A stretch of 64,000 bases of DNA from a virus. Location of the stretch: the IMG/VR virus record IMGVR_UViG_3300037560_000207, positions 62,001-126,000 of that record; one strand, given 5' to 3'. The notes beneath the pieces are model-generated. The model had not been told where the DNA came from, ran no database searches, and saw only the letters and a list, made by a program, of their open reading frames with translations. Made by a program: the position numbers and the translations under genes. Positions 1-64,000 of the stretch are shown in pieces. Within the stretch, counting starts at the first letter, position 1; every line of letters begins with the position of its first letter.

Positions 1-1
1 T

Positions 2-310
2 GTAGCAAGAAATCACATCGCAGCAATTTTTGATGATCATCGAATAATTAACAGTGGAGACATCTATGCTGAGAAAATCCGCAAAATACCACTAGAAGTA
101 TTACTTTCGCCGCCGCCGTCGAAAATAGAACCAAAAATAAAAACAACGCTTAGTTGGGCGGATGTGGTAGATCACATAGCAAAGGCTCTGCGAGAGGTGG
201 CTGACGAGGATGATGTAATCCAGGCGTATGAGTCGATGTTTCCCGGTAGTGACTTGTCATATAATGGTGACAGTATGTTTACTCTGGAGTGTTGTATAGA
301 TGATAACTAA
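2..310 (+). CDS. C-terminal end of an unidentified protein (partial)
   Basis: The frame is open from the first bases of the window and ends at TAA 308-310, so only the last 102 residues are visible. They include a proline run (PPPS) followed by a Trp-containing, acidic C-terminal stretch. No motif is recognisable. It is followed directly by the next start codon (TAA ATG), consistent with an operon. Confidence 0.6.
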   Translation, partial: VARNHIAAIFDDHRIINSGDIYAEKIRKIPLEVLLSPPPSKIEPKIKTTLSWADVVDHIAKALREVADEDDVIQAYESMFPGSDLSYNGDSMFTLECCIDDN

Positions 311-528
311 ATGTATTGGAAACCTCCGTGTCAGGGAGGATTCAAATTTCCGGCGGCTTATTACATGGAACTGGACAATTTCCCAGTGTATGGTGTGTCT
401 TTACCACAACGATACTCTGGCATCATAAAATAACAGATTCTTTGGAATCGCACTTCTTGTTTGAGTGTCCTGATTGTCGTGGGGACTTGGCGTGGTTACA
501 AGCAAAGAAAAACGGTAAACTTTCATAA
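311..528 (+). pseudogene. Small Cys-containing protein broken by a one-base frameshift
   Basis: The ATG at 311 abuts the previous stop and opens a frame (MYWKPPCQGGFKFPAAYYME...) that stops at 433. The frame one base over continues from about 412 with a plausible C-terminal half (LWHHKITDSLESHF, then FECPDC) to TAA 526-528. Joined at about 410-415 by restoring one missing base, the two give a coherent protein of about 72 residues ending in a CPDC knuckle. An alternative is a single frame starting at ATG 316, but its first 30 residues look less protein-like. Whether the deletion is real cannot be told here. Confidence 0.45.
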
Positions 529-585
529 ATTGGTGTATGGTAGTCTATATTAAGTCATCTTTAGTAAAGTGTAAAGGAGAGACAA

Positions 586-729
586 ATGAGATGCCTTAGA
601 AAGCTCTGGTGTGTCATTTGGGGGCATGACTTCATATCTTATATATACTCCGACGCAGATAGGAAGTGGTGGTGGACAGGAGCTTGCAGTAGGTGTGGCG
701 CAACGGACGGAAGTAAAGTTGAACATTAG
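586..729 (+). CDS. Small zinc-binding protein, DUF1660-like
   Basis: A 47-residue protein with a good ribosome binding site (AAAGGAGAG, 6 nt before ATG). It has the pattern C-x5-GHDF followed by W-x3-CSRCG, which matches the small phage family DUF1660 (one Cys and one His near the N-terminus, CxxC at the C-terminus), probably a structural zinc site. Function is unknown in the family as far as I recall. Confidence 0.6.
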   Translation: MRCLRKLWCVIWGHDFISYIYSDADRKWWWTGACSRCGATDGSKVEH

Positions 730-803
730 ACGCAGAGCTGCAAATAGGAAATTCCAATAAGTCCAGTTTTCCAAGCGTTAGCCAGACAACAAAGGGGATA
801 ATC

Positions 804-992
804 ATGCAATTAGAGTGTATGTTCCGAAAGGACTTGTCTAAATTACCAAGTAATGAAGCTAGATTGAGGTTTTTAACGGAGGAAACGCATAACGCCAATC
901 CTGAATCATGTTGGGGTAGGTTTGTAATAAATTTATGTAACAGGTTGGCTATCGAGATCATGATTTTTTGCTTGAGAAAGGATCGAGCATGA
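804..992 (+). CDS. Hypothetical protein
   Basis: A 62-residue protein preceded by AAAGGGGATAATC before ATG 804. Predicted helical, ending in a hydrophobic stretch (LAIEIMIFCL) and a basic tail. Its stop overlaps the next gene's start (GCATGA), which supports translational coupling. Not recognised. Confidence 0.55.
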   Translation: MQLECMFRKDLSKLPSNEARLRFLTEETHNANPESCWGRFVINLCNRLAIEIMIFCLRKDRA

Positions 993-1423
993 GTACAACG
1001 TATCACGCTGCCGCTATTGTTGGATGTAAGATCGATGGATCAAAGATTTTCTTCAATAAAGAAGTCAGAGCGTGTAAACATCTGATCCCGTCACAGACCC
1101 CTGGATTACCCCCTGAAAACGCGAAGTTTTGTTCAGAGTGTGGTAAAAAGGTGTGGTCAAAAGTAAGTACCTCAATTCCACAGTACGATGAAGAAGAGGA
1201 AACTCTCTGTGGATTTCGAGTGTTCTACGACGAAAATGATGATTGTGTCTTCGTTGCTGGGGAGTATACTGAAATCCCTAACGAATTAGAAGCGCTGCCA
1301 GAAATGCTCGATGCTGGTGCAGCAGGAGATACAGTTCGTAGAAATCTCAAAGCCACACTGAAGCCACTCGGGTTGTGGGACGAAAAACAATTCGGTATAT
1401 GGCTCGTTACGTGGTATTCTTAA
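989..1423 (+). CDS. Hypothetical protein with zinc-ribbon-like cysteines
   Basis: A 144-residue protein. The ATG at 989 is preferred over one at 968 because GAAAGGAT lies 7 nt upstream of it. Residues about 27-54 hold a His plus FCSECGKKVW, a probable half of a zinc ribbon. The rest is acidic and ends GIWLVTWYS. Function not recognised. It overlaps the preceding gene by 4 nt. Confidence 0.65.
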   Translation: MSTTYHAAAIVGCKIDGSKIFFNKEVRACKHLIPSQTPGLPPENAKFCSECGKKVWSKVSTSIPQYDEEEETLCGFRVFYDENDDCVFVAGEYTEIPNELEALPEMLDAGAAGDTVRRNLKATLKPLGLWDEKQFGIWLVTWYS

Positions 1424-1435
1424 AAGGAGTAAACA

Positions 1436-1819
1436 ATGTCCACCTGTTATTTTTACCTATTAAAAGAATGTGACTTTGAAACGAGAACGTTTCATATTCT
1501 TGACGTACTAACCATTGTAACAGGGCGGTTGGTGGCCCCAAGTAGGATGGATGCCGTATACGAAATCATAAATTGGATTACGCATGGCAATTTATACACA
1601 CATGAACTTCCAGGAGCATCAGACAAATGCAAACCGCAACTATTACGATGGTTCCCAGAATTGCAACCAACAATAGCCAGCGGCAAGTCACTAGATGAAT
1701 GTATGGAAAAGGCACAGACATGCCCGGATGCAGCTATCAAAATGTGGCTTACAGAGCTAAAAATGATGTTTCCCGACATTCGTGATACCTACGATGTTCC
1801 TCGTATCCTAGAGGATTAA
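1436..1819 (+). CDS. Phage protein with TGRL...EIINWITHGNLYTHELP signature (DUF7736-like)
   Basis: A 127-residue protein with AAAGGAG 7 nt before the ATG. The central part, TGRLVAPSRMDAVYEI and NLYTHELPG, followed by C-x2-QLLRWFPEL, recalls a small family widespread in phages that I remember as DUF7736. The biochemical role is unknown. It lies just upstream of tRNA-Lys. Confidence 0.6.
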   Translation: MSTCYFYLLKECDFETRTFHILDVLTIVTGRLVAPSRMDAVYEIINWITHGNLYTHELPGASDKCKPQLLRWFPELQPTIASGKSLDECMEKAQTCPDAAIKMWLTELKMMFPDIRDTYDVPRILED

Positions 1820-1831
1820 ACGGTAATCTAT

Positions 1832-1905
1832 AGGTCGGTAGCTCAGTTAGGTAGAGCAGTTGATTTTTAATCAATTGGCCGTGAGTTCGATTCTCACCCG
1901 ACCTA
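1832..1905 (+). tRNA. tRNA-Lys (anticodon TTT)
   Basis: A full cloverleaf can be drawn. The 7-bp acceptor AGGTCGG/CCGACCT pairs perfectly, the D-stem is GCTC/GAGC, and the anticodon stem GTTGA/TCAAT carries loop TTTTTAA (anticodon TTT). The T-arm GTGAG-TTCGATT-CTCAC is perfect and the discriminator is A. CCA is not encoded. The gene is uninterrupted, although an endonuclease gene of a type that targets tRNA genes lies 49 nt downstream. Confidence 0.95.
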
Positions 1906-1924
1906 GTAAACCTATGGAGTAGTT

Positions 1925-1936
1925 GGTGTATAAGTC
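1925..1936 (+). promoter_or_regulatory. Candidate promoter -10 (GGTGTATAAG)
   Basis: GGTGTATAA lies 21 nt before the start of the endonuclease gene at 1954. The same 9-mer recurs at 52015 (+) and on the minus strand at 20370-20378 and 24918-24926, each upstream of a gene. No clear -35 box is visible. A strong Shine-Dalgarno (GGGAGGA) follows. Confidence 0.4.
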
Positions 1937-1953
1937 TTGGGAGGATAAGATTT

Positions 1954-2349
1954 ATGCACACCAAACTCAAAGGGAATATAGCAGAGGCATCGACAGTATT
2001 AGCTCTTATGTCTTGCGGATGCAAAGTTTTCAGAGAACTAGGAGACCTGTCTAGAATAGATTTGATAGCAGATTTTAATGGTAAGATTTATACTATTCAG
2101 GTTAAAGGGATAACACCAAAAAACGGTGTATTAAACATCAATCTCGTTAAAAGTGGACCAAATTACAAATACCGCTACGGGATTGGTGATTGTGATTTAT
2201 TTGCTATCTGCAACCTTGAAACAAAAGAAGTCGCACTAGTTCCTCTAAAAACCTTGCTAATAAATAGAAAACAAGTCATGCTGAGAATTACTGAGACGAA
2301 AAATAATCAAAAATGCGGCATTCGTTCGATACTCAGAAACTACAAGTAA
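1954..2349 (+). CDS. PD-(D/E)XK homing-endonuclease-like protein
   Basis: A 131-residue protein. KGNIAEASTVLALMSCGCKVFRE supplies the N-terminal helix with its conserved Glu. GDLSRIDLIADF supplies the catalytic Asp, and TIQVKG the (E/Q)xK strand. Together these are the PD-(D/E)XK core of the group I intron-type endonuclease family (PDDEXK_5, related to I-Ssp6803I, which cuts a tRNA gene). The size fits the family. It stands beside an intact tRNA-Lys and has its own candidate promoter and terminator, so it behaves like a self-contained mobile unit. Function is inferred from the fold motif; the target is not known. Confidence 0.7.
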   Translation: MHTKLKGNIAEASTVLALMSCGCKVFRELGDLSRIDLIADFNGKIYTIQVKGITPKNGVLNINLVKSGPNYKYRYGIGDCDLFAICNLETKEVALVPLKTLLINRKQVMLRITETKNNQKCGIRSILRNYK

Positions 2350-2363
2350 AACGTCTGGGAATC

Positions 2364-2387
2364 GTGTAGACTATATTACACTTTTTT
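2364..2387 (+). terminator. Weak Rho-independent terminator
   Basis: GTGTAG and TTACAC form a 6-bp stem (one G-T pair) around a 6-nt loop and are followed by six T residues. It sits 15 nt after the endonuclease stop codon. The stem is A+T-rich, so termination may be partial. Confidence 0.4.
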
Positions 2388-2400
2388 AAGGAAAGTCAAA

Positions 2401-2562
2401 ATGCCAGAGTATGTGTATGTTATTAGTTTAGTATTGGGGGCTGTGTTTGTGTGTTGTCAGGTAATATCTACCGTTGTCGCATATCGAACATGCAAATGCA
2501 CCTGTAAGATGATTAACCTCCAACTGGAGGAAATGAAGAAAGCCGAGGACAATAGATTCTGA
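2401..2562 (+). CDS. Small single-pass membrane protein
   Basis: A 53-residue protein with AAGGAAAG before ATG 2401. Residues about 3-28 form one hydrophobic segment, followed by CKCTCK and an amphipathic, charged C-terminal helix. Probably anchored in the host inner membrane; function unknown. Confidence 0.6.
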   Translation: MPEYVYVISLVLGAVFVCCQVISTVVAYRTCKCTCKMINLQLEEMKKAEDNRF

Positions 2563-2681
2563 TTTGTTACAACCGAGGCGGGTTGCATGTGAACATGCTC
2601 TGTCTTTCTTCTCAAGAGTTGGTTCGTGTCCCCGGTAAAACGGGTTCAATCACCAACCTTATCTTTTCTGGAGTAAAACAG
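2563..2681 (+). other. Structured intergenic segment
   Basis: The 119-nt gap holds GCATGT-GA-ACATGC, a perfect 6-bp inverted repeat. Downstream is a two-tier stem, GTTGGT...ACCAAC enclosing CCCG...CGGG. The terminal GGGTTCAATC resembles a T-loop, but no cloverleaf folds. It may be a small structured RNA or a leader for the zinc-ribbon gene that follows. Confidence 0.25.
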
Positions 2682-2780
2682 ATGGACGAAGTAACAAGGT
2701 GCCCCATATGCAACGTTATCTGTCAACCAACAGACAAAGGAGAGGTCTGTCCTATCTGTGGGATGGTAGTGGAGGAATAA
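2682..2780 (+). CDS. Very small zinc-ribbon protein
   Basis: A 32-residue protein, MDEVTRCPICNVICQ...VCPICGMVVEE, with two CPxC knuckles separated by 15 residues: a minimal zinc ribbon. TGGAG lies 9 nt before ATG. The frame is open upstream to a TTG at 2583, but that extension would run through the structured segment and is less likely. Confidence 0.5.
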   Translation: MDEVTRCPICNVICQPTDKGEVCPICGMVVEE

Positions 2781-2781
2781 A

Positions 2782-3039
2782 ATGGAAGGTTCTCATGATA
2801 TAGCGGCCAGGTTAGCTGTTTCTTGGACTATTGGTAACCAGGACTTTGTAGCACAGGAGCTAGCTGAATTAAGCGCAGTAAAATCTGCTGCTGTTGCTAT
2901 TCGGATAGTTCTAACCCTTATGGACAACCCAAACGTATCAATTGACCTTGCAATGTTCACAAGTCGTCTCGAAGGAGAGGCTCACCAAGAAGATACACAG
3001 AAGGTTAAAGCAAGATTCGAAAAAAGGGAGAAATCATGA
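2782..3039 (+). CDS. Hypothetical helical protein
   Basis: An 85-residue, largely alpha-helical protein starting 1 nt after the previous stop. The upstream GGTAGTGGAGG acts as ribosome binding site. The C-terminus is strongly charged (KVKARFEKREKS) and overlaps the next start by 4 nt. No family recognised. Confidence 0.6.
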   Translation: MEGSHDIAARLAVSWTIGNQDFVAQELAELSAVKSAAVAIRIVLTLMDNPNVSIDLAMFTSRLEGEAHQEDTQKVKARFEKREKS

Positions 3040-3209
3040 TCTTTTATATTGGTATTATGTTGGTGGCTTTGGGTATTTGTCACGCAATTGGTTTGGGGGT
3101 AAAAGTTAAAAGCATTGAGTGTCCAACCCCAGATGAAGAATTCGCTATAATAGGCAGGATTGCATCTGTTATACTAATAGCTGCCGCAGGTATCTACTTA
3201 ATCTGCTAG
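3036..3209 (+). CDS. Small two-pass membrane protein
   Basis: A 57-residue protein with two hydrophobic segments (residues about 1-22 and 39-57) joined by a short polar loop containing CPTPDEE. AAAAGGGAG precedes the ATG, which overlaps the upstream stop. Likely inner membrane; function unknown. Confidence 0.55.
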   Translation: MIFYIGIMLVALGICHAIGLGVKVKSIECPTPDEEFAIIGRIASVILIAAAGIYLIC

Positions 3210-3247
3210 TTGAGCAGTGCTTCTTTATTTTGAAGAGGATAAAAACC

Positions 3248-3778
3248 ATGGAAAAGAAACCTTGTGCTTGCTGTAAAGATGGAATACCAGGCCACGAAGG
3301 GAAAGGCATAGGGTATGGATACAACCGCCTCGAAGGCGCGGCTTTGGCATGGGCTAAGGATAATCAATTTGCCCAGTCTGAACACTGTATCTCAGTCGTA
3401 GGAGGTAAACGATTCAAAGGACCAAGGTGGCTTAGTGACAAGTGCGGCAATGGCCGTATGGGGTTCTCCACTCGTCGTAGAAATCAAGATGAAGTTCGAA
3501 TGGAAGTAGGGCTAGACGGACAATTCAAGAGTAAACGGCGTACAATAGTTGGTAAAAGATCGTCGAGAGCCACGACAATTCGTCATACACGGAGGATTGA
3601 TGGTAGTCGATGTGGTTTGGTTTCCACTGTGGCGATACTTGATGCTCAGCGAGACCCAAGAGTAGTAAGGGCTCAAAAGAAGCTGGCACGGATCAAACGG
3701 AAATCCCGGCATCGTTTGCTTCGACGAGAAAGGGTTACGAGAGCTACTATGATTTCTGAATTAAGAAAGGTGGCATAG
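3248..3778 (+). CDS. Hypothetical basic protein with N-terminal cysteine cluster
   Basis: A 176-residue protein. ATG 3248 is preferred to a TTG at 3230 because GAAGAGGA precedes it. It begins KKPCACCKDG and becomes very Arg/Lys-rich in the C-terminal 60 residues (KRKSRHRLLRRERVTR), suggesting nucleic-acid binding. I do not recognise the family. Confidence 0.6.
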   Translation: MEKKPCACCKDGIPGHEGKGIGYGYNRLEGAALAWAKDNQFAQSEHCISVVGGKRFKGPRWLSDKCGNGRMGFSTRRRNQDEVRMEVGLDGQFKSKRRTIVGKRSSRATTIRHTRRIDGSRCGLVSTVAILDAQRDPRVVRAQKKLARIKRKSRHRLLRRERVTRATMISELRKVA

Positions 3779-3783
3779 CTTTA

Positions 3784-4017
3784 ATGAATTTTCACTCAAC
3801 TTGTCTATGTAGATTGATAAATATGACAGAAAAAGGAGGACCACCCAGATATGACATCATGTCCGAAAATGAACATGTCGGCTCTTTAAGATTCTGTAAC
3901 ACTCTTGATGAATGGATGATACATCTATCCTCACACGTCAGTGCTACTTACGGATTTATGTCCAAAGTATGGATGTGTTTACTTGATGAGTTGACAGAGG
4001 CTAGGAGTCTGGTATGA
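3784..4017 (+). CDS. Hypothetical protein
   Basis: A 77-residue frame, or 64 residues if ATG 3823 (MTEKGGPPRYD) is used. The first ATG has AAGGTGG 10 nt upstream. The C-terminal 4 nt overlap the next start codon. No motif recognised. Confidence 0.5.
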   Translation: MNFHSTCLCRLINMTEKGGPPRYDIMSENEHVGSLRFCNTLDEWMIHLSSHVSATYGFMSKVWMCLLDELTEARSLV

Positions 4018-4268
4018 TTATATCAAAAGTCACAGTAGGATTTGTTGTCCAGCAATTTGATACAGATCGTCAAGATTGGGTCTGTCAAGATTTCATTGCT
4101 TCAGATGAATGTGAATATGAAACCGAGAACGGCGACCCAATCGACGTAAAAGATTTTATGTTGGACTGTGTGATATCGGGTAAGGAGCCTTATTTACCAT
4201 ACGATATGGTTCAACCTCAGCCGGAGGGCTTTAAGGAAGATCGTAAAAGTATAAATAACATTCCGTGA
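4014..4268 (+). CDS. Hypothetical acidic protein
   Basis: An 84-residue acidic protein (FVVQQFDTDRQDWVCQDFIASDE) with a beta-rich N-terminus. The start overlaps the preceding stop by 4 nt (ATGA). Similar short acidic proteins are common in phage accessory regions; function unknown. Confidence 0.6.
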   Translation: MIISKVTVGFVVQQFDTDRQDWVCQDFIASDECEYETENGDPIDVKDFMLDCVISGKEPYLPYDMVQPQPEGFKEDRKSINNIP

Positions 4269-4344
4269 TACCAGACGTTGTGATGTTGAATGTTTAACAG
4301 CATCTGCACTTATTTTGCTGATTGGAGCAATTGAGAAAGAAGTA

Positions 4345-4593
4345 ATGGAAACACATATAAAAAAACCGAGGGTAGAACCTGGGAGTCAAACGTGGAGACT
4401 CACACGCAAGGAGGTATGTGAAATCATCTTTACCTCAATATATGGTCGTAAACCCACACCGGAAGAAATACAGAGACTCAATGTGGATGTTACTGATAAT
4501 TATGATAGGGGTAGAGGTGAATCCAAACCTGAATGGTTGAGTCTGTCGCTTACAGATATTCCTCCAATACTTAATGACGTGGCCCAATCTTAG
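4345..4593 (+). CDS. Hypothetical protein
   Basis: An 82-residue protein; AGAAAGAAG precedes ATG 4345. It contains LTRKEVCEIIFTSIYGRKPTPEEI, an amphipathic helical segment. The same frame is open upstream to 4257 and encodes a plausible hydrophobic stretch (CLTASALILLIGAIEKEV), so a longer product from a non-AUG codon is possible. Confidence 0.5.
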   Translation: METHIKKPRVEPGSQTWRLTRKEVCEIIFTSIYGRKPTPEEIQRLNVDVTDNYDRGRGESKPEWLSLSLTDIPPILNDVAQS

Positions 4594-4655
4594 GCGCTCG
4601 CCAACAAAGGAGTATAAGGTGCATGAAGAATCACCACTAGAAAAGGAATGTAGTA

Positions 4656-5051
4656 ATGAAGAAATGGCCAAAAGGTAATAAACAAGCACAATTTACCGAT
4701 ATAACCAAGCCAATTTGTGAGGCAATCCGATTTGCCTACGACCTCAAGCGCAAGAATCGAGGTCGCAATGTACCTTGGGATGGACTCGATATCGGCGAAA
4801 ATATGAAAGCTTGTTATATGTCCCCGAACGAACGGCTTCAACGTGATAATCTGAAATACGATGAACAAGAGCAAGATCGTGATGCACTCCAGATCATCGT
4901 TGGAATTGCAGTTCAATTGGGTATCGAACAGGAACGCCGAAGGTTGTGGGGTGAATTAGACACAGATCTACTACTTCTTAATTTGCACGCAAAAAACTGT
5001 TACGAGACCGTTAAAGGTCTTATCGAAGACAGTGAAGTATCGAAAAATTAA
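4656..5051 (+). CDS. Hypothetical protein
   Basis: A 131-residue protein, mostly helical. It contains ICEAIRFAYDLKRKNRGRNVPWDG and a later EQERRRLWGELDTDLL segment. AAGGAATGTAGTA lies before ATG. Composition and size suggest a real gene, but no family is recognised. Confidence 0.6.
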   Translation: MKKWPKGNKQAQFTDITKPICEAIRFAYDLKRKNRGRNVPWDGLDIGENMKACYMSPNERLQRDNLKYDEQEQDRDALQIIVGIAVQLGIEQERRRLWGELDTDLLLLNLHAKNCYETVKGLIEDSEVSKN

Positions 5052-5075
5052 CTAATAATTTTAGAAAGGAATGAA

Positions 5076-5291
5076 ATGGTAATTCTAGTAATCATAGGTT
5101 GGTTGGTGTGCGGAATTTTAACACAGGGACTACTCAGACATAATTACGCACAGTCTATTGTAGGTCCAGTACGTGGAGCAGACAGGCTTATTTTATGGTT
5201 TGCAACACTAGCAGGTCCACTTGGATTATTAACAGCAATTACAGTATGTGCTATTGACTGGACGTGGGGATTAAAGTTTAGAAAGGTATAG
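5076..5291 (+). CDS. Two-pass membrane protein
   Basis: A 71-residue protein with hydrophobic segments at residues 1-18 and about 38-62, separated by a loop with RHNYAQS and RGADR. AGAAAGGAATGAA precedes ATG 5076. Probably an inner-membrane protein of unknown role. Confidence 0.65.
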   Translation: MVILVIIGWLVCGILTQGLLRHNYAQSIVGPVRGADRLILWFATLAGPLGLLTAITVCAIDWTWGLKFRKV

Positions 5292-5307
5292 AAATGAAGG
5301 TTCGAGG

Positions 5308-5436
5308 TTGGATTCACATCATAGATTGTGGAAACGTCTTCGGCGTAGCTTAAGCTACGCCTTGTTAATGATGAGTGTCGTACACGTATACGACGGGATA
5401 AGCCGATTAGGGTGGGCTTTCGGCATGGGTAAGTAA
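5308..5436 (+). CDS. Small basic protein with TTG start
   Basis: A 42-residue frame, MDSHHRLWKRLRRSLSYALL..., ending HVYDGISRLGWAFGMGK. GAAGG lies 7 nt before the TTG. Its TAA overlaps the ATG of the following gene by one base (TAATG), the junction typical of this genome, which supports translation. A perfect 20-bp palindrome (5342-5361) lies within the coding sequence. Function unknown. Confidence 0.5.
   Translation: MDSHHRLWKRLRRSLSYALLMMSVVHVYDGISRLGWAFGMGK
5342..5361. repeat. Perfect 20-bp palindrome
   Basis: GGCGTAGCTTAAGCTACGCC is self-complementary over all 20 bases and can form an 8-bp hairpin with a TTAA loop. It resembles a terminator stem, but a T-tract is almost absent and it lies inside a likely coding sequence. 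It could be a protein-binding site or an mRNA hairpin. Confidence 0.7.
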
Positions 5437-5741
5437 TGGAAACCAAGAAAATGAGCGACTTTTCTAACATAGACGATGCACGAAAATTCAACCAATGGCG
5501 AGATAGAATCAATACGCAAATACCCGAACTAGCTAATAGAGTCTTTTCTCTGCGCCGGAAATTCTATAAAGGATGTGGTTTCCATTACAGTTTAGAAAAA
5601 ACACTCGGTACAGTAACAAAAGGATTAAATAATCATGATGAGCAGTGGGATTTTGCTGATCGTCTCGTTTTTGAAGTTGTCGTGGAAGGGCTCATAGAAC
5701 GAGTTATCGCTGCCGAAAAGAGTATAGTAAGAAGTCCCTGA
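5436..5741 (+). CDS. Hypothetical protein
   Basis: A 101-residue protein, predicted helical (DDARKFNQWRDRINTQIPELANRVFSLRRKFYKG). It starts in the TAATG junction with the preceding small gene. Not recognised. About 110 nt of non-coding sequence without obvious signals follow. Confidence 0.6.
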   Translation: METKKMSDFSNIDDARKFNQWRDRINTQIPELANRVFSLRRKFYKGCGFHYSLEKTLGTVTKGLNNHDEQWDFADRLVFEVVVEGLIERVIAAEKSIVRSP

Positions 5742-5855
5742 CTCACTGATGTCCATAAGCTCGATGGAGTAAGGCATGATGTTTTAGTCGGGGATTTCCT
5801 ACTGTGCTGTTATGTACCATTTATGGTGTTAATCTATTCTTGTCTGGAGAAAAAA

Positions 5856-6137
5856 ATGGGATACTATCTCAATAACGGAAAAGCATCTGGTAAAGTAGAA
5901 TGGCTCGTTAAAGAACACGATGGTAAAATCGTTGATAAAGTCGAAGCGAGCACTGCTTTTAATGATCCATCACTGGCTGTCGTTGTAGTAATGGACAATG
6001 GCTTATTTGATGCGGCTGGTTTCGCATATGACATCGATGAATTTGAATCATTTACATCACCCGATGATATTCGACCAAAAATATTCCTTGTCATGAATAG
6101 AGAATTATGCGAAAAATTGAGTGGGTTCAATTCTTAA
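5856..6137 (+). CDS. Hypothetical protein
   Basis: A 93-residue protein; ATG 5856 has TCTGGAG 7-8 nt upstream and is preferred to ATG 5823. The sequence alternates beta strands and turns (KVEWLVKEHDGKIVDKVEASTAF, LAVVVVMDNGLFDAAGFAYD). No family recognised. Confidence 0.6.
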   Translation: MGYYLNNGKASGKVEWLVKEHDGKIVDKVEASTAFNDPSLAVVVVMDNGLFDAAGFAYDIDEFESFTSPDDIRPKIFLVMNRELCEKLSGFNS

Positions 6138-6146
6138 GGAACTAAA

Positions 6147-6275
6147 ATGATTTTGAAGTGTACTTGCAAACATAAGTATCAGGATCGCATGTACGGAACC
6201 ATAATCGGGTTAATAATCCCTACAGAGGCCCTAATAGGGAGATTCTGTAAGAAGGAGCAAACTGCAAAATCATAG
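6147..6275 (+). pseudogene. Small CxC/CxxC zinc protein with a displaced middle frame
   Basis: The frame from ATG 6147 runs 42 residues, KCTCKHKYQDRMYG... to RFCKKEQTAKS. Its start matches a small phage family (KCTCKHxxQDxxYG-RVxNP-CxxC). The middle as read (TIIGLIIPTEALI) does not fit, whereas the frame one base over gives NHNRVNNPYRGPNR, exactly the expected pattern. A missing base near 6195 and an extra base near 6240 would restore the family sequence. The original product was probably a zinc-binding protein. Confidence 0.5.
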
Positions 6276-6346
6276 CCGGTTCCAATCTAGTTTGGCCTGT
6301 CATTGGGTACAAGATTTAAAAGACACCGGAAAAAAGGAATCAAAAA

Positions 6347-6550
6347 ATGAAGGAATCATCTCAAATAACAATTAGTCTCATGCACGGACAGTTTTGGGCA
6401 ATTCGATGTAGGGACGGTGGGTTAAAACAAGGCGCGGATGGTATACCTCACTTGTTTAAAACTCGTGCCAAAGCTCGTAAATACCAATCAAACTGGGTTC
6501 CCCATACAAAATGGGTAGTAGTTTCAGTATCTATATTAGAAAGACAATAA
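6347..6550 (+). CDS. Hypothetical basic protein
   Basis: A 67-residue basic protein (FWAIRCRDGGLKQGADGIPHLFKTRAKARKYQS) with AAAAGGAAT before ATG. Probably a compact beta/alpha domain; no function assigned. Confidence 0.6.
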   Translation: MKESSQITISLMHGQFWAIRCRDGGLKQGADGIPHLFKTRAKARKYQSNWVPHTKWVVVSVSILERQ

Positions 6551-6564
6551 AAAAGGAGATAATT

Positions 6565-6831
6565 ATGTTCATCTTAACGATTTGGGACGCTAGAAGTCCA
6601 AACTACGGGGCCAACTCCTTTGTGGAAGCAAGGGGTACGGAAACAACTGATGTACAGACAGAACGTGATGCAATGCGATTACTCGGATGTGTGATCCGTG
6701 ACGAACAAATCGTCCGTGCGGTTCTCGAAACACCGACAGGCTGCTTAACATGGCAGCGAGACAAAGAAGAAGAGTTCGAATACGACGAGTGTTGTGACCC
6801 AGGTTGTGGAAATTGTGGATATTGCAATTAG
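6565..6831 (+). CDS. Hypothetical protein with C-terminal Cys cluster
   Basis: An 88-residue protein; AAAAAGGAGA precedes ATG 6565. The C-terminus (YDECCDPGCGNCGYCN) carries six cysteines in 16 residues and could bind a metal ion. The rest is acidic and unrecognised. Confidence 0.6.
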   Translation: MFILTIWDARSPNYGANSFVEARGTETTDVQTERDAMRLLGCVIRDEQIVRAVLETPTGCLTWQRDKEEEFEYDECCDPGCGNCGYCN

Positions 6832-6861
6832 TAGTAGCGCGGTCGCTAATCGGAGAATCGA

Positions 6862-7119
6862 GTGTTTAAAAGAAAAATATACCACCGTTCCACAAGGTTT
6901 TGTGTATTCCCAGCCTTAACATATATGGAACTTGATGGCAAACCTGTCGGACACTGGGAACCAGGAGTTATCTTCAAGCCAACAGAGGTAGCCCTCAACC
7001 TACACAAGCACGATGAGGCATCTTTTAGCATTGTTGGGTGGAAGAACACTCGTACTAGTCATTCTGATAGGTATTGCATTCACAATTGGTGCGCTGTTGT
7101 GGCCGTACACAATCAATAG
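6862..7119 (+). CDS. Hypothetical protein (GTG start), C-terminus possibly out of frame
   Basis: An 85-residue frame from GTG 6862 with CGGAGAATC upstream. The first half (YMELDGKPVGHWEPGVIFKPTEVALNLHKHDE) looks well formed. The last 35 residues overlap the next gene by 107 nt, which is unusual here. A one-base shift would let it stop in the TGA of the following ATGA, so the C-terminal end may be an artefact. Confidence 0.45.
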   Translation: MFKRKIYHRSTRFCVFPALTYMELDGKPVGHWEPGVIFKPTEVALNLHKHDEASFSIVGWKNTRTSHSDRYCIHNWCAVVAVHNQ

Positions 7120-7252
7120 TTGGTTAATCTATTCAGGTAGGCCACCAGCAATTGAGTGGTGGATGGGTGGATTGATGGGTCTCGTACCAGGCTTGGGGCA
7201 GTCATGCATTTCGGCAGCCTTTATCACATTTATCATCATGTTATTCATTTGA
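7013..7252 (+). CDS. Two-pass membrane protein
   Basis: A 79-residue very hydrophobic protein. Segment 1 is about residues 4-30, and segment 2 is GGLMGLVPGLGQSCISAAFITFIIMLFI. It begins inside the preceding frame at ATGA. The clear membrane pattern makes this the more convincing of the two overlapping frames. It precedes the cytochrome gene. Confidence 0.6.
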   Translation: MRHLLALLGGRTLVLVILIGIAFTIGALLWPYTINSWLIYSGRPPAIEWWMGGLMGLVPGLGQSCISAAFITFIIMLFI

Positions 7253-7280
7253 CCATGTGTTGCGTAAACCAGGATAAAAT

Positions 7281-7293
7281 GTTGGAGGTCCGA
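7281..7293 (+). repeat. Left copy of a 13-bp inverted repeat flanking the cytochrome gene
   Basis: GTTGGAGGTCCGA here is the exact reverse complement of 7950-7962. The two copies bracket the cytochrome c gene and its ribosome binding site. Extension by one base on either side breaks the match. Confidence 0.75.
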
Positions 7294-7348
7294 TTCTCTG
7301 TTGGATCGGTTGAGTCATTCAACGTAACCCCTTTTAAGGAAACTAACT

Positions 7349-7939
7349 GTGAATACAAACAAAAAAGCTTGGATGCTTTGTGGAGTAGTAATTTTTGCTT
7401 TAATAGCAACCGTTTCCCTGGCGGGTCCAGGAATTGTTGGAACGGACCATGATTTCTCATCTAAGGGCTGGTCCTCCAATCAGATTTGTTTACCGTGTCA
7501 CGTACCACATAATGCATTGACACCGGAAGATGGTCCGTTGTGGAATCACGCAGAAAGCACACAAACCTTTATTATGTATCAAACGGATGGACAGCTTGAT
7601 GGACCGAGCAAGCTCTGTCTGAGTTGTCATGATGGTGTTACAGCCGTGGACAGCTTCGGTGGAAACAGTGGGACAGAAGTCATCGCAGGTAATTCCAATA
7701 TCGGCACCGACCTCAGCGATGACCACCCAATTGGAATGGAGTATCCACCCCAAGGTTGGAATACAACTCGGTATAATGATCCACCGACTACGCACGAAGT
7801 TAGGTTGGTTAGGATCAATGATGTGAAAAGAGTTGAGTGTGTGTCATGCCATGACGTACACAATTCGAAAGGAATCGACAAATTTTTGCGGGCTCCCCTA
7901 GACGAGAGCTACCTCTGTCTGCTTTGTCATATCAAGTAA
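7349..7939 (+). CDS. Exported tetraheme cytochrome c
   Basis: A 196-residue protein from GTG 7349, with AAGGA 7 nt upstream. Residues 1-25 form a Sec signal peptide (positive KK, hydrophobic core, SLA cleavage site), so the product should act outside the inner membrane. Four CXXCH heme c motifs are present: CLPCH 47-51, CLSCH 90-94, CVSCH 164-168 and CLLCH 190-194. Extra histidines (for example 54, 67, 126, 149, 171) could be distal ligands. The spacing and the SCHD-VHN pattern recall doubled-CXXCH cytochromes of metal- and sulfate-reducing bacteria. Heme attachment would need the host Ccm system. Neighbours are small membrane proteins. A 13-bp inverted repeat flanks the gene. It may redirect or sustain host electron transfer during infection (inference). 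No redox gene is adjacent. Confidence 0.9.
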   Translation: MNTNKKAWMLCGVVIFALIATVSLAGPGIVGTDHDFSSKGWSSNQICLPCHVPHNALTPEDGPLWNHAESTQTFIMYQTDGQLDGPSKLCLSCHDGVTAVDSFGGNSGTEVIAGNSNIGTDLSDDHPIGMEYPPQGWNTTRYNDPPTTHEVRLVRINDVKRVECVSCHDVHNSKGIDKFLRAPLDESYLCLLCHIK

Positions 7940-7949
7940 TAGCTATGAG

Positions 7950-7962
7950 TCGGACCTCCAAC
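7950..7962 (-). repeat. Right copy of the 13-bp inverted repeat
   Basis: TCGGACCTCCAAC, exact reverse complement of 7281-7293, lies 10 nt after the cytochrome stop codon. The same-strand copies could also pair in the mRNA and close a loop around the whole gene. Confidence 0.75.
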
Positions 7963-7988
7963 TTTCTCTTACCGAACGGAGTTAAGCC

Positions 7989-8099
7989 ATGAATACAGTG
8001 CCGTGGTACATAACAGTAAGTGTTGCATTGTTAGCTGGTATCATAGTAGTATGGGTATGTGACTCAGCATGTCAAGCGATAAAGTGGTGGAAACGTTAA
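7989..8099 (+). CDS. Very small membrane protein
   Basis: A 36-residue protein with one transmembrane segment (WYITVSVALLAGIIVVWVC) and a basic tail ending KWWKR. ACGGAGTTAAGCC precedes the ATG. Its position next to the cytochrome gene may be meaningful, but no function can be given. Confidence 0.5.
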   Translation: MNTVPWYITVSVALLAGIIVVWVCDSACQAIKWWKR

Positions 8100-8137
8100 A
8101 GTAAATAAGCATAACTTTTTTAGTGAAGAACAGAAAG

Positions 8138-8494
8138 ATGAACGAAACGATCAATCTAGTGATTACCAATCTGACAGATGGACTCAGTCAAGTTGCTGCA
8201 AGTGTAGTTGTTCATGCGGTAGTGCAAGATACTGCTAATCTAGGGTGTATGTACACGATAATTGGCACCGGACTCTTTGTAACTGGTGCCATACTCATCT
8301 GGCATCTGGTTCATTTAATGAACAAAAATCAAGAAGCAAAAAAATTAGAGGACGCAGCGCCAGCTATGGTGGTCGTAGGGATAACTGGTTTCACCTCCCT
8401 TATCGTTGGATTTGGCATAGCAGTAGCTCACATAAGCGACTGGTTCGGACCCACAAAGACGGTGTTCTGGAGACTGTTTTATGCAATCCAATAA
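8138..8494 (+). CDS. Two-pass membrane protein
   Basis: A 118-residue protein (ATG 8138; a GTG at 8123 is an alternative start). Hydrophobic segments lie at residues about 36-58 and 72-100, separated by a charged loop (NKNQEAKKLED). It is probably an inner-membrane protein; no holin signature beyond small size. Confidence 0.6.
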   Translation: MNETINLVITNLTDGLSQVAASVVVHAVVQDTANLGCMYTIIGTGLFVTGAILIWHLVHLMNKNQEAKKLEDAAPAMVVVGITGFTSLIVGFGIAVAHISDWFGPTKTVFWRLFYAIQ

Positions 8495-8515
8495 ACTAAC
8501 TGTTGGAGTAAAAAA

Positions 8516-8773
8516 ATGATACAAGTTATTGAAGGAAAACACGCCCCAGAAGCAGTTCGAACAATCAGTCCGGGTGCGCCGTGATTTATTATAGAAGACC
8601 CTGATAAAGGCAGTCTGATGGGGCGCGCGGAAGTCATGCAAGAGATTCGTCGCGACTACTTACAAGCTGAAAATGTCAACTTCACCCGGAGTATTACGCG
8701 AGTTGACGGTAAAATCATCCATGTTGGAGCAAAAGTTGACCCGATGATCACACAGTTAGGATTGTTTGGTTAA
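8516..8773 (+). pseudogene. Small gene interrupted by an in-frame TGA
   Basis: ATG 8516 (GGAG 8 nt upstream) opens MIQVIEGKHAPEAVRTISPGAP, which stops at TGA 8582-8584. The same frame then runs on for 62 codons (FIIEDPDKGSLMGRAEVMQEI...) to TAA 8771-8773. Both parts look coding and the region has no other gene. TGA is an ordinary stop codon elsewhere in the window, so this is a nonsense mutation, an assembly error, or readthrough. Function unknown. Confidence 0.5.
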
Positions 8774-8795
8774 CCAAGGAAAGAAAATCTGATAT

Positions 8796-9422
8796 ATGAG
8801 ACAGGTAGATGTGCCCGAAGGCAAAAGTGGTGATTGGGAAGTTGTTCGTTTCGAAGTAGCTGAAAAAGATGCGGCATTCCACAACCTACGAGAATCATTC
8901 CATAATGGTAGATTTATCAGGCTGGGAACATACACTAGCCTGACACGAAAAGGTTGTGTCATTATGTCTGACACGCAAACCGAAATACTGGACCTTTCTA
9001 AGCCAGTGTCGGTAGCCAGTCAAGCGAATCGATCAGATTCACGCCGTGTACTTATTAACGGATTGGGTCTTGGAGTAGTGTTACAGGCAATCCTGGATAT
9101 TATCACTGTAGAACATGTAACTGTCATCGAAAAATCTGCTGACGTAATTACACTTGTTGGGCCTCATTGGGAAGCCCGGTACGGTGATAGGTTGACAATA
9201 GTACACGCCGATGCGTTCGAGTGGAAACCACCCAAAGGTGAAAGATACTGTGTCGTCTGGCATGATATTTGGGATAATATCACGTCAGATAATCTATCTG
9301 AGATGCATCGGTTACATCGTAAATACGGGCAACGATGTGACTGGCAGAGTAGCTGGTGTAGGAGGAGGTGCGAATTTGCACTATCTCAGTCAAGGAAAAA
9401 TCATGGACATAATCGCCACTAG
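8796..9422 (+). CDS. Spermidine-synthase-like Rossmann methyltransferase
   Basis: A 208-residue protein. RRVLINGLGLGVVLQAIL is the glycine-rich S-adenosyl-binding loop. HVTVIEKSADVI carries the acidic residue expected at the end of strand 2, and IVHADAFEW and YCVVWHDIWD follow. The order matches class I methyltransferases related to spermidine synthase, which recur in phages. The C-terminal CDWQSSWCRRRCE is Cys/Trp-rich. The substrate cannot be deduced. Confidence 0.6.
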   Translation: MRQVDVPEGKSGDWEVVRFEVAEKDAAFHNLRESFHNGRFIRLGTYTSLTRKGCVIMSDTQTEILDLSKPVSVASQANRSDSRRVLINGLGLGVVLQAILDIITVEHVTVIEKSADVITLVGPHWEARYGDRLTIVHADAFEWKPPKGERYCVVWHDIWDNITSDNLSEMHRLHRKYGQRCDWQSSWCRRRCEFALSQSRKNHGHNRH

Positions 9423-9573
9423 GGAACTCATAAACCTAGTCAAAAAGAAATTTGGGGATGACGCTTACCTTGAGTTGTTCACCGATGGTAGCGGACGTAT
9501 TCTTGTCCAATACTGCCCGGTGATAGAATTCGATGGTCTAGGAGAATTGGCGGAAATTCTCTGTGTAAAATAA
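9403..9573 (+). CDS. Hypothetical protein
   Basis: A 56-residue protein starting inside the tail of the methyltransferase gene at ATG 9403, with CAAGGAAAAA upstream. Sequence MDIIATRELINLVKKKFGDD then a strand-rich acidic end. Not recognised. Confidence 0.55.
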   Translation: MDIIATRELINLVKKKFGDDAYLELFTDGSGRILVQYCPVIEFDGLGELAEILCVK

Positions 9574-9584
9574 AAAGGGCTGCA

Positions 9585-9782
9585 ATGGAAGAAAAATGTT
9601 ACGACCAGTTTTTGCAGGAGATGACACTATATGTACGCGCATCGTATGAAAAGGCAACTGGTAAGGTCTTGGGAGAACACTTGACGGCAGCACTAAACGA
9701 TCTGTTAGATGTGTTCTTTCAAACCAAGTTCGAAAGCTCATCACCTGTTACAGAAGAAACAAAAGTATACCGGGTACATTAA
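9585..9782 (+). CDS. Hypothetical helical protein
   Basis: A 65-residue protein, helical throughout (QEMTLYVRASYEKATGKVLGEHLTAALNDLLDVFF). The following gap to 9830 contains a strong Shine-Dalgarno for the next gene. Function unknown. Confidence 0.55.
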   Translation: MEEKCYDQFLQEMTLYVRASYEKATGKVLGEHLTAALNDLLDVFFQTKFESSSPVTEETKVYRVH

Positions 9783-9829
9783 ACTGTGCGGGGTGGGGTG
9801 GTTTATTATAATTATAAAGGAGGACAACC

Positions 9830-10303
9830 GTGGTATGGAGTTGTTATTTCAGCAACGCTATAAAATTTCCATTGACAACCAGAGATGAAATCTGTGAAGT
9901 GCTGAATAACCCTGAATTTAATGGAATAGATTTCATGGTTGGAACTGGAATAAGTGGTGCGATAGTGCTTGCGCCAGTATCTATTGAATTAAATATACCG
10001 TATGGAATTATACGTAAAAAAATAGATAGAAAAACCCTAGTTCGTCATGGAGGGACTCATTCTAATACTAATATAGAAACATGTATCAAAACTGAGAAAA
10101 TCAACCAGTATGTAATTATCGATGATACAATTGACTCAGGTGATACCGTAAACAGAATTGTCGAATTAATGGACGGAGAATACGAACATTCCAAGTGTAT
10201 CGGTATTATCCTATATCAGCAATGGCCCGGCATGATCAAACACAACGATATTAATGTAACTTGTCTTGGTGAACGCATCCGTAATTTAGCAAAAGAGGAT
10301 TAA
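9830..10303 (+). CDS. Phosphoribosyltransferase-family protein
   Basis: A 157-residue protein from GTG 9830 with an excellent AAAGGAGG. YVIIDDTIDSGDTVNRI (residues 94-110) is the PRPP-binding signature of type I phosphoribosyltransferases, with the acidic pair and the T-x-SGDT loop. VGTGISGAIVLAP earlier is the PPi loop. The base substrate (orotate, adenine, hypoxanthine or other) is not evident. It may feed nucleotide salvage; another known role of the family is regulatory. Confidence 0.75.
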   Translation: MVWSCYFSNAIKFPLTTRDEICEVLNNPEFNGIDFMVGTGISGAIVLAPVSIELNIPYGIIRKKIDRKTLVRHGGTHSNTNIETCIKTEKINQYVIIDDTIDSGDTVNRIVELMDGEYEHSKCIGIILYQQWPGMIKHNDINVTCLGERIRNLAKED

Positions 10304-10308
10304 TTAAC

Positions 10309-10935
10309 ATGCCAGGAACATTAGTCAGCATAGATTTAGATTGGCTTAATGGTGCGGAATCTCCAATAGATAAATTACAAAGATTATTACGCCACATCCC
10401 CAGAAAAGTCCCGGCAGTTATAACTATAGAACATCACGAATTTCTGCCACACCTGCGTCGGTGGATTAAATCAAAAGAAGTCCCAATACCACTCAATATC
10501 ATCAATTTCGACGAACACCATGACTTCTACTACGGTCGTCCACCACTCGATCCCAATGGAACGGAAACAGACTGCGGTAATTGGGGTTTTCGTTTACCTA
10601 TCAAGTGGTATCGTAGATTCACTTGGGTCCATAACACTAATACCGAGTTTATCGACTGGGACAGGGCTCAAGAATGGCTTGATAAGCGAAAAATACAATC
10701 CTCTATGCGTAATAAACCTCGTCTATCAGAGTTGCGCACCGAAATTGTTGCTGCTATCTTTTGCGTCTCGCCTGACTATTTGAAAATAGATATGTTCAAC
10801 TGTATCTGTGACGCTATTGATATCGTAGCATGTCATTTTAAAATGGGAAAAGCACCACAAGTAATTCGTAATGGCCAGGGGGTATCTTCAGTAAAAGGGT
10901 GGAGAGTCGCTTCCCGCCCACAGAAAAGGAAATGA
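10309..10935 (+). CDS. UPF0489 / peptide-arginase-like protein
   Basis: A 208-residue protein. VSIDLDWLNG near the N-terminus, VITIEHHEFLP, and IINFDEHHDFYYG give the Asp/His metal ligands expected of the arginase-deacetylase fold and match the UPF0489 family. Some members of that family (OspR-type) convert peptidyl arginine to ornithine. A role in modifying a host or phage peptide is therefore possible but not shown. The C-terminus (VASRPQKRK) is basic. It lies 5 nt after the phosphoribosyltransferase gene. Confidence 0.5.
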   Translation: MPGTLVSIDLDWLNGAESPIDKLQRLLRHIPRKVPAVITIEHHEFLPHLRRWIKSKEVPIPLNIINFDEHHDFYYGRPPLDPNGTETDCGNWGFRLPIKWYRRFTWVHNTNTEFIDWDRAQEWLDKRKIQSSMRNKPRLSELRTEIVAAIFCVSPDYLKIDMFNCICDAIDIVACHFKMGKAPQVIRNGQGVSSVKGWRVASRPQKRK

Positions 10936-10936
10936 T

Positions 10937-11116
10937 ATGACCGTATGGTTAATCCATGAGACCGTAAGGTTTTATGATCTGGATGAAATATTCAAGGTAG
11001 TCGGAGTATGCAAGACAAAACAGTTAGCATACGAGTGGATTGAGGAAGCAATGAAAATAAATGATGCACGGGTTTTTACTGTCCAGGGATTGAAGGTTAC
11101 TGAAAGGGTATCTTAG
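10937..11116 (+). CDS. Hypothetical protein
   Basis: A 59-residue protein, MTVWLIHETVRFYDLDEIFK..., with a helical centre (TKQLAYEWIEEAMK), of the kind seen in many short phage proteins with a strand-helix-strand layout. Its start follows the previous TGA by 1 nt. Unknown function. Confidence 0.55.
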   Translation: MTVWLIHETVRFYDLDEIFKVVGVCKTKQLAYEWIEEAMKINDARVFTVQGLKVTERVS

Positions 11117-11295
11117 TGATAGTAACGTTATCTCCAAAAGATGAACTCATAGTGCAATTTAACGGTACAGATGGAGAGTTTAGTATCCATTTTGATACCG
11201 ACGAATTTCCCAACGCTATTGTAGTTGAAGAAACTGGTGGATATCCAGATAGTACGGGGCGTCAAGACATTCTTTATAAAGAAGACTTCGATTAA
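11116..11295 (+). CDS. Hypothetical protein (GTG start)
   Basis: A 59-residue acidic protein from GTG 11116, overlapping the preceding stop by one base. Mostly beta (IVTLSPKDELIVQFNGTDGEFSIHFDTD). No family recognised. Confidence 0.45.
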   Translation: MIVTLSPKDELIVQFNGTDGEFSIHFDTDEFPNAIVVEETGGYPDSTGRQDILYKEDFD

Positions 11296-11316
11296 ACACC
11301 ATCTAGGGAGGTGTGT

Positions 11317-11529
11317 ATGTATCTCAACAGACCTCAATTATGGGAAAAACTCAACTCACTTGTGAACCATTATGGCGGCGATGAGAATTTTATAAAACAT
11401 ATGGACGAGTGGCCAAAAACAGTCAAAGAACTAATTTATAGCTCTGAGAAATTAATGATCCGCTTCAAACTCATTGAGCTAATCCCCGATTTAATTGATG
11501 ATGAAGATGTGATTATTGGGATGGAGTAA
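11317..11529 (+). CDS. Hypothetical helical protein
   Basis: A 70-residue protein; AGGGAGGTG lies 5 nt before ATG 11317. Predicted all-helical (NRPQLWEKLNSLVNHYGGDENFIKHMDEW). Unknown function. Confidence 0.55.
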   Translation: MYLNRPQLWEKLNSLVNHYGGDENFIKHMDEWPKTVKELIYSSEKLMIRFKLIELIPDLIDDEDVIIGME

Positions 11530-11549
11530 GACTCGTGACCACACGAGTC
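11530..11549 (+). terminator. Strong hairpin after a stop codon
   Basis: GACTCGTG-ACCA-CACGAGTC forms a perfect 8-bp stem with a 4-nt loop immediately after TAA 11527-11529. There is no T-tract, so it may be an mRNA stabiliser or processing site instead of a Rho-independent terminator. Confidence 0.4.
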
Positions 11550-11566
11550 ATAAATAGGAGTAAACC

Positions 11567-11743
11567 ATGAGAAATATTAAAGAGGGAGAGGTTCTAGAAT
11601 TCACCCAAAAAAATGGCAATCGACTTGTAATTCTCATCCACGAAGATTGCGTTCTTGTTAAGGCAGATAATTTGGGAACAGACCTCAAAATAGAACGGAA
11701 AAACAGTTTTTGTGTTGGAGTAATAGCTATAAACAAGGATTAA
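11567..11743 (+). CDS. Small beta-rich hypothetical protein
   Basis: A 58-residue protein, MRNIKEGEVLEFTQKNGNRLVILI..., with TAGGAG before ATG. The alternating strands suggest a small barrel of the carbon-storage-regulator size range, but I do not recognise it as such. Confidence 0.5.
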   Translation: MRNIKEGEVLEFTQKNGNRLVILIHEDCVLVKADNLGTDLKIERKNSFCVGVIAINKD

Positions 11744-11747
11744 AATA

Positions 11748-12737
11748 ATGTTCGAGGTACCAGAACACACGTGTGATGTAGTTAAAATTAAGTTAGAATC
11801 TCATCCAAATGCTGATTCACTTAGTTTGGTGCGAATTGACGATTTCCAATGCGCTGTCCGCACCGAAGGTTGGAAGGACGGTGATTTGGCTGTCTATATT
11901 CCTTCCGAAAGTGTAGTGCCAGAAACTGAAGAATTCGCATTTCTGGGTAAACATCGTCGAATTAAGGTTCAAAAGATACGTGGTAAGTATTCTGCTGGTC
12001 TGTTAATTCATGCACCCTCGGGCGATAAGGTCGGCGATGATTGTATGGAACAATTGGGAATTGTTCATTATGAACCACTAGCTAAGGGTGATTTTAGTAC
12101 TGATGGTGAAAATGTAAAACCACCGAGAGTAAGTGAACGTTCAAAAGGTGGTTTGTTTACACCAGTATACGATGTATTGAACTTCCGAAAATATTCTCAT
12201 CTTTTCGAAGATGGTGAAGAGATAATAGTTACCGAGAAGCTCCACGGCACTTCAGCACGATTTGTTTGTATTGATGATACAATATATTGTGGGTCTCGTA
12301 GATTTTGGAAGAAAGAAACTACTGACAATCTATGGTGGAAAGCTCTTAAACAATATATGGTTCTTGAAGCATGGCTGCGACATAATCAGGAATTAATAGT
12401 ATATTCCGAAATTTTTGGCCAAGTTCAGACATTAAAATATGGGGCAACCGGAGGTCAGATTTTCTTTGCCGCTTTCGATATATTAAAAGGTACTCAATGG
12501 CTGGATTTTGATGAAGCACACACCATAGGATCACCACTCCCTTGGGTTCCCTTAGTTTATCGTGGACCTTTTGATAAAGAAAGAATACTTGAGTTTGCGG
12601 AAGGGGACTCAAGCTGGCCCGGTGCGCATCATTATCGTGAAGGTGTTGTTGTAAAGCCAGTACACGAGCGCACTGATCCTAAAATAGGACGAGTTCAATT
12701 GAAAGTAGTTGGGAATCGCTATTTAAGTAAAAGCTAA
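11748..12737 (+). CDS. RNA ligase (Rnl2/DraRnl-like)
   Basis: A 329-residue protein. Residues 1-110 resemble the N-terminal OB-type domain of DraRnl-type (Rnl5) ligases (RTEGWKDGDLAVYIPSES). The adenylation motif I is KLHGTS with nucleophile Lys164. It is followed by YCGSRRFW (motif Ia region), YSEIFG (motif III), YREGVVVKP (motif IV) and VQLKVV (motif V). The enzyme should seal nicks with 3'-OH and 5'-phosphate in RNA. Phages commonly use such ligases, with an end-healing kinase/phosphatase, to repair tRNAs cut by host nucleases. A kinase and a HAD phosphatase are encoded at 59.5-60.4 kb. Confidence 0.8.
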   Translation: MFEVPEHTCDVVKIKLESHPNADSLSLVRIDDFQCAVRTEGWKDGDLAVYIPSESVVPETEEFAFLGKHRRIKVQKIRGKYSAGLLIHAPSGDKVGDDCMEQLGIVHYEPLAKGDFSTDGENVKPPRVSERSKGGLFTPVYDVLNFRKYSHLFEDGEEIIVTEKLHGTSARFVCIDDTIYCGSRRFWKKETTDNLWWKALKQYMVLEAWLRHNQELIVYSEIFGQVQTLKYGATGGQIFFAAFDILKGTQWLDFDEAHTIGSPLPWVPLVYRGPFDKERILEFAEGDSSWPGAHHYREGVVVKPVHERTDPKIGRVQLKVVGNRYLSKS

Positions 12738-12757
12738 AAGAGTGAGGGAGTCAGATA

Positions 12758-12991
12758 ATGAAGAATGAAACTAGGGAAATTATCATTATCGAAGACTTGC
12801 TTGGGCGGCTCATCGACTGGATAGGAGTAGATCAGGTACTCACGATGATTGTCTCCATATGCCACAAACAAGCAGATGAAATGGCCGCAAAGTCTACGGA
12901 CCCAGCCCTTGAGGCTGCGAGGGTGTGGACTGAGGCTGCCAATCGAGTTGAAACTGTTATTTTGGCAGGTCAGGAATGCGGCGTGGACTAG
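12758..12991 (+). CDS. Hypothetical helical protein
   Basis: A 77-residue helical protein (IIEDLLGRLIDWIGVDQVLTMIVSICHKQADE). GTGAGGGAG lies upstream of ATG 12758. Followed by 140 nt without a gene before tRNA-Glu. Unknown function. Confidence 0.6.
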   Translation: MKNETREIIIIEDLLGRLIDWIGVDQVLTMIVSICHKQADEMAAKSTDPALEAARVWTEAANRVETVILAGQECGVD

Positions 12992-13131
12992 CCTAGTTGC
13001 TTTGTCCCCCTTTCAAAGCATCGGCAAGCCCACCTTTGTGTGTCATCGAAGGGCACTAACCTGGAGCTTTGGGGGTAACGACCTATACAGATGACTTAGC
13101 TCCTCATGTTCCGTGGGTGAAGCGGACCAGA

Positions 13132-13204
13132 GCCCCTGTAGTTTAATGGTAGAATGACAGGCTTTCAACCTGTTGGCGATCCGGTTCGACTCCGGCCAGG
13201 GGTA
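13132..13204 (+). tRNA. tRNA-Glu (anticodon TTC)
   Basis: Acceptor GCCCCTG pairs with CAGGGGT (first pair G-T). The anticodon stem ACAGG/CCTGT carries loop CTTTCAA (anticodon TTC). The T-arm CCGG-TTCGACT-CCGG is intact, and the D-arm (GTTTAATGGTAGAAT) is weak but typical of tRNA-Glu. Discriminator A; CCA not encoded. Confidence 0.9.
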
Positions 13205-13232
13205 TTCAATAAAACAGAAAGGAGAAATTTAT

Positions 13233-13400
13233 ATGAAAGTTTGGGTAGTATACGCAGACATGGGATATGATGGATACTCTCATCCACTTGCAGCGTTCTC
13301 TTCCAAAGAAAAAGCAGTAGTATATTGCAATGCAGATCATAAGGATATCGACGAAGATGTCCTCCTTGAATGGGAAGAACTAGAAGTGGATACACAATGA
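13233..13400 (+). CDS. Hypothetical protein
   Basis: A 55-residue protein from ATG 13233 with AGAAAGGAG upstream. MKVWVVYADMGYDGYSHPLAAFSSKEKAVVYC resembles the small strand-helix phage proteins that begin with a strand and carry a helix starting SSKEKA. Overlaps the next start by 4 nt. Confidence 0.6.
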   Translation: MKVWVVYADMGYDGYSHPLAAFSSKEKAVVYCNADHKDIDEDVLLEWEELEVDTQ

Positions 13401-13663
13401 ACGCATTTGAACGGGCTCGTCACTTTAAAAAATCTGAGATGCTCATTGTCAACCTGAATGAACACTACGTCGAATGCTTCGTATGCGGTGAGTTAACTTT
13501 GCCTAAATATGGAATACCCACATATGAAGATACAATACTTCCCAACGACTGGCCTGGAGAATGGTTTGGCCAAACGGTGTGTGAACGATGTTTCATAGCG
13601 CAGGAACAGATACAAAGACCAACAGAAAAGGAGGAATTGATATGTCTTACATACGATGTTTAA
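13397..13663 (+). CDS. Zinc-ribbon hypothetical protein
   Basis: An 88-residue protein with FVCGELTL and VCERCF, giving CxxC-x(n)-CxxC in the middle and late parts, probably one zinc site. The end overlaps the next gene by 22 nt. Unknown function. Confidence 0.55.
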   Translation: MNAFERARHFKKSEMLIVNLNEHYVECFVCGELTLPKYGIPTYEDTILPNDWPGEWFGQTVCERCFIAQEQIQRPTEKEELICLTYDV

Positions 13664-14154
13664 GCAACCCAGAAGCATTATATGTCTATGGTGATGGTGA
13701 AAAAACGTGGTTCTTGTGGCAAGAAGAAATTCCTGCCGACAAAAGTTATATTGCAACTACAAATTATGGTGATGCCGGTTGGAGCGAATTTTTCCATGTG
13801 GAAAATAAATGCCATCATATGATCGGAGTTCCATCTAACGAAGTAGAGGAGTTTTTTCTTAAACTACATGAGTGGGAAAAATTAGATTATAAAGACGTTG
13901 ACATTGACCATCCATTTTCTCACGGCAATATGTCAGTGGTTGAGTGTCATATACTAACTGGAGATGATGAAGGAGAATGGAGAATTAAATTAACCCTCGG
14001 TCCCAATCTTCCTGATCTAATTATGTGGAAAGTCACTTGGGAATACTTAAAAAACAGTTTCTACAATCATATTCCCAATGTACCTTGGTATCGTAAGTGG
14101 ATTCAAAATCTGAAGCGTTCACTATCATGGCAAAGTACTAGGAAATCACTATGA
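13642..14154 (+). CDS. Hypothetical protein
   Basis: A 170-residue protein; AAAAGGAGGAATTGAT before ATG 13642 settles the start. Acidic with many aromatic residues (KTWFLWQEEIPADKSY, WKVTWEYLKNSFYNHIPNVP) and a basic C-terminus. No family recognised. Overlaps the next gene by 4 nt. Confidence 0.6.
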   Translation: MSYIRCLSNPEALYVYGDGEKTWFLWQEEIPADKSYIATTNYGDAGWSEFFHVENKCHHMIGVPSNEVEEFFLKLHEWEKLDYKDVDIDHPFSHGNMSVVECHILTGDDEGEWRIKLTLGPNLPDLIMWKVTWEYLKNSFYNHIPNVPWYRKWIQNLKRSLSWQSTRKSL

Positions 14155-14612
14155 ACAAAGAAATCATCCTACAAATAGTTGAGGAATCAAAAGAAATACC
14201 AGACTCATCTCTCAATTTCAACACTTGGTACTGCGAAGAAGATGGTGTAATTACCATGTGTCCCATTGGAAAGCATGTTCTTAATCACCAAGAGTTGATA
14301 AAGAAACTTGATGTCAGTTCAGAAGCTATGTTCCATAAGGGTCATCACAAAAAATGTTGGCACATCTCTCCAGTACGTCTAGCACAATATCTTAACATCT
14401 CTGATACGGCAATCGATTTATTATTCAATAATCCAAACTTAACCAGAGACCAATTCGTCGAATTGGTTAATAAATTTATAACAGGAGAGATAGAAATACG
14501 TGAATGTCAGCAAGAACACTGTGGTTATGTATATGTAACATTTCCAAACGATCCTGCGTGTGTCTGTGATAATTGCAAAGAAGACTTACTGGACATGTGT
14601 GGTATAAAATAG
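14151..14612 (+). CDS. Hypothetical Cys-containing protein
   Basis: A 153-residue protein. The last 40 residues hold ECQQEHC and CVCDNCKEDLLDMC, likely a zinc-binding C-terminal domain. The N-terminal part is helical. Unknown function. Confidence 0.6.
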   Translation: MNKEIILQIVEESKEIPDSSLNFNTWYCEEDGVITMCPIGKHVLNHQELIKKLDVSSEAMFHKGHHKKCWHISPVRLAQYLNISDTAIDLLFNNPNLTRDQFVELVNKFITGEIEIRECQQEHCGYVYVTFPNDPACVCDNCKEDLLDMCGIK

Positions 14613-14621
14613 GAAGAAACG

Positions 14622-14837
14622 ATGATAATCTATCAAATGGAAGCAACAGGCCCGCTCTACCTACTCAACGGTGAACATTCCATAATGTCAAGGAAAGTCT
14701 ATACAACAATGCCTAACGCAATAGAAATCCAAGAATTCAAGCAAAAATGCGGTCCAGAAGGAGGAGGAGTTCGTGATCTTGATCCGACGAAAATAACAAT
14801 TAAGATTGTCAAACTTGATCTTATTGACAACTCTTAA
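14622..14837 (+). CDS. Hypothetical protein
   Basis: A 71-residue protein, MIIYQMEATGPLYLLNGEHSIMS..., with AGGAAGAAACG before ATG. Beta-rich ends with a Gly-rich turn (GPEGGGVRDLD). Not recognised. Confidence 0.55.
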   Translation: MIIYQMEATGPLYLLNGEHSIMSRKVYTTMPNAIEIQEFKQKCGPEGGGVRDLDPTKITIKIVKLDLIDNS

Positions 14838-14900
14838 GCACTGCAAAATAATCGTGTAGCCCAAACCAATTCGGTCTGTGTAAAATAAGAGGATAAAGTA

Positions 14901-15206
14901 ATGAATACGGTAGAATTAAAAAATGGAACAACACATTTAGCTTCGTTTGTGTCTTCTATTAGGTCTGCGATACAACATTTGTTTTACGACGAGCCAATAG
15001 CGTTCAATGAACTTGTCCAATTATGCCGCAGTCCAGCCCATCCAATTTGGAAATCAAGCACTCGGGTACTTATTGAATATTCTCTCCTTACCAAAACAAC
15101 GACAGGATTTATAGTCCATGACGGCATTCGTGATATCGTCCTCTCAGCCACAGAAGGAAACGGACCAAATCTAAAACTGGTGAGCCCAGTTAGGAAGGGA
15201 ATTTAA
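14901..15206 (+). CDS. Hypothetical protein, possible winged-helix
   Basis: A 101-residue protein. Residues about 14-65 read as helix-helix-strand (SSIRSAIQHLFYDEPIAFNELVQLC... RVLIEYSLL), followed by TTTGFIVHDGIRDIVLSA, a possible wing. A regulatory DNA-binding role is only a guess. Confidence 0.5.
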   Translation: MNTVELKNGTTHLASFVSSIRSAIQHLFYDEPIAFNELVQLCRSPAHPIWKSSTRVLIEYSLLTKTTTGFIVHDGIRDIVLSATEGNGPNLKLVSPVRKGI

Positions 15207-15257
15207 ATGTATCTATGTACATTTTATTGCTCACATCTTTCTCTACAGTAGTTTTAG

Positions 15258-15416
15258 ATGACCTATGAAAAACGAAGATGTAGTAAGTGTAAATGCACCA
15301 CATTCTTTGGACGACACTACATACGCGATCTTGGCTGGCGATGGGTATGTGTCGAATGTGGTCATCGAATTAAACGTGCAGCCAAGTGGGGAATTAGAAA
15401 TGAGTGTAGAAATTGA
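15258..15416 (+). CDS. Small zinc-ribbon protein
   Basis: A 52-residue protein, MTYEKRRCSKCKCTTFF... RWVCVECGHRIKRAA, with CxxC at residues 8-11 and CVECG further on: a standard zinc ribbon with a basic tail. It overlaps the N-terminal part of a longer frame in another register, which is less plausible there because the following gene has its own ATG at 15400. Probable nucleic-acid-binding protein. Confidence 0.55.
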   Translation: MTYEKRRCSKCKCTTFFGRHYIRDLGWRWVCVECGHRIKRAAKWGIRNECRN

Positions 15417-15672
15417 CCTGGCAAAACAGTTAGTTCAACAAATTGGATTTGCAAGATCATCGTTAGCTAACCGATGTACTGCTCTAGCAGAAAATATGCG
15501 CTTACTTGCAAGAAAATTAGACGGAGACATGCCTAATGATAGTCTTTGTATCAATGATCTGGGAGAAATTCAGTCACAGGGAACAATCATTGATGCTGAA
15601 TGTGGGCGGCTGGCAACCAGAATCGATATGTTACAGCTTCTTAAGCAAAACTTAGAAGGAGTCACTGAGTGA
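15400..15672 (+). CDS. Hypothetical coiled-coil protein
   Basis: A 90-residue helical protein from ATG 15400, with GGGGAATT 10 nt upstream. The frame is open to 15265, but that extension lies over the zinc-ribbon gene. Sequence MSVEIDLAKQLVQQIGFARSS then long amphipathic helices. Unknown function. Confidence 0.55.
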   Translation: MSVEIDLAKQLVQQIGFARSSLANRCTALAENMRLLARKLDGDMPNDSLCINDLGEIQSQGTIIDAECGRLATRIDMLQLLKQNLEGVTE

Positions 15673-15673
15673 G

Positions 15674-16054
15674 ATGTTCACAACCATATGGTCTACCACC
15701 GAAGCTATAGAATTTTTAAACAAAAACGCTTTCCGACTAGATCAATGCCCAATTTGTAAAAGAAATAGTGGTTATAAAAAAGAAGCTATTGGTACATATG
15801 GAATGGTCGATGAACTTACGTTGTACCGATATACTCTCCTTGATGGTAGTACGGCAGACGAATTTGTGCAAGATGAAATATGGGATTCAGGACCAATGAT
15901 TTGGCTTGGTCTGAGATGGAAAGACTCCGAGTTCAGATGGGCTGACAAAGAAATCGAGGACAATGACAATGAATTACCGGATTATGGACTGAGTGAAGAA
16001 GGGAATTATTACACTGAGCAAGAAGATTTACGAAGAAGGAACGAAAATAAATGA
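15674..16054 (+). CDS. Hypothetical acidic protein
   Basis: A 126-residue protein with an early FRLDQCPICKRNSGY knuckle and a very acidic C-terminal third. Start in the TGAG-ATG context right after the preceding stop. Overlaps the next gene by 4 nt. Not recognised. Confidence 0.6.
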   Translation: MFTTIWSTTEAIEFLNKNAFRLDQCPICKRNSGYKKEAIGTYGMVDELTLYRYTLLDGSTADEFVQDEIWDSGPMIWLGLRWKDSEFRWADKEIEDNDNELPDYGLSEEGNYYTEQEDLRRRNENK

Positions 16055-16260
16055 TAATCAAAAACTTGAACCGGCCCAGTCTAAAACACAAGTTGTTCGC
16101 GGTATATCACCACCATGAGTATGGATCGACTCAGTGGTTGTTGTGGTCGAAATTCTTGCCAACGGAAGGACAAATCATCGAAGCGCTTGGTATTGACTTT
16201 GAACCTGAGAAGGATGAGTTTATCGATATTGAAGAAATAGTAAGAATTCACACGTTGTAA
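16051..16260 (+). CDS. Hypothetical protein
   Basis: A 69-residue protein with FAVYHHHEYGSTQWLLWSKFLP, then an acidic strand-rich end (EIVRIHTL). ATGA overlap with the preceding gene. Unknown function. Confidence 0.6.
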   Translation: MIIKNLNRPSLKHKLFAVYHHHEYGSTQWLLWSKFLPTEGQIIEALGIDFEPEKDEFIDIEEIVRIHTL

Positions 16261-16275
16261 ATGGAGGAATAACCC

Positions 16276-16590
16276 ATGAAAATTAAACTAACCAAAAGAT
16301 GGAAACGAAGACCACACTCTGAATCATCTGATGCAATGTGTGGATATATCCATTTAAAATGTGATTTCCGTATAGTAGGAAATAAAAATCAGGGAGTTAA
16401 TTTAACTAAAAAAGATTTACAATGGGCTGGTTCGGCATCACTAGTACAACACACACGATTTGGACCTATCCAAAAGTCGATAAAGGCGGCTCAGCAAGAC
16501 GCACAAAGATTAGCAGTGGAATTACTACAAGATATCCGGGATGGAACAAAGATACTCATGGATTACTATGAGATGGGGGAGGATGATTAA
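16276..16590 (+). CDS. Hypothetical protein
   Basis: A 104-residue protein with ATGGAGGAATAACCC before ATG. Basic N-terminal half and a helical C-terminal half (SIKAAQQDAQRLAVELLQDI). One-base overlap with the next start. Unknown function. Confidence 0.6.
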   Translation: MKIKLTKRWKRRPHSESSDAMCGYIHLKCDFRIVGNKNQGVNLTKKDLQWAGSASLVQHTRFGPIQKSIKAAQQDAQRLAVELLQDIRDGTKILMDYYEMGEDD

Positions 16591-17057
16591 TGTCAGTTAA
16601 AATGGATTATGAACAAGCAGCAGAAGAATTACACGCACTTATAAGAGAATGCGACGCAGACACTTTAGCTGCTATATATGAGCAATCATTTGGTGCAGTT
16701 GAAAGCTGTGAACAATCGTGTGAAGGTGATTATTTTATAGCAACATACCACGAAGGGCTAGAACCGAAACCATTCGAACTCAGTGATTTCGAATTCAGAA
16801 AATTATTTTGGTCTCCATTCGAGCAGTACAAACACCTAATTGGGTGTGAATTCAAACCGGTTTCTGTTGAAACATTAGACCAAGGAGACGGACCATTTCC
16901 GTTATTCAAAATCAAATTTACATATGGTGAAGAAATAATAGATGCCTGGGAAGAAGAAGTAGTCACCCCATCATCTATCTTTGTTAATGACGAGCACCCA
17001 CCAAAAGACGAAGAACTACCAAAAAGAGGATACTGGTATGATTACTTGGGCAGATAA
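16590..17057 (+). CDS. Hypothetical acidic protein
   Basis: A 155-residue, strongly acidic protein. Helical N-terminus (YEQAAEELHALIRECDADTLAAIYEQ), then a strand-rich domain and a C-terminus ending RGYWYDYLGR. Overlaps the next gene by 20 nt. Not recognised. Confidence 0.6.
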   Translation: MSVKMDYEQAAEELHALIRECDADTLAAIYEQSFGAVESCEQSCEGDYFIATYHEGLEPKPFELSDFEFRKLFWSPFEQYKHLIGCEFKPVSVETLDQGDGPFPLFKIKFTYGEEIIDAWEEEVVTPSSIFVNDEHPPKDEELPKRGYWYDYLGR

Positions 17058-17286
17058 AGTTGCTTTTGTTGGTTTGACGGTAAAAGCTGTACCATCTTCT
17101 ATCTCGAAAGGTATTGGTTACCCTTATAGGGTCAAGTTGTGCTATAATCCCGGTCTCTGTTCATTCGGAGATGGACACACCATAGACGAAGCAATTAAAG
17201 ATGCGGCAATATCTATGCCAATTGATTGGACATCCGTAGAACGAAAAATTACTGAACTAGAATGGCAACGGATGTCTCATGTATAA
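17038..17286 (+). CDS. Hypothetical protein
   Basis: An 82-residue protein from ATG 17038 (AAAAAGAGGATACT upstream). Contains SFGDGHTIDEAIKDAAISM, reminiscent of HicB-like proteins (strand, then DxxEAxxxA helix), though without the rest of the family signature. A terminator-like hairpin follows its stop. Confidence 0.55.
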   Translation: MITWADKVAFVGLTVKAVPSSISKGIGYPYRVKLCYNPGLCSFGDGHTIDEAIKDAAISMPIDWTSVERKITELEWQRMSHV

Positions 17287-17299
17287 AAGTGAACAAGAG

Positions 17300-17318
17300 G
17301 GTGGATGTTCCACCTTTT
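17300..17318 (+). terminator. Rho-independent terminator
   Basis: GGTGGA-TGT-TCCACC is a perfect 6-bp stem with a 3-nt loop followed by TTTT, 14 nt after the stop at 17286. A second hairpin (GGGGTA-AATA-TACCCC, 17350-17365) follows. They separate this gene from the beta-grasp gene and argue for the latter starting at 17385. Confidence 0.5.
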
Positions 17319-17384
17319 AATCAGATGTGGTGTGTAGCCACTTTACAAAGGGGTAAATATACCCCAATTTTATTGGAGTTTGTA

Positions 17385-17618
17385 ATGAATGAAGTAACGC
17401 TAGTTTCGAATGATGGTTGTGGCCTTCCTATTAGGATTCCGGTTACTGAAGGGACAACGCTGGAGAAGTTTCTGGAAGTCCATTTCGATGGTGACCCGAA
17501 TGAGTTCACAATTCGAGTAAGGGCAAATGGGACTACAGTAGAATGTCATCGGGATTATGTTTTGTGCGATGGAGATCGCGTTAGCCTCGCGCCAAACAAA
17601 ATCGAGGGGGCCGTGTAA
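17385..17618 (+). CDS. Ubiquitin-like (ThiS/MoaD-type beta-grasp) protein
   Basis: A 77-residue protein; TTGGAG lies 9 nt before ATG 17385. The pattern strand-strand-TTLEKFL helix-FTIRVRANGTTVE-YVLCDGDRVSLAP is that of the ThiS/MoaD branch of beta-grasp proteins (helix after the first hairpin, then DGDRV before the last strand). The C-terminus reads KIEGAV, not the double glycine of processed ubiquitin-like proteins, so any conjugation would need trimming or a different tail. It lies upstream of E2-like, JAMM and E1-like genes, which suggests it is the modifier of that cassette. Fold assignment is by pattern only. Confidence 0.55.
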   Translation: MNEVTLVSNDGCGLPIRIPVTEGTTLEKFLEVHFDGDPNEFTIRVRANGTTVECHRDYVLCDGDRVSLAPNKIEGAV

Positions 17619-17711
17619 CTTCGGTTATGGGTTAGCCGTGGATGTATCTTGGTGGTAATATAATGCTATCATCAAAATGCTTCACAACCTTCTCTAATAG
17701 GTAACACTGCA

Positions 17712-17936
17712 ATGAAGTACGAGGTTGATGTCAAAGAAGTTTGGACGCGAACATTCACAATTGAGTCTGATGTTCCACTAACAATCCAAGAACTTCGAGA
17801 AAAAGCTAATGAGCTACTCGAAGAGGGTGAGGAAGAAGAGGTTCTTGATTATTCTAGTACTTGTGAGCCCGAGGAGTGGCCTGCAAGAATTGTTGAGATT
17901 GTAGATGATAGAAGAGTTGTCTCTTCTATGAATTAA
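17712..17936 (+). CDS. Hypothetical acidic protein
   Basis: A 74-residue protein, MKYEVDVKEVWTRTFTIESD..., with a Glu-rich centre (ELLEEGEEEEVLDYS). It resembles small phage proteins with a strand-helix-strand fold. A TATAAT at 17659-17664 (GGTGGTAATATAATGC) upstream may be a promoter, without a clear -35. Confidence 0.6.
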   Translation: MKYEVDVKEVWTRTFTIESDVPLTIQELREKANELLEEGEEEEVLDYSSTCEPEEWPARIVEIVDDRRVVSSMN

Positions 17937-17952
17937 TTTAAAGGAGAAAGTG

Positions 17953-18204
17953 ATGAAGAAGGGTCCAGGAACGAACGAAGATCAGGTAAAGGCTCTCCAA
18001 ACAAAGGTTGGAGATGCTGGTGTAAAGAAAGCTGATGTAATCATTAGTCAATACACCCCGGAAGTAATTGCTCTTGCGTACAAGAGGGTACGTATCAACG
18101 CTGCTAAGAATAAACTTCCGAAGAATGTTACCAAAATGCTTGGTAAACTTTCGGATACGGACGCAGCAATTGTCCGTAATAAGCTGACGCAAGTTAAAGC
18201 GTAA
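17953..18204 (+). CDS. Basic helical hypothetical protein
   Basis: An 83-residue Lys-rich helical protein with AAAGGAGAAAGTG before ATG 17953. It has regular helices (EDQVKALQTKVGDAGVKKADV) and a terminator directly after it, so it may be expressed strongly. A DNA-binding or inhibitor role is possible; not recognised. Confidence 0.6.
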   Translation: MKKGPGTNEDQVKALQTKVGDAGVKKADVIISQYTPEVIALAYKRVRINAAKNKLPKNVTKMLGKLSDTDAAIVRNKLTQVKA

Positions 18205-18218
18205 GTAAGATTGAGGAT

Positions 18219-18248
18219 TGGGGGCAGACCGCCCCCATTCCTTTTTTT
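18219..18248 (+). terminator. Strong Rho-independent terminator
   Basis: TGGGGGC-AGACC-GCCCCCA is a perfect 7-bp G+C-rich stem with a 5-nt loop, followed by TTCCTTTTTTT. It is the clearest terminator in the window and closes the operon ending at 18204. Confidence 0.9.
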
Positions 18249-18336
18249 GTAGTGGAATGAATCTATGAATAGAATTACTTTGCAACCAATGGCATGTATT
18301 GGATGAGATCAAACATTTGTTCTAAGGAAATTAACT

Positions 18337-19614
18337 ATGAAAAAAGAGCGGCATCCATTAATAAATGAAAACAAAAAACTAATCCGCCGTGCTGCATTCA
18401 AATACTATAATTGGATGATGACAGAGTCGAAACATTCTGCCACCCTCTATGGGGATACAGTCCTGAGCCCCCTACGCGGGACCCCTGAAAATTTAGCCGA
18501 GATGAAAAAATGGATCACACGATTTTTAAATGGAATCAGTCCACGTATCCAAGTTGACCCGTGGGATGGAACAGAATGCATTGGCATCTCCAATCCAGAT
18601 GTATATAAAACCATTGCCACAGGTATGATTCCAAACTTGGGAAATGATATCATCGAAGACATTAATATAGCAATAGCCAGGCTCAAAATAACAGTAGAAA
18701 AAACAACAATCACGCCCTTTTCTTTAAAAGAAGCAATAGAAGAAATCATAATCATCACCAAAGCGTGGGAGAAGGTTAGTTTCCGAGATGACATATTATC
18801 AGTACTCGTGACTGGTGTCAGTCTAGAGGACGAAAATGAAACGGTGTCTCTGGGTGACTTTTGGGTGCATTTAGACCTCACCCATCCTTTAGGCTCACCA
18901 AATGTTGAATCGGTTGACAAAATCGAGTCTGAAAATGGATTCTATCATCCTCACGTATCTGGAGACGATGAACTCTGTGGTGGCGACGGCGATTTGCTAA
19001 TGAATGAAGCTCTCTGTCAAGGAAGATTAGAAGATTATTTCAGAATTGCCGAAGCAGTCCTTCGAACCTATAACAGCAATTCCCCACATGAAAATCTTTG
19101 TGAATGGTCTAATCCTAGCCACGAAGGAGACAACTATTGCGATAGGTGTGAAAAGTGGCGAGACGGAGACAGTACTTATTATTGTGAGGGGTGTGATAGA
19201 ACATACTGTGAAAATTGTGACCTGGGTGGTGGCTGTGTGTGCAATGAATGTGGTGAATGGCGATGTGGTGAATGTAGCTCCTCTTGTAAAGCCTGTAGAG
19301 AGACATCATGTTATGGATGCAATGAGAATCACTGCATCTATTGTCTAGATTCATGTATATCTTGTAATAATCATTGTTGCGAGTCATGCACACAATCCTG
19401 TACTAATTGCGGAGATGTAACCTGTAATGATTGTATGGAAACATGTGAATCCTGCGAAGATAATTGCTGTTCCGAATGCATTGATAAAAATTGTAGCGAA
19501 TGTAACAAGAACATCTGCAAAGAATGCCAGATGACTTGCGATCACTGTGGAATAGCTATGTGTGTTTCTTGTCTAGACGAACACAAGTGTCTGTTAGCTG
19601 AAATTCCTAACTAG
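18337..19614 (+). CDS. E2-like (UBC-fold) domain fused to a C-terminal Cys-rich RING-like array
   Basis: A 425-residue protein. Residues about 130-255 read like a ubiquitin-conjugating fold: a helix (SLKEAIEEIIIITKAW), strands ending DFWVHLDLTHP, then GFYHPHVSGDDELCGGDG, where HPHV (204-207) and Leu-Cys (Cys214) match the HPN...C active-site region of E2 enzymes. A helix (DYFRIAEAVLRTYNSNSP) follows, as in E2s. Residues about 255-420 hold more than 25 cysteines as repeated CxxC pairs (CDRCEKW, CEGCDRTYCENC, CNECGEWRCGEC and so on) plus His residues, like tandem RING/treble-clef zinc modules. An E2 with a built-in E3-like region is a plausible reading. Neighbours are a beta-grasp protein, a JAMM protease and an E1. 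All of this is motif-based inference. Confidence 0.6.
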   Translation: MKKERHPLINENKKLIRRAAFKYYNWMMTESKHSATLYGDTVLSPLRGTPENLAEMKKWITRFLNGISPRIQVDPWDGTECIGISNPDVYKTIATGMIPNLGNDIIEDINIAIARLKITVEKTTITPFSLKEAIEEIIIITKAWEKVSFRDDILSVLVTGVSLEDENETVSLGDFWVHLDLTHPLGSPNVESVDKIESENGFYHPHVSGDDELCGGDGDLLMNEALCQGRLEDYFRIAEAVLRTYNSNSPHENLCEWSNPSHEGDNYCDRCEKWRDGDSTYYCEGCDRTYCENCDLGGGCVCNECGEWRCGECSSSCKACRETSCYGCNENHCIYCLDSCISCNNHCCESCTQSCTNCGDVTCNDCMETCESCEDNCCSECIDKNCSECNKNICKECQMTCDHCGIAMCVSCLDEHKCLLAEIPN

Positions 19615-20333
19615 AGTGAACGATAATCGTGGATTTGTTTGATTAGGGATAGAAATTCGTCGGGCATCTGATTTTGTTTCATACGATTGACAGCTTCAGT
19701 AACCCATTCGATATTGTCTATATCGCCTGCAAGTTCTGGAAATCTAGAGCGTGGCATGATATGGTCAACCCAAGCATTATCCCCTAATATAAGGTTGTCA
19801 CCAGTGTAGGAGCACTTATAGTTTTGGCCCTCTAATTTCGCTAATAAAGCATCAGCATATTTTCTAGACCCTAGATTGGATTGGGAAATATGCTTAAGAT
19901 AACACGATTGACATGTGATATGTAGGTTACCACACCTGGTTACTCCAGGTAATTGCGAGAATCGACCACAACGAACACACAAATCCAGTTTATTAAGTCG
20001 ATCAATACGATTTTGATGGAGATTTCTTAACCTTAACCAACATCTATTACACATCTTTCGACCATCCTCTGATGGATTTTTTCCGCAATAAATACATTTA
20101 CCATCATCTAATCTCTTTGAGCGAACTTTACGATCCTTATCTCGAACCCTGATCTTACACTTAGAACAATGCTTGCTGCCCTCAATAGGTTGATCCCCAC
20201 AGCGAGGACATAAACCTTTAGTAAGCCGTTCTTGATATTGTTTTTTTTGTCTAGCTGTCTCTTTGTCTACGCAGACTTTGCATTTTTTTGCTGGTCGTTC
20301 GTGTGGTTGCCCACAAGCACTACATTTTTTCAT
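19611..20333 (-). CDS. HNH endonuclease with multiple zinc ribbons
   Basis: A 240-residue protein on the minus strand. The first 140 residues contain about ten CxxC knuckles (CSACG, CKVC, CPRCG, CSKC, CIYCG, CNRC, CVRCG, CQSC). The C-terminal domain reads YKCSYTG...AWVDHIMPRSRF... DIDNIEWVTEAVNRMK, an HNH nuclease core. Its stop shares the CTAG at 19611-19614 with the E2-like gene. It has its own divergent promoter (20370-20378). It is a free-standing mobile nuclease inserted between the two halves of the ubiquitin-like cassette. Confidence 0.75.
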   Translation of the reverse strand: MKKCSACGQPHERPAKKCKVCVDKETARQKKQYQERLTKGLCPRCGDQPIEGSKHCSKCKIRVRDKDRKVRSKRLDDGKCIYCGKNPSEDGRKMCNRCWLRLRNLHQNRIDRLNKLDLCVRCGRFSQLPGVTRCGNLHITCQSCYLKHISQSNLGSRKYADALLAKLEGQNYKCSYTGDNLILGDNAWVDHIMPRSRFPELAGDIDNIEWVTEAVNRMKQNQMPDEFLSLIKQIHDYRSL

Positions 20334-20349
20334 TATTTGTCTCCTGGGT

Positions 20350-20378
20350 TAATATATTTCTCTAATATATTATACACC
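20350..20378 (-). promoter_or_regulatory. Minus-strand promoter with AT-rich palindrome
   Basis: On the minus strand, CTTTGGTGTATAATAT gives a TATAAT box 40 nt before the endonuclease start, and TAATATAT...ATATATTA (20350-20373) is an inverted repeat overlapping it. GGTGTATAA matches three other intergenic sites. The palindrome could be an operator also affecting the + strand JAMM gene. Confidence 0.5.
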
Positions 20379-20398
20379 AAAGAGACCAAACAAAGGGA

Positions 20399-21337
20399 AT
20401 GAAAATGGAAAAAACGGAAGAATTTTTGAAACCAAAAATGACATTCGGTGATACTTTAAGATTTACAGCCTATGCTTATGCCAAACTTTTATACATTAGA
20501 GATTGTGGGAACACAGAAGTTGCTGGATATGGTGTTACCGCAACCGAAGACCCGTTGTTAGTCACAGATTTCGTTCTTACAAAGCAAGAATGCACCGGAG
20601 TTACATTCGATTTAGACCTAGAAGACGGAGCGGAATATATGGAACGAATGATGGATGCTGGATTAATGCCCTGGATGTATGCTAATCTTCTCATTCATTC
20701 CCACCCCGGCAATTCACCCAACCCAAGCAGCACCGATGAGATCAATTTCCAAAAAGCATTCTCTCATCCAGATTGGGCAATTATGCTAATCATAGCCAAA
20801 GACGACTCTATGTATTGTCGTCTAAAGCTTAATACAGGCCCTGGCGTCGAAAAATTATTGAATGTCCAGGTTGATTTTAGTCAAGATTTCCAGGCTTCCG
20901 ATCGCAAAACATGGAAAATAGAATATGACTCCAAAGTCACCAAACAGATAATCCAGATAAAGGGAACAGCAGGTGTCTTTCCAAAACCAGACGATCCACT
21001 CTGGTGGAATAGAGATGATGAAAAGTGGGTCGGATTCCACCACGTACAACAATCAGAGACTGACCTTGAGGATTTAGAGTGTTACTGGAGCGCTGATGGT
21101 GATGTCCAATATTGGGATGATTACGATGATACGTGGTATACATATGAGCCCAATGCTCAAAAATGGTATATAGAAGACCCAAAGGACAATAATGGGAAAA
21201 TGATGGAAATAAAAACACCTAAAAAGCCATGGACAAATAAAGTTGTAGCATGGGCTATAAAATATGCCAATGAACGTGATTCTATATTAAATGATCAATG
21301 CCCAGAAGAAGAAGTAGAAGTAAAGGAATTAATATGA
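20399..21337 (+). CDS. JAMM/JAB-domain metalloprotease
   Basis: A 312-residue protein. The JAMM zinc site is complete: Glu40 in TEVAGYG, then HSHPGNSPNPSSTD with His100, His102, Ser110 and Asp113. This family cleaves ubiquitin-like proteins from their C-terminal tails or conjugates. Residues 195-285 form a Trp/Asp/Tyr-rich second region (CYWSADGDVQYWDDYDDTWY), perhaps a binding domain. It overlaps the E1-like gene by 4 nt, so the two are co-translated. Role in processing or removing the 17385 beta-grasp protein is inferred. Confidence 0.8.
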   Translation: MKMEKTEEFLKPKMTFGDTLRFTAYAYAKLLYIRDCGNTEVAGYGVTATEDPLLVTDFVLTKQECTGVTFDLDLEDGAEYMERMMDAGLMPWMYANLLIHSHPGNSPNPSSTDEINFQKAFSHPDWAIMLIIAKDDSMYCRLKLNTGPGVEKLLNVQVDFSQDFQASDRKTWKIEYDSKVTKQIIQIKGTAGVFPKPDDPLWWNRDDEKWVGFHHVQQSETDLEDLECYWSADGDVQYWDDYDDTWYTYEPNAQKWYIEDPKDNNGKMMEIKTPKKPWTNKVVAWAIKYANERDSILNDQCPEEEVEVKELI

Positions 21338-21990
21338 TAAATATCGCGGATCGAAACATCAGACAACAAGAACTTGTTCCCCCAGAAAAACTCGCTACAA
21401 CGCGAGCAACAGTTGTGGGGGTAGGAGCTATCGGTCGCCAGGTGGCTCTTCAATTAGCGGCAATTGGCGTACCCCAAATTCAATTGATAGATCACGATAC
21501 GGTCAAAGTAGAGAACCTGGCAGCACAAAGCTTCTACGAAAATGATCTAGATATTTCCAAAGTCTATGCAGTAGCCGATATTTGTCGAGCAATTAACTCA
21601 GAAATCCAAGTAGTCACTGCAAATCGTAAATTTCAATCAATCCAGTTTAGTGGCGGTGTATGTTTTTGCTGCGTGGACGGGATAGAAACTCGACGCAGAA
21701 TCTTTAATGCAGTCAATCAACGTGCTAGTCTGTTTCTGGACGCCAGAATGGCGGCTGAATACCTTCGAATACTTACCGTATGGGATGATATATCTAAGCA
21801 ATATTTTCCAACAACGCTATTTCCCTCTTCAGAAGCATACAGAGGCTCTTGCACCGCAAAATCTACGATCTATTGCGCAAACATCGCAGCGGGAATGATG
21901 GTAGCACAATTTGCTAAGTGGCTACGCGGATGTGATCTTGATAAAGATATTGATATGAATCTTCTAACGAATGAAATGGGAGTGAAGTGA
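21334..21990 (+). CDS. ThiF/E1-like adenylyltransferase
   Basis: A 218-residue protein; ATG 21334 has AAAGGAATTA upstream. ATVVGVGAIGRQVALQLA is the nucleotide-binding loop (GVGAIG 29-34). LIDHDTVKVENLAAQ supplies the Asp and Asn/Gln positions of the ThiF/MoeB/E1 active site. CCVDGIETRRRI and SCTAKSTIYCANIAA follow the family order and offer candidate thioester cysteines. Length fits a stand-alone E1-like domain. It would adenylate the C-terminus of the ubiquitin-like protein. Confidence 0.8.
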   Translation: MINIADRNIRQQELVPPEKLATTRATVVGVGAIGRQVALQLAAIGVPQIQLIDHDTVKVENLAAQSFYENDLDISKVYAVADICRAINSEIQVVTANRKFQSIQFSGGVCFCCVDGIETRRRIFNAVNQRASLFLDARMAAEYLRILTVWDDISKQYFPTTLFPSSEAYRGSCTAKSTIYCANIAAGMMVAQFAKWLRGCDLDKDIDMNLLTNEMGVK

Positions 21991-22400
21991 TAGGTCCACA
22001 ATTATTAGATGTTCTTAAATTTCGAAAACGTTGCGATCCCATAAGAGATAACTCATGGAGTCTTGATTATCCAATAACACAAAACAATATTAAAATAGCA
22101 ATTGCTAACAATAATCTCCTTCCTCCTAAATCGAATGACATTGTACCATATTCCATTAATCCATTAATCCATGCTGCACGTATAGCATGGTTTATTATTC
22201 ATGGTTGGAATGACCCGATAAACATAGATGTAGGCGTACCATCATTAGGATGTTATCCAAAATGGCCACTAAAAGATGGTAATCATAGGTTCGCCGCAGC
22301 CATTATTCGGGATGACCATTTTATCCTTGCTAATATGTCTGGCGCAGTTAATGAAATCCAGAAATTTTTATGGGAAACAGTAGAAATAGGAATGAAATAG
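21987..22400 (+). CDS. ParB/sulfiredoxin-like hypothetical protein
   Basis: A 137-residue protein from GTG 21987, overlapping the E1-like gene by 4 nt. PLKDGNHRFAAAIIRDD resembles the DGxHRxxA motif of the ParB/Srx superfamily, which includes nucleotide-hydrolysing proteins. Operon position links it to the ubiquitin-like cassette, but its part is unclear. Confidence 0.5.
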   Translation: MIGPQLLDVLKFRKRCDPIRDNSWSLDYPITQNNIKIAIANNNLLPPKSNDIVPYSINPLIHAARIAWFIIHGWNDPINIDVGVPSLGCYPKWPLKDGNHRFAAAIIRDDHFILANMSGAVNEIQKFLWETVEIGMK

Positions 22401-22402
22401 AT

Positions 22403-22849
22403 ATGAGCAATTTACCTACGGACGATTGTTTTGTATTTGTAGTCAAAACAAATTCATATGCCGGTAATTTTGAACGCCAAATGTGTAGTTATATTACCGG
22501 TGAATATGGTGAATGTGAAGTTGGTGACAAAGAAGCTGAAATATTTAAAGCTGAATGTCCCAATAATTATAGGTTTAAAGATTCGGTTATTTCCTTTCCT
22601 GACGAACATGGCTGTTGGCGTCCAGCAACTATGTGGGGTCATAAATGTAATGATGTAGCAATCTTTTTTGAAACTAAACCCACTGAGACACAACTTACTT
22701 TAATGAGAAATCGTGCTAGGAAATTTGCTATAATGACCAATCCATCTGATGGAAAGCATAAACATATCACCATCCATGGTTTTGAATTAAGAAAATATTG
22801 TATTAAACGTATTGATACAGAAATCACTGTGTGGAAAAAGAATGAGTAA
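22403..22849 (+). CDS. Phage protein of the NSYAGNFERxxCxYxTG type
   Basis: A 148-residue protein. The N-terminal VKTNSYAGNFERQMCSYITGEYGECEVGDKEA and the later DEHGCWRPATMW and VAIFFETKP segments recall a family I have seen in many phages. No biochemical function is known to me. Basic C-terminus. Confidence 0.6.
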   Translation: MSNLPTDDCFVFVVKTNSYAGNFERQMCSYITGEYGECEVGDKEAEIFKAECPNNYRFKDSVISFPDEHGCWRPATMWGHKCNDVAIFFETKPTETQLTLMRNRARKFAIMTNPSDGKHKHITIHGFELRKYCIKRIDTEITVWKKNE

Positions 22850-22959
22850 GTTCTATAATAACGCATGAATGTGGATGGCGATCAGAACTGTCATCTTTGT
22901 ATGGAAACCGCCCAACGTGGGAGGTAGTTTTAGGAATCCTTTATATGAGGAGTAAGAAA

Positions 22960-23187
22960 ATGTTAGGAATTAAGAAGAAAGCACAAGGAATCAAACTTAT
23001 TGAAGAGGTGGCGGGTCGTTTTACTACTATGATCGAAGAATTGGAAAGAGGAGCGGACGATTGCCAACATGAATGTGCGGGTATTCAAACTCAAATCCAA
23101 ATGCTCAATCAACGCGATACCGAACTTTGTAGTTCTATCACACAAGCACAAAAACTTGCGTCTAATTTGCGCAACCTTATCGGTTAA
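22960..23187 (+). CDS. Coiled-coil hypothetical protein
   Basis: A 75-residue helical protein from ATG 22960 (GAGGAGTAAGAAA upstream). LIEEVAGRFTTMIEELERGADDC and following heptads suggest a coiled coil. The same frame is open upstream and includes HECGWRSE-like residues, possibly remains of a separate small gene at 22842-22950. Confidence 0.55.
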   Translation: MLGIKKKAQGIKLIEEVAGRFTTMIEELERGADDCQHECAGIQTQIQMLNQRDTELCSSITQAQKLASNLRNLIG

Positions 23188-23229
23188 TCATAAATCACAC
23201 AATAACTTTTGTTAATAAAGTAAAAATTA

Positions 23230-23470
23230 ATGGCAAACGGTCAAACCAAAGTCATAGTGGCTCAAAGAGGTATTGGATTCTGTGGTGTCTTATTTATTAT
23301 CCTCCTTCTTCTGAAGGTCGGTGTTGTTGAAACGACAGTCATGGGATGGTCTTGGATTTGGATCACTATGGAGTCCACTAGCTATATTTGTTAGTATCTT
23401 CCTACTCATCGTAGGGGGAGGACTCCTTGTGCTGGGGATCGGTTACCTCATTGACCTAATCAGGAAATAA
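23230..23470 (+). pseudogene. Small two-pass membrane protein broken by a frameshift
   Basis: From ATG 23230 the frame reads MANGQTKVIVAQRGIGFCGVLF..., a transmembrane segment, then WSWIWIT and a premature stop at 23392-23394. The frame one base later continues WSPLAIFVSIFLLIVGGG... to TAA 23468-23470, a second transmembrane segment ending IDLIRK. One extra base near 23368-23374 explains the break. The full product would be about 79 residues. Confidence 0.6.
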
Positions 23471-23474
23471 ATCG

Positions 23475-23621
23475 ATGCTAATTGTTATAGCTATAAAAGT
23501 AGCCAGTATCGTAGTGGCTATCTTGATATCTTGGTGGATAATCAACAAAATAGACTCTTTTCTCATAAGACGAAAGATGAATAGATATTGGCACAGACGC
23601 CAAAAGAGAGGATCAAAATGA
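23475..23621 (+). CDS. Small membrane protein with basic tail
   Basis: A 48-residue protein: hydrophobic residues 1-24, then a highly basic cytoplasmic tail (RRKMNRYWHRRQKRGSK). It follows the preceding stop by 4 nt and overlaps the next gene by 4 nt. Unknown function. Confidence 0.5.
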   Translation: MLIVIAIKVASIVVAILISWWIINKIDSFLIRRKMNRYWHRRQKRGSK

Positions 23622-23824
23622 TTCAAAAGAGTAGCACTGTCATCCTGCGAACCGTCAATGCAATTTATTCGCCATGTAAAATTGTTGCTTTGAATGATGA
23701 AAGCATTACTGTCAAATTTTTTGCGGGGATGAAAAAAGATCGCAAGACAGGAAAAATGTATGAGGATCATCAAATTGAAACAATTCCTCGTAATAAGATT
23801 ACTAGTTTACAGGAAAGAACCTAA
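23618..23824 (+). CDS. Small beta-barrel-like hypothetical protein
   Basis: A 68-residue protein (ATG 23618, AGAGGATCAAA upstream). Alternating strands with a KKDRKTGKMYEDHQIETIPRNKI segment suggest an SH3- or Tudor-like small barrel. Not recognised as a named family. Confidence 0.6.
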   Translation: MIQKSSTVILRTVNAIYSPCKIVALNDESITVKFFAGMKKDRKTGKMYEDHQIETIPRNKITSLQERT

Positions 23825-23826
23825 AT

Positions 23827-24141
23827 ATGACTGATAAACGATATCGGGTGAATTTTCAATGTCCCAACCCTGACTGCGATTCTATAACAGTCGAAGAAGT
23901 GATGGTTGAGGTTTCTCAATTTTCTCCGATCACCGATATTATTCCCTGTGTTGTCAATAAACAACTCTGCTATGCAGTGGATTATGGCAATTGCTCGTAT
24001 GGGGGTGGTATAGTTTTACATTATGCCTGTCCATCCTGTGGATATATTTTACATGATTCTCACGAATATAGTATACCAATTTCAGAAGATACTGAGTTGT
24101 TTGAATGGCTTAAGCGGCACAATATGTTGGAGGAAGTATAA
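23827..24141 (+). CDS. Zinc-ribbon hypothetical protein
   Basis: A 104-residue protein with FQCPNPDCDS near the start and YACPSCGYILHD near the end, forming one zinc ribbon around a strand-rich insert. Its stop abuts the next ATG. Unknown function. Confidence 0.6.
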   Translation: MTDKRYRVNFQCPNPDCDSITVEEVMVEVSQFSPITDIIPCVVNKQLCYAVDYGNCSYGGGIVLHYACPSCGYILHDSHEYSIPISEDTELFEWLKRHNMLEEV

Positions 24142-24375
24142 ATGGGAAGAATTCCTGAACACGAATACATTAAACAGCACGGGTATCGAGCGGTAACATT
24201 TCAGTTGATTGAACTTTACCACACCCCAAGCGAAGTCGAGGTGTTCAACACATGGTTCGCAGGTCAAACTTGGCCTATCTTAGAGGATGGCACATATGCT
24301 GTCTATGTAGATGATTACGAACGGTGGTTGTCGGAAGGAAGATTGGATCATCAACTCTCCCATAATTGGGATTAA
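24142..24375 (+). CDS. Hypothetical protein
   Basis: A 77-residue protein, MGRIPEHEYIKQHGYRAVTFQLIELYH..., with EVFNTWFAGQTWPILEDGTYAVYVDDYERWLSE patterns common in small phage proteins (Trp-rich, acidic). No function known. Confidence 0.6.
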   Translation: MGRIPEHEYIKQHGYRAVTFQLIELYHTPSEVEVFNTWFAGQTWPILEDGTYAVYVDDYERWLSEGRLDHQLSHNWD

Positions 24376-24383
24376 GGAGAAGA

Positions 24384-24614
24384 ATGATAGCGTATCTAAT
24401 CACATATCAGACTCGTCGTAGGATCAAATTGACACTTCCCTCGGGAGATTGGAAAGATAAAGAAAAGACTGTTCTTGCTGATGAAGATGCAAGGGAGGCT
24501 ATAAATGAAATCGTAGACTCTCTTCAGGGCTATAGTTTTCGTTTAAAAGGTGTAAAAGCAGTGGGACAGGTAGATATGATAGCTAAAACAAATCCCACAG
24601 ACCAGGAATGTTAA
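24384..24614 (+). CDS. Hypothetical protein
   Basis: A 76-residue protein; TTAAGGAGAAGA precedes ATG 24384. Strand-rich N-terminus then a helix (DEDAREAINEIVDSLQ). It runs convergently into the minus-strand lipoprotein gene; the 43-nt gap contains CACTG...CAGTG and CCAG...CTGG short inverted repeats but no clear terminator. Confidence 0.55.
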   Translation: MIAYLITYQTRRRIKLTLPSGDWKDKEKTVLADEDAREAINEIVDSLQGYSFRLKGVKAVGQVDMIAKTNPTDQEC

Positions 24615-24657
24615 AGTAACACTGAGATGCCCACCAGATTACCCTGGCCAGTGCTCT

Positions 24658-24894
24658 TCATTCAGCTTTGGATATTTTATTATCACCAATTTTAATGTCC
24701 TTAGTGAGTGAATCAACAATTGTGTCAATAAGGGTAGATTGGATTTCCACCCTAGCCGGTTCCTCGCTTATTTGTTTGGCCCTAATACCAGCATATATTT
24801 CCCAAGAACCTTCATTCGCAGTAACCAGAGCACAGCCCGTAGTCCCAGCCAGCAAACACATAGCTAACCATAATTTTACAAAGTTTTTTCTCAT
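24658..24894 (-). CDS. Small lipoprotein
   Basis: A 78-residue minus-strand protein starting at ATG 24894 with GAGGAGGAAGTT upstream. The signal peptide RKNFVKLWLAMCLLAGTTGC ends in a lipobox (AGTTGC), so the mature protein begins at Cys21 and is lipid-anchored. The short, charged remainder contains no known motif. Lipoproteins of this size can be outer spanins or superinfection-exclusion proteins; neither is shown. It is one of only two genes seen on this strand. Confidence 0.7.
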   Translation of the reverse strand: MRKNFVKLWLAMCLLAGTTGCALVTANEGSWEIYAGIRAKQISEEPARVEIQSTLIDTIVDSLTKDIKIGDNKISKAE

Positions 24895-24917
24895 AATAAC
24901 TTCCTCCTCTTGTTTAA

Positions 24918-24926
24918 TTATACACC
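24918..24926 (-). promoter_or_regulatory. Minus-strand promoter -10 (GGTGTATAAT)
   Basis: Read on the minus strand the sequence is CCTTTGGTGTATAATTAAAC, giving TATAAT 22 nt before the lipoprotein start. It shares GGTGTATAA with three other sites. No clear -35. Confidence 0.5.
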
Positions 24927-24938
24927 AAAGGAGCAAGA

Positions 24939-25103
24939 ATGGAATTCGATGTCATAGTAAAGCACCCCAATTTTGGTATAGGGAAAATATCGGAAATAAC
25001 TTTCGATAATACAAACGAACCACTCATCTCAGTCCAATGGGGTAGTGGACGACGTGGATGCTACTTGGTCGAGGAACTAGAATTTTTAGTAATAGGAGAA
25101 TAA
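24939..25103 (+). CDS. Small hypothetical protein
   Basis: A 54-residue protein, MEFDVIVKHPNFGIGKISEITFD..., with AAAGGAG before ATG. The sequence resembles the short RNA polymerase-binding CarD/Tudor-like pattern (HPxFGxGxI...W..G), seen in many phage and bacterial proteins with an SH3-like barrel. Suggestive only. Confidence 0.5.
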   Translation: MEFDVIVKHPNFGIGKISEITFDNTNEPLISVQWGSGRRGCYLVEELEFLVIGE

Positions 25104-25105
25104 GA

Positions 25106-25333
25106 GTGGCTGAAGAATATGCTGCATTCTATGGGGATGAAACCGGCATAATTATTCTAGCAAACAATATTGAAGATGCTGAAAAATATGCTGCTAAAAT
25201 AGCATCTCCGTTAAAAAGGGTGGTATTGCGAAAAGGAATGAGTTGGTTTGATGAACTTTATGCAGACACCACAGAAATACATGATATCACTGGAGATAAG
25301 TTAAAAATCGTAGACTTGAAATCACTGATGTAA
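25106..25333 (+). CDS. Hypothetical protein (GTG start)
   Basis: A 75-residue protein from GTG 25106; TAGGAGAATAAGA precedes it and it begins 2 nt after the previous stop. IIILANNIEDAEKYAAKIASP suggests a strand-helix layout. A conserved promoter begins 10 nt after its end. Unknown function. Confidence 0.5.
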   Translation: MAEEYAAFYGDETGIIILANNIEDAEKYAAKIASPLKRVVLRKGMSWFDELYADTTEIHDITGDKLKIVDLKSLM

Positions 25334-25342
25334 AAGTTTTGC

Positions 25343-25371
25343 CGAACAAATAGAGGGGTCCGACGTATAAT
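25343..25371 (+). promoter_or_regulatory. Conserved phage promoter, copy 1
   Basis: CGAACAAA (25343-25350), 15 nt, then TATAATA from 25366. The same arrangement occurs at 27794, 29767, 49575 and 62276. The upstream box is not the TTGACA consensus. A short leader hairpin (AACAGC-CAAA-GCTGTT) follows before the ATG at 25430. Confidence 0.75.
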
Positions 25372-25429
25372 AAGGTAACAGCCAAAGCTGTTCCCGAAAC
25401 TTTTTGTTTTGTTAGAAAGGAAATATAAC

Positions 25430-25627
25430 ATGATTGCAGTTTTTGAAGATAACCATGAAATTATTGTTGTCGGACTAAATGCCGATGGTAGTCCAATGGA
25501 TTCGGATGGAACATTGTTTGGTCCCGAATCTGGACGAGACATAAATATGTTTGAACGACTCGATGTTAATGTTGATGAAGGAGAAATCATACGTATAGAA
25601 TCATCATCAAGAGTACGAGTACGATAG
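25430..25627 (+). CDS. Hypothetical protein
   Basis: A 65-residue acidic protein (MIAVFEDNHEIIVVGLNADGS...) starting about 50 nt downstream of a conserved promoter, with AGAAAGGAAATATAAC as ribosome binding site. Probably a small beta domain. Not recognised. Confidence 0.6.
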   Translation: MIAVFEDNHEIIVVGLNADGSPMDSDGTLFGPESGRDINMFERLDVNVDEGEIIRIESSSRVRVR

Positions 25628-25691
25628 AAATAAAAAATTGGCTACGTATGGTCAATTAGTTATTGGGTTTTGAAAAATAGGAGCAACCAAA

Positions 25692-25988
25692 ATGTCACAA
25701 ACACACGACAGAATTGAAAAGAATGAGGATCAGAGTGACCAAGCGTTTGAAATCATCGAAATCAACCTTGCAACCGGTGGAACAACGATTCTAATTCAAA
25801 AAGGAATCATCGGTGCATTATCTCATCAATTGAAGAACACAAGTAATCATAGGAAGGGTAGTTCAATTTTGAGGAAATTAGGGTACGTGTTATCTAACTG
25901 TGGGGACATCCAATATGGCGGAGAAATAAAAGAAACTGATTTAGACCCCGACCTGGTGACTAGTGAAGTAAACGAAGAAGATGAATAA
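25692..25988 (+). CDS. Hypothetical acidic protein
   Basis: A 98-residue protein with TAGGAGCAACCAAA before ATG. Acidic at both ends with a basic centre (LKNTSNHRKGSSILRKLG). Its stop immediately precedes the GTG of the first AP2/HNH endonuclease copy. Confidence 0.6.
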   Translation: MSQTHDRIEKNEDQSDQAFEIIEINLATGGTTILIQKGIIGALSHQLKNTSNHRKGSSILRKLGYVLSNCGDIQYGGEIKETDLDPDLVTSEVNEEDE

Positions 25989-26627
25989 GTGTTATCTTTA
26001 TTCGAACAACGATTTGGGAAACTGATAGCCATTTGGCCACAGGGAAAGAGTAAGCATAGAAAGATTCTATGGCTATGTCAATGTGATTGTGGCAATGAAG
26101 TAATTATAGGAGGTAGCTCACTTAAAAGTGGCCATACTAGAAGTTGTGGATGTCTGAAAATAGAAAAAATAAAACAACGATCAACCAAACATGGATATGG
26201 AAAATCTCATGTTTATCGAATATGGGCTAATATGATTCAAAGATGCACTAATCCAAATCGCAGTCAATATCAATATTACGGAGGTCGTAATATCAAAGTT
26301 TGTAAACGGTGGTCAAAGTTTAAAAACTTTCTAAAAGATATGGGTGAGGTGCCCCCTGGGCACCAAATTGATCGAATAAACAATAATGGTAATTATTGTA
26401 AATCCAATTGTCGTTGGGTAACTTCAAAACAACAACAAAGAAATAAACAAAACAACAGACCAATAACCTATAATGGTAGAACGCAACTTTTGATTGAATG
26501 GGCAGAAGAAACAGGTATTGATAGGGAAACTATTGCTGCGAGATTGAAAAGAGGTTGGTCTATCGAAAAAGCATTAATAACACCAATACAAAAACATAAA
26601 GTATACAAACTAAAAGATCGTGTCTAA
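25989..26627 (+). CDS. AP2/HNH-type homing endonuclease-like protein, copy 1
   Basis: A 212-residue protein from GTG 25989, first of seven related copies in this window. Layout shared by all: an N-terminal FGKL-x-V/I strand, a zinc knuckle (WLCQCDCGN...SCGCL), and a core MIQRCTNP...YYGGRNIKVCKRW-x-F-x2-FL-x-DMG. This is followed by QIDRINNNGNYC-x3-NCRWVT-x3-QQ-x-RN and a C-terminal helical DNA-binding repeat (WAEETGIDRETIAARL) ending GWSIEKALITP. The core resembles HNH/AP2 proteins that spread as free-standing homing endonucleases. There is no intron here; it sits between two unknown genes. Confidence 0.75.
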   Translation: MLSLFEQRFGKLIAIWPQGKSKHRKILWLCQCDCGNEVIIGGSSLKSGHTRSCGCLKIEKIKQRSTKHGYGKSHVYRIWANMIQRCTNPNRSQYQYYGGRNIKVCKRWSKFKNFLKDMGEVPPGHQIDRINNNGNYCKSNCRWVTSKQQQRNKQNNRPITYNGRTQLLIEWAEETGIDRETIAARLKRGWSIEKALITPIQKHKVYKLKDRV

Positions 26628-26665
26628 TTTTATTTATTTTTGTCTTTAATAATAGAGGAAAAACA

Positions 26666-26986
26666 ATGGCAGCATTAACAACACAAGAACAACGAGTAAT
26701 CAAAAATCATTTCGAAGGGCGTGTCAACAGAAGCCGACGACAGTCAATGGTGGATTTCCTTACCAAGCACTTCCGTTATCATACTATGAATGCGTGCAAT
26801 CGAAGCACTAGCTATGCACATAACATCAAATTAACATATTTACAAGGTGTTCTCCCAAATGACATTACCAACATCAGTAGCGAAACAGCGTGGGCTATGC
26901 TTGATTGCACAGAGTGGCACGTCCACATGAATGGTCTTATGCATGATAAGGTGGTATCAGAAGTGGCAGATTATTCTGTCAACTAG
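26666..26986 (+). CDS. Hypothetical protein
   Basis: A 106-residue protein, basic N-terminal half (FEGRVNRSRRQSMVDFLTKHFRYH), AGAGGAAAAAC before ATG. Predicted helical. Not recognised. Confidence 0.6.
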   Translation: MAALTTQEQRVIKNHFEGRVNRSRRQSMVDFLTKHFRYHTMNACNRSTSYAHNIKLTYLQGVLPNDITNISSETAWAMLDCTEWHVHMNGLMHDKVVSEVADYSVN

Positions 26987-27027
26987 GTTTACCTATTGAT
27001 CAAGGTGAAGATTTTCATGGCTGGGAT

Positions 27028-27165
27028 ATGGATGAACTTAAGAATCGTGTTATTATCGTCCAGGATTTCGATATGCTTGCAGCCGATATAATTATGGATT
27101 TCTGTGCATTTTGCAGGTCTTATGATGTAGTTGAAACTGTTAAAATACTACAGGAAAAAGAATAA
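27028..27165 (+). CDS. Small acidic hypothetical protein
   Basis: A 45-residue protein, MDELKNRVIIVQDFDMLAADII..., ending at the TAATGG junction with the next gene. The frame is open further upstream (GEDFHGWDMDELKN), so the true start could be an earlier non-AUG codon. Confidence 0.4.
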   Translation: MDELKNRVIIVQDFDMLAADIIMDFCAFCRSYDVVETVKILQEKE

Positions 27166-27419
27166 TGGCAAAAGAATTTCTAAACGTAGGCTTCGCTGTT
27201 TTCAATATAAAGACAGAAGAAAAACATAAGGCAGACACTGGTTTTATCACACGATTTGGTCAGGAAATTTTTGACAAAGAAATTTTACCAATTCACAAGT
27301 CTGGCATCATGTCTATTTTCCACAATCCACCAAATCAATGGACCGCATGGTATATAGAAATTGTTGCATTTTTAGTCAATAATCGAATATACAACAGGAC
27401 TAAAAATGGATCAATGTGA
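27165..27419 (+). CDS. Hypothetical protein
   Basis: An 84-residue protein starting in the TAATG overlap. Mixed strand and helix with a hydrophobic centre (WTAWYIEIVAFLVNN). Overlaps the next gene by 14 nt. Unknown function. Confidence 0.55.
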   Translation: MAKEFLNVGFAVFNIKTEEKHKADTGFITRFGQEIFDKEILPIHKSGIMSIFHNPPNQWTAWYIEIVAFLVNNRIYNRTKNGSM

Positions 27420-27612
27420 TTTTCCCAAATGTAGAAACCTCACAGAATTAGTATATATTGGACGCAATGTCTGTAATAAACATTGGGAACAAATCTGTGA
27501 AACAGATAGCAAGACACAAAAGAGATTATTAAGAATGATCCGCCTAGTCAGAAATGATGGTGGTGCAGTAGTTCCGATAAGGAGGAGGAGAAACAATGGA
27601 AACGAAGATTGA
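27406..27612 (+). CDS. Small zinc-finger protein
   Basis: A 68-residue protein: MDQCDFPKCRN...VCNKHW gives a C-x4-C-x(n)-C-x2-H site at the N-terminus, followed by a basic C-terminus (RLLRMIRLVRN, RRRRNN). Possibly nucleic-acid binding. Confidence 0.55.
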   Translation: MDQCDFPKCRNLTELVYIGRNVCNKHWEQICETDSKTQKRLLRMIRLVRNDGGAVVPIRRRRNNGNED

Positions 27613-27772
27613 TTGGAAAAAGGTATGGATCAAGTTCGACGAATGGATAAGTACGAAAGGAAAGTCCACTAGATGTAAAACTTGCGATCACTCTGAAAGT
27701 AACTTTCCAGATTGGGAAGAACAGCAAAGAAAAATTCAACAGCTTGTTAATGCCCAGGTCCGAGAACTATAA
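27596..27772 (+). CDS. Small hypothetical protein
   Basis: A 58-residue protein with an excellent AGGAGGAGAAACA before ATG. CKTCDHSESNFPDW in the middle may be half of a metal site; the C-terminus is a charged helix. It ends 21 nt before the DNA ligase promoter box. Confidence 0.55.
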   Translation: METKIDWKKVWIKFDEWISTKGKSTRCKTCDHSESNFPDWEEQQRKIQQLVNAQVREL

Positions 27773-27793
27773 AAAGAAAATCTAGGATTTTGT

Positions 27794-27822
27794 CGAACAA
27801 ACTTTCTTATCGTACGTATAAT
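27794..27822 (+). promoter_or_regulatory. Conserved phage promoter, copy 2 (DNA ligase)
   Basis: TTTTGTCGAACAAA, 15 nt, TATAAT (27817-27822). The start codon of the DNA ligase lies 19 nt after the box, with GAGAAAGAA as ribosome binding site, so the leader would be short. Confidence 0.8.
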
Positions 27823-27841
27823 AATACGAGAGAAAGAATAT

Positions 27842-29713
27842 ATGGAAACAAAACAACTCGAAGAAGCAAGTGAAGCTTATTATGCTGGCAATCCAATTAT
27901 AACAGATGTCGAATTTGACTCCGCTATTACTCAGCTACAAAAAAACGATCCTGATCATCCATTTTTAAAGAGAATAGGTGCGCCTGTTCCGGGTACATTA
28001 AAAGCCAAACATAAGATTCCAATGGGAAGTTTGGATAATGCTAACAACGAACAAGAATTTCGAGCATGGATTCCAGACAAGACATATATACATCTTTCCC
28101 ATAAAATGGACGGTTCTTCATTGGAATTTGTTTACCAGGATGGTTCATTTGTTCAAGCCATTACTCGTGGAGATGGTAAGGTCGGGGAAGATGTTACCAA
28201 GAATGTTCTACGGTCTGGCAACATTCCATTGTCTATTCATCCATCTATTGTATCGGTAAGATGTGAATGTTTAATACATAAGGATGATTGGATGAAGCAT
28301 TTTAGTGGAGATGCTAATCCACGAAATTCTGCTGCTGGAACACTTCGTCGCCATGACGGCCATAATGCAAAGTATCTCAGATTCTATACGTTCGATGCGA
28401 TGTTCAATATCGGTGATGACGCATTGTCTCATCTGGAATATGAAGATGAGGTCATGTCTATGCTTACAGAATGGTTTCTAACACCAGATTGTACTTTTTC
28501 AAATGATCTAAATAGTATGATCGCATGGTGCCAAGAAACAGAAAATAATCGAGAGACTTTTCCTTACGAAATAGACGGAGTTGTGGCTAAGATAGATGAT
28601 CGCACCAGGTCACAAAAAATGGGGGATCGGGATGGTCGTCCAAAAGGTCAAATAGCTATTAAGTTCAACCCTCGTGGCAGTGAGACTATTTTAAGGAAAG
28701 TAGTATGGCAAGTTGGTCACACTGGTGCTTTAACTCCGGTTGGTGAGGTTGATCCAGTAGGAGTAGGTGGCACTCTTATACAACGTGTTACATTATGTAA
28801 TTTAGACGAAATCGAAAGGTTGGGCATAGCTATCGGAGATACGGTCGAGGTTATTAGAGCGGGTGATGTCATTCCAAAACTATCTAAATGTATTAGGAAA
28901 GATAAAAGGAGACAGACTATATGTAGACCATTCCAGTGTCCAGAGTGTTATGGCGACATTGAAAAGAATGGTGCAAAACTCTTTTGTATAAATGATGAGT
29001 GCCCAGGTAAATCTTTTGCTCGCGTCATGACATGGATAAAGAAACGTAATATCCTGAATATCGGAGAAGGTATCGTTAAGGCTGCTGGTGTAGAACATAT
29101 TCTTCGACTATACGACAAAGGTCTCGACGAGTGGGCTAATGTCAAAGTCGGGAATGGTGTATTAGGGCAAAAACGTGCGCAAAAAATAATAGATGCTCTG
29201 GAGAATTCTAGATCGGTTTCTTTGTCTGAATTTTTGGGCTCCATAGGGATCAAAAGTGTGGGTAGGTCTCTTTGTAGTGTTCTTTGTGAGGGACTAGGGC
29301 TGGAGACGATCAATGATGTGTTTACAGTCCATCCAAAGCAGATAGAATCACTTGAAGGATTCGGATACACAAGAGCATGTGATTTTTGTAGTTGGTTATT
29401 GGACCATGATGAAGAAGTATTAGATATAGCCCATCTGATGAATTTTGAGAATCAGCCAGACACCAAAGGTGAAGGTAGGGTTTTCAATGGTGAGACAATA
29501 TGTTTTACCGGTAAGTCTCCAAAGCCACGTCCAGAAATGAATAGTTTGGCAAAAGCTGCTGGGGCATCAGTTGTTAGTTCTGTAGGTAGTAGTACAACGA
29601 TTTTGGTTATAGCTGATATAAATAGTATATCATCAAAAGCTATTAAGGCTCGTGAACTTGGGATTAAATTGATGTCGCCAGAAGATTTTTTATCTAATGT
29701 TAGTGGCAATTGA
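27842..29713 (+). CDS. ligA: NAD+-dependent DNA ligase
   Basis: A 623-residue LigA-type enzyme, slightly shorter than the usual 650-680 residues. The nucleotidyl-accepting Lys88 lies in SHKMDGSS. Further adenylation-domain motifs (TRGDGKVGEDVT, ANPRNSAAGTLRR, FPYEIDGVVAKID) are intact. An OB domain (GHTGALTPVGEVDPV), a four-Cys zinc finger (CPECYGDIEKNGAKLFCINDEC), helix-hairpin-helix repeats and a C-terminal BRCT domain (ICFTGKSPKPRPEM...) follow in standard order. It joins nicks with NAD+ during phage DNA replication and repair. It is framed by a conserved promoter and a terminator-like hairpin, so it is probably monocistronic. Confidence 0.95.
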   Translation: METKQLEEASEAYYAGNPIITDVEFDSAITQLQKNDPDHPFLKRIGAPVPGTLKAKHKIPMGSLDNANNEQEFRAWIPDKTYIHLSHKMDGSSLEFVYQDGSFVQAITRGDGKVGEDVTKNVLRSGNIPLSIHPSIVSVRCECLIHKDDWMKHFSGDANPRNSAAGTLRRHDGHNAKYLRFYTFDAMFNIGDDALSHLEYEDEVMSMLTEWFLTPDCTFSNDLNSMIAWCQETENNRETFPYEIDGVVAKIDDRTRSQKMGDRDGRPKGQIAIKFNPRGSETILRKVVWQVGHTGALTPVGEVDPVGVGGTLIQRVTLCNLDEIERLGIAIGDTVEVIRAGDVIPKLSKCIRKDKRRQTICRPFQCPECYGDIEKNGAKLFCINDECPGKSFARVMTWIKKRNILNIGEGIVKAAGVEHILRLYDKGLDEWANVKVGNGVLGQKRAQKIIDALENSRSVSLSEFLGSIGIKSVGRSLCSVLCEGLGLETINDVFTVHPKQIESLEGFGYTRACDFCSWLLDHDEEVLDIAHLMNFENQPDTKGEGRVFNGETICFTGKSPKPRPEMNSLAKAAGASVVSSVGSSTTILVIADINSISSKAIKARELGIKLMSPEDFLSNVSGN

Positions 29714-29720
29714 TTTTATC

Positions 29721-29760
29721 ATTAATCACTTTAAGAGATTAATTCCTTCGGTTTTTTATT
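29721..29760 (+). terminator. Rho-independent terminator after DNA ligase
   Basis: ATTAATC and GATTAAT form a 7-bp stem with a 9-nt loop, followed after TCCTTCGG by TTTTTTATTTT. A+T-rich, so possibly inefficient, but well placed between ligA and the next promoter. Confidence 0.5.
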
Positions 29761-29766
29761 TTCTGT

Positions 29767-29795
29767 CGAACAAATATATCTAATGGGCGTATAAT
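29767..29795 (+). promoter_or_regulatory. Conserved phage promoter, copy 3
   Basis: CTGTCGAACAAA, 15 nt, TATAAT (29790-29795). The only good start codon downstream, ATG 29804, is 8 nt after the box, so transcription would start within a few bases of it. Confidence 0.8.
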
Positions 29796-29803
29796 ATAGT
29801 AGC

Positions 29804-30019
29804 ATGACCCAGAAAGAAATTATATCGAGGCTGAAGAAAATCCTTAATAAATCGGATGTTGAATCTGATGGATTAATTAATAGGAAGCAGTCGTCCAAAC
29901 ATGATGGTGAAGTTGAAGTCTTATTAGATCACATTTCACTACTGATAGCCGATCTTCGTTTTAACGCTAAAGTAGATAGACGAGAATTATTTCAGGTGAG
30001 AGCGGTTTTAGAGGAATAG
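29804..30019 (+). CDS. Hypothetical helical protein, possibly leaderless
   Basis: A 71-residue helical protein (MTQKEIISRLKKILNKSD...). No Shine-Dalgarno precedes ATG 29804, and the promoter -10 box ends 8 nt before it, consistent with a leaderless mRNA. First gene of the operon leading to the AAA ATPase. Function unknown. Confidence 0.55.
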   Translation: MTQKEIISRLKKILNKSDVESDGLINRKQSSKHDGEVEVLLDHISLLIADLRFNAKVDRRELFQVRAVLEE

Positions 30020-30096
30020 AGAAAAGGAATTGATAGAAGATGAATAACAACATAGATTCTTTTTTTATAATCAACTTGGGTTAAGGGGATAAGAAC

Positions 30097-30321
30097 GTGA
30101 ACCATGATTATACTGGTTTGATATTAACTCAAGATAAAAATAAACCCTACCAATATAGAATAGAATTGTGGATTGGAGGAGTCAAATCAGAAACAAACAG
30201 AACTTTTAATACCTCCCATCAAGCGTTGAAAGAAGTTGTTAGAATAATGGATGGCCTCAAGTTACCACTTGAGTCTTTAAGTATCAACATAGTAGATGTT
30301 TCAGTACTGAAGACATCGTAA
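30097..30321 (+). CDS. Hypothetical protein (GTG start)
   Basis: A 74-residue protein from GTG 30097 with AAGGGGATAAGAAC upstream. Strand-rich (YTGLILTQDKNKPYQYRIELW) then a helix. Not recognised. Confidence 0.55.
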   Translation: MNHDYTGLILTQDKNKPYQYRIELWIGGVKSETNRTFNTSHQALKEVVRIMDGLKLPLESLSINIVDVSVLKTS

Positions 30322-30354
30322 GTATCATGAATTCCAAAAAAAGAAGGATAATAA

Positions 30355-31902
30355 ATGGAAAATTTCAAAACAAACATCTCTGACTATATTTGTTCTGGTC
30401 ATGCATTATTGCATATTGATACATTTGAGAAAGACAGAGCTATTGCTGAAATAGCCGAAATAGCTAAAACTATTGATAGGAAAATTATAATTTGGAGCGT
30501 TAGTCAAGGTTGGGTTGACGAAAAAGGTGCACCAGTTTGTAAGGTTAAAGCAGAAGATTCAATTGAAGATCAGCTAAAAGCTATTATCGATTTCGGAGAA
30601 GGTATCATATGTATTCTTCAAGATTTCGGTGTATATCTAAAATATGAAACATATCCTAACTACGACGTTACAATAAGTTTGTTAAATGATCTTCGTAAAA
30701 TTATGGCATCGGTTCGTCAATCTATTATCTTTGTAGGCCCTGGCTTCGAAATACCACTCTCTTTAACACATGATATAGCACAAATAGATTTTAGTTTACC
30801 AGACGAAAAAGCAATAGAAGAAAGAATAAGGTTCATCTGTAAAGATGTTTCGAAAAGTGATGGGGATAAATTTAAACTTAACGAGGCAATACTCCCTGAA
30901 ATAATCTTCGCTTGCAAAGGAATGACCTCAAGTGAAGTTGCCGATCGTGTAGCGTTAAGCCTAAGAAAACATAAAGATTTAAATAAAGATGCAATCAAAA
31001 CTTTAGTAAGAGAAAAAGCTTCAGTAATCAATTCATCTGGTCTTTTACAATATATTGAACCACGCACAAAGGGGCTGTCAGATGTGGGAGGCTACGAAGT
31101 TCTTAAAAATCATGTGAAACTCGATAAACCATGCTTCACCCAAGAAGCTAAGGAATTTGGAATAGAATTTCCTCGCGGAATTTTAGAAGTAGGTGTCCCG
31201 GGTTGTGGGAAAACATTAATGTCTGAAGCAATAGCGGCTGATTTTAACTTGCCATTAATTGCATTCGACGTGGGAAGTATAATGGGTTCTCTTGTTGGTC
31301 AATCCGAAGCCAATATGAGACAAGCTATTAAAATTATTGAAAGTGTTGCTCCATGTGTCCTCCAGGTAGACGAAATTGAAAAAGCATTTGGAGGCAATAA
31401 TGATCTTGACGGTGGCACTTCTAAAAGAACCTTCTCTAGTTTCCTTAAATGGATGAGTGACAGAGAATCTGCTGTTTATATTGTTGCGACCGCCAATGAT
31501 GTTAGTAGTCTTCCGGTTGAGCTTCTACGGTCTGGGAGATTTGACGCGCTGTTCGGTTTTGATCTACCTAACGAAGATGAAAGGCAACAAATATTTGATA
31601 TCCACATAACTAAAAGGGGTAGGAGTAGTAAATCTTTTAATACTAAGAAATTGTCCCAAAAGGCAATTAATTTTGTAGGAGCTGATATAGAACAGGCCGT
31701 TAAAATGGCACTCAAAATCGCATTTGCTCAGAAGAAACAATTAAAACAATCCCATATTGAACTAGCCATCGAAAAAATCGTTCCCTTAAGTAAGGTAGAA
31801 CCTGAAAAAATTAAAGCAATTCAAGAATGGTGCCAAAAACATACACGGATGGCAAATCCCCAAGAAAAAACTGAAACAACCAGAAAAGTTTCTCTTGATT
31901 AG
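30355..31902 (+). CDS. AAA+ ATPase, Ycf46-like
   Basis: A 515-residue protein. Residues 1-240 are a RecA-degenerate N-terminal region as in Ycf46 proteins. The AAA+ core has Walker A GVPGCGKT (280-287), Walker B VLQVDEIE (335-342), sensor-1 region IVATAND, and arginine finger SGRFD (393-397). Ycf46 is known from cyanobacteria, plastids and some bacteria, where its role is uncertain (photosynthesis-related regulation has been suggested). DUF3150-like, DUF1257 and DUF2997 proteins lie downstream and are known or likely companions. An endonuclease copy follows directly. Confidence 0.8.
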   Translation: MENFKTNISDYICSGHALLHIDTFEKDRAIAEIAEIAKTIDRKIIIWSVSQGWVDEKGAPVCKVKAEDSIEDQLKAIIDFGEGIICILQDFGVYLKYETYPNYDVTISLLNDLRKIMASVRQSIIFVGPGFEIPLSLTHDIAQIDFSLPDEKAIEERIRFICKDVSKSDGDKFKLNEAILPEIIFACKGMTSSEVADRVALSLRKHKDLNKDAIKTLVREKASVINSSGLLQYIEPRTKGLSDVGGYEVLKNHVKLDKPCFTQEAKEFGIEFPRGILEVGVPGCGKTLMSEAIAADFNLPLIAFDVGSIMGSLVGQSEANMRQAIKIIESVAPCVLQVDEIEKAFGGNNDLDGGTSKRTFSSFLKWMSDRESAVYIVATANDVSSLPVELLRSGRFDALFGFDLPNEDERQQIFDIHITKRGRSSKSFNTKKLSQKAINFVGADIEQAVKMALKIAFAQKKQLKQSHIELAIEKIVPLSKVEPEKIKAIQEWCQKHTRMANPQEKTETTRKVSLD

Positions 31903-31910
31903 AGGGTCTT

Positions 31911-32522
31911 ATGTCGGGATTTATTAATTTAATAGGGAAAAGATTTGGTAAATTGATTGTTATTCGAAGAATGAATAATAATAAAAGCAATAAAATAACA
32001 TGGCTATGTAAATGTGATTGTGGTAATAAAAAAATAATTTGTGGTGGGGACTTAAAAAACGGACGCACTCAAAGTTGTAGATGCCTACTTATAACACATA
32101 GTCTTAGCGACCATAACTTATATCCTATATGGAACCAAATGATACAAAGATGTACAAATATTAATGATAAATATTATAATATTTATGGTGGCCGAGGAAT
32201 CAATGTTTGTAAGAAATGGAGAGAATTCCCGAGTTTTCTTAGAGATATGGGAAGTGGGTGGAAACCCGGATTGACTCTTGAACGAACTAATAATAAACTA
32301 GGATATTTCAAAGATAATTGCGAATGGGCAACTCAGAAACAACAACAGAGAAATAGGCGAGACAATCATTTGGAAACTTATAATACTAAAACACAATGCC
32401 TAGCAGCCTGGGAGGAAGAAACCGGTATTAACCAAAGTACTATTCGATATAGACTCAAGGTTGGTTGGTCAATAGAAAAAGCCTTAACAACACCAGTTCA
32501 AAAAAGGAGAAAAAAGAAATGA
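31911..32522 (+). CDS. AP2/HNH-type homing endonuclease-like protein, copy 2
   Basis: A 203-residue member of the seven-copy family (see 25989): FGKLIVIRR, WLCKCDCGN...SCRCL, MIQRCTN...YGGRGINVCKKW, LERTNNKLGYF-x2-NCEWAT. It lacks the second Cys-His details of some copies (SCRCL in place of SCGCL, NCEW in place of NCRW). It lies between the Ycf46-like ATPase and the DUF3150-like gene and overlaps the latter by 4 nt. Confidence 0.75.
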   Translation: MSGFINLIGKRFGKLIVIRRMNNNKSNKITWLCKCDCGNKKIICGGDLKNGRTQSCRCLLITHSLSDHNLYPIWNQMIQRCTNINDKYYNIYGGRGINVCKKWREFPSFLRDMGSGWKPGLTLERTNNKLGYFKDNCEWATQKQQQRNRRDNHLETYNTKTQCLAAWEEETGINQSTIRYRLKVGWSIEKALTTPVQKRRKKK

Positions 32523-33529
32523 CTACAACAGTAAAAGAAAAACCAAAAGTAAAAGACGACACAATAAATTTATTTGATGTCGGCGCGCTAGTAAATCTTA
32601 AAATTACCACATGGAGTGCGCGCAAAATGATTACCCGCGCAGATTTAGTCAGGGTTGGATACGATCCAGATAGTCTCCCGGAAGAAATCTGTAATCTTGG
32701 TCGCAAATTACTGGTACCCAAATCGGAAATTCAAAGTCTAACTCAAATCGAACAAAGAGCAAGAAAAGCTCTTGAAAGATTCTCAGTACCATTTGGAATA
32801 GCCTCAGCGCACTTCATTCCTATAAAATTATTGCCCACCGTAGAACAACAGCTAAAAGAACTTAAGAAAGAGTTTTTTACTAGAATTGATAGTTTCATTA
32901 CTCGTTTTAGTGACCTGATTCAAGCGGTCAAAACCTCGCATCCAGATTTCTGGGAAAAATGCTTAAAAAATCACTATCCACCCAACCCCAAAGCTTTACG
33001 GAGTTACTTCCAATTTAATTGGTATATATTCAAAATCTCAGGCATGGATTCTATAAAAGAAACCACTATTGATGAAGTTGTTTCCAAACAAAAGGTCCAA
33101 GATGAGCGAACACAAGAACTGCGAAATCAAATGCAAGTTGAGGTAGGTGGATTTGTTGAAGAATACGTATGCACAATGAGAAATGAAACCATACGATTTT
33201 GTAACCTTATGGAAGCTCGCATCAATGGAAAAGCTTTTGGTGATGAAAACGAAGCTAAAAGGCTTACACCAAAATCCATCGCTTGTTTCCGAAGCTATCT
33301 TGATAGGTTTAGACAAATGAATATATTCGGGGACAATGAAGTTGAAAAAATGCTCTCCGAATTCCGGGATACATTCTTAGACTCTAATATAGCTCCAAAA
33401 GATTTCGAGTCGGCTACTATCAAAAATAGCGTAACACAAGCACTAGAGGCTATTAGAAACAAAGCAGCGTTAGAAGGCTCAAGTAGCAGTAGGTTTATAG
33501 GTGAACTTAAGAGAAGGATAATTTTGTAA
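32519..33529 (+). CDS. DUF3150-like protein
   Basis: A 336-residue protein from ATG 32519. After a disordered Lys-rich start it is helical, with GRKLLVPKSEIQSLTQIEQRARKALERFSVPFG and FIPIKLLPTVEQQL, the segment I associate with DUF3150. Families of this type occur next to MoxR/Ycf46-type AAA ATPases, suggesting that it is a partner or substrate of the upstream ATPase. Molecular function unknown. Confidence 0.5.
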   Translation: MTTTVKEKPKVKDDTINLFDVGALVNLKITTWSARKMITRADLVRVGYDPDSLPEEICNLGRKLLVPKSEIQSLTQIEQRARKALERFSVPFGIASAHFIPIKLLPTVEQQLKELKKEFFTRIDSFITRFSDLIQAVKTSHPDFWEKCLKNHYPPNPKALRSYFQFNWYIFKISGMDSIKETTIDEVVSKQKVQDERTQELRNQMQVEVGGFVEEYVCTMRNETIRFCNLMEARINGKAFGDENEAKRLTPKSIACFRSYLDRFRQMNIFGDNEVEKMLSEFRDTFLDSNIAPKDFESATIKNSVTQALEAIRNKAALEGSSSSRFIGELKRRIIL

Positions 33530-33542
33530 AGGAAATGATGGT

Positions 33543-33884
33543 ATGGTAACGAACGATCTAAACAATGCAATAAGATCACTGCAACAATGTAATAATCGCG
33601 TACATATTCTTTATCTCCAGATGAATGAACTATTAAATGATATCGATGACCATCTCAATAATCCCGACGATTATTGCGAAGAATGTGGTGAACTGTATGA
33701 CGATTGTGTCTGTGAAGAAGATGATTATATGGATGACGATTGCTTTGAATGTGGTGGTGATCCTGAGATTTGTGGTTGCTGGGATGATAATGATAATCCA
33801 GGGTGCAATGGTTATGGAACTGAGGTGGTAACTCCACCTCTGAATGCGTTTGCAAGGGCAAGAATATTAAATGAAAATTATTAA
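33543..33884 (+). CDS. Acidic Cys-rich hypothetical protein
   Basis: A 113-residue protein: helical N-terminus, then a very acidic segment with paired cysteines (YCEECGELYDDCVCEEDD, DDCFECGGDPEICGC), likely metal-binding. Overlaps the next start by 14 nt. Unknown function. Confidence 0.6.
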   Translation: MVTNDLNNAIRSLQQCNNRVHILYLQMNELLNDIDDHLNNPDDYCEECGELYDDCVCEEDDYMDDDCFECGGDPEICGCWDDNDNPGCNGYGTEVVTPPLNAFARARILNENY

Positions 33885-34079
33885 ATACGATAAAAGTCCT
33901 GTGGGTAGAAAGACTGTCGTCCAAATAACCCGTAGCGAAGCAATAACATAATAGCAGCACTTTCTGATAACTTATATCGAAATCAACCACCAAGCAAAGC
34001 CTATTCTCCATGCGTTGGTAAACCAACACTTACCGAAAATGGAGAATTTTTTGATATCGAAGTCGTTGATAAGGAGTAA
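33871..34079 (+). pseudogene. Small protein gene with a one-base frameshift
   Basis: From ATG 33871 the frame reads MKIIKYDKSPVGRKTVVQIT-RSEAIT and stops at 33949-33951. The frame one base earlier continues NNIIAALSDNLYRNQPPSKAYSPCVGKPTLTENGEFFDIEV to TAA 34077-34079. Joined at about 33942 (one base missing) the product would be about 69 residues and end 4 nt before the next gene. Function unknown. Confidence 0.6.
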
Positions 34080-34083
34080 ATCC

Positions 34084-34275
34084 ATGGAAGAACCACTGCC
34101 GTGCCCGTTTTGCGGTGAAGATGTTGCACCGAATGAACATAAATTCATTGATGGTCACATTCATTATTATCTCACATGTTGGAATGATGATTGTGAAGTA
34201 AACCCCGAAATAAAGAGACCATCGCATAGTAAAGAAGAAATCATTTGTAAATGGAACAAAAGAAAGGAGAATTAA
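34084..34275 (+). CDS. Lar-like zinc-ribbon protein
   Basis: A 63-residue protein: PLPCPFCGEDVAP...YYLTCWNDDCEVNPE...CKWNKRKEN. The CPFCG start, second CxxxxC and terminal WN-x-R match the layout of Lar-type restriction-alleviation proteins and the many phage zinc ribbons resembling them. Anti-restriction activity is possible but unproven. AAGGAGTAAATCC precedes ATG 34084. Confidence 0.6.
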   Translation: MEEPLPCPFCGEDVAPNEHKFIDGHIHYYLTCWNDDCEVNPEIKRPSHSKEEIICKWNKRKEN

Positions 34276-34276
34276 A

Positions 34277-34519
34277 ATGAATCGCGTCCGTATTTGTGGC
34301 GAAATCATTAATCAATATGAACGAGTTATCGTAGTATCAGATGAAGAATTACAACAATTACGCAGTAATCTAAATCATGTAAAAAACAAAGGAGATCAAT
34401 CTATTGATGATTTCTTAGGAGAAAGTTATGGAGATCAACCTTTCGATTGGCAATGTATTGAGTGGTCAGCGGAATTAATCAATGACAAGGGCCTAGTAAT
34501 CGAGTCTCTAGATACTTAA
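34277..34519 (+). CDS. Hypothetical protein
   Basis: An 80-residue acidic protein (MNRVRICGEIINQYERVIVVSDEELQQLRSN...), ribosome binding site AAGGAG. Strand then helix; ends in a Trp-containing acidic region. Not recognised. Confidence 0.6.
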   Translation: MNRVRICGEIINQYERVIVVSDEELQQLRSNLNHVKNKGDQSIDDFLGESYGDQPFDWQCIEWSAELINDKGLVIESLDT

Positions 34520-34529
34520 GGAGATAACA

Positions 34530-34943
34530 ATGTCAAGATATTGCGTAGTAAAGACGATTTTTATGGACGAAGACGCTCTCGTCGATGCACTCGTAGAGAC
34601 TGGTAATTGGACGACAGAACAAATCGAAGTCCATACTGATGCTCAACATCTCAGGGGATATCAAAATGATATAAGACCAGAAATAGCCCATATTATTATA
34701 CGCAAAAAAACTGTCGGAACATCATCCAATGATATCGGTTTCATCAGAAAAGAAGATGGTACCTACGAGGCAATTATATCGGCATATGACTCTAGTAAGT
34801 ATGGGTCTAAATTCATGGGTAAACTAAAAGGTAACTACGCATTCCATAAACTCCGTCGAGAACAAGAAGGTCGTGGTCGACAAGTTTTTCGCACACGATG
34901 TCCAAATGGACGTCAAAGGGTTGAGATTGTTGGATACAGATAA
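34530..34943 (+). CDS. DUF1257 (Ycf35-like) protein
   Basis: A 137-residue protein. MSRYCVVKTIFMDEDALVDALVETG..., then EIAHIIIRKKTVGTSSNDIGFIRKEDGTYEAIIS matches the DUF1257/Ycf35 pattern as I know it. Ycf35 is a conserved cyanobacterial and plastid protein of unknown function. Its co-occurrence with the Ycf46-like ATPase upstream and a DUF2997 protein downstream repeats an association seen in bacteria. Confidence 0.65.
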   Translation: MSRYCVVKTIFMDEDALVDALVETGNWTTEQIEVHTDAQHLRGYQNDIRPEIAHIIIRKKTVGTSSNDIGFIRKEDGTYEAIISAYDSSKYGSKFMGKLKGNYAFHKLRREQEGRGRQVFRTRCPNGRQRVEIVGYR

Positions 34944-34954
34944 AGGAAAGTGTA

Positions 34955-35158
34955 ATGGCCAATACAATAGCAAAAGCTTATGGAAATGATTCGACAAGGA
35001 CAAAAGAAACCCATAGATTAGGGGGCCAATCAGCTACCGGAGAAGCAAATACCTGGAGAACATTTTCCAGAACACATGTAAATAAAGACGGTAGCGGATA
35101 CTTTCAACTAGAAAGAGATGGAAAAATCATCCACTCCCATGGGTGGGGGCCTGAATGA
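34955..35158 (+). CDS. Hypothetical protein
   Basis: A 67-residue polar protein rich in Thr, Gly and Arg (MANTIAKAYGNDSTRTKETHRLGGQ...), AAAGGAAAGTGTA before ATG. Unlike its neighbours in composition. Unknown function. Confidence 0.5.
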   Translation: MANTIAKAYGNDSTRTKETHRLGGQSATGEANTWRTFSRTHVNKDGSGYFQLERDGKIIHSHGWGPE

Positions 35159-35171
35159 GTAGATAAAAATT

Positions 35172-35597
35172 ATGTCAATTACGTTGTCAAGTTTCTTTAA
35201 ACATAGCCCGAATGGTAGTCTATCATTTATTGATGAAACTGGAGCCCCAATACGTGCAATATTCTGTTTCACAGGAAAAGCACCGATGTCTCGTAGTAAA
35301 ATGGAAGCACTTGCCATAAAAGCTGGTGCATCGATAACAAAATCAATAACTAATAAAACAACTATATTAGTAGCAGCTAATCAATGTAATCAATCTACCA
35401 AAATTAAAAAAGCCATCTCGATGGGAATTAATCTTATAAGTCCAAAAGAATTCTTTCAAATGTGTGAGCATACAATGAAACTTAGAACAATAGTAACAAA
35501 TGCTGTAGAAAAGGCTAAGTCACAACAGACATATACTAAATCAAAAACAAAACCAATTAAAAAGAAACATTCGTTTACTCGACGAATAGAATTGTAA
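35172..35597 (+). CDS. BRCT-domain protein
   Basis: A 141-residue protein. Residues 26-96 (AIFCFTGKAPMSRSKMEALA, AGASITKSITNKTTILVAA, KAISMGINLISPKEFF) form a BRCT domain similar to the C-terminal BRCT of the LigA at 27842. A Lys-rich tail follows. BRCT domains bind DNA ends or phosphopeptides. It may be a detached paralogue of the ligase domain. Confidence 0.75.
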   Translation: MSITLSSFFKHSPNGSLSFIDETGAPIRAIFCFTGKAPMSRSKMEALAIKAGASITKSITNKTTILVAANQCNQSTKIKKAISMGINLISPKEFFQMCEHTMKLRTIVTNAVEKAKSQQTYTKSKTKPIKKKHSFTRRIEL

Positions 35598-35608
35598 AGG
35601 AAATATAT

Positions 35609-35791
35609 ATGGTAAAAGAAGTTGAATTGCCAAACGACAAAAATATAAAAAATATATGTGACGACCTGATGAGGGACATCGCCAGGCTTCCATTAAAGGA
35701 CAATCCTGAACTTCAAAAGAAGGTTCGGGAGGCGTGGGAAGGAAAATATAAAAGAAGGGATAAAGATGCAAAAATTGCAATTAGAAATTAG
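35609..35791 (+). CDS. Small hypothetical protein
   Basis: A 60-residue charged helical protein, AAAGGAAATATAT before ATG, overlapping the next gene by 26 nt. Unknown function. Confidence 0.5.
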   Translation: MVKEVELPNDKNIKNICDDLMRDIARLPLKDNPELQKKVREAWEGKYKRRDKDAKIAIRN

Positions 35792-36035
35792 ACGAATAAG
35801 TATCCTAACAGGCAGAGGAACAGATCAAATAAGCTTTTGTGTTCCAAACGATCAAGCATTGGATAAAGTGTTGGGCAATACAGAAGCCCGTCAGCTTTTT
35901 CCAGAACTCAGTTTTGATTTAAAAATCACTAAAGGTAAAGGTAAAGACTTACTAGCAGCACTCGGACTAACAGCCGACGAAATTATATCACTCGAACCCG
36001 TAAAATATGAATTTGGAAAACACAGATATGATTAA
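35766..36035 (+). CDS. Hypothetical protein
   Basis: An 89-residue protein (MQKLQLEIRRISILTGRGTDQISFCVPND...). Strand-rich start, then a helical segment with KGKGKDLLAALGLTADEII. AAGGGATAAAG precedes ATG. Overlaps the next gene by 8 nt. Not recognised. Confidence 0.6.
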   Translation: MQKLQLEIRRISILTGRGTDQISFCVPNDQALDKVLGNTEARQLFPELSFDLKITKGKGKDLLAALGLTADEIISLEPVKYEFGKHRYD

Positions 36036-37530
36036 AACACTTGATAATAAAATAATCAACGATTTTTCAAAATTAAAACGAACTTACCGTGTATTAAAAA
36101 TATGCGATTCCTGTAGTACAGAAAGTAAACCACAATGGAGACACGCAAAAGCTTCCAGGGAAAAATGGAACAAAGATTTATGCGGTCCATGTACACGAAG
36201 TAAAAATCATGAAAGAATTAAAACTAGATATGGCCGTAAAATAAAAGCCGGAATACCAGGCAATTATGTGTTTCTATGGGATGAAAGACGTAAGAAATAT
36301 GTTGGAGAACATCAACTTATCTGGGAAGAAAGAACTGGCTTCAAAGTAGCAGGTACTGATATTAAAATCCACCATATTAATGGCCAAAAAGATAACAACT
36401 TGCCAGAAAATTTATGCGCTGTTTTCGGACATGCTGACCACAGAAAATTACATGCAAGATTAGAAAAAATAGCTTTTGAACTCGTTAAAAGAGGTGTCAT
36501 CTATTTCAACCATGACACTTGCGAATATTTTATCAATCCATCAGTAAAGATGTCTACTGCTCCAATATCTCTTGGATTCGAAGATATAGCTATTCTTCAA
36601 AAAAAGGCAATAGTCCGGTCACGAACCGACGTAAATATCACATCCGAAATAATGAGGAATATTGTATTAAATATTCCACTAATTGCTGCCAATATGAGTA
36701 CAGTAACTAATGTTGAATTTTGTATTTTACTTGAAAAATTAGGTGGCATGGGGGTATTACATAGAGCTTCTTCTAATGATTTATTAGAACAATGGACCAG
36801 CCAAATAGCACAATACAACAAGCTAGTAGCTGTTTCAATAGGTATTGGTGCTTCACAATTAGACCTAGCTAAAAAATTAATTCGTGCCAATGCCAACATT
36901 ATCTTTATAGATGTTGCCCACGGATATTGTGATCCTGTAATTGATTTAGGTCGTAAAATCAAAAAATTCGCACCAGATGTACATATTGTGGTTGGAAATA
37001 CCATACATCCTGGCTTATTTGCAGAAAGTGCAGATTTTGCATCAGCAGTCAAAGTTGGAATTGCTCAGGGATTTGCTTGTGAAACTAAAAATACAGCAGG
37101 AGTAACAGAAAAACAATTTTCAGCTATTCAAAAATGTATTATGGCATCCAAAATTTATGGGCTCCCAATGATCAGTGACGGGGGGATCAGAGAACCAGCC
37201 GATTTTGTAAAAGCAATTGCTGCTGGAGCGTCAAGTGTCATGGCAGGTAAAATCTTTGCCTCATGTCCAGAAAGTGCTGCCCAATTAAGTGAAAATGGGG
37301 AAAAAATATATGCAGGAATGGCAAGCCGATTTGTACAAGAACAATGGCATGGCCACGTAAAAAATGACACCCCAGAAGGTGGAATAAGATATCTCCCATT
37401 AGGAGAATCTGCGGAAAATTTACTTAAAAGGTATGCTGGATCATTAAGGTCTGGCATATCTTATGCTGGTTGTTCTAATATTCAGAATTTTCAAGACAAT
37501 GTAGATTTTGTAATAATTGGAAAAGTTTAG
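36028..37530 (+). CDS. HNH endonuclease fused to IMP dehydrogenase/GMP reductase-family enzyme
   Basis: One uninterrupted frame of 500 residues (507 if ATG 36007 is used). Residues 1-174 are an HNH nuclease: CDSCS...CGPC, GEHQLIWEERTGFKV, IKIHHINGQKDNNLPENL and HADHRKLH. Residues 175-500, beginning MSTAPISLGFEDIAIL at ATG 36550, are an IMPDH/GMP-reductase barrel. The barrel has IPLIAANMSTVT, GGMGVLHR, IDVAHGY, KVGIAQGFACETKNTAGV (active-site Cys loop), ISDGGIREPADFVKAIAAGASSVMAG and YAGMAS. The barrel length fits GMP reductase. No ribosome binding site precedes the internal ATG, so a fusion protein is likely unless it is processed. GMPR/IMPDH would adjust purine pools; the HNH part looks like an endonuclease captured in frame. 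Confidence 0.8.
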   Translation: MIKTLDNKIINDFSKLKRTYRVLKICDSCSTESKPQWRHAKASREKWNKDLCGPCTRSKNHERIKTRYGRKIKAGIPGNYVFLWDERRKKYVGEHQLIWEERTGFKVAGTDIKIHHINGQKDNNLPENLCAVFGHADHRKLHARLEKIAFELVKRGVIYFNHDTCEYFINPSVKMSTAPISLGFEDIAILQKKAIVRSRTDVNITSEIMRNIVLNIPLIAANMSTVTNVEFCILLEKLGGMGVLHRASSNDLLEQWTSQIAQYNKLVAVSIGIGASQLDLAKKLIRANANIIFIDVAHGYCDPVIDLGRKIKKFAPDVHIVVGNTIHPGLFAESADFASAVKVGIAQGFACETKNTAGVTEKQFSAIQKCIMASKIYGLPMISDGGIREPADFVKAIAAGASSVMAGKIFASCPESAAQLSENGEKIYAGMASRFVQEQWHGHVKNDTPEGGIRYLPLGESAENLLKRYAGSLRSGISYAGCSNIQNFQDNVDFVIIGKV

Positions 37531-37537
37531 GCACAAA

Positions 37538-37789
37538 ATGAAAATCATATTAGAAATCGATGAAGTAGGAGATGTACACGGATTATACACAGATAAAGTC
37601 AACTTGTTTTCTATCGGGAGGATTGAGAACGTCAAAAAAGCGTCTAACGTAGAATTTAATGAACAGTCCCAAACTTGGATGGTGCTTTCTTTAGATAGCA
37701 AAGTCTTATATCAAAATCAAAACAGAGAAGTAGCAATACAAAAAGAGATCGAACTTTTTTCTCCAGGAGGAAAATTCTATGACAGGTAA
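37538..37789 (+). CDS. Hypothetical protein
   Basis: An 83-residue protein starting at ATG 37538, 7 nt after the previous stop. MKIILEIDEVGDVHGLYTDKVNLF suggests a beta-rich domain. Overlaps the next gene by 11 nt. Unknown function. Confidence 0.55.
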   Translation: MKIILEIDEVGDVHGLYTDKVNLFSIGRIENVKKASNVEFNEQSQTWMVLSLDSKVLYQNQNREVAIQKEIELFSPGGKFYDR

Positions 37790-38009
37790 ATGCCCAAAAT
37801 GTGGCTATAAACAATATAAGAAAAGAGATGATCCCAGATGTCCTAGATGTAAATTATCACATGGTCCACACGGATGGTATTACTGTCAATCCTGTATGGA
37901 CAAAGGCGCACCCATGGTTCTTGGTCGTCGTGTCGATTATTACCGTAAAAAATATGGTAAAAATTGGTGGAGAGTATTGGTTAAAAAACAGAGGAGTAAA
38001 GTCGTATGA
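37779..38009 (+). CDS. Basic zinc-ribbon protein
   Basis: A 76-residue protein: KCPKCGYKQYKKRDDPRCPRCK is a compact four-Cys zinc ribbon; CQSC follows. The C-terminus is basic. TCCAGGAGGAAAATTCT is a strong ribosome binding site. Probable nucleic-acid-binding protein. Confidence 0.65.
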   Translation: MTGKCPKCGYKQYKKRDDPRCPRCKLSHGPHGWYYCQSCMDKGAPMVLGRRVDYYRKKYGKNWWRVLVKKQRSKVV

Positions 38010-38182
38010 GAAAAGTACATTATCAAGTCGTATTAGACGTATTCACCAGTGAGGATGATAACGTTAGTAGTGGAACCGAAATACTGGGAGAGGCTGATTT
38101 TTGGCCAAATATATGGAATAGTGATGATGTTGATATATTGGATGTGATGACAAAAAGTGTCAGAATCACTGACTCACGCTAA
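38006..38182 (+). CDS. Small hypothetical protein
   Basis: A 58-residue acidic protein (MRKVHYQVVLDVFTSEDDN...), ATGA overlap with the preceding gene. Strand then acidic helix. Unknown function. Confidence 0.55.
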   Translation: MRKVHYQVVLDVFTSEDDNVSSGTEILGEADFWPNIWNSDDVDILDVMTKSVRITDSR

Positions 38183-38196
38183 GGAGATTTATAGTC

Positions 38197-38391
38197 ATGG
38201 CTACCAAAAAAGAGTATATAGAAGCTGCGGTTGAACGAATTAGGGATTGGTGTAAGTCAACCGATTGTAAAATCCCAGATATTGCCTATATGTCAATCCA
38301 TCAAGAACTTAGAACAATGTTTGAAGCAGGTATACTTTTTGTTGAAAATAAAGAGCAACATACATTCGAACCGTTCGATCTATTTCCTTAA
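38197..38391 (+). CDS. Small helical hypothetical protein
   Basis: A 64-residue protein with CTAAGGAGATTTATAGTC before ATG. Helical (EYIEAAVERIRDWCKS, MSIHQELRTMFEAG). Unknown function. Confidence 0.55.
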   Translation: MATKKEYIEAAVERIRDWCKSTDCKIPDIAYMSIHQELRTMFEAGILFVENKEQHTFEPFDLFP

Positions 38392-38401
38392 GAAAGAAAA
38401 G

Positions 38402-38674
38402 ATGAATATTGTCAAAAAAATCGCTGATTTATGTAAAAAATCCAAAACCACAAAGAAAACCCCGCAATTTGCTTTTTGTGAATCAATATATGCTAGTAGT
38501 ATAAGTCCGTGGCATATCAGAGAATTAACATATCGGGGACTTAAACTAAGTGGCGGAGCCGATACAAAATCTCTCTGTGATCGAGAAATGAGTTGGGATT
38601 TGGATGTAGAAATTACACCGCATCATTTAACCCATTGTTGTAATAAATGCGCACAAAAATTTAAGGAGATTTAA
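38402..38674 (+). CDS. Hypothetical protein
   Basis: A 90-residue protein from ATG 38402 (AAGAAAGAAAAG upstream). Lys-rich N-terminus and C-terminal HCCNKCAQKF that could complete a metal site with an earlier Cys. Stop abuts the next start. Unknown function. Confidence 0.55.
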   Translation: MNIVKKIADLCKKSKTTKKTPQFAFCESIYASSISPWHIRELTYRGLKLSGGADTKSLCDREMSWDLDVEITPHHLTHCCNKCAQKFKEI

Positions 38675-39031
38675 ATGCCACTATACAAATGCGAAGTAAC
38701 TTTTGATATTGTCGTAGACGCAAGAGATAAAAAAGATGCTGTCAAATTAGCTGATGATAATATCCACGAAGAAATTAATAATACAGGAGAACAACCTATA
38801 AAAATAACAATAAAACAAATTACAAATATCCGTGATCTACCACATAATTGGCTAGAAGCAACTCCATGGAATAAACAAGAACATAGTCACACATGTTCAG
38901 ATATACTAGCATCAAAACAATTTAAACTACTCATATGTTGTAAATGCAAAAGTAAAATAGATTTAGTATCCGTCGCTAATCAAGTAGTATGTAAAAAATG
39001 TGCAATCAAAGAAATTAGAGGTAAAAAATGA
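38675..39031 (+). CDS. Hypothetical protein with zinc knuckles
   Basis: A 118-residue protein: a strand-helix N-terminal domain (CEVTFDIVVDARDKKDAVKLADDN) typical of small phage proteins, then a C-terminal zinc ribbon (LICCKCKSKID...VCKKC). AAGGAGATTTAA ribosome binding site. Unknown role. Confidence 0.6.
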   Translation: MPLYKCEVTFDIVVDARDKKDAVKLADDNIHEEINNTGEQPIKITIKQITNIRDLPHNWLEATPWNKQEHSHTCSDILASKQFKLLICCKCKSKIDLVSVANQVVCKKCAIKEIRGKK

Positions 39032-39252
39032 TAAAAAGAGATAAAATTTACATCATAAACATCAACGACCTTAGTGAGGTAAAATCTTTTTCAATTAAAG
39101 AAAATACCGCCGAAATGATAGCAGACTATTTTCTTGATAAAAAAATTGATTTACATCTCATTTGTCGTCCAGGTTATCGTTCTATTACTTTAAAATCATG
39201 GCTTCATACAAATATGATAAAAGAAATCCAAGAATGGTTAGAGGAGGAATAG
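39028..39252 (+). CDS. Hypothetical protein
   Basis: A 74-residue protein overlapping the preceding gene by 4 nt; strand-helix pattern (IYIININDLSEVKSF, NTAEMIADYFLDK). It ends two bases before the ATG of the DUF2997 gene. Unknown function. Confidence 0.55.
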   Translation: MIKRDKIYIININDLSEVKSFSIKENTAEMIADYFLDKKIDLHLICRPGYRSITLKSWLHTNMIKEIQEWLEEE

Positions 39253-39254
39253 TC

Positions 39255-39458
39255 ATGCGTGGACAAAAGAAAATTGTAGTCGAGATTGATGAAGAAGGAA
39301 ATTGTTCCATAGATGGGCAAGGGTTCCAAGGCCCAGAATGTAGTCATTTTATAGGTGAAGTAGAAGAAGCTCTTGGGCAAAAAGTTTCTCAAAAAAACAA
39401 GCCGGAGTTTCGACAGCGTCGTGTAGTTAGTAAAAGAAATCTTCAGAGGAGTAGATAA
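39255..39458 (+). CDS. DUF2997 protein
   Basis: A 67-residue protein; AGGAGGAATAGTC before ATG 39255. KKIVVEIDEEGNCSIDGQGFQGPECSHFIGEVEEALG matches DUF2997 (short strand pair, GP-x-C, then a helix). In bacteria this family is found near DUF1257 and Ycf46-like genes, both present in this window. Function unknown. A basic tail follows. Confidence 0.7.
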   Translation: MRGQKKIVVEIDEEGNCSIDGQGFQGPECSHFIGEVEEALGQKVSQKNKPEFRQRRVVSKRNLQRSR

Positions 39459-39682
39459 TGAAACGAGCAAAAACTAAAGCGTCAGGGTATATCGTATTAT
39501 GGAAAGGGAACCTATTAACAAAATCAGGACATAAAGGGATTGAAGAAATGGTTGTTGTATGTGAGTCAGATGCTGTAGGTATGCATCCCACAAAACGTGC
39601 AGCCAATAACGCAATTGAACATGATAGGGATGGTACACCTTGGCACAGGGATGATTATACCGTTGTTCCCCTGACCCAATAA
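39458..39682 (+). CDS. Hypothetical protein
   Basis: A 74-residue protein overlapping the preceding stop by one base (TAATG). Strand-rich with MHPTKRAANNAIEHDRDGTPWHRDDY. Unknown function. Confidence 0.55.
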   Translation: MKRAKTKASGYIVLWKGNLLTKSGHKGIEEMVVVCESDAVGMHPTKRAANNAIEHDRDGTPWHRDDYTVVPLTQ

Positions 39683-39696
39683 CCAAAGGAACAAAT

Positions 39697-39912
39697 GTGA
39701 AAAAGAAAAGATCACGAATAGGTAATATTAGAATTAGTGGTAGCAAAGATCGTATATGGGGATGGCGTATTGATGTAACAAGTCCACTAACCACTATTAA
39801 ACCAGAGCAAGGTGTTTACTCTAGTAAAGCATCTGCTCTTCGAGCAGCTAGATATGCAGCAAAATGCTTTGGGATCACAGATGTAATTATTACTTACCAT
39901 GTGGGGATATAA
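39697..39912 (+). CDS. Basic hypothetical protein (GTG start)
   Basis: A 71-residue basic protein from GTG 39697 (CAAAGGAACAAAT upstream). The layout strand-WGWRIDV-strand-SKASALRAARYAAKCFG-strand is common in small phage proteins and resembles a DUF1508-like single repeat. Tentative. Confidence 0.5.
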   Translation: MKKKRSRIGNIRISGSKDRIWGWRIDVTSPLTTIKPEQGVYSSKASALRAARYAAKCFGITDVIITYHVGI

Positions 39913-39915
39913 ATA

Positions 39916-40137
39916 ATGGCGTGTAATGGTATACAACAATGCGGATTTTGTCATAGGTATATGTGGTGCTCAAACTTAGATTTAATATCAGCTTATAAGG
40001 AATTAGTAACAGCCCTTGAAGGATTATGTGAAGCAAGGCGCAATAAGGGGGATGGTGGTAACCCAGAAGGTAACATACATCCATGGTTGGAATTGGTATC
40101 ATCTACTAAAAGAAAAATAAATGAACTTAAAAGATAG
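39916..40137 (+). CDS. Hypothetical protein
   Basis: A 73-residue protein: CGFCHRYMWC at the N-terminus could bind metal, followed by helices (LISAYKELVTALEGLCEARRNKG). Unknown function. Confidence 0.5.
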   Translation: MACNGIQQCGFCHRYMWCSNLDLISAYKELVTALEGLCEARRNKGDGGNPEGNIHPWLELVSSTKRKINELKR

Positions 40138-40152
40138 CTATGGAGATATGGA

Positions 40153-40344
40153 ATGGCTAATCTATTAAATAAGTCAGCGACAAAAAAATTCATCTTGGCT
40201 AAGTTCAAAAGCCTCCGTCCCGGTATGCCAATAACAAGAATATCAATAGAGGCACTCGAAAGATTGGAAGCAGATTTACGAGCAAAGATTATCTTTGAAG
40301 TAAGAAGGCACCCATCTATTGGAAAAACTTTTCGCATTGATTAA
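40153..40344 (+). CDS. Small helical basic protein, possibly histone-fold-like
   Basis: A 63-residue protein: two or three helices, basic, with ITRISIEALERLEADLRAKIIFEV and the end HPSIGKTFRID. The strand-x-S-x-EALE-x-LE helix pattern and terminal GKTF recall the short bacterial histone-fold proteins found in some genomes. This is a weak resemblance; other helical bundles are equally possible. Confidence 0.45.
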   Translation: MANLLNKSATKKFILAKFKSLRPGMPITRISIEALERLEADLRAKIIFEVRRHPSIGKTFRID

Positions 40345-40960
40345 TTTAACAAATAAAATATTTGGAAGATTAAGAATAATTTGCCGTACATCAAATAATA
40401 AATGGGGCTCACCAAGATGGTTATGTAAATGTAGTTGTGGTAATGAAACAATTACTGAGGGTTCTAGTTTAAAAAACGGAAGCACTAAAAGTTGTGGATG
40501 TTTGAAAAAAGAAGGCAATAATTATAAACATGGCAACAATACAACAAATAAAAGAACACAAATTTATAGAGCTTGGGCTGCCATGTTAAATAGATGTAAC
40601 AACACTAAATATGAAAGATATCATCAATGGGGTAAAAGAGGAATAAAAGTTTGTAATAGGTGGTATAAATTCGAAAATTTTCTAGAAGATATGGGCAATC
40701 CTCCTACAAAATATCATTCTCTTGATAGAATTAATAATGATGGTAATTACTGTAAATCAAACTGTCGTTGGGCGACCCCAAAAGAACAGGGTCGCAATAA
40801 AAGAAACAATAGACTTATATCATTCAACGACAAAACACAATGTCTATCTGCATGGGCAGAAGAATACAAAATAAAATCGAGCATAATAGCGGATAGACTA
40901 AAACATAATTGGCCTATTAAAAAAGCTTTAATAACTCCTCCTAAAAAATGGAAAATTTAA
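40319..40960 (+). CDS. AP2/HNH-type homing endonuclease-like protein, copy 3
   Basis: A 213-residue frame beginning at TTG 40319, inside the preceding gene; a second TTG at 40337 (LINLTNKIFGRL) fits the family start better. Signature elements: WLCKCSCGN...SCGCL, MLNRCNN...WGKRGIKVCNRW, DRINNDGNYC-x3-NCRWAT, WAEEYKIKSSIIADRL. Compared with sisters, the GGRG segment is changed to GKRG. Its stop overlaps the start of the deaminase gene (TAATG). Confidence 0.7.
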   Translation: MEKLFALINLTNKIFGRLRIICRTSNNKWGSPRWLCKCSCGNETITEGSSLKNGSTKSCGCLKKEGNNYKHGNNTTNKRTQIYRAWAAMLNRCNNTKYERYHQWGKRGIKVCNRWYKFENFLEDMGNPPTKYHSLDRINNDGNYCKSNCRWATPKEQGRNKRNNRLISFNDKTQCLSAWAEEYKIKSSIIADRLKHNWPIKKALITPPKKWKI

Positions 40961-41313
40961 TGACTATTCCAGAAGCATCGATAAAGGCAGCCAAGTATTC
41001 CAATGTCAAACGAGCCAAAGTATCAGCTATTGCATTCTCACATTCAGGAGAAATAATAGCAACAGCACACAATAGGCGTATTCTTGGACAAGTTGGTATA
41101 TTTACACAACACGCTGAAACAAACCTAATACACAAATTAAACAAATTAAAGGCATTCAATCGTTTTAAAGACATTACGATTCTTGTGCTTAGAATCAGTT
41201 CATACGGAATAACAATGGCAAAACCATGCTCCAAGTGTCAAAACCTATTAAGACAATATCCAGTTAATGTATCATATTCTGGGTGGGATGGGCAAATTTA
41301 TTCTGGATTGTAG
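40960..41313 (+). CDS. Cytidine/dCMP deaminase-like zinc enzyme
   Basis: A 117-residue protein from ATG 40960 (an ATG at 40948 is the alternative). FTQHAETNLI provides the zinc-binding His and catalytic Glu (HAE), and AKPCSKCQNLL the two zinc cysteines (PCxxC). This is the cytidine deaminase-superfamily active site. Short length and phage context suggest a nucleotide deaminase supplying dUMP for ThyX, but the substrate is not certain. Confidence 0.75.
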   Translation: MTIPEASIKAAKYSNVKRAKVSAIAFSHSGEIIATAHNRRILGQVGIFTQHAETNLIHKLNKLKAFNRFKDITILVLRISSYGITMAKPCSKCQNLLRQYPVNVSYSGWDGQIYSGL

Positions 41314-41375
41314 AACTTTGAACGTTGGCGGTAAGCAATAAGAAGAGTAAGAAAGGTAGTCACAGGAAAAAAGTA

Positions 41376-41891
41376 ATGGCAAAAAAGCCCCAGCCGAGAG
41401 ATAAAAAGCCGGCAAAGCGAAGGGCAATAAGAACGGTCTCGGTTGACAAGTTCGGCAAGGATCACTGGGCTCTGCTCGGCTACATTGAGACTTGTTGCGT
41501 AGAACCAAGGGAAAACAAAGTCAATCACGACAATATGAGAACAAACCCGAACCGCAATCTGGAGCTTGGATTCCACAAGAGCCGACTCGGTACCGAAATG
41601 AAATGGAAGGACGAATACAGCACCCGCCTTAGAACTTTCCCTTGGAAGAGTACGAGCAAAACAGAGAAGGCGAAACACCGGGTGGCGGGGCATGACGACT
41701 GGGATTGTCTGAAAGACCTAGAGCGGGCAGGGCTCGCCCGTCTGATCTCCTATGTCAACGGCTTCGTCCAGATAACCGATGCCGGGCTTGCGATAGCTGC
41801 CGAGATGAGGGCTCACAAGGCTAAAGGCGGATATTTCTCGAACTTCACGCCGAAAATGATCCCCAACCCAGCAAACTGCGACGGCGAATGA
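41376..41891 (+). CDS. Compositionally foreign protein, possible winged helix at C-terminus
   Basis: A 171-residue protein from ATG 41376 (CACAGGAAAAAAGTA upstream). It is visibly richer in G+C than all its neighbours (codons such as GCC, CGG, CTC, GGC dominate). Lys/Arg-rich N-terminus, then DDWDCLKDLERAGLARLISYVNGFVQITDAGLAIAAE, which reads like a winged-helix segment. Probably acquired recently from a G+C-rich genome. Function unknown. Confidence 0.6.
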   Translation: MAKKPQPRDKKPAKRRAIRTVSVDKFGKDHWALLGYIETCCVEPRENKVNHDNMRTNPNRNLELGFHKSRLGTEMKWKDEYSTRLRTFPWKSTSKTEKAKHRVAGHDDWDCLKDLERAGLARLISYVNGFVQITDAGLAIAAEMRAHKAKGGYFSNFTPKMIPNPANCDGE

Positions 41892-41930
41892 ATTCTAAAA
41901 CCAACATCAATTTCAAGTACGAAGCCTGCG

Positions 41931-41948
41931 GAATGGATAAATCCATTC
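41931..41948 (+). promoter_or_regulatory. 8-bp perfect hairpin after the foreign gene
   Basis: GAATGGAT-AA-ATCCATTC lies 40 nt after the stop at 41891. No T-tract follows. It may mark the edge of the acquired segment or act as an mRNA end structure. Confidence 0.35.
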
Positions 41949-42033
41949 TGGGTTGTAGGACTTGGCGCGTTGGCGAGTTAAACAAAAATTAACCGCTAAT
42001 TTACTGTGTGTGTATTTTGAACGGAGTTATGTA

Positions 42034-42192
42034 GTGGAGGAAAAATTAACAAATAAAAAATGGATTCATAAAATTGTCGTAAATGGATTACGTGAAACCA
42101 TACGTATTCATGGCCCAATAGGTAAAAAACTTATTGGTAGTGCCGCAAAAAGAATTATCGGTATGTTATCTACCAAGGAGAGAAAAGGATGA
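42034..42192 (+). CDS. Small basic protein (GTG start)
   Basis: A 52-residue protein from GTG 42034; ACGGAG 7 nt upstream decides the start, although the frame is open from 41962. Basic and helical, VEEKLTNKKWIHKIVVNGLRETIRI... Overlaps the next start by 4 nt. Confidence 0.5.
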   Translation: MEEKLTNKKWIHKIVVNGLRETIRIHGPIGKKLIGSAAKRIIGMLSTKERKG

Positions 42193-42406
42193 AAGTATAC
42201 GTTGTAACACAAAAGAAGATGGTGGATGTAATCGAGTTCGTGGTGTGTTTGCCACTAAAATTAAAGCAGATGAATATGTAGGACCACAAGATACAAGAGA
42301 AACTATCAAATGTGACGGTTGCGGTCAACAAAAATCAAACCCAGCATATGATGAACTTGAAGCCTGGAAACAAGAATTATCTATAAAAGAGTGGTACGTT
42401 CAATAA
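42189..42406 (+). pseudogene. Zinc-site protein with an early one-base frameshift
   Basis: ATG 42189 (AAGGAGAGAAAAGG upstream) starts MKVYVVTQ, after which that frame runs to a stop at 42279-42281. The frame one base earlier reads KEDGGCNRVRGVFATKIKADEYV..., later IKCDGCGQQ, ending KEWYVQ at 42404-42406. It is a coherent protein of about 72 residues if one base is restored in ACACAAAAG (about 42207-42214). Likely a small zinc protein. Confidence 0.6.
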
Positions 42407-42582
42407 TGAAGAAACTAAAACACACTGTAACTGCTTGTGAACATTGTGGTAAACGAAGACGTAAAAAAGGAGATGATTCGGAATATTGTCCAGCGATGGG
42501 TGGACTAGTTCTTTTAGCCAGGGTGGGAACATATATATCTGGTGGTCATTCATGGATTAGAACAACAAAGAGAATACGATAA
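42406..42582 (+). CDS. Small basic zinc-finger-like protein
   Basis: A 58-residue protein, MKKLKHTVTACEHCGKRRRKKGD..., with CEHCG and a later Cys; TAATG overlap with the preceding frame. Basic. Unknown function. Confidence 0.5.
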   Translation: MKKLKHTVTACEHCGKRRRKKGDDSEYCPAMGGLVLLARVGTYISGGHSWIRTTKRIR

Positions 42583-42583
42583 A

Positions 42584-42811
42584 ATGAAAAAGCAAAAAAC
42601 AGTTAAAGCTTGGGTTTATCTTGATAAACTAAATCCAATCCGTTGGAAATGGTTTTGTTTTCCGTTTCTTAATGTAAAAATGGAAGGGTCAACAAAAACA
42701 CCTATGGGCGCTAAATATGCGGCAAAAAGAACTATTGAACGAATTAATTGTAAAGCTGAAATTAAAATTTTATGGCCTAAATTCTCTCTGGAGAAATCAC
42801 AATGCAATTAA
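42584..42811 (+). CDS. Basic hypothetical protein
   Basis: A 75-residue Lys/Trp-rich protein (WVYLDKLNPIRWKWFCFPFLN, KYAAKRTIERINCK). Overlaps the deformylase start by 10 nt, suggesting coupling. Unknown function. Confidence 0.5.
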   Translation: MKKQKTVKAWVYLDKLNPIRWKWFCFPFLNVKMEGSTKTPMGAKYAAKRTIERINCKAEIKILWPKFSLEKSQCN

Positions 42812-43365
42812 TACACTATCCTAATCCTATTTTACTTCAACCATGTAAAACTATTTATGGATCAACAAGAGATCAAACAGGAGATCAGACCCCAAAAAAT
42901 AGATCACAACTTGCCACCGCTATGTGGAAAATTATGGATGACCATAATGGTATAGGCTTAGCTGCACCACAAGTTGGTTTGAATATCCGTATGTTTGTAT
43001 GGAAGAAAAATGGTTGTAATCTAGCTATTTGGAACCCGGTATTCACATGGCTTAGTGGCGAAGCCAATTCTATAGAAGGATGTCTATCATTGCCTGGAAT
43101 ACAAGTAACAATAAAAAGAGCTACTCAAGCAACCCTAAGTGGAACCGATTATAGAGGATGGTCCACAAAAAATAAACCAATATACGCCCGAGGTATTGGA
43201 GAAGGAATTACAATTGTATCAGATTTAGATTCCCTCGAAGAAACTCGAATCTGGCAACATGAAATTGATCATCTAAATGGTCAATTAATCATAGACAATA
43301 TGAGTCGTGAAGATACAATTACTAACAGAGACGCTTTGAGAACGCTGTTAAAAAATGCTATATAA
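42802..43365 (+). CDS. def: Peptide deformylase
   Basis: A 187-residue enzyme with all three motifs: GIGLAAPQ (50-57), EGCLS with metal Cys94, and HEIDHLNG with His153, Glu154 and His157. It removes the formyl group from nascent proteins using a bound metal ion. The gene overlaps the methionine aminopeptidase gene by 11 nt, so the two N-terminal processing steps are encoded together. Phage deformylases are known, often in cyanophages. A residue-102 insertion region (IKRATQATLSGTDYRG) is typical of the type I fold. Confidence 0.95.
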   Translation: MQLIHYPNPILLQPCKTIYGSTRDQTGDQTPKNRSQLATAMWKIMDDHNGIGLAAPQVGLNIRMFVWKKNGCNLAIWNPVFTWLSGEANSIEGCLSLPGIQVTIKRATQATLSGTDYRGWSTKNKPIYARGIGEGITIVSDLDSLEETRIWQHEIDHLNGQLIIDNMSREDTITNRDALRTLLKNAI

Positions 43366-44116
43366 CACAGAAAATATAGAATCTATCCGGGTAGCTAATC
43401 AAGCAGTCAAAGAAGCACTTGATGGCGTTGAAAGTCTCATAGCCCCAGGTATAACAACTATGAGAATCAATGTAACGATCGAAAAAATCCTTCGACGTAT
43501 TGGCGCAGAATTCCTTTTCGTTGGGCAACGTATATTAAATACATTAACACCATTCCCAACCGCCGCTTGTGTCAGTGTTAACGAAGAAGTTGTACATGGC
43601 GTCCCAAATGATTACTCATTAATAGAAGGAGATATCGTTAGTATAGATTGTGGAACAAAGATTGCTGGATGGTGTGGTGACTCCGCAAGAACATGGGCTG
43701 TCGGTCATATTAATAAACCTTCACAAAAATTAATCAAGGCAACACGCAAAGCGCTCGATATCGCTATAGCCAAAATACGTCCAGGCTTACCATGGAATCA
43801 AATAGCGATGTTAATTCAAGCTCAAGCCAAACAATCTGGCTTTGATATTGTGCGAGATTTCTGTGGACACGGTATCGGACGTAAGCTACATGAATTACCA
43901 AGCGTCCCAAACCATACTAATAATTTCATGCTAGACTTTATTTTAGAACCAGGACTTGTAATAGCGATCGAACCAATATTTACCACTGGAACGTACCATG
44001 TCATACAAAAGACACCCGGAGAATGGCCTGTCGTAACGAGGGATGGAAAACGATCAGCCCATTTTGAACACACAATAGCTGTAACAAGCAATGGCGTAGA
44101 TGTGCTTTCTGGTTAG
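43355..44116 (+). CDS. map: Methionine aminopeptidase, type I
   Basis: A 253-residue enzyme of normal length. Metal ligands are Asp98 (SIDCGT), Asp109 (CGDSART), His172 (CGHGIG), Glu206 (AIEPIF) and Glu238 (FEHTI); His81 (VVHGVP) is the substrate-contacting His. It removes initiator Met after deformylation. The overlap with def gives a complete N-terminal methionine excision module, rarely seen together in a phage. The 365-nt region after it lacks genes. Confidence 0.95.
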   Translation: MLYNTENIESIRVANQAVKEALDGVESLIAPGITTMRINVTIEKILRRIGAEFLFVGQRILNTLTPFPTAACVSVNEEVVHGVPNDYSLIEGDIVSIDCGTKIAGWCGDSARTWAVGHINKPSQKLIKATRKALDIAIAKIRPGLPWNQIAMLIQAQAKQSGFDIVRDFCGHGIGRKLHELPSVPNHTNNFMLDFILEPGLVIAIEPIFTTGTYHVIQKTPGEWPVVTRDGKRSAHFEHTIAVTSNGVDVLSG

Positions 44117-44481
44117 GTTTCATTATGATGTTCGGAATGGACACGTTTCAAAAATGACACAAAGAAAAAATTACTACATTAAAAAACAAAGATAGAATGT
44201 CAGAAAAAACAAAAAAAAGATTTTTCAAAATTTTCTTGGAGCGCTTTTGACGTTTTTGCACTCTCTATACTAATAGTTTCTGATCTTTTTCAAACCGATA
44301 CATCAACGAGACAGAATACCAAATTAGAGTAATGGTTAAAATGTATTGTAATTATCGATATGTATCACTATCGCAACATCCTATAAATTTCTTTGTCTTG
44401 CTTAGACCAATAGTTTATTCACTATTAGAAGGATGGTAATCAATCCAAAAAACAAAAATCCAATATGCGCGGAGATCAAAA
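44117..44481 (+). other. 365-nt gene-free region
   Basis: No convincing gene; the only frames are 10-32 codons long without ribosome binding sites (for example 44341-44439). It is A-rich (AAAAAACAAAAAAAAG) on one side and holds TTGACG at about 44248 followed by TATACT/CTAATA-like sequence, a possible promoter for the genes from 44482. It is the longest gap in the window and may be regulatory or a replication-related site. Confidence 0.3.
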
Positions 44482-44721
44482 ATGGAATGTTTAGTCTGCC
44501 ACCAAAAAATAAAGTCTGGGGAACAAATATTTTTTGGAAGTCAAATGAGATGTTGTGGCTTCGGAGAATACGATTGTAGCTATTCGGGGGCCTTAGACGA
44601 ATTGGTGGGTGCGTTACACCTCTCTTGCCTTAAGAGTCCAATAGCGGTTATTCCTGAGCCTGCTGAGGAATCGGAATTGGTGGTTCAGAGGTCAAATGCA
44701 TTGGGTATGTTTGATTTATAA
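44482..44721 (+). CDS. Hypothetical zinc-knuckle protein
   Basis: A 79-residue protein: MECLVCHQKIKSGEQIFFGSQMRCC...LHLSCLKS, a CxxC-x(n)-C/H-x2-C layout seen in small phage zinc proteins. Acidic tail. Unknown function. Confidence 0.6.
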   Translation: MECLVCHQKIKSGEQIFFGSQMRCCGFGEYDCSYSGALDELVGALHLSCLKSPIAVIPEPAEESELVVQRSNALGMFDL

Positions 44722-44751
44722 TTTTAAAGCTATACTTGATTGGTAGAATTT

Positions 44752-45405
44752 ATGTCGAAATTTATTGATTTGACGAGACAAAAGTTTGGGAGACTTGAAG
44801 TATTAAAACGGGTTGAAAACAATAAACAGAATAAGCCTCAATGGTTATGTCAATGTAATTGTGGAAATAAATCAATCGTTTCTGGTGGTAATCTTAAAAA
44901 TGGTAGTGTAAGAAGTTGTGGATGTTTACAAAAAGAAAAAGTTATAATCAATAATATTAATAAAACAATACACAGCCATTGTCGAAATAGAAAATCAACT
45001 GGATTTTATAATTCGTGGCATCAAATAATTCAAAGGTGTACTAATCCTAATAACGAAGCTTATCATAATTACGGTGGTCGAGGGATTATTGTTTGTAAAC
45101 GATGGTTAAAATTTGAGAATTTTCTTAAAGATATGATAAAAAGATGGAAACCTGGATTACAAATTGAACGGAGAAATAATAATAAAGGATATTATAAAAA
45201 GAATTGCAAATGGGCTACCAGGAAACAGCAAGCTAGAAATAGACGAGACAATCTTTATGTTTCTTATAATGGAGAAAATAGACTTTTTGTAGAATTATAC
45301 GAAGAACATAACATGCCTCGTAAAATTGTGCATAATAGATTTTATAATTATGGATGGACCATAAGAAGAGCTTTAACAACACCGGTAAAAAAGCGGAGTA
45401 AATAA
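44752..45405 (+). CDS. AP2/HNH-type homing endonuclease-like protein, copy 4
   Basis: A 217-residue copy from ATG 44752. FGRLEVLKR, WLCQCNCGN...SCGCL, IIQRCTN...YGGRGIIVCKRW, QIERRNNNKGYY-x3-NCKWAT, and a C-terminal YEEHNMPRKIVHNRF ending TIRRALTTP. The NCKW in place of NCRW and the divergent C-terminal repeat suggest a different target specificity. Inserted right before the BrxL-like gene. Confidence 0.75.
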   Translation: MSKFIDLTRQKFGRLEVLKRVENNKQNKPQWLCQCNCGNKSIVSGGNLKNGSVRSCGCLQKEKVIINNINKTIHSHCRNRKSTGFYNSWHQIIQRCTNPNNEAYHNYGGRGIIVCKRWLKFENFLKDMIKRWKPGLQIERRNNNKGYYKKNCKWATRKQQARNRRDNLYVSYNGENRLFVELYEEHNMPRKIVHNRFYNYGWTIRRALTTPVKKRSK

Positions 45406-46860
45406 ATGGTTGAAATTGGCATAAAAGACAAGGTCGCAGCCATATTTCATGAGCGAGGAACTATCGTTGATAAGAGTATGTCTAAATGGAATGATCAATG
45501 GAAAAAATTGCCCTCTTTTGTAATCGATTATTTAATCGCAGAAATGGTTAGTCCTACGGACCCAGTTCCTGGACTGGAACGCATCAGTCGGTTGTTGAAC
45601 GACCATTTTATGGAGTCAGATCAAAAGGAATTAATTAAAAGTAAAATTAGGGAACAAGGAAAATACAGTCTTATTGGTCGTATACGCTGTAGATATGATG
45701 AAGGTAAGGACGAGTATTGGGTTGATATATCTTGTTTGGGTAATCAATATATCAGAATTGACCCATATATTATCGCCGAATATGGAGAAATTCTATTGAC
45801 TACAGGTTGCTGGGGAACATTTACTATTATATATGATACATCTTATGTTATGCGCAAGAAATTGTATCCTTTTCTCATTATTGAATTTCGACCGATCCAA
45901 ATTACCGGAATAAATCTCGATACCTGGATTAAACGTCGAGCACAATTCAATGACGACGAATGGCTTAATCTGATGGTAACTAGCATTGGTTTTGATCCAA
46001 ATTGTCTTGCTCAAGAAGAAAAATTGTTATTGATGATTAGGCTTGTGCCATTAATCGAAGCTAATGTTAATTTTATTGAATTAGGCCCCCCGGAAACAGG
46101 CAAGACTTACACCTATCAATCTCTCAGCTCCCATGGATTCGTAATTTCTGGAGGCCAGACTACTGTAGCATCGTTATTCTATGACAAATTACGGCGACAA
46201 CTTGGTCTAGTCGGATATAAAGATGTGGTTCTTTTCGATGAATTTGCTGGTGGACGTACTGGTAATAAATGGTCAGGTCAAGGTGCCTTAATAGATACGT
46301 TGAAGGACTTCATGAATTCTGGTCGCTTTGGTCGTGGGACAGCAGAATTCGCTTCAGACTGTTCAATTATGTTTGCGGGTAATATCGACTGTGATAGACA
46401 AAAAAAGACGGTGTCTGCTCGGTATCGCAATTTGTTTGCCCCACTGCCTCAAGTTATTTGTCAAGATAGAGCATTTCTGGATCGTATTCATGGATTTATT
46501 CCAGGATGGAAAATTCCTCAGATACGAGAATCCCAGTTTGCTAAAAGTCACGGATTTATGGCCGATTATTTAAGTGAGATTATGCATCGCATGAGGGATC
46601 GGAATTATGCACCGGTGATTCTAAACAATGTAGATTTTGGGTCAATGGCTCAGCGTAATCAACGATCGCTTGTTCGAATCGGCTCTGGTTTATTGAAATT
46701 GATGTTTCCTCACAAAACATCAGAAACAATTACATTTGAGGAATTGAAAACGGTACTTGATGTTGCGGTTGATTTAAGGGAGAGAGTAATTCAACAATTG
46801 GCGGTAATTCTACCAACAGAATTTAGTGGTGTTAAATTATCTTATAATATAAAGGAATAA
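45406..46860 (+). CDS. BrxL-like AAA+ protein lacking the Lon protease domain
   Basis: A 484-residue protein. Residues 1-200 match the N-terminal part of BrxL of BREX systems (LPSFVIDYLIAEMVSPTD, LERISRLLNDHF, IKSKIREQGKYSLIGRI, RPIQITGINLDTWI, RRAQFNDDEWLNLMVTSIGFDP). The AAA+ core follows: ELGPPETGKTYTYQSLSSHG (Walker A 227-234), SGGQTTVASLFYD, LVGYKDVVLFDEFAG (Walker B), MNSGRFGRG. BrxL normally continues into a Lon-like protease domain; this protein stops after the ATPase. No other BREX gene is visible. It could act as a helicase-like DNA motor, as a decoy against host BREX, or in replication. Confidence 0.75.
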   Translation: MVEIGIKDKVAAIFHERGTIVDKSMSKWNDQWKKLPSFVIDYLIAEMVSPTDPVPGLERISRLLNDHFMESDQKELIKSKIREQGKYSLIGRIRCRYDEGKDEYWVDISCLGNQYIRIDPYIIAEYGEILLTTGCWGTFTIIYDTSYVMRKKLYPFLIIEFRPIQITGINLDTWIKRRAQFNDDEWLNLMVTSIGFDPNCLAQEEKLLLMIRLVPLIEANVNFIELGPPETGKTYTYQSLSSHGFVISGGQTTVASLFYDKLRRQLGLVGYKDVVLFDEFAGGRTGNKWSGQGALIDTLKDFMNSGRFGRGTAEFASDCSIMFAGNIDCDRQKKTVSARYRNLFAPLPQVICQDRAFLDRIHGFIPGWKIPQIRESQFAKSHGFMADYLSEIMHRMRDRNYAPVILNNVDFGSMAQRNQRSLVRIGSGLLKLMFPHKTSETITFEELKTVLDVAVDLRERVIQQLAVILPTEFSGVKLSYNIKE

Positions 46861-46866
46861 ATGTAA

Positions 46867-47121
46867 ATGGGAAATAAATATCCAGAATGTGAAAAAATGG
46901 CAGCAATCGCAGATAAGTCACAAATTATTAATGACTTCATAGAATGGTTTATGAATAAAAAAGATATTTTTGTTTGCAAATTCGACGAAGGAAGTAATGG
47001 ATATTATGTATGGGGTTATAGTATGGAAAAAATATTAGCAGAGTTTTTTGATATAGACTTATATAAAATTGAAAAGGAAAGGCGTCAGATGCTTGATGAA
47101 ATAAGGGGGAAAAATGAGTAG
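46867..47121 (+). CDS. Hypothetical protein
   Basis: An 84-residue protein (MAAIADKSQIINDFIEWFM..., YSMEKILAEFFDID). Helical, resembling short phage proteins found in many genomes; function unknown. Overlaps the next gene by 8 nt. Confidence 0.6.
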   Translation: MGNKYPECEKMAAIADKSQIINDFIEWFMNKKDIFVCKFDEGSNGYYVWGYSMEKILAEFFDIDLYKIEKERRQMLDEIRGKNE

Positions 47122-47431
47122 TAAAGATACATTTATAAATAATGTAGCTCAAACAATTGAATTTAGGAAACAAATTCCTGCATCAATATTGAAGGGATCA
47201 ATTTTTAGGCATTATGGTGAATCTCCTGATCCAGCAGGATTATGTGATGGTGGCGATTATATACAAGAAATACAAATACGAGTTGAGAATAAAAATGGAG
47301 ATATCTTTTTGTCCATCAGTCCAATGGAGGGAGGCGAATGGTGGTCAGGTACAATTAGTTGGGGAGAATTTTTCAATCTTTTGATGGAAATGATAAAGAG
47401 TAGTGATAAATTCAAGTATTATAAACGGTAA
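47114..47431 (+). CDS. Hypothetical protein
   Basis: A 105-residue protein with GGGGGAAAA-type ribosome binding site. DYIQEIQIRVENKNGDIFLSISPMEGGEWWSGTISW is beta-rich with tryptophans. Unknown function. Confidence 0.6.
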   Translation: MSSKDTFINNVAQTIEFRKQIPASILKGSIFRHYGESPDPAGLCDGGDYIQEIQIRVENKNGDIFLSISPMEGGEWWSGTISWGEFFNLLMEMIKSSDKFKYYKR

Positions 47432-47450
47432 TTTTATTGGAGAATGAAAA

Positions 47451-47699
47451 ATGGAACGAACGGTTAAATGTCCTATTTGCGGTAAGCCTTATGTGACCTA
47501 TTCACATTATGTAGGAGATCAATCGGCATGTCTAGACTGTAGGCAAGAAGCTGGTTCTGTAGGTAATGGAAAAACCATCAGATGCCCAATTTGTGGAAAA
47601 TCATATGAGTTTTTCTCACATTATGCTAGAGATCAATCAGCTTGCCCAGAATGTCGTGGAAAAGCAAGGGGTAAGTTAAAATGGAAATATATAAGTTAA
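47451..47699 (+). CDS. Tandem zinc-ribbon protein
   Basis: An 82-residue protein made of two near-identical halves: KCPICGKPYVTYSHYVGDQS-ACLDCR and RCPICGKSYEFFSHYARDQS-ACPECR. Each is a four-Cys zinc ribbon. The internal duplication indicates recent domain repetition. Possible nucleic-acid binding. Confidence 0.65.
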   Translation: MERTVKCPICGKPYVTYSHYVGDQSACLDCRQEAGSVGNGKTIRCPICGKSYEFFSHYARDQSACPECRGKARGKLKWKYIS

Positions 47700-47719
47700 T
47701 CAAACAAGAGGGAAATTAA

Positions 47720-48091
47720 ATGAGTCTAGCGTCGTGGAAAAGAGAATTTTATAGAACACCGGCAAATAAAGTATCAAAAAAATATGCACTTCAACATTCA
47801 TTAAAGAAATGGGTTGGACTTTTGCCTAAGAATAGAGTAAAACATAATGTTAAACTTAAAAATGATATTCTATACGATAAAGAAAATAGTGGTTTTGTTT
47901 ATATGTTAAGTATTGATTCATCCTCATGTTCATTGTGTGAATGTCGTGGTGGTTATTGTTATGAATGTCCATTGCGATCATGCCATGCTGCATATTTTTC
48001 AATGTATAGGAGTAATCGAGTAATGCCGATGATAAGTCTTATTAAAAGAGCTATGAAAAGGAATAGAATCATAAACCAAACTAAAGGGTGA
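47720..48091 (+). CDS. Basic Cys-containing hypothetical protein
   Basis: A 123-residue basic protein with a central cluster CSLCECRGGYCYECPLRSC, seven cysteines in 19 residues, which could hold a metal or Fe-S centre. Followed by a hydrophobic-basic C-terminus. Not recognised. Confidence 0.55.
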   Translation: MSLASWKREFYRTPANKVSKKYALQHSLKKWVGLLPKNRVKHNVKLKNDILYDKENSGFVYMLSIDSSSCSLCECRGGYCYECPLRSCHAAYFSMYRSNRVMPMISLIKRAMKRNRIINQTKG

Positions 48092-48095
48092 ATAT

Positions 48096-48734
48096 ATGCC
48101 TAGTAAAATAAACTTAATTGGTAAACAATTTGGAAGACTTCTAGTTGTAAAAAAAGCTGGTATTGCTAAAACCAATCAAGTTCTTTGGTTATGTTTGTGT
48201 AATTGCGGGAAAACAACAACCGTTTATGGTGGAAACCTTTCAACCGGCCATACAAAAAGCTGTGGGTGTCTTGATATAGAGAAAAAAATACAAAGAGCAA
48301 CTAAACATGGCTATGAAGGGTCTAGAATTTATATAACATGGAATTCTATGATTCAACGATGCACTAATCCAAAAAGAAAAAATTATCCAAATTATGGTGG
48401 TCGTGGAATTAGAGTCTGTGAAAGATGGTTAAAATTTGAAAATTTTCTTGCAGATATGGGAGAACAACCATTAAATCGTCAGATAGATAGAATAAACAAT
48501 AACGAAGGATACTATCTAGAGAATTGTCGCTGGGCCACAAGAATACAACAAGCTAGGAATAAACAAAATAGTTGTATGGAAACTTATAAGGGAAAAACCC
48601 AATGTATGTCTGCGTGGGCAGAAGAATATAATATTTCATATCATGTTTTACGCGATAGAATAGGTAAATTAGGTTGGTCAATAGGAAAAGCTTTAATCAC
48701 CCCAATAAGAAAACTTAAAAGGAAAAGGAAATGA
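48096..48734 (+). CDS. AP2/HNH-type homing endonuclease-like protein, copy 5
   Basis: A 212-residue copy: FGRLLVVKKAG, WLCLCNCGK...SCGCL, MIQRCTNP...YGGRGIRVCERW, QIDRINNNEGYY-x3-NCRWAT, WAEEYNISYHVLRDRI. Closest in pattern to copy 1. Overlaps the ThyX start by 4 nt. Confidence 0.75.
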   Translation: MPSKINLIGKQFGRLLVVKKAGIAKTNQVLWLCLCNCGKTTTVYGGNLSTGHTKSCGCLDIEKKIQRATKHGYEGSRIYITWNSMIQRCTNPKRKNYPNYGGRGIRVCERWLKFENFLADMGEQPLNRQIDRINNNEGYYLENCRWATRIQQARNKQNSCMETYKGKTQCMSAWAEEYNISYHVLRDRIGKLGWSIGKALITPIRKLKRKRK

Positions 48735-49558
48735 GTGGATTTGTAACAGAACCAGAAGTTGTTCTCGTAGGAAAACCAGTAATTGAAATCGATGGAGTCA
48801 TGAAATTTCTCAATGACCATGGATATATCTGGCCGGAATTGACGGATAAGATTGAGTCAATGATTTCACTCGGGGATGATGATAGTGAATGGCTTGTAGA
48901 GATGGCTGGAAGGATGTGCTATCAATCATGGGCAAAACAAGGCGAAGCATCAAAGGGCAGGACTCACGAAGAGCATGTTAAACATCTAATAGAAGTAGGT
49001 CACGGTGCGGCAATAGAACACGCTAACTTTAATTTTATTATCTGGAATGTATCTCGTAGTCTGACCCACGAATTGGTTCGTCATCGGATTGCATCATATT
49101 CTCAGTTAAGCCAACGTTATGTGAATTCGTCTAACGTAGTTTTCGTCGTTCCTCCAGCTATTCAGGAATTAGCAAAAATTGATCCCGAGGCTTATCAGAC
49201 ATGGATGGATCATTGTGAGCAGTCTCTTCAACTTTACGAAGAACTTACCACCAAATTATCGGACCTGTATGAGGATATTGAAAGTAAATTGGAAAGGCGC
49301 AAAAAAGCTCGTCAGGCAGCAAGGTCTATACTTCCAAATGCTACAGAAACTAAAATATTTTTGACTATGAATTCTAGAGCCCTTCGTCATCTTATCGAAC
49401 TTCGAGCAAGTTCAGCCGCAGATGTTGAGATAAGAAAATTAGCTGTTAAGGTGTGTCGTATCTTACAAGATAAAGCTCCACTGTTTGCTCATGGGCTTGG
49501 TATCGTCAAGCTTCCAGATGGAACGGAAAGTGTTGATTCAATTTATCGCCGTGTGTAA
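48731..49558 (+). CDS. thyX: Flavin-dependent thymidylate synthase
   Basis: A 275-residue ThyX. The signature RHRIASYSQLSQRY (117-130) matches RHRxxSxxxxSxRY, and LRHLIELRASSAADVEIR is the conserved C-terminal nucleotide-binding helix. It methylates dUMP to dTMP with FAD and methylene-tetrahydrofolate. Together with the class II RNR and the deaminase it secures dTTP for replication. An endonuclease gene sits directly in front, overlapping it, so the two are co-translated. Confidence 0.95.
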   Translation: MSGFVTEPEVVLVGKPVIEIDGVMKFLNDHGYIWPELTDKIESMISLGDDDSEWLVEMAGRMCYQSWAKQGEASKGRTHEEHVKHLIEVGHGAAIEHANFNFIIWNVSRSLTHELVRHRIASYSQLSQRYVNSSNVVFVVPPAIQELAKIDPEAYQTWMDHCEQSLQLYEELTTKLSDLYEDIESKLERRKKARQAARSILPNATETKIFLTMNSRALRHLIELRASSAADVEIRKLAVKVCRILQDKAPLFAHGLGIVKLPDGTESVDSIYRRV

Positions 49559-49574
49559 AAAAAAGAAAACTTAG

Positions 49575-49603
49575 GAAACAGAAATTAAGGTTGGACGTAT
49601 AAT
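49575..49603 (+). promoter_or_regulatory. Conserved phage promoter, copy 4 (recombinase-ClpP-sigma operon)
   Basis: GAAACAGA (a weaker match to CGAACAAA), 15 nt, GACG-TATAATA (49598). The ATG at 49620 lies 17 nt after the box with GGAAGGG between. It drives the operon that includes the phage sigma factor. Confidence 0.7.
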
Positions 49604-49619
49604 AAATGGAAGGGTTATT

Positions 49620-50537
49620 ATGCCAATATCAGTTATAGATGAGTTTGAGATATATCTTCGTACCGAATGCGGTCTATCTCCCAATACAATTTTCGCATAC
49701 CTTAATGATGTTAAAGAATTTTTAGATTATGTTGGAAAAGAAACATTCACCGCCCAATTAGTAGAAGACTTTATAAATTATCTAGGGTCAGAAAGACGGC
49801 TTGAAGGACAACTTAAAGATATAAGTATTCGACGACATTATATGGCAATTAGATGTTTTTGTCATTATTTTATTAGTTTGAATCGTCTCGATCCAAAGAT
49901 TTTAGGTATGCTTAACTCGGTTCGTGTAGAAAGGAAAACCCATGATGTCTTGGAACCTCAAGATGTGGATGCTCTCATATCAATTATTAAAAGTCGTACA
50001 CCCCTATCTAGAACCACTAACATTCGCCGGGATGTCGCTATTGTATTAATATTATATTCTAGCGGTCTTCGAGTATCAGAATTATGTGGTCTAAACATGG
50101 GAGATATCAGTCTGGCTGAAAAGGAAATACGAGTAAAGGGTAAAGGTAATTGTGACAGAGTAGTACCTACCACATCAAAATGTATTGAAGCAATTAAGTC
50201 ATATCTTTGTTTAGATCGTCTAGCTCAATTAAATCCAGAATCTAATACTAATGCTATATTTATCAAATCTAACGGAAAACGGATTACACGTCGAGCCATT
50301 ACTGATATGCTCACATCATTATCTTGTCGAGCAGGTATAAAACATACCAATGCTCATATGTTGCGAAGAAGTTGTGCTACACTACTCATGAGACGTGGCA
50401 TGGATTTAGAATTAGTACAAGCTTTGCTGGGTCATCAAAATTTATCAACAACACAAGCCTATTTAACTGTCGGTCATGATTGGCTTATGAAGATTCATAG
50501 AGAATGTCATCCTTTTGGAGAAAAGAATGAAGATTAG
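49620..50537 (+). CDS. Tyrosine recombinase (XerC/D-like)
   Basis: A 305-residue recombinase of Xer length. The N-terminal SAM-like domain (EIYLRTECGLSPNTIFAYLNDVKEF) and catalytic domain are complete: Arg151 (SSGLRVSEL), Lys173, His246 and Arg249 (HMLRRSCAT), His272 (LLGHQNLSTTQAY) and Tyr281. It may resolve genome concatemers or dimers, or integrate. No attachment site was seen. First gene of an operon with clpP and the sigma factor, each overlapping the next. Confidence 0.9.
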   Translation: MPISVIDEFEIYLRTECGLSPNTIFAYLNDVKEFLDYVGKETFTAQLVEDFINYLGSERRLEGQLKDISIRRHYMAIRCFCHYFISLNRLDPKILGMLNSVRVERKTHDVLEPQDVDALISIIKSRTPLSRTTNIRRDVAIVLILYSSGLRVSELCGLNMGDISLAEKEIRVKGKGNCDRVVPTTSKCIEAIKSYLCLDRLAQLNPESNTNAIFIKSNGKRITRRAITDMLTSLSCRAGIKHTNAHMLRRSCATLLMRRGMDLELVQALLGHQNLSTTQAYLTVGHDWLMKIHRECHPFGEKNED

Positions 50538-51168
50538 TAAGAAAAAGCAACAAGACTCTACAGACCCTCAAGTAAAACCCGAATCTTGTGTTTCCATTCC
50601 AACAGATGACATAATCGAAAATTTTCTTTTACGAACACGTCGTTTATTATTAGTTGGTGAGATTAATGAAGTGTCATCAACTTATGTTTGTAATTATTTG
50701 CAGGGATTCTCATTAATAAATGAGCCAGTATATATGTATATAAATAGTCATGGGGGATGCTTAGCTTCAGGATATGCTATTGTAGATCAAATGTTAGCAT
50801 GTGGCTGTCCTGTTTACACCATTGTTCGTGGACAAGCACATTCGATGGGTGCAATAATTGCTGCGTTTGGTACAAAGGGACATAGATATGCTACTCCAAA
50901 TTCATCTATTATGCTGCATTCAATTACTATTCAAAATCCACCAAGCTCTATTGAACATCACATAGAAGCGATAACTTACATACAAAATGATTATCGAAAG
51001 AAAATAACCGATATGGCCAAAAGATTAAAATTAAATACTAAACAATTGATGGAACTAATGAATGAAACTAAATGGATGTCACCCAAACAAGCAACAGAAA
51101 TTGGTTTAATTGATAAGATTTGGACACCACGTATGGAACAAACGGTTAATAAAGGTCTCTCAAAATGA
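50527..51168 (+). CDS. clpP: ClpP-like serine protease
   Basis: A 213-residue protein from ATG 50527 (TTGGAGAAAAGA upstream). Catalytic Ser106 lies in GQAHSMGA, His131 in IMLHS; an Asp in the C-terminal handle region (IGLIDKI) completes the triad. YINSHGGCLASGYAI is the oxyanion-hole strand region. A 25-residue basic N-terminal extension precedes the core. Phage ClpP proteins often act as prohead maturation proteases; here the context (recombinase and sigma factor) favours a regulatory or general proteolytic role. No ClpX/A partner is seen. Confidence 0.9.
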   Translation: MKISKKKQQDSTDPQVKPESCVSIPTDDIIENFLLRTRRLLLVGEINEVSSTYVCNYLQGFSLINEPVYMYINSHGGCLASGYAIVDQMLACGCPVYTIVRGQAHSMGAIIAAFGTKGHRYATPNSSIMLHSITIQNPPSSIEHHIEAITYIQNDYRKKITDMAKRLKLNTKQLMELMNETKWMSPKQATEIGLIDKIWTPRMEQTVNKGLSK

Positions 51169-51677
51169 TGAAACGGAAACGTCGTGTTACTCAAGCATAT
51201 TTTAAACTTGCTTATCATCAATATACACCCTTGATACAACAACTCGCATTTCGAATGGGTATCAATAAAACACAGGTGGAAGAATTAAAGGTCCAAGCCG
51301 CAGAAGAACTGCTTAAATGTATGATTTGCTATAATCCTAGTAATTTATTCATAACATTTTTCTATGGTAGATTAATTGATATTTTTAGACACATGAAGGA
51401 CACAGAAAAAAGAGCTAGACGAATACAAACTATGTCACTGGATTCTATGACAAACGTGGCTGGACCTGATTACGATATGGATTCCCATATGATGGTAGAA
51501 GAAGTTTTGGAATATCTTGACAAAGATGAACGAAGTGTTATTACAGAACTTTTCTTTAACGGAAAAACGATGAGAGAAATATCTAACGAACGTGAAGTTG
51601 TTACCTCAACTGTTTATCGTATAAAGATTAGGGCAATAAATAAAATAAGACAGAAATGTCAAATGGGGTGGGAATAA
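51165..51677 (+). CDS. RNA polymerase sigma factor (sigma-70 family)
   Basis: A 170-residue protein. Residues about 12-85 match region 2 (KLAYHQYTPLIQQLAFRMG...AAEELLKCM...FITFFYGRLIDIFRHMKD). Residues about 115-165 match region 4 (LDKDERSVITELFFNGKTMREISNEREVVTSTVYRIKIRAINKIR), a helix-turn-helix. Region 3 is short, as in compact alternative sigma factors. It overlaps clpP by 4 nt. It may recognise the repeated promoter described at 25343; the operon itself has such a promoter (possible autoregulation). Confidence 0.8.
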   Translation: MMKRKRRVTQAYFKLAYHQYTPLIQQLAFRMGINKTQVEELKVQAAEELLKCMICYNPSNLFITFFYGRLIDIFRHMKDTEKRARRIQTMSLDSMTNVAGPDYDMDSHMMVEEVLEYLDKDERSVITELFFNGKTMREISNEREVVTSTVYRIKIRAINKIRQKCQMGWE

Positions 51678-51680
51678 ATT

Positions 51681-52010
51681 ATGGCAAACGAAAGGGGTCG
51701 TAACAAAAAGAAAAGAGAACAAAAGAAAATTAAACGACTAGAGCGTTTACTTAGCCTCAATTTATGTGCTTGTGGCGGTGGGCATCAGCTACAATGTCGT
51801 GGGGCGTGTAAAGAAGCTCACACTAATTCTAAGACCAAAGAAGTTGAATGTAAAGAAATGTATCAAATTGATCGTTCGGCGGTAAAATTGGGTGGTCCTC
51901 GCCGACCAAAGCGTACCTGGAAATATGGCCGTCAAAAAGATGGCGACGAAAAAAGAGAAGCTAAAGATAGGCGGAGAGAGAAACGGGAAAGAGATCAATT
52001 ACAACGGTAG
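51681..52010 (+). CDS. Highly charged hypothetical protein
   Basis: A 109-residue Lys/Arg-rich protein with a small Cys group (LCACGGGHQLQCRGACKEA). Long basic helix at the C-terminus. Starts 3 nt after the sigma factor. A transcription accessory role is a guess. Confidence 0.55.
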   Translation: MANERGRNKKKREQKKIKRLERLLSLNLCACGGGHQLQCRGACKEAHTNSKTKEVECKEMYQIDRSAVKLGGPRRPKRTWKYGRQKDGDEKREAKDRRREKRERDQLQR

Positions 52011-52014
52011 TCTA

Positions 52015-52026
52015 GGTGTATAAGTT
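52015..52026 (+). promoter_or_regulatory. Candidate promoter -10 (GGTGTATAAG)
   Basis: GGTGTATAA 48 nt before the lipoprotein gene at 52071, the fourth occurrence of this 9-mer. A TTAAC...GTTAA hairpin lies in the leader. No clear -35. Confidence 0.4.
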
Positions 52027-52070
52027 CTTAACGAGTTTTGTTAATTTCAAGAAAGTAGGAGGATGAAAAA

Positions 52071-52520
52071 ATGAAGAGATGGTGTATTCTTTGGGTATTA
52101 TTGGCAGCGACAGCATTACCTGTAACGGGTTGCTCCTTGTTAAGTGGTGGCGATAATTGGAATAATAATATTCCACAATTAAAAGCTGATATTTTTATGT
52201 TCTCGAAGTTGGCTACGAGAATTGCTTTATTCGAAGCAGATATGTCAACAGGGGATGTAAAAGTTGTTGAAGATTATTTAGTGGCAATACGAGACCTATT
52301 GGTTGTACCTGGTCAGCCGGACTTTACAGGTGCTAGGGCATTAGTAAGTATCAAGCTTCCCCCAAAGTATCAAATTTACGGTTTAACTATTATAGATGTG
52401 CTGGAAAGATACTTACAGACAGTTAATCTTAATATTACCGGAAATCAGGAGGCAGTAATTAGTCTCGTCTCTTCCGGTATTGATGGTGCGATTGAAGCCG
52501 TTCAAGAATTTGCTGATTGA
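52071..52520 (+). CDS. Lipoprotein
   Basis: A 149-residue protein. Residues 1-21 form a lipoprotein signal (KR, hydrophobic core, LPVTGC lipobox); mature Cys21. The rest is helical (LKADIFMFSKLATRIALFEAD, DVLERYLQTVNL). AGTAGGAGGATGAAAA is a strong ribosome binding site. Envelope-located; perhaps an exclusion or lysis-related protein. It precedes an exported serine protease. Confidence 0.7.
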   Translation: MKRWCILWVLLAATALPVTGCSLLSGGDNWNNNIPQLKADIFMFSKLATRIALFEADMSTGDVKVVEDYLVAIRDLLVVPGQPDFTGARALVSIKLPPKYQIYGLTIIDVLERYLQTVNLNITGNQEAVISLVSSGIDGAIEAVQEFAD

Positions 52521-52590
52521 ATAATGCGAAAATATATTAATAAACAAATCGATAAGCTTACGGTTAAGCCGGATTAGGTCGCTGGATTCT

Positions 52591-53472
52591 ATGGGGTATA
52601 GACAGAATACTAAATTTTCGCTCTGGGGTATTATCTATTATATCCTAATTTTTATGTTTGCATATCAAGCAAGCAGTAGTGGTGAAAATCCATCACGAGA
52701 AATCATACCAATGGATAATTATGTTGATCCAACATATTGTCCAGAAACAGTAATAACAGAGTCGATAGATGAAATCGAACTTCGCCAAAAGGAAATGCTA
52801 GACACGGTAGTTCTCATTCAAACTAGTCGGGGAAATGGTTCTGCCACAATTATTTATCGTTTCGAAACTGATATAGAAGGAATATTTGAATATTTTGTCA
52901 TAACTAATGAACATTTAACTCGCTTACGATTTGTTACATATTTACAAGACGTGAGTTCTCTTACTGGAAGAATTAAGACCCAGACTGTTGACATGGGTTG
53001 CGAGATCATTACTTTTGATCATACCAATAAGGATTGGAATCAATACAGTGCTAATGTAATAGCAGAAGATGTTCAGTACGATTTAGCTATTTTATCATTT
53101 CTATCTAACCAAGAATTAGCTGTGGCTCAAATAGCTGATGAAGATATGTTGGAACAAGTTCGTGTTTTTGACGAAATAGTCTCAATTGGTTGCCAACTAG
53201 GTGGAGTACCAATACCTACGACTGGCATTATATTTCAAATAATAATAGGAGATAATGGCGAAAAAAGATGGATAATTTATGGTAATACGGCACAAATCAG
53301 TCCAGGATCAAGCGGTGGGGCTTTATATAAAAAGTACGGTGACCACTACTACCTGATCGGGATACCCTTCAGTGTGTTGGTTTACCATGATCAATTGATC
53401 TCCCATTTGGCCTACGCCATTTCCATTGCGACCGCGAGGGATTTTATTAACCAAAATTTGGCGGTTGAATAA
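52591..53472 (+). CDS. Membrane-anchored trypsin-like serine protease
   Basis: A 293-residue protein. Residues about 11-30 are a signal anchor (LWGIIYYILIFMFAYQA). The chymotrypsin-fold catalytic residues can be placed: His in FVITNEHLT, Asp in QYDLAILSF, and Ser in ISPGSSGGALY, as in DegP/HtrA-type proteases. There is no PDZ domain. It should act in the periplasm. Possible roles are modification of surface proteins or protection against superinfection (inference). Confidence 0.75.
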   Translation: MGYRQNTKFSLWGIIYYILIFMFAYQASSSGENPSREIIPMDNYVDPTYCPETVITESIDEIELRQKEMLDTVVLIQTSRGNGSATIIYRFETDIEGIFEYFVITNEHLTRLRFVTYLQDVSSLTGRIKTQTVDMGCEIITFDHTNKDWNQYSANVIAEDVQYDLAILSFLSNQELAVAQIADEDMLEQVRVFDEIVSIGCQLGGVPIPTTGIIFQIIIGDNGEKRWIIYGNTAQISPGSSGGALYKKYGDHYYLIGIPFSVLVYHDQLISHLAYAISIATARDFINQNLAVE

Positions 53473-53473
53473 A

Positions 53474-54128
53474 ATGCGAAAATTAATTGATTTAATTGGA
53501 CAGAAATTTGGACAGTTATTTGTTATTAGAAGGGTAGATAATGACAAGCACGGAAACCATCAATGGTTATGTCAATGTGAATGTAAAAATGAAGTAATTG
53601 TTCGTGGCAGTAATTTCAAAAACGGGAAGACCAAAAGTTGTGGTTGTCTGCGAAAAAAAAATTACTCAAAATACGGGTAGTAGAAATATAAAACATGGCC
53701 GTAGTCAAAATGATAAAACTTATAAATCATGGCAAGGTATAAAAGATAGATGTACCAATCAAAATCATAAACGATATAAAGATTACGGTGGTCGAGGGAT
53801 TATTGTTTGTAAAGACTGGTTAAATTTTTCTAACTTTTTAAGAGATAATGGCGAATGTCCCTCTGGGTGTACGATTGAACGGATAAGAAATTTGGAAGGA
53901 TATTATCCTGGGAATTGTTATTGGGCTACTTGGGAAGAACAAGCAAGAAATAGACGAAGTAATCATTTAGAAACATTTAATGGGAAAACTCAATGTTTAG
54001 CGGGTTGGTCAGAAGAAACAGGAATTCCTAATCATATTATTTGTCAAAGATTAAGACATGGTTGGCCACCAGAGAGAGCTTTAACCGAACCGGTAAGAAA
54101 ATATAGGAAAATAAAAGTTGGAATTTAA
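53474..54128 (+). pseudogene. AP2/HNH-type endonuclease, copy 6, frameshifted at an A9 run
   Basis: From ATG 53474 the family N-terminus is read (FGQLFVIRR, WLCQCECKN, SCGCLRKK), then the frame stops at 53680. The frame one base over carries the rest (KHGRSQNDKTYKSW, RCTNQNHKRYKDYGGRGIIVCKDW, NCYWAT, WSEETGIPNHII) to TAA 54126-54128. The switch falls in CG-AAAAAAAAA-TTAC (53653-53661). Loss of one A restores a protein of about 217 residues. It could be a sequencing error, decay, or transcriptional slippage. Confidence 0.7.
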
Positions 54129-54783
54129 AGTGGACAAAATCATTCAAGGTATGCAAACAGCTAATAAACCAAGCGATTACTGGCTATCTTCGGATATTCA
54201 TTTTCCAGAACTAGAAGATAGTAAATCGGTTATACACCGAAATAATCAATCTGTTTGGGTCCATACTATGCAAGTTATTGATTTATTAATACTAAAAAAT
54301 CCTGTTACTTTATTAGCAAGTCTTTTCCACGACCTTGGTAAGTGTTATGTCGAAAATACTGGTAATCCATCAATGCCTAGATTTCCTTGTCATGCTATCG
54401 AATCAGCAAATATTGCAAAGATGAAGTTAACAGAATGGCAAGCTTCATCATATCTTATCGATAGAGTTAATAGGATTATTTTAACCCATATGTATGATAT
54501 AGTTCGGCCAATCCGAGAAAAAACAATACGTAGATTTATTGTTAATATCGGATTGGACAATATAGAGAATTGGTTTGCGCTTCGGCGCGCCGATTCAGCA
54601 TCCTATTCTAACCATGGTCAATACAAGCGATATATAATCGATCCATTTTATAAATCTGTACGACATTATCTAGACAGATTACCTTCCAAAGATAATTCAT
54701 TACAATCTCCATCAGAATCAAATGTTGCTATTGTGGGAAAAGATCATGAGATTAATGATATATCTTTGTTGATGGAAGGCTAA
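54118..54783 (+). CDS. HD-domain phosphohydrolase
   Basis: A 221-residue protein (TTG 54118; GTG 54130 is an alternative start). HTMQVIDLL (His49), ASLFHDLGK (His71-Asp72), FPCHAIESANIA and ALRRADSAS give the metal ligands of an HD hydrolase, in the arrangement of the HD domain attached to tRNA nucleotidyltransferases. Likely a nucleotide or RNA 2',3'-phosphate hydrolase; the substrate is unknown. It lies between two endonuclease copies. Confidence 0.7.
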   Translation: MEFKVDKIIQGMQTANKPSDYWLSSDIHFPELEDSKSVIHRNNQSVWVHTMQVIDLLILKNPVTLLASLFHDLGKCYVENTGNPSMPRFPCHAIESANIAKMKLTEWQASSYLIDRVNRIILTHMYDIVRPIREKTIRRFIVNIGLDNIENWFALRRADSASYSNHGQYKRYIIDPFYKSVRHYLDRLPSKDNSLQSPSESNVAIVGKDHEINDISLLMEG

Positions 54784-54788
54784 TAAAT

Positions 54789-55424
54789 ATGGGAGCACAT
54801 CTAATTGATTTAGTAGGAAAAAAATTTGGACGACTTATAGTTTTAGAACGGATTGATGATATTAATGGTAAACCGACAAGATGGTTGTGTAGATGTAATT
54901 GCAATAAAAAAATAACGGTTTTAGGTTATAATCTTAAAAATGGTAATACAAAAAGTTGTGGATGCTTAAAAATAAGACATGGTCATCGCACTATTACAAT
55001 AACATCTCCTACTTATCAATCGTGGCGTGATATGATTCAGCGATGTACAAATCTAAAATATAAACAATATCATTATTATGGTGGTCGTGGAATTACTGTT
55101 TGTAAGAAATGGAGAAATTCTTTTGAAATCTTTTTAGAAGATATGGGGGAGACACCTAAAGGATGTCAGATTGATAGAATTAACAATGATGGTAATTATT
55201 GCAAAGAAAATTGTCGTTGGATCACTCCTAAAAAACAAGCGAGAAATAGACGGAATAATCTTTACAAAACATATAAAGGGAAAACTCAACTTGTAATTGA
55301 ATGGGCAGAAGAATATAATATTCCATATGGAGTTTTGTCAATAAGATTATATAAACTTGGTTGGTCTATGGAAAAAGCATTAATTACTTCGGTCAAACAA
55401 TATAAAAAAGGAGAATTATTATGA
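54789..55424 (+). CDS. AP2/HNH-type homing endonuclease-like protein, copy 7
   Basis: A 211-residue copy: FGRLIVLERID, WLCRCNCNK...SCGCL, MIQRCTN...YYGGRGITVCKKW, QIDRINNDGNYC-x3-NCRWIT, WAEEYNIPYGVLSIRL, ending GWSMEKALITS. CNCNK replaces the usual CxCGN, otherwise intact. Overlaps the ribonucleotide reductase start by 4 nt. Confidence 0.75.
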   Translation: MGAHLIDLVGKKFGRLIVLERIDDINGKPTRWLCRCNCNKKITVLGYNLKNGNTKSCGCLKIRHGHRTITITSPTYQSWRDMIQRCTNLKYKQYHYYGGRGITVCKKWRNSFEIFLEDMGETPKGCQIDRINNDGNYCKENCRWITPKKQARNRRNNLYKTYKGKTQLVIEWAEEYNIPYGVLSIRLYKLGWSMEKALITSVKQYKKGELL

Positions 55425-58348
55425 CAATGCCTTTATACGAACCAACCAGTTTTGCTTTACAAATATTCAAAGATAGATATGCAATTCATCAGGAAGAATC
55501 ATTTGCACAAGCATGTGAACGAGTTTCTAGGGTAATTGCTGATGCCGAAACAGGTACTAAAAGAGATGAATATTTTCAACGATTTTTGGATATTTTAGTA
55601 ACCAATCGATTTTCTCCAGGTGGTAGAATTTGGCGTGGAGCAGGTCGTCCACGAGGACAATTACTTAATTGTTTTTGTATTCCAGCAGAGGATAGTAGAG
55701 AAGGGTGGGGAGATGTACTTAGATCAGTTACTATTATATCCGGTACTGGAGGTGGGGTCGGAATCAATTTTTCTAAAATCCGTCCAAGAGGTACTTCTAT
55801 CCGTGGTACGGGAGGTGAGGCTACCGGCGCGGTTAGTCTTATGCGAGCAGTCAACGCTGTCTGTAATGAATTACGTGAAGGTGGTGGAAGGCGATCAGCT
55901 TTGATGTTCTGTTTAAAATATGATCATCCAGATTTAATAGAATTCTTGGAAGCCAAATTGGATGATAAAGAACTTAATAACGCTAATATCTCTGTCCTTA
56001 TTGATAATGATTTCTTAAAATTATTGGATGAGGATGGAGAAATTATTTTTAAATGGCAAGGAGAAAAACGTGGAAGAATTGCAATTAAAAGGGTTTGGGA
56101 TAAGATTATTCAAAATGCATGGAGAAATGGTGATCCAGGATTTTTGAACATTGGTTTAATGAATGAACAGAATACTATATCATATACAAAAGACGGCGAG
56201 ATATCATCAACAAATCCGTGTTTTACAAAAGAAATGAGACTTCATACAAGTCGTGGTATATTATCTTTACAAGAATTATTTGAGTCTGGTTGTTTTAATC
56301 GAGTAGTAACTGACAATAGATGTATAAATACAATATTGGATGGGGTAAAGATTCGTAATGCAAGCTCTGTCAAATTAACAGGATATCAACAACAAATTTA
56401 CAGAGTTATTACTTCTCATGGGAGTATAATAAGATGCACGAAATATCATGAGTTTATAACTCCAAGGGGTCGTAGACCATTATTTGCACTTAATCCTGGT
56501 GATTGGATAAATACACAACAAAAAGAAGGTTGTTGGGGAAATATTGGCGATTATGATGATGGATTAATTATTGGGTCTTTCGTCGGTGACGGTACCTTAT
56601 CATATGGAACAACCGATTTACCAAGTATGTGTCTTGATTATTGGAACGAAGAAGACTTATGTAATCATATGTTAAGATTAGTTAATAAAAAAGTAGCAAT
56701 TTATGAAAATAATAATGATTGTAGGAAATATGGTCCTTTATCTATTATAAAATGCCTCAAATATGCAAAATTACGGATTTCCTCGGCTAGATTAACGAAA
56801 TATTTTGAGCAGAAATTTCAAATACATGTTGAAACCCTTAAAACCAAATTACCAGAAGCTGTCTGGAAGGGATCAAGAGATATGGTTAGAGGATATCTAG
56901 CTGGTATATTTCAGGCTGATGGTTCTGTTCAGTTAAAGGATCGTGGGACAAAGGGTTCTCTTTGTGTTCGTTTATCTCAAAGTAATGAACAATTACTCAG
57001 AGAAATTCAAATATTATTGAGCAATTTTGGGATTATGTCATCTATACACAAAAGACGAAATGCTGATTATAGAAATTTACCAGATGGACAAGGTGGATTA
57101 AAACCATATTGGTGTAAAACTCAATATGAATTAATAATAAATAGACCAAATGCAGTTGTTTTTGAAAATTTAATAGGTTTTTCTGGTAACAAACAAAAAC
57201 AATTATCTGATGCTTTGGACAAGAGGGGCAGAGAATGTCAAAAGAAGGAAAGATTTATTGTACAAATTAAATCTATTAATCAAGACGGGATAGAAAATGT
57301 CTATTGTTTGAACGAACCAGAAACTCATTCATTGATAGTCAATGGATTGGTTGTAGGAAATTGTGGAGAAATCCCGCTTGAGGATTATGGATGTTGTTGT
57401 TTAGGTGCAATTAATTTATATACTCATGTTTCAAACGGTGAAATTGATTGGGATTTGCTCGAAGAAACGGTTTCTATAGGTGTTAGATTTTTGGATAATG
57501 TATTAGATCAAAACAATTATCCACTTCCTATTATCCAAGAAACGTCTCAAAAACACCGTCGTATTGGTTTAGGAGTCATGGGACTTCATGATATGCTACT
57601 TGAGCTTGATCTTAAATACTCCAGTAAAGAAGCTAGAGATTTTGTTAACAAGGTGATGAATTGCATAAAGAAACAAGCTTATCATTCTAGTATAAGAATT
57701 GCGATAGAAAAAGGGTCGTTCCACGCTTTTGATGTAAATCAGCATACTAAGACTGGTTTTGTTAAAAAGTGTTTGACACGAAATCATCATCGTCTAATTA
57801 AAGAACATGGTCTTCGTAATTGTGCCATACTTTGTATCGCCCCGACTGGGACTACATCTATTGTAGCTGGTTGTTCATCTGGTATTGAGCCATTGTTTCA
57901 ACCTGTCTACGAAAGACGTTTTAATAAACATAAAGATATGCATGATGATGAAAAAAGAGATAAAGCTACAGAAATAATAGTTCATCCATTATTAAAGAAA
58001 TTTTTAGAAGATCGTCGATCTACAAAACATTTTCAGGGTGCTCATGATATCTCACCAGAAGATCATTTAGCTATGCAAGCGGTTTGTCAAAGACACATAG
58101 ACAATTCTATTTCAAAGACAGTTAATTGCCCTGTTGATTATCCTGTAGAAGAATTATCTGAAATAATAAAAAAATATATCAGTGAACTCAAAGGGATTAC
58201 TATTTACAGAGATACTAGTAAAGGAAAATCACCACTTGTTCCGCTTCCCTTATCAGAAGCAAAAAAGTATTTGGATCAAATGAAAGAGGAAGCTGCTGTG
58301 GATGATTGTCCAAGTGGTGTATGTGATATTTCGAAAGGTGGTAATTAA
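55421..58348 (+). CDS. nrdJ: Class II ribonucleotide reductase (NrdJ) containing an intein
   Basis: A 975-residue frame: exteins 1-266 and 648-975 (594 residues together) and intein 267-647. Extein features: RFSPGGRIWRGAG, FCIPAEDSREGW, GTGGGVGINFSKIRPRGT, the catalytic NP-CGEIPLE strand, NCAILCIAPTGTTSIVAGCSSGIEPLF, and a C-terminal redox pair in CPSGVC. The architecture is that of adenosylcobalamin-dependent RNR, which works without oxygen and needs host cobalamin. No cobalamin riboswitch was seen. It reduces ribonucleotides for phage DNA synthesis. The endonuclease upstream and the gene downstream overlap it by a few bases. Confidence 0.9.
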   Translation: MTMPLYEPTSFALQIFKDRYAIHQEESFAQACERVSRVIADAETGTKRDEYFQRFLDILVTNRFSPGGRIWRGAGRPRGQLLNCFCIPAEDSREGWGDVLRSVTIISGTGGGVGINFSKIRPRGTSIRGTGGEATGAVSLMRAVNAVCNELREGGGRRSALMFCLKYDHPDLIEFLEAKLDDKELNNANISVLIDNDFLKLLDEDGEIIFKWQGEKRGRIAIKRVWDKIIQNAWRNGDPGFLNIGLMNEQNTISYTKDGEISSTNPCFTKEMRLHTSRGILSLQELFESGCFNRVVTDNRCINTILDGVKIRNASSVKLTGYQQQIYRVITSHGSIIRCTKYHEFITPRGRRPLFALNPGDWINTQQKEGCWGNIGDYDDGLIIGSFVGDGTLSYGTTDLPSMCLDYWNEEDLCNHMLRLVNKKVAIYENNNDCRKYGPLSIIKCLKYAKLRISSARLTKYFEQKFQIHVETLKTKLPEAVWKGSRDMVRGYLAGIFQADGSVQLKDRGTKGSLCVRLSQSNEQLLREIQILLSNFGIMSSIHKRRNADYRNLPDGQGGLKPYWCKTQYELIINRPNAVVFENLIGFSGNKQKQLSDALDKRGRECQKKERFIVQIKSINQDGIENVYCLNEPETHSLIVNGLVVGNCGEIPLEDYGCCCLGAINLYTHVSNGEIDWDLLEETVSIGVRFLDNVLDQNNYPLPIIQETSQKHRRIGLGVMGLHDMLLELDLKYSSKEARDFVNKVMNCIKKQAYHSSIRIAIEKGSFHAFDVNQHTKTGFVKKCLTRNHHRLIKEHGLRNCAILCIAPTGTTSIVAGCSSGIEPLFQPVYERRFNKHKDMHDDEKRDKATEIIVHPLLKKFLEDRRSTKHFQGAHDISPEDHLAMQAVCQRHIDNSISKTVNCPVDYPVEELSEIIKKYISELKGITIYRDTSKGKSPLVPLPLSEAKKYLDQMKEEAAVDDCPSGVCDISKGGN
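56219..57361 (+). mobile_element. Intein with LAGLIDADG homing endonuclease in nrdJ
   Basis: A 381-residue insertion between Pro266 and Cys648 of the RNR. It starts with Cys (CFTKEMRLHTSRG, block A), has a block B-like stretch (GSIIRCTKYHEFITPRG), two LAGLIDADG motifs (LIIGSFVGDGTL and VRGYLAGIFQADGSV), and ends EPETHSLIVNGLVVGN followed by Cys (blocks F/G, terminal Asn). All residues for self-splicing are present, and the insertion point NP/CGEIPL is a known RNR intein site, at a catalytic residue. Confidence 0.95.
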
Positions 58349-59541
58349 TGGCAAAAGAAAAATCGCAATTAGATGAGCAAATGCAAGAAGTCATTAGAAT
58401 GATTAGAGTACATAATCGAAACGGAGGCACCGGCGTACTTAGGGAAGAAGTGGCAGAAGGATTAGATGTAACTGTCTGGAAGGCAAGAAAACTTATTACT
58501 CAAGCTGAAACTATTTTAGCAGGTGCGCCAAAAGTCGGAATTGATCCAAGTGACCCACTTTTCCGATCAGAAGTCGCTAGACATATAAAGCAAGCAACTA
58601 CAGCGGTAAAAGTTGCGGAAAAAATGCATTCAACAGAAGAAGATGTATTTGCTGTTATTGATGATATGGAAGAGCGCGGGTATATCATTAATCGCAGAGG
58701 TCATACTATCCAACTTGATAAAATATCTTTTAAGGAAAGTAATACGATATGTTTTCCTCATCATTTTTATGATAAACCAATGCAATTCGGTATTGTATCC
58801 GATATGCATATGTGTAATAAACATTCACGTTTAGATGTTCTAGAAATGGCATATGATGAATTTGCCAGACGTAAAATTAAAACAGTTTTATGTCCAGGAA
58901 ATTATACTGATGGTGAATTCAAATTTAATAAACATGAACTTTTAGCTCATGGAATTGCGGATCAAGCCTTATATTGTATTGATCATTGGCCACAAAGGAA
59001 AGGAATTGTAACATATTATATTGATGGTTGTTGTCACGAAGGCTGGTGGCAAATGAGAGAAGGAATTGAGTTTGGTCGTTACCTTATGCTTGAAGCTCAA
59101 AGTCATGGAAGAAATGATCTTCAATATCTTGGGCATTTAGAAGCAGATATTTTATTAAAAGCATCCACCGGTGATTGTACTCTTAAATTAATGCATCCTG
59201 GTGGGGGCAGCCCCTATGCAATTTCTTACCCGTCTCAGAAAATAGTAGAGAGTTTGCAAGGGGGAATGAAGCCGGCAATTTTACTTTGCGGACATCACCA
59301 TAAAATGGATTATTGTTATCCTCGCAATACCCATGTATTACAATGTGCAACTACTTGCGATCAAACTTCTTTTATGCGGAAAAATAAATTAGAAGCCCAT
59401 CTCGGGTTTTTGATTTGCACTTTTCAACAAGATATCAATGGTGGAATTACACGCTTTGTTCCTGAATGGTTTCCATTTTTTGATAAAAAATATTATGAAA
59501 CGCGGGATGATATTCAAGAACAAATGGTAATTAATGACTGA
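58348..59541 (+). CDS. Metallophosphoesterase with N-terminal helix-turn-helix
   Basis: A 397-residue protein. Residues 1-125 contain winged-helix-like segments (LREEVAEGLDVTVWKARKLI; TEEDVFAVIDDMEERGYIINRRG). Residues 145-390 are calcineurin-like: FGIVSDMHMCNKH (D-x-H), CPGNYTDG (GN-x2-D), YIDGCCHE, and GHHHKMDY (GH-x-H). Similar two-domain phosphoesterases occur in phages near replication genes. Likely a phosphodiesterase on DNA or RNA ends; substrate unknown. Confidence 0.75.
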   Translation: MAKEKSQLDEQMQEVIRMIRVHNRNGGTGVLREEVAEGLDVTVWKARKLITQAETILAGAPKVGIDPSDPLFRSEVARHIKQATTAVKVAEKMHSTEEDVFAVIDDMEERGYIINRRGHTIQLDKISFKESNTICFPHHFYDKPMQFGIVSDMHMCNKHSRLDVLEMAYDEFARRKIKTVLCPGNYTDGEFKFNKHELLAHGIADQALYCIDHWPQRKGIVTYYIDGCCHEGWWQMREGIEFGRYLMLEAQSHGRNDLQYLGHLEADILLKASTGDCTLKLMHPGGGSPYAISYPSQKIVESLQGGMKPAILLCGHHHKMDYCYPRNTHVLQCATTCDQTSFMRKNKLEAHLGFLICTFQQDINGGITRFVPEWFPFFDKKYYETRDDIQEQMVIND

Positions 59542-59551
59542 AAGGATTAAA

Positions 59552-59932
59552 ATGATTGGTAAATCTGTTTGTGTAGATTTGGATGGAGTATTATTATATT
59601 ATAATAATTGGAAAGGAATGGACGGTCGGCTTGGTAAGCCCAGACCTGGTGCCAAACAATTCCTAACAAAAATAAGAAAATTTGCCAGAGTTATAATTTT
59701 TACTGCTAGATTAGCAGAAGAACATCAATCTCTTGGTGATAGAACTTTTTATCGAATTAAATCATGGTTAGAATATAATGACCTTCCCTATGATGAAATT
59801 TATATAGGTCGAGGCAAACCAATTGCTGAAGCTTTTGTGGATGATAGGGCTATATCTATTCCTAAGAATCCAGTAGAATCAGATTTTGATGAAGCTTTGA
59901 TTAAAGTGAAACGATTTGTTGAAAATGTTTAG
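59552..59932 (+). CDS. HAD-superfamily phosphatase
   Basis: A 126-residue protein from ATG 59552 (GAAAGGATTAAA upstream; ATG 59534 is an alternative). VCVDLDGVL is the HAD motif I (Asp nucleophile and acid/base Asp), VIIFTARLAEE motif II, GRGKPIAEAFVDDRA motifs III/IV. Small cap. It sits 11 nt before a polynucleotide kinase gene, so it may be the 3'-phosphatase partner of a split T4 Pnkp-type end-healing pair. Confidence 0.75.
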   Translation: MIGKSVCVDLDGVLLYYNNWKGMDGRLGKPRPGAKQFLTKIRKFARVIIFTARLAEEHQSLGDRTFYRIKSWLEYNDLPYDEIYIGRGKPIAEAFVDDRAISIPKNPVESDFDEALIKVKRFVENV

Positions 59933-59943
59933 GGGAATATAAA

Positions 59944-60399
59944 ATGTTAACTCTTATGTGCGGACTCCCTGGGTCTGGTAAATCTACTTATTTAAAAAAT
60001 AGAATCTTACCTAGAGAAACAATAATTTTATGTTCCGATGACTTTCGATTAGTTCTCACCGGAAGATCATTTCATGAACCAGCGGAAGATTCTGTATGGT
60101 CACATGTAAAAATTGCAGCTAGAGTTTTATTAAAACAGAATTATCATGTAATTATTGATTGCACAAATTTAACTGTAGAAAGAAGGAAAAATTGGATAAA
60201 CCTTGCTGATGAAATCGGGGTTCATACATGTTGTTTGTGGCAGAATGTTCCCATATCGATTGCTATAGAAAGAAATAAAAATCGTTCAGAAGAAAAGGTA
60301 GTCCCTTCTGAAGCGATGAAACGAATGATAGATAATTTTGTTCCACCAATGAAAGAAGAAGGTTTCCTTTATATTAGAGAAAGAAAAATAAATGAGTAA
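59944..60399 (+). CDS. Polynucleotide kinase-type P-loop kinase
   Basis: A 151-residue protein: GLPGSGKST (residues 7-15, Walker A), SDDFRLVLTG with the Asp-Arg pair of T4 polynucleotide kinase, IIDCTNLTVERRKNW, and a lid with IAIERNKNRSEEKVVP. This is the 5'-OH kinase module of end healing. With the HAD phosphatase upstream and the RNA ligase at 11748 it gives a complete RNA break-repair set. Confidence 0.8.
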   Translation: MLTLMCGLPGSGKSTYLKNRILPRETIILCSDDFRLVLTGRSFHEPAEDSVWSHVKIAARVLLKQNYHVIIDCTNLTVERRKNWINLADEIGVHTCCLWQNVPISIAIERNKNRSEEKVVPSEAMKRMIDNFVPPMKEEGFLYIRERKINE

Positions 60400-61345
60400 A
60401 ATTATTCAATCACATGCCTGGAGTGAATCAAGGGTCAAGACTCTCCGCGAATGTATGTGGAAATATCATCTTCAATATAATGTCGCTTGGGAAGGTTGGT
60501 TAGGTAGTGCTCCTCAAGAAAAGAGGAGGGCATATATGTTGAAGAACATGACTAATCTTCCTATGTGGATAGGCAATATTGTTCATAATATAATTGAAGA
60601 AATAATTACTGTTGGTCGCAATACTGGAGAATGGGCAACTTTAGAAGAGTCTCAGCACAATGCTATTCAAGCATTAAGAAAAGGTTGGAAACAATCTGTC
60701 GATAAAAGATGGCAGATTAGCCCTAAACAAAATATCAATCTTGCGGAACATTTTTATCAAGAAGAGATTGAACCAGATCGTTTAGCATCTTATAAACAAA
60801 AGGTTCTTAAATCACTCAAAGCATTCTATGAAATGCCTCTATTTAAGGTTTTACAGAATCTCAAAAAAGATGCATGGCTTACTCTTGAAGATTTTCAGAA
60901 GTTCCAATTAAATACAGGAGAAGAAGTTGCACTCAAAATCGACGTAGGATTTCGGTATAATAATAAAGTTTATCTTCTGGATTGGAAAACAGGTCAAGTA
61001 AGCGATAGCGTAATCGATCAACTAATAACATATAGTATGTATGCCCTGAAACAAGGATGGATAAAAAAGCCTGATGAAATAATCATCATACCAGTATATT
61101 TAGCGGCATATGCAGAGCTTGGGGAACAAGCAACACCACATCTTGAAGTTACAATGCACCATATAAATCGGCAAGCTGGAATTATAAAAAATGAATATCC
61201 GTTGTTAATTCAAGCTTTTCAACACAAAGATGATCCTTCATACTTTGAACATACCGATAACGAAAATGCTTGTAAAAGATGTTTCTTCAGAAATATGTGT
61301 AAAGGTGCAAAGACGGAAATAGAAAAAGGGGAAACACCATTTTAG
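60392..61345 (+). CDS. PD-(D/E)XK nuclease, Cas4/RecB-like with Fe-S cysteines
   Basis: A 317-residue protein. LRECMWKYHL near the N-terminus and NACKRCFFRNMC at the C-terminus supply the four cysteines of the AddB/Cas4-type iron-sulfur cluster. ALKIDVGFRYNNKVYLLDWKTGQ carries the catalytic Asp and the DxK motif, and DQLITYSMYAL the QxxxY helix. It probably acts on DNA ends in recombination or host DNA degradation. Overlaps the kinase gene by 8 nt. Confidence 0.85.
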   Translation: MSKIIQSHAWSESRVKTLRECMWKYHLQYNVAWEGWLGSAPQEKRRAYMLKNMTNLPMWIGNIVHNIIEEIITVGRNTGEWATLEESQHNAIQALRKGWKQSVDKRWQISPKQNINLAEHFYQEEIEPDRLASYKQKVLKSLKAFYEMPLFKVLQNLKKDAWLTLEDFQKFQLNTGEEVALKIDVGFRYNNKVYLLDWKTGQVSDSVIDQLITYSMYALKQGWIKKPDEIIIIPVYLAAYAELGEQATPHLEVTMHHINRQAGIIKNEYPLLIQAFQHKDDPSYFEHTDNENACKRCFFRNMCKGAKTEIEKGETPF

Positions 61346-61776
61346 AAGCAACTTTGTATTTCGATGGAGGAATACGTAAAGGCTTAATGGCTTATGGTTG
61401 GTTATTGGTAGATTTAGAAGATGAAACAGAAGTAATTGCATCTGGCAATAGAACTTGTGGAACAGGAACTTCTAATATAGCAGAATATAGAGCCCTTATT
61501 GCTGGACTCAGAGGAAGTATAAAAGCTGGAATTGATATCATTCATATTATTGGAGATAGTCAATTGATTATCAAACAAGTAACCAGAGTATTTAAGGTAA
61601 AAAAACCAGAACTCAAAAAGCATCGAGATCGTGTACTTGAATTACTACAGCAATTTGAAATTTTTTCAATCAAATGGGTTCCAAGGCGAGAAAATAAACG
61701 AGCCGATGCTCTTGTTAATGAAGTATTTGAAAGGAAGAATAAAAAATGTTCCGAGCAGCAAAAGCAGCAATCGTAA
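61339..61776 (+). CDS. Ribonuclease H (RnhA-type), possibly with an ATT start
   Basis: About 145 residues. Motifs of type 1 RNase H: YFDGGIRKG (first Asp), SNIAEYRALIAGL (Glu), IIGDSQLIIKQV (second Asp), NKRADALVNE (fourth Asp). The conventional start would be TTG 61354, but this would remove the first beta strand (LEATLYFDGG) and lacks a ribosome binding site. AAAGGGG lies 6-7 nt before ATT 61339, which makes that codon the likelier start. It removes RNA from RNA-DNA hybrids during replication. Confidence 0.8.
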   Translation: MLEATLYFDGGIRKGLMAYGWLLVDLEDETEVIASGNRTCGTGTSNIAEYRALIAGLRGSIKAGIDIIHIIGDSQLIIKQVTRVFKVKKPELKKHRDRVLELLQQFEIFSIKWVPRRENKRADALVNEVFERKNKKCSEQQKQQS

Positions 61777-62288
61777 CCATATTCTTTTGTGTCGTGCTAC
61801 AAGGTTGTGTAGCACCTGGAGCAATTAAAGCTGAGATTCAAGGCGTTCGCAATGATATGGGTCAACTTGAAAAAATAGTGGATCAAAAAGCTGATAATTC
61901 CGTAGTTGCTGAAAAGATAGATGAAGTTAATAATAATATCGAACAGGTTGCCCAGATTGCCGAAGAATTATCTCTCTGGCGTACAAACGTGAAAGCGAAA
62001 ACAATTAATTACGGGGGTGGAGGATGGATTGTACTTGGCACTGGTATTATAGTTTTAATTTTTGTGGGAGCTGGTTTTTTGTTCATTAGAGCGTTTATTA
62101 AACGTGGTAATTCTCTAAGTCTTTTAACTTGTGCCATTCAAAAAGTTGGAAAATATTCACCAGCATCCGTAACTAATATAAAAGCACAATTAAAGAAAGA
62201 AATACAAGAGGGACAATTTAAAGAAAAAGACAGGCAAAATTTGGGAAAATTTGCTAAAAAAATTGGAACTTTTACGGAACAAAAATAA
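61746..62288 (+). CDS. Lipoprotein with C-proximal transmembrane segment (spanin-like)
   Basis: A 180-residue protein. Residues 1-21 form a lipoprotein signal (VTIFFCVVLQGC, Cys21). Residues 25-85 form a coiled coil (VRNDMGQLEKIVDQ, EKIDEVNNNIEQVAQ), and residues about 95-118 a transmembrane helix (WIVLGTGIIVLIFVGAGFLFI), followed by a 60-residue basic tail. A lipid anchor at one end and a membrane helix at the other is the layout of unimolecular spanins, though the cytoplasmic tail is unusually long. Disruption of the outer membrane at lysis is a plausible role. Confidence 0.6.
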   Translation: MFRAAKAAIVTIFFCVVLQGCVAPGAIKAEIQGVRNDMGQLEKIVDQKADNSVVAEKIDEVNNNIEQVAQIAEELSLWRTNVKAKTINYGGGGWIVLGTGIIVLIFVGAGFLFIRAFIKRGNSLSLLTCAIQKVGKYSPASVTNIKAQLKKEIQEGQFKEKDRQNLGKFAKKIGTFTEQK

Positions 62289-62304
62289 GCTTTGAAGGTA
62301 TAAT
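62276..62304 (+). promoter_or_regulatory. Conserved phage promoter, copy 5
   Basis: GGAACAAA (one mismatch to CGAACAAA), 15 nt, TATAATA (62299). It overlaps the end of the spanin-like gene and precedes the operon starting at 62384 by 80 nt. Confidence 0.65.
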
Positions 62305-62383
62305 AGGTAGGAGATACAGTTATGTTTGAAAAACTATTGTGTATCTATCTAGAAAGAGACAAATAGCTTTCAAGGAGATTTAA

Positions 62384-62689
62384 ATGCCCCATTATGATTA
62401 CCTGTGCAAAGCTTGTGGTTACGAATTCGAAGCATTCCATGCAATGTCAGCGGAATCATTTATAGATTGTCCAAAATGCCATGAACCAAAACTTATTAAG
62501 TTAATTGGCATGGGATTAACACCTATTATTCGTAATACCAAAACTCCGTGTCATGGGGGTAGACAACTTGGAGATCGGTTAGGTAGGGGTAAAAATAAAA
62601 GTGAAAAACCATTTTGGAGAAATGGTTTAATTGATAAAAAAATACTGAAAAATCCAGATAAATATATCAAAAAAGGAAGGGTAGATTGA
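62384..62689 (+). CDS. FmdB-type zinc-ribbon protein
   Basis: A 101-residue protein. MPHYDYLCKACGYEFEAFHAMS...IDCPKCHEPKL is the FmdB/Zn-ribbon_8 N-terminal domain (CxxC-x(n)-CxxC), followed by a basic tail. FmdB-like ribbons are put forward as regulatory, but phage versions are uncharacterised. AAGGAGATTTAA ribosome binding site. Confidence 0.75.
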   Translation: MPHYDYLCKACGYEFEAFHAMSAESFIDCPKCHEPKLIKLIGMGLTPIIRNTKTPCHGGRQLGDRLGRGKNKSEKPFWRNGLIDKKILKNPDKYIKKGRVD

Positions 62690-63027
62690 TGGATAAAACA
62701 GAATTACGAGTGAATCGAATAGACAGCGATGACAAATCGCTCAAAGGTTTACAAAACAATGGTCTTGTGAATTTTGAGTGTGCTGATTGTGGTAAACTTT
62801 TATTAGTATTACAATTAGTAGCTACGGTCGTAAAAGAATTTAACAAATCTGAAGTTCTAACACGAGTAGCGGTCAAATGTGGTTTATGCGGGGGTCGCTC
62901 CTACGTACAACAAATCCCAGGACAATTTTTTCCAGGGGCACCTAATGATCAAATGGTATTTGATATTTCAGATGATGATATTAATACTCCAGAAGTCGAT
63001 GTTCTATTCAAGGCGTGGAGCAAATGA
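62689..63027 (+). CDS. Zinc-ribbon hypothetical protein
   Basis: A 112-residue protein from ATG 62689 in a TGATG overlap. FECADCGKLLLV and VKCGLCGGRS form a zinc ribbon, followed by an acidic C-terminus (SDDDINTPEVD). Unknown function. Confidence 0.65.
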   Translation: MDKTELRVNRIDSDDKSLKGLQNNGLVNFECADCGKLLLVLQLVATVVKEFNKSEVLTRVAVKCGLCGGRSYVQQIPGQFFPGAPNDQMVFDISDDDINTPEVDVLFKAWSK

Positions 63028-63335
63028 AAATAATTGTTGTTGATATAAATGGAACACCCCATGAAATATCCGAGGGAAAAAAATCGAGCTTTGATATTTT
63101 AGCAAAATGGTCTGGTAATAGATATCTTGTTCTTACCTCCAATGATGGTGATTTATTTAATCCTTTGGTCATGAATGGTGGTATACGTAAACGAGATAGG
63201 GAACGTGGTGGAATGTTTTGGAAATTAAGAACATGTAGTCAAGAGTGTTATCAACAATATACCATTTTTCTGCGAAGCAGACATCAAACACCATATCTCT
63301 TGGCGCAAAGGAGATTTCGAAATGACTTTCGATAA
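63024..63335 (+). CDS. Hypothetical protein
   Basis: A 103-residue protein (ATG 63024, ATGA overlap). MKIIVVDINGTPHEISEGKKSSF then a basic C-terminus (RSRHQTPYLLAQRRFRNDFR). Not recognised. Overlaps the next gene by 14 nt. Confidence 0.55.
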   Translation: MKIIVVDINGTPHEISEGKKSSFDILAKWSGNRYLVLTSNDGDLFNPLVMNGGIRKRDRERGGMFWKLRTCSQECYQQYTIFLRSRHQTPYLLAQRRFRNDFR

Positions 63336-63699
63336 ATTCAAAAAAGATTTTATTACTTTTTTAGAAAACTCAACCGTTAATTTGGGACGCAAGACAGCAA
63401 AAACACGGAATGAGTTTATTAAAACTGCAATAGCGAAGTTTGATGCTTTTGCATCTAGTCGTATTAAACCGAGAGAGGTTTTTGTGGTTGATGAAAAGAA
63501 AAAAGAAGAAAAGGTAAGTAACCCAATGGATGATCGTGTTGTTCGTATTAAACCGAAGGATCGTAATAAAGCATTGGATGTCGGCAAAGGTGTTCATGCT
63601 ATGAGTGGTAGCGAATCAATGCGAGCAGATGAACAATTAGATCGTAGTCCTTTTGGGGCTAAAACGGCAAAGAAAGTAGGGGAGCAAAAAGATGAGTGA
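63322..63699 (+). CDS. Hypothetical Lys-rich protein
   Basis: A 125-residue highly charged protein with GCGCAAAGGAGATTTCGAA ribosome binding site. Probably partly disordered (KKKEEKVSNPMDDRVVRIK). Might be a scaffold or accessory factor; no evidence either way. Overlaps the next gene by 8 nt. Confidence 0.55.
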   Translation: MTFDKFKKDFITFLENSTVNLGRKTAKTRNEFIKTAIAKFDAFASSRIKPREVFVVDEKKKEEKVSNPMDDRVVRIKPKDRNKALDVGKGVHAMSGSESMRADEQLDRSPFGAKTAKKVGEQKDE

Positions 63700-64000
63700 A
63701 ACTGTGAATGATTTAACTTTAGCATTTAATGTTACAGATAAGACACCACCAGTACGGTTTTTGGCAGCATTATCCGATGGTAGAACCGTTATTCACGATA
63801 TTCAATCTGGCAAAAGACATACTTGGGCTCGATTGGCCGAATGGTTAAAGAGTAATCCTGATGTTTCAATTACTGGTCTACGGCTTCAAGGACCAAAGGG
63901 CATTGATATTAAAACGCCTGCGAATCAAAAGGGGTATTTTTTCGGTCAAAAGCAACATGCCATTTGGGGTGGTCCACAACATAATTATATTGGAATCGGA
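63692..64000 (+). CDS. Unidentified protein, N-terminal part (runs off the window)
   Basis: 103 residues visible from ATG 63692 (GGGGAGCAAAAAG upstream). VRFLAALSDGRTVIHDI and SGKRHTWARLAEWLKSNPDVSITGLRLQG are strand-rich. The family is not recognisable from this fragment. Confidence 0.6.
   Translation, partial: MSETVNDLTLAFNVTDKTPPVRFLAALSDGRTVIHDIQSGKRHTWARLAEWLKSNPDVSITGLRLQGPKGIDIKTPANQKGYFFGQKQHAIWGGPQHNYIGIG

Follow-up and report, generated by a model that had tools for sequence, protein, structure and literature searches.

A candidate ubiquitin-like conjugation cassette in a lineage of large tailed phages

To our knowledge, ubiquitin-like tagging has elsewhere been described in eukaryotes, in some archaea and in bacterial systems of defence or of plasmids, and the known prokaryotic ubiquitin-like conjugation systems are cellular, acting mostly as anti-phage defence or as mobile-element cargo. 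The window, by which we mean the whole 64,000-nucleotide stretch of viral DNA that was analysed, holds between 17385 and 21990 a set of four genes coding for a ubiquitin-like modifier (Ubl), an E2-like protein with a CxxC array, a JAMM protease and a ThiF/E1 enzyme. A preliminary description had placed these four ORFs within 5 kb, and all of them were confirmed; they are listed below with neighbouring features.

17385..17618, plus strand: Ubl, a 77-aa beta-grasp modifier precursor (AF2 fold, Foldseek, PxK[IV][DE]G motif)
17950..18204, plus strand: small helical accessory protein, 84 aa, alternative ATG at 17953 (HMM and sequence)
18219..18247, plus strand: intrinsic-terminator-like hairpin with a T run, after the Ubl/helical pair and ahead of the E2 gene (consensus match alone)
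18337..19614, plus strand: E2-like protein with C-terminal zinc-knuckle array, 425 aa (helical N-terminus 1-124, UBC-like 125-257, CxxC array 268-418)
18709..19107, plus strand: UBC-like (E2) domain, H204-P-H206 at 18946-18954, predicted catalytic Cys214 at 18976-18978
19138..19590, plus strand: tandem CxxC (zinc-knuckle) array, 18 CxxC and about 40 Cys in 158 aa
19611..20333, minus strand: HNH endonuclease gene (HNH_4 0.005; PHROG endonuclease VII 8.6e-7)
20399..21337, plus strand: JAMM/MPN+ metalloprotease, 312 aa, Glu40 at 20516-20518, H100-S-H102-P...S110..D113 at 20696-20737
21334..21990, plus strand: E1/ThiF-like activating enzyme, 218 aa, Cys173 (G-S-C-T-A-K) at 21850-21852

The proteins of the locus

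The resemblances go beyond chance: the E1 matches Pfam ThiF at 5.7e-24, the JAMM protein matches Pfam Prok-JAB at 4.7e-5 (23.7 bits, cutoff 25) and the Ubl model matches ubiquitin/SUMO folds. The catalytic residues are invariant across cassettes (E2 HPH...LC, JAMM E/HxHP-x7-SxxD, E1 CT-Lys/Arg). The ThiF/E1-like identity proposed earlier was further borne out by a PDB profile search, whose matches include MoeB (E 7.6e-13), ThiF, UBA5/6/7 and BubCD. Cys173 is invariant in 35/35 aligned E1s, and in the E1s of this clade RxxRQ, GxGxxG, D, Lys76, D115 and CT-[KR] are all invariant. The Arg of NxxRQ is absent, this position being part of NLAAQ in the window and A/P/C/S/T/G/N/V across the 35 aligned E1s; related phage E1s lack it too, and the ATP contacts must therefore differ. 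The JAMM protein does have the intact HSHP-x7-SxxD site noted earlier, and its metal and catalytic residues (Glu and HxHP-x7-SxxD) are unchanged throughout the homologue alignment. It is predicted to process the Ubl precursor and to act as deconjugase. Sequence searches of the PDB returned nothing useful for either the JAMM protein or the Ubl.

The ORF list extends the Ubl upstream to 17262, but homologues begin at the 17385 ATG, which has GGAG 6 nt upstream. The fold predicted for this product is, as proposed, a beta-grasp (b-b-a-b-b-b; AF2 pLDDT 68, moderate confidence), and ranks 1-20 of a Foldseek search of the PDB are nearly all Ub/SUMO/NEDD8 (prob 1.00, TM about 0.5-0.7). The modifier had also been said to lack a terminal double Gly, for which an explanation was needed. 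GG is indeed absent, and one invariant Gly with a removable tail behind it accounts for this. The motif PxK[IV][DE]G occurs in 19/19 Ubls and is followed by 1-83 residues, the protein ending at the Gly in 0/19; the window Ubl terminates in ...PNKIEG and then AV, with a predicted mature end at Gly75. The helical accessory protein is a separate gene in the window and in loci L005 and L044, and in phage G003 (L045) its homologue is fused C-terminally to the Ubl, after ...PKKIEG-DAG. Because every Gly has a tail and in one phage a fused protein follows it, JAMM probably trims the Ubl to one C-terminal Gly. In the row 6d Ubls a single Gly is accepted as well (PMC1779556).

The 18337 product had been described as an E2-RING fusion, and of this claim the E2 half was supported and the RING half was not. 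The motif HPH-x5-7-LC, with the G in LC.G, is invariant in 18/18 homologues, all of which have His in place of Asn at the third position of HPN. The His-to-Cys distance is 10 in the window and in L006, as in UBE2D2. In the AF2 model the elements follow the order helix, 4 strands, active-site loop and 2 helices, with HPH204-206...C214 in the active-site loop; this is the UBC order of elements. The full-length model is of low confidence (pLDDT 65) and Foldseek against the PDB gave no UBC match; the E2 domain alone matched no Pfam E2 model and gave no useful PDB sequence match. The hhalign alignment with UBE2D2 was colinear over 114 columns, with a weak score of 22.6 against a maximum of 21.3 in 100 column shuffles (P about 0.006), in a comparison that used five eukaryotic E2 sequences. 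Against the crAss E2 profile the score was 27.7 (best shuffle 18.2). Motif, topology and the weak colinear profile match together suggest an E2.

The canonical RING finger pattern (C-x2-C-x9-39-C-x1-3-H-x2-3-C-x2-C-x4-48-C-x2-C) is absent from the window protein and present in 2/18 homologues, where chance is plausible given such dense Cys arrays. RING identity was rejected on this pattern, and the array's PDB profile matches to PHD/FYVE/TRIM (E 0.004-0.05) were read as Cys composition; BFVD matches of the E2 model likewise appear to reflect Cys-rich hairpin arrays. Across homologues the arrays hold 8-21 CxxC knuckles, spaced mostly by 7/8 residues (CxxC-x4-CxxC-x3). The array is thus a tandem CxxC module rather than a RING.

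Layout and linkage in related genomes

The 4-nt overlaps noted earlier between JAMM and E1 (ATGA) and between E1 and the next gene (GTGA) were seen in the sequence. That next gene, at 21987-22400, was considered as a fifth member and dropped, because related loci have no homologue of it. The terminator-like hairpin ahead of the E2 gene has a stem of 7 pairs, G-C in 6, and a TTCCTTTTTT tail, and may hold the Ubl in excess over the enzymes. The inverted HNH gene is found at the same junction in L005 and L007 and not there in L006, L010, L012, L014 and L015; it is read as a mobile insert, outside the pathway.

These four genes, arranged identically, were found on 13 other uncultivated phage contigs (some near-duplicates) and on 6 MAG contigs assigned to Planctomycetota. 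The phage carriers are the large tailed phage of the window and about a dozen relatives. Among the searched records the set is complete in 11 of 14; the other three are a contig-end truncation with JAMM and E1, a 30-kb fragment, and a 160-kb contig that has a related ribonucleotide reductase and zero of the four cassette genes. The four genes are all-or-none across records, and two of the carriers were detected via AAA/RNR markers, independently of the cassette genes. Neighbourhood conservation, whose absence had been named beforehand as counting against a cassette, was examined, and the block recurs across phage and MAG contigs: the four cassette genes are all that the loci have in common, and the flanking genes differ. 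On the planctomycete MAG contigs the cassette adjoins a DUF2958 gene, a neighbourhood that suggests plasmids or integrative elements. The Ubl fold, the UBC-like order of elements, the conserved neighbourhood and the all-or-none linkage support the original reading of the locus as a cassette, apart from its RING.

A proposed pathway and its alternatives

We consider it likely that a lineage of large tailed phages carries, at this locus, a self-contained cassette for ubiquitin-like conjugation and deconjugation, and infer the following steps from its genes and conserved residues. The Ubl precursor would be cut by JAMM after the Gly of PxK[IV][DE]G, freeing a short tail or the fused helical protein. 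The exposed Gly would be adenylated by the single-domain E1 and the Ubl loaded onto Cys173, to be handed to Cys214 of the E2 domain. The CxxC array, covalently joined to the E2, would act as a built-in E3/substrate adaptor, and the Ubl would be placed on lysine residues of proteins from the host or the phage, probably those of early infection or replication. The tag would be taken off by the same JAMM. There is a precedent in Caldiarchaeum, where Rpn11/JAMM cuts a pro-ubiquitin bearing a 9-aa tail and activation comes only afterwards (PMC5654768).

A different purpose for the same chemistry is defence or superinfection exclusion against competing phages, carried by a phage or element and using working conjugation as in Bil. 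This overlaps with our preferred reading, and the DUF2958 gene beside the planctomycete cassettes and the HNH gene within the window cassette both fit it. We think it less likely, since the cassette is nearly fixed in the phage lineage where a defence island is expected to be patchy, the crAss, Flavobacterium and Xanthomonas versions are located among replication genes, and there is no effector gene.

QbsE/CysO sulfur-transfer systems also combine a Ubl, ThiF, JAMM and tail trimming. The Ubl could be a ThiS/MoaD/CysO/QbsE-like thiocarboxylate donor, adenylated by ThiF and trimmed by JAMM, with a thiolated metabolite or tRNA as the product, as in Qbs or CysO-Mec+ systems. That these components and tail trimming are found in sulfur-transfer clusters too (Iyer 2006, PMC1779556) and that ThiS is the Pfam family nearest to the Ubl (1.3e-3 for a planctomycete homologue) speak for a sulfur carrier. 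We regard it as very unlikely, however, given that a gene for a UBC-like E2 is always there, that the E1 carries a CT-K cysteine of the E1 type but no paired CxxC zinc site such as MoeB/ThiF have, and that the Ubl terminus is a single Gly rather than GG. Rhodanese, cysteine desulfurase and thiamine/molybdopterin genes were not recognised in the neighbouring genes examined, and the flanks are unconserved. A counter-defence role is likewise very unlikely; in it, Ubl, E1 and E2 would be decoys or competitors and JAMM would strip virion tags, against host Bil/CBASS/Bub-type defence. Bacterial Ubl systems are reported to tag phages or defence enzymes (Hor 2024; Chambers 2024), and Borg elements have many de-SAMPylases with a proposed counter-defence role (PMC12660748). 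A decoy would not need intact catalytic residues, which here are kept in all four proteins across distant phages, and the Ubl and E2 have no match to known defence families.

Related sets in other phages and in cells

Looser cassettes occur in crAss-like phages, crAss001 among them, and in phages of Flavobacterium and Xanthomonas. Both crAss001 gp79-gp76 (Steigviridae) and Flavobacterium FpV4 have Ubl-like, E2-like (H[SP]H...C.G), JAMM and ThiF genes in the order of the window, and in Xanthomonas PhiXhv an E2 and Cys-array fusion, like that of the window, adjoins ThiF. The sequences are nevertheless very distant from those of the window: the crAss Ubl continues into a long fused extension at its C-terminus and the crAss E2 lacks the Cys array, whereas PhiXhv lacks an adjacent JAMM and its candidate Ubl terminates in GG. 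A tblastn search of INPHARED phages with the Ubl, JAMM and E2 of the window gave no match. Because hhalign gave no significant match between the window Ubl and the crAss profile, homology between the two is argued from motif and gene order alone. The crAss001, FpV4 and PhiXhv sets currently carry annotations such as hypothetical or 'thiamine biosynthesis' protein.

We tentatively suggest, with rather less confidence than for the cassette itself, that ubiquitin-like conjugation may be common and unrecognised in phages, tagging proteins during takeover. At least four groups (the window lineage, crAss-like Steigviridae, Flavobacterium phages and Xanthomonas/Erwinia jumbo phages) would carry genes for Ubl, E2, JAMM and E1 (or for E2 and E1) close to replication genes, the window lineage with a one-polypeptide E2-E3 (zinc-knuckle array) and a precursor-released single-Gly modifier. 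A full, conserved set within phages would imply that phages do protein tagging of their own, and the E2 and zinc-array fusion offers a minimal E2-E3 that differs from RING. Because their lengths vary behind an invariant Gly, the tails open precursor processing to direct test, and since cultured crAss001, FpV4 and PhiXhv have related sets, phage tagging is open to test at the bench.

Bacterial E1/E2/JAB operons are known, and the suggestion that the phage set is arranged otherwise held, the cassette matching no Bil, Bub or type II CBASS architecture in the models compared. It shares the prokaryotic E1/E2/JAB logic of Bil, Bub and type II CBASS (Cap2/Cap3), and its E1 matches E1-E2, BilD and BubCD profiles across the ThiF domain; its E1 and E2, though, are separate genes, and no CD-NTase or effector was recognised nearby. 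PADLOC/NCBIfam models (for Bub, those other than Ubl/E2) recovered ThiF and JAB domains only, below given cutoffs, and nothing for the Ubl or E2. Membership of PRTRC, to which the row 6d operons correspond, was considered and rejected (PRTRC_ThiF 25.1 bits against a cutoff of 144.75; PRTRC_A/B/C no match in NCBIfam; upstream His kept in the E2). The row 6d operons of plasmids and ICEs (Ubl, E1, E2-like, JAB, helical protein; PMC1779556) resemble the phage locus in having four separate genes in one operon, a small Ubl that ends in one conserved Gly and a mobile-element setting. They differ in that the phage E2 retains a His before the Cys, which 6d E2s lack, and bears a CxxC array, and a JAB-N domain was not recognised. 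In Caldiarchaeum subterraneum the operon (Ub, E1, E2, small RING protein, Rpn11/JAMM; PMC5654768) is fused less and is cellular: the phage cassette is phage-borne, with a single Gly, HPH for HPN in the E2, a non-RING Cys array fused to the E2, and an E1 of one 218-aa domain lacking the NxxRQ Arg. The two are alike in being compact, in having a Cys-rich partner of the E2 and in a pro-modifier tail matured by JAMM (predicted for the phage), and the Caldiarchaeum subterraneum Ub is the top Foldseek match of the phage Ubl.

Conservation of the cassette

The IMG/VR record is 181,360 bp long, with the window at bases 62001-126000, and it represents a tailed phage because it contains a terminase large-subunit match. 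The four ORFs of the preliminary description were all present in the ORF list where it had placed them:

17385-17618, beta-grasp modifier (Ubl), 77 aa
18337-19614, E2-like protein with Cys array, 425 aa
20399-21337, JAMM protease, 312 aa
21334-21990, E1/ThiF-like enzyme, 218 aa

The list starts the Ubl at 17262; homologues start at the ATG at 17385, upstream of which lies GGAG. The gene overlaps claimed earlier were read in the sequence as ATGA (JAMM/E1) and GTGA (E1/next gene). That next gene (21987-22400), whose first 4 nt overlap the end of E1, encodes a 137-aa protein with a ParB/Srx-like DGNHRFAAA motif; family searches found no match, nor was a homologue seen at related loci. Domain searches assigned E1 to ThiF (5.7e-24) and JAMM to Prok-JAB (4.7e-5), barely reached ThiS with the Ubl (0.13) and gave no useful match for the E2-like protein.

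IMG/VR searches yielded relatives of both E1 and E2. The complete set is kept as a block, in the same order, in 14 phage records (the window, 11 records searched whole, L061 and L062), a count that includes the near-duplicates L009/L010 and L012/L013; the neighbourhood conservation on which the earlier proposal depended is thus present. A further contig, L016, ends after JAMM and E1. The four genes are common to all loci, neighbouring genes to some only. Phage records G001 and G003, recovered independently of the cassette through AAA ATPase and ribonucleotide reductase, both carry it; G002, a 160-kb ribonucleotide reductase-related record, has none of the four genes. No E2 relatives were found in GTDB contigs with a first, three-sequence profile, nor in INPHARED phages. 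Non-phage carriers of all four genes were six MAG contigs, titled Phycisphaerae, Phycisphaerales, Planctomycetes, Blastopirellula and Kuenenia (E1 identity about 49-53%), one with an adjoining DUF2958 gene. Such a context is known mainly from mobile elements. The E1 tree groups the MAG copies on a single supported branch next to those of the phages, with weak inner support. From these carriers and the tree, our guess is that the phage host may belong to the Planctomycetota. Taken together, the cassette is real, conserved and coherent.

Related inverted HNH endonuclease genes lie at the E2-JAMM junction in the window (19611-20333, minus strand) and in contigs L005 and L007, and in the JAMM-E1 gap instead in L014 (near 5309, minus strand). 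This points to homing of HNH genes into more than one junction of the cassette. Six or more related window ORFs start with RFGKL...WLC.C.CG, probably an expanded mobile endonuclease family scattered in the window:

25989-26627
31911-32522
40319-40960
44740-45405
48096-48734
54789-55424

Among L028, L029 and L030, which are relatives of window 55421-58348, some have ribonucleotide reductase matches about 4 kb long rather than 2.9 kb, which suggests that an intein or intron of about 1 kb has been inserted.

The four proteins

The beta-grasp assignment of the 17385 product was borne out: the AF2 model (nine homologues, pLDDT 68) is b-b-a-b-b-b, and the great majority of the PDB structures it matches are ubiquitin, SUMO and NEDD8, with Caldiarchaeum ubiquitin at the top. 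The terminal double Gly is missing, as had been reported. All 19 Ubl homologues share a C-terminal block, PxK[IV][DE]G, conservation ends exactly at a single Gly, and none of the 19 ends there; the residues following number 1, 1, 1, 1, 1, 1, 2, 2, 3, 3, 3, 4, 6, 6, 9, 10, 10, 13 and 83. The 83-residue tail is homologous to a protein that the window encodes separately, in the small ORF 17950-18204; in G003 it is fused to the Ubl. Since conservation stops at Gly and every Ubl bears a tail, cleavage after the Gly by a protease would be required on the simplest interpretation, and the cassette JAMM is the candidate. Its Glu and HxHP-x7-S-x2-D, the site recognised earlier as HSHP-x7-SxxD, occur in every aligned homologue. 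Beyond the JAMM domain, the C-terminal half of the protein (residues about 200-265) carries W/Y-rich acidic repeats in phage copies, YWDD..TWYTYEP...WYIEDP; planctomycete copies are shorter there.

E1 retains RxxRQ, GxGxxG, the acidic residue, Lys76, Asp115 and the Cys in G-x-C-T-x-[KR], all invariant in the clade save for a D-R-C-T variant in L044; the Cys occurs in 35/35 aligned phage and mobile-element E1s. This E1 has neither the NxxRQ Arg nor the paired CxxC zinc site of MoeB/ThiF.

The E2-like protein begins with a helical N-terminal part, followed by a UBC-like domain and then the Cys array. AF2 places helix 130-143, strands 147-150, 153-164, 169-180 and 189-192, and helices 218-227 and 231-243, the same order of elements as in bacterial E2s (PMC1779556), with H204-P-H206 and C214 in the loop between strand 189-192 and helix 218-227. 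All 18 proteins share H-P-H, L-C-x-G and, further downstream, YN...P...W without variation. Profile alignment with five eukaryotic E2 sequences gave 114 colinear columns, with HPH...C on HPN...C and YN-SP on NP-DP (score 22.6 versus a maximum of 21.3 in 100 column shuffles; P 0.006), which is suggestive, not decisive, of relationship. The full-length model found no UBC match in the PDB. The E2 claim for the 18337 product stands on element order, HPH...C and a weak colinear profile match.

The array, in which His is scarce, holds 18 CxxC motifs in the window and 8-21 in homologues, spaced mostly by 7 and 8 residues; such varying copy number is as would be expected of a modular array. A canonical RING pattern did not fit, and the RING-like label was dropped. 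In L009 and L010 the E2 frame is broken identically within the array, the UBC-like part remaining intact (L010 5962-7333).

Distant sets and function

INPHARED searches with E1 led to crAss-like Steigviridae, Flavobacterium and Xanthomonas/Erwinia phages. In crAss001 (gp79-gp76) and FpV4 the order is a Ubl-like N-domain that continues into a long C-terminal extension, then E2-like (HSHV...CTG or HSHL...CIG), JAMM and ThiF; genes for primase, uracil-DNA glycosylase and nuclease flank this block or lie near it. Against crAss, window-lineage profiles matched strongly for E1, at 27.7 for E2 (shuffle maximum 18.2), weakly for JAMM (29.4; maximum 24.2) and not for Ubl. The block also occurs in L002, L004 and L020-L025; throughout these crAss-like and Flavobacterium phages, crAss001 and FpV4 included, it is annotated as hypothetical, metalloprotease and 'thiamine biosynthesis protein'. 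In L025 an HNH gene lies beside the Ubl-like gene. In Xanthomonas phage PhiXhv-12 (L003 4748-8624), ThiF adjoins a protein of 892 aa that has HPHM...LCLG and, at its C-terminus, a Cys array. The 140-aa protein just upstream ends in ASGG and may be a modifier of the GG type; adjacent to this E2/ThiF pair no JAMM was seen.

The cassette most likely encodes a working Ubl conjugation and deconjugation pathway in which the array would be the built-in E3. Less likely is a role as sulfur carrier, because an E2 protein and an E1-type Cys are present and no sulfur genes were recognised among the neighbouring genes examined. As to the purpose of conjugation, we lean towards replication or takeover over counter-defence or exclusion of rivals, because the set is near fixation in the lineage and distant versions lie among replication genes.

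No description of such phage sets came up in the openly searchable papers, and a jumbo-phage review mentions no Ubl, E2-like, JAB or ThiF (PMC7824862). New here are the E2-array fusion, the single-Gly precursor and the phage location. The row-6d Ubls of bacterial plasmid/ICE operons are likewise reported to have one conserved Gly (PMC1779556), and in Caldiarchaeum Rpn11/JAMM takes off a 9-residue tail as a prerequisite for E1 action, a direct precedent for the proposed trimming of the phage Ubl tail (PMC5654768).
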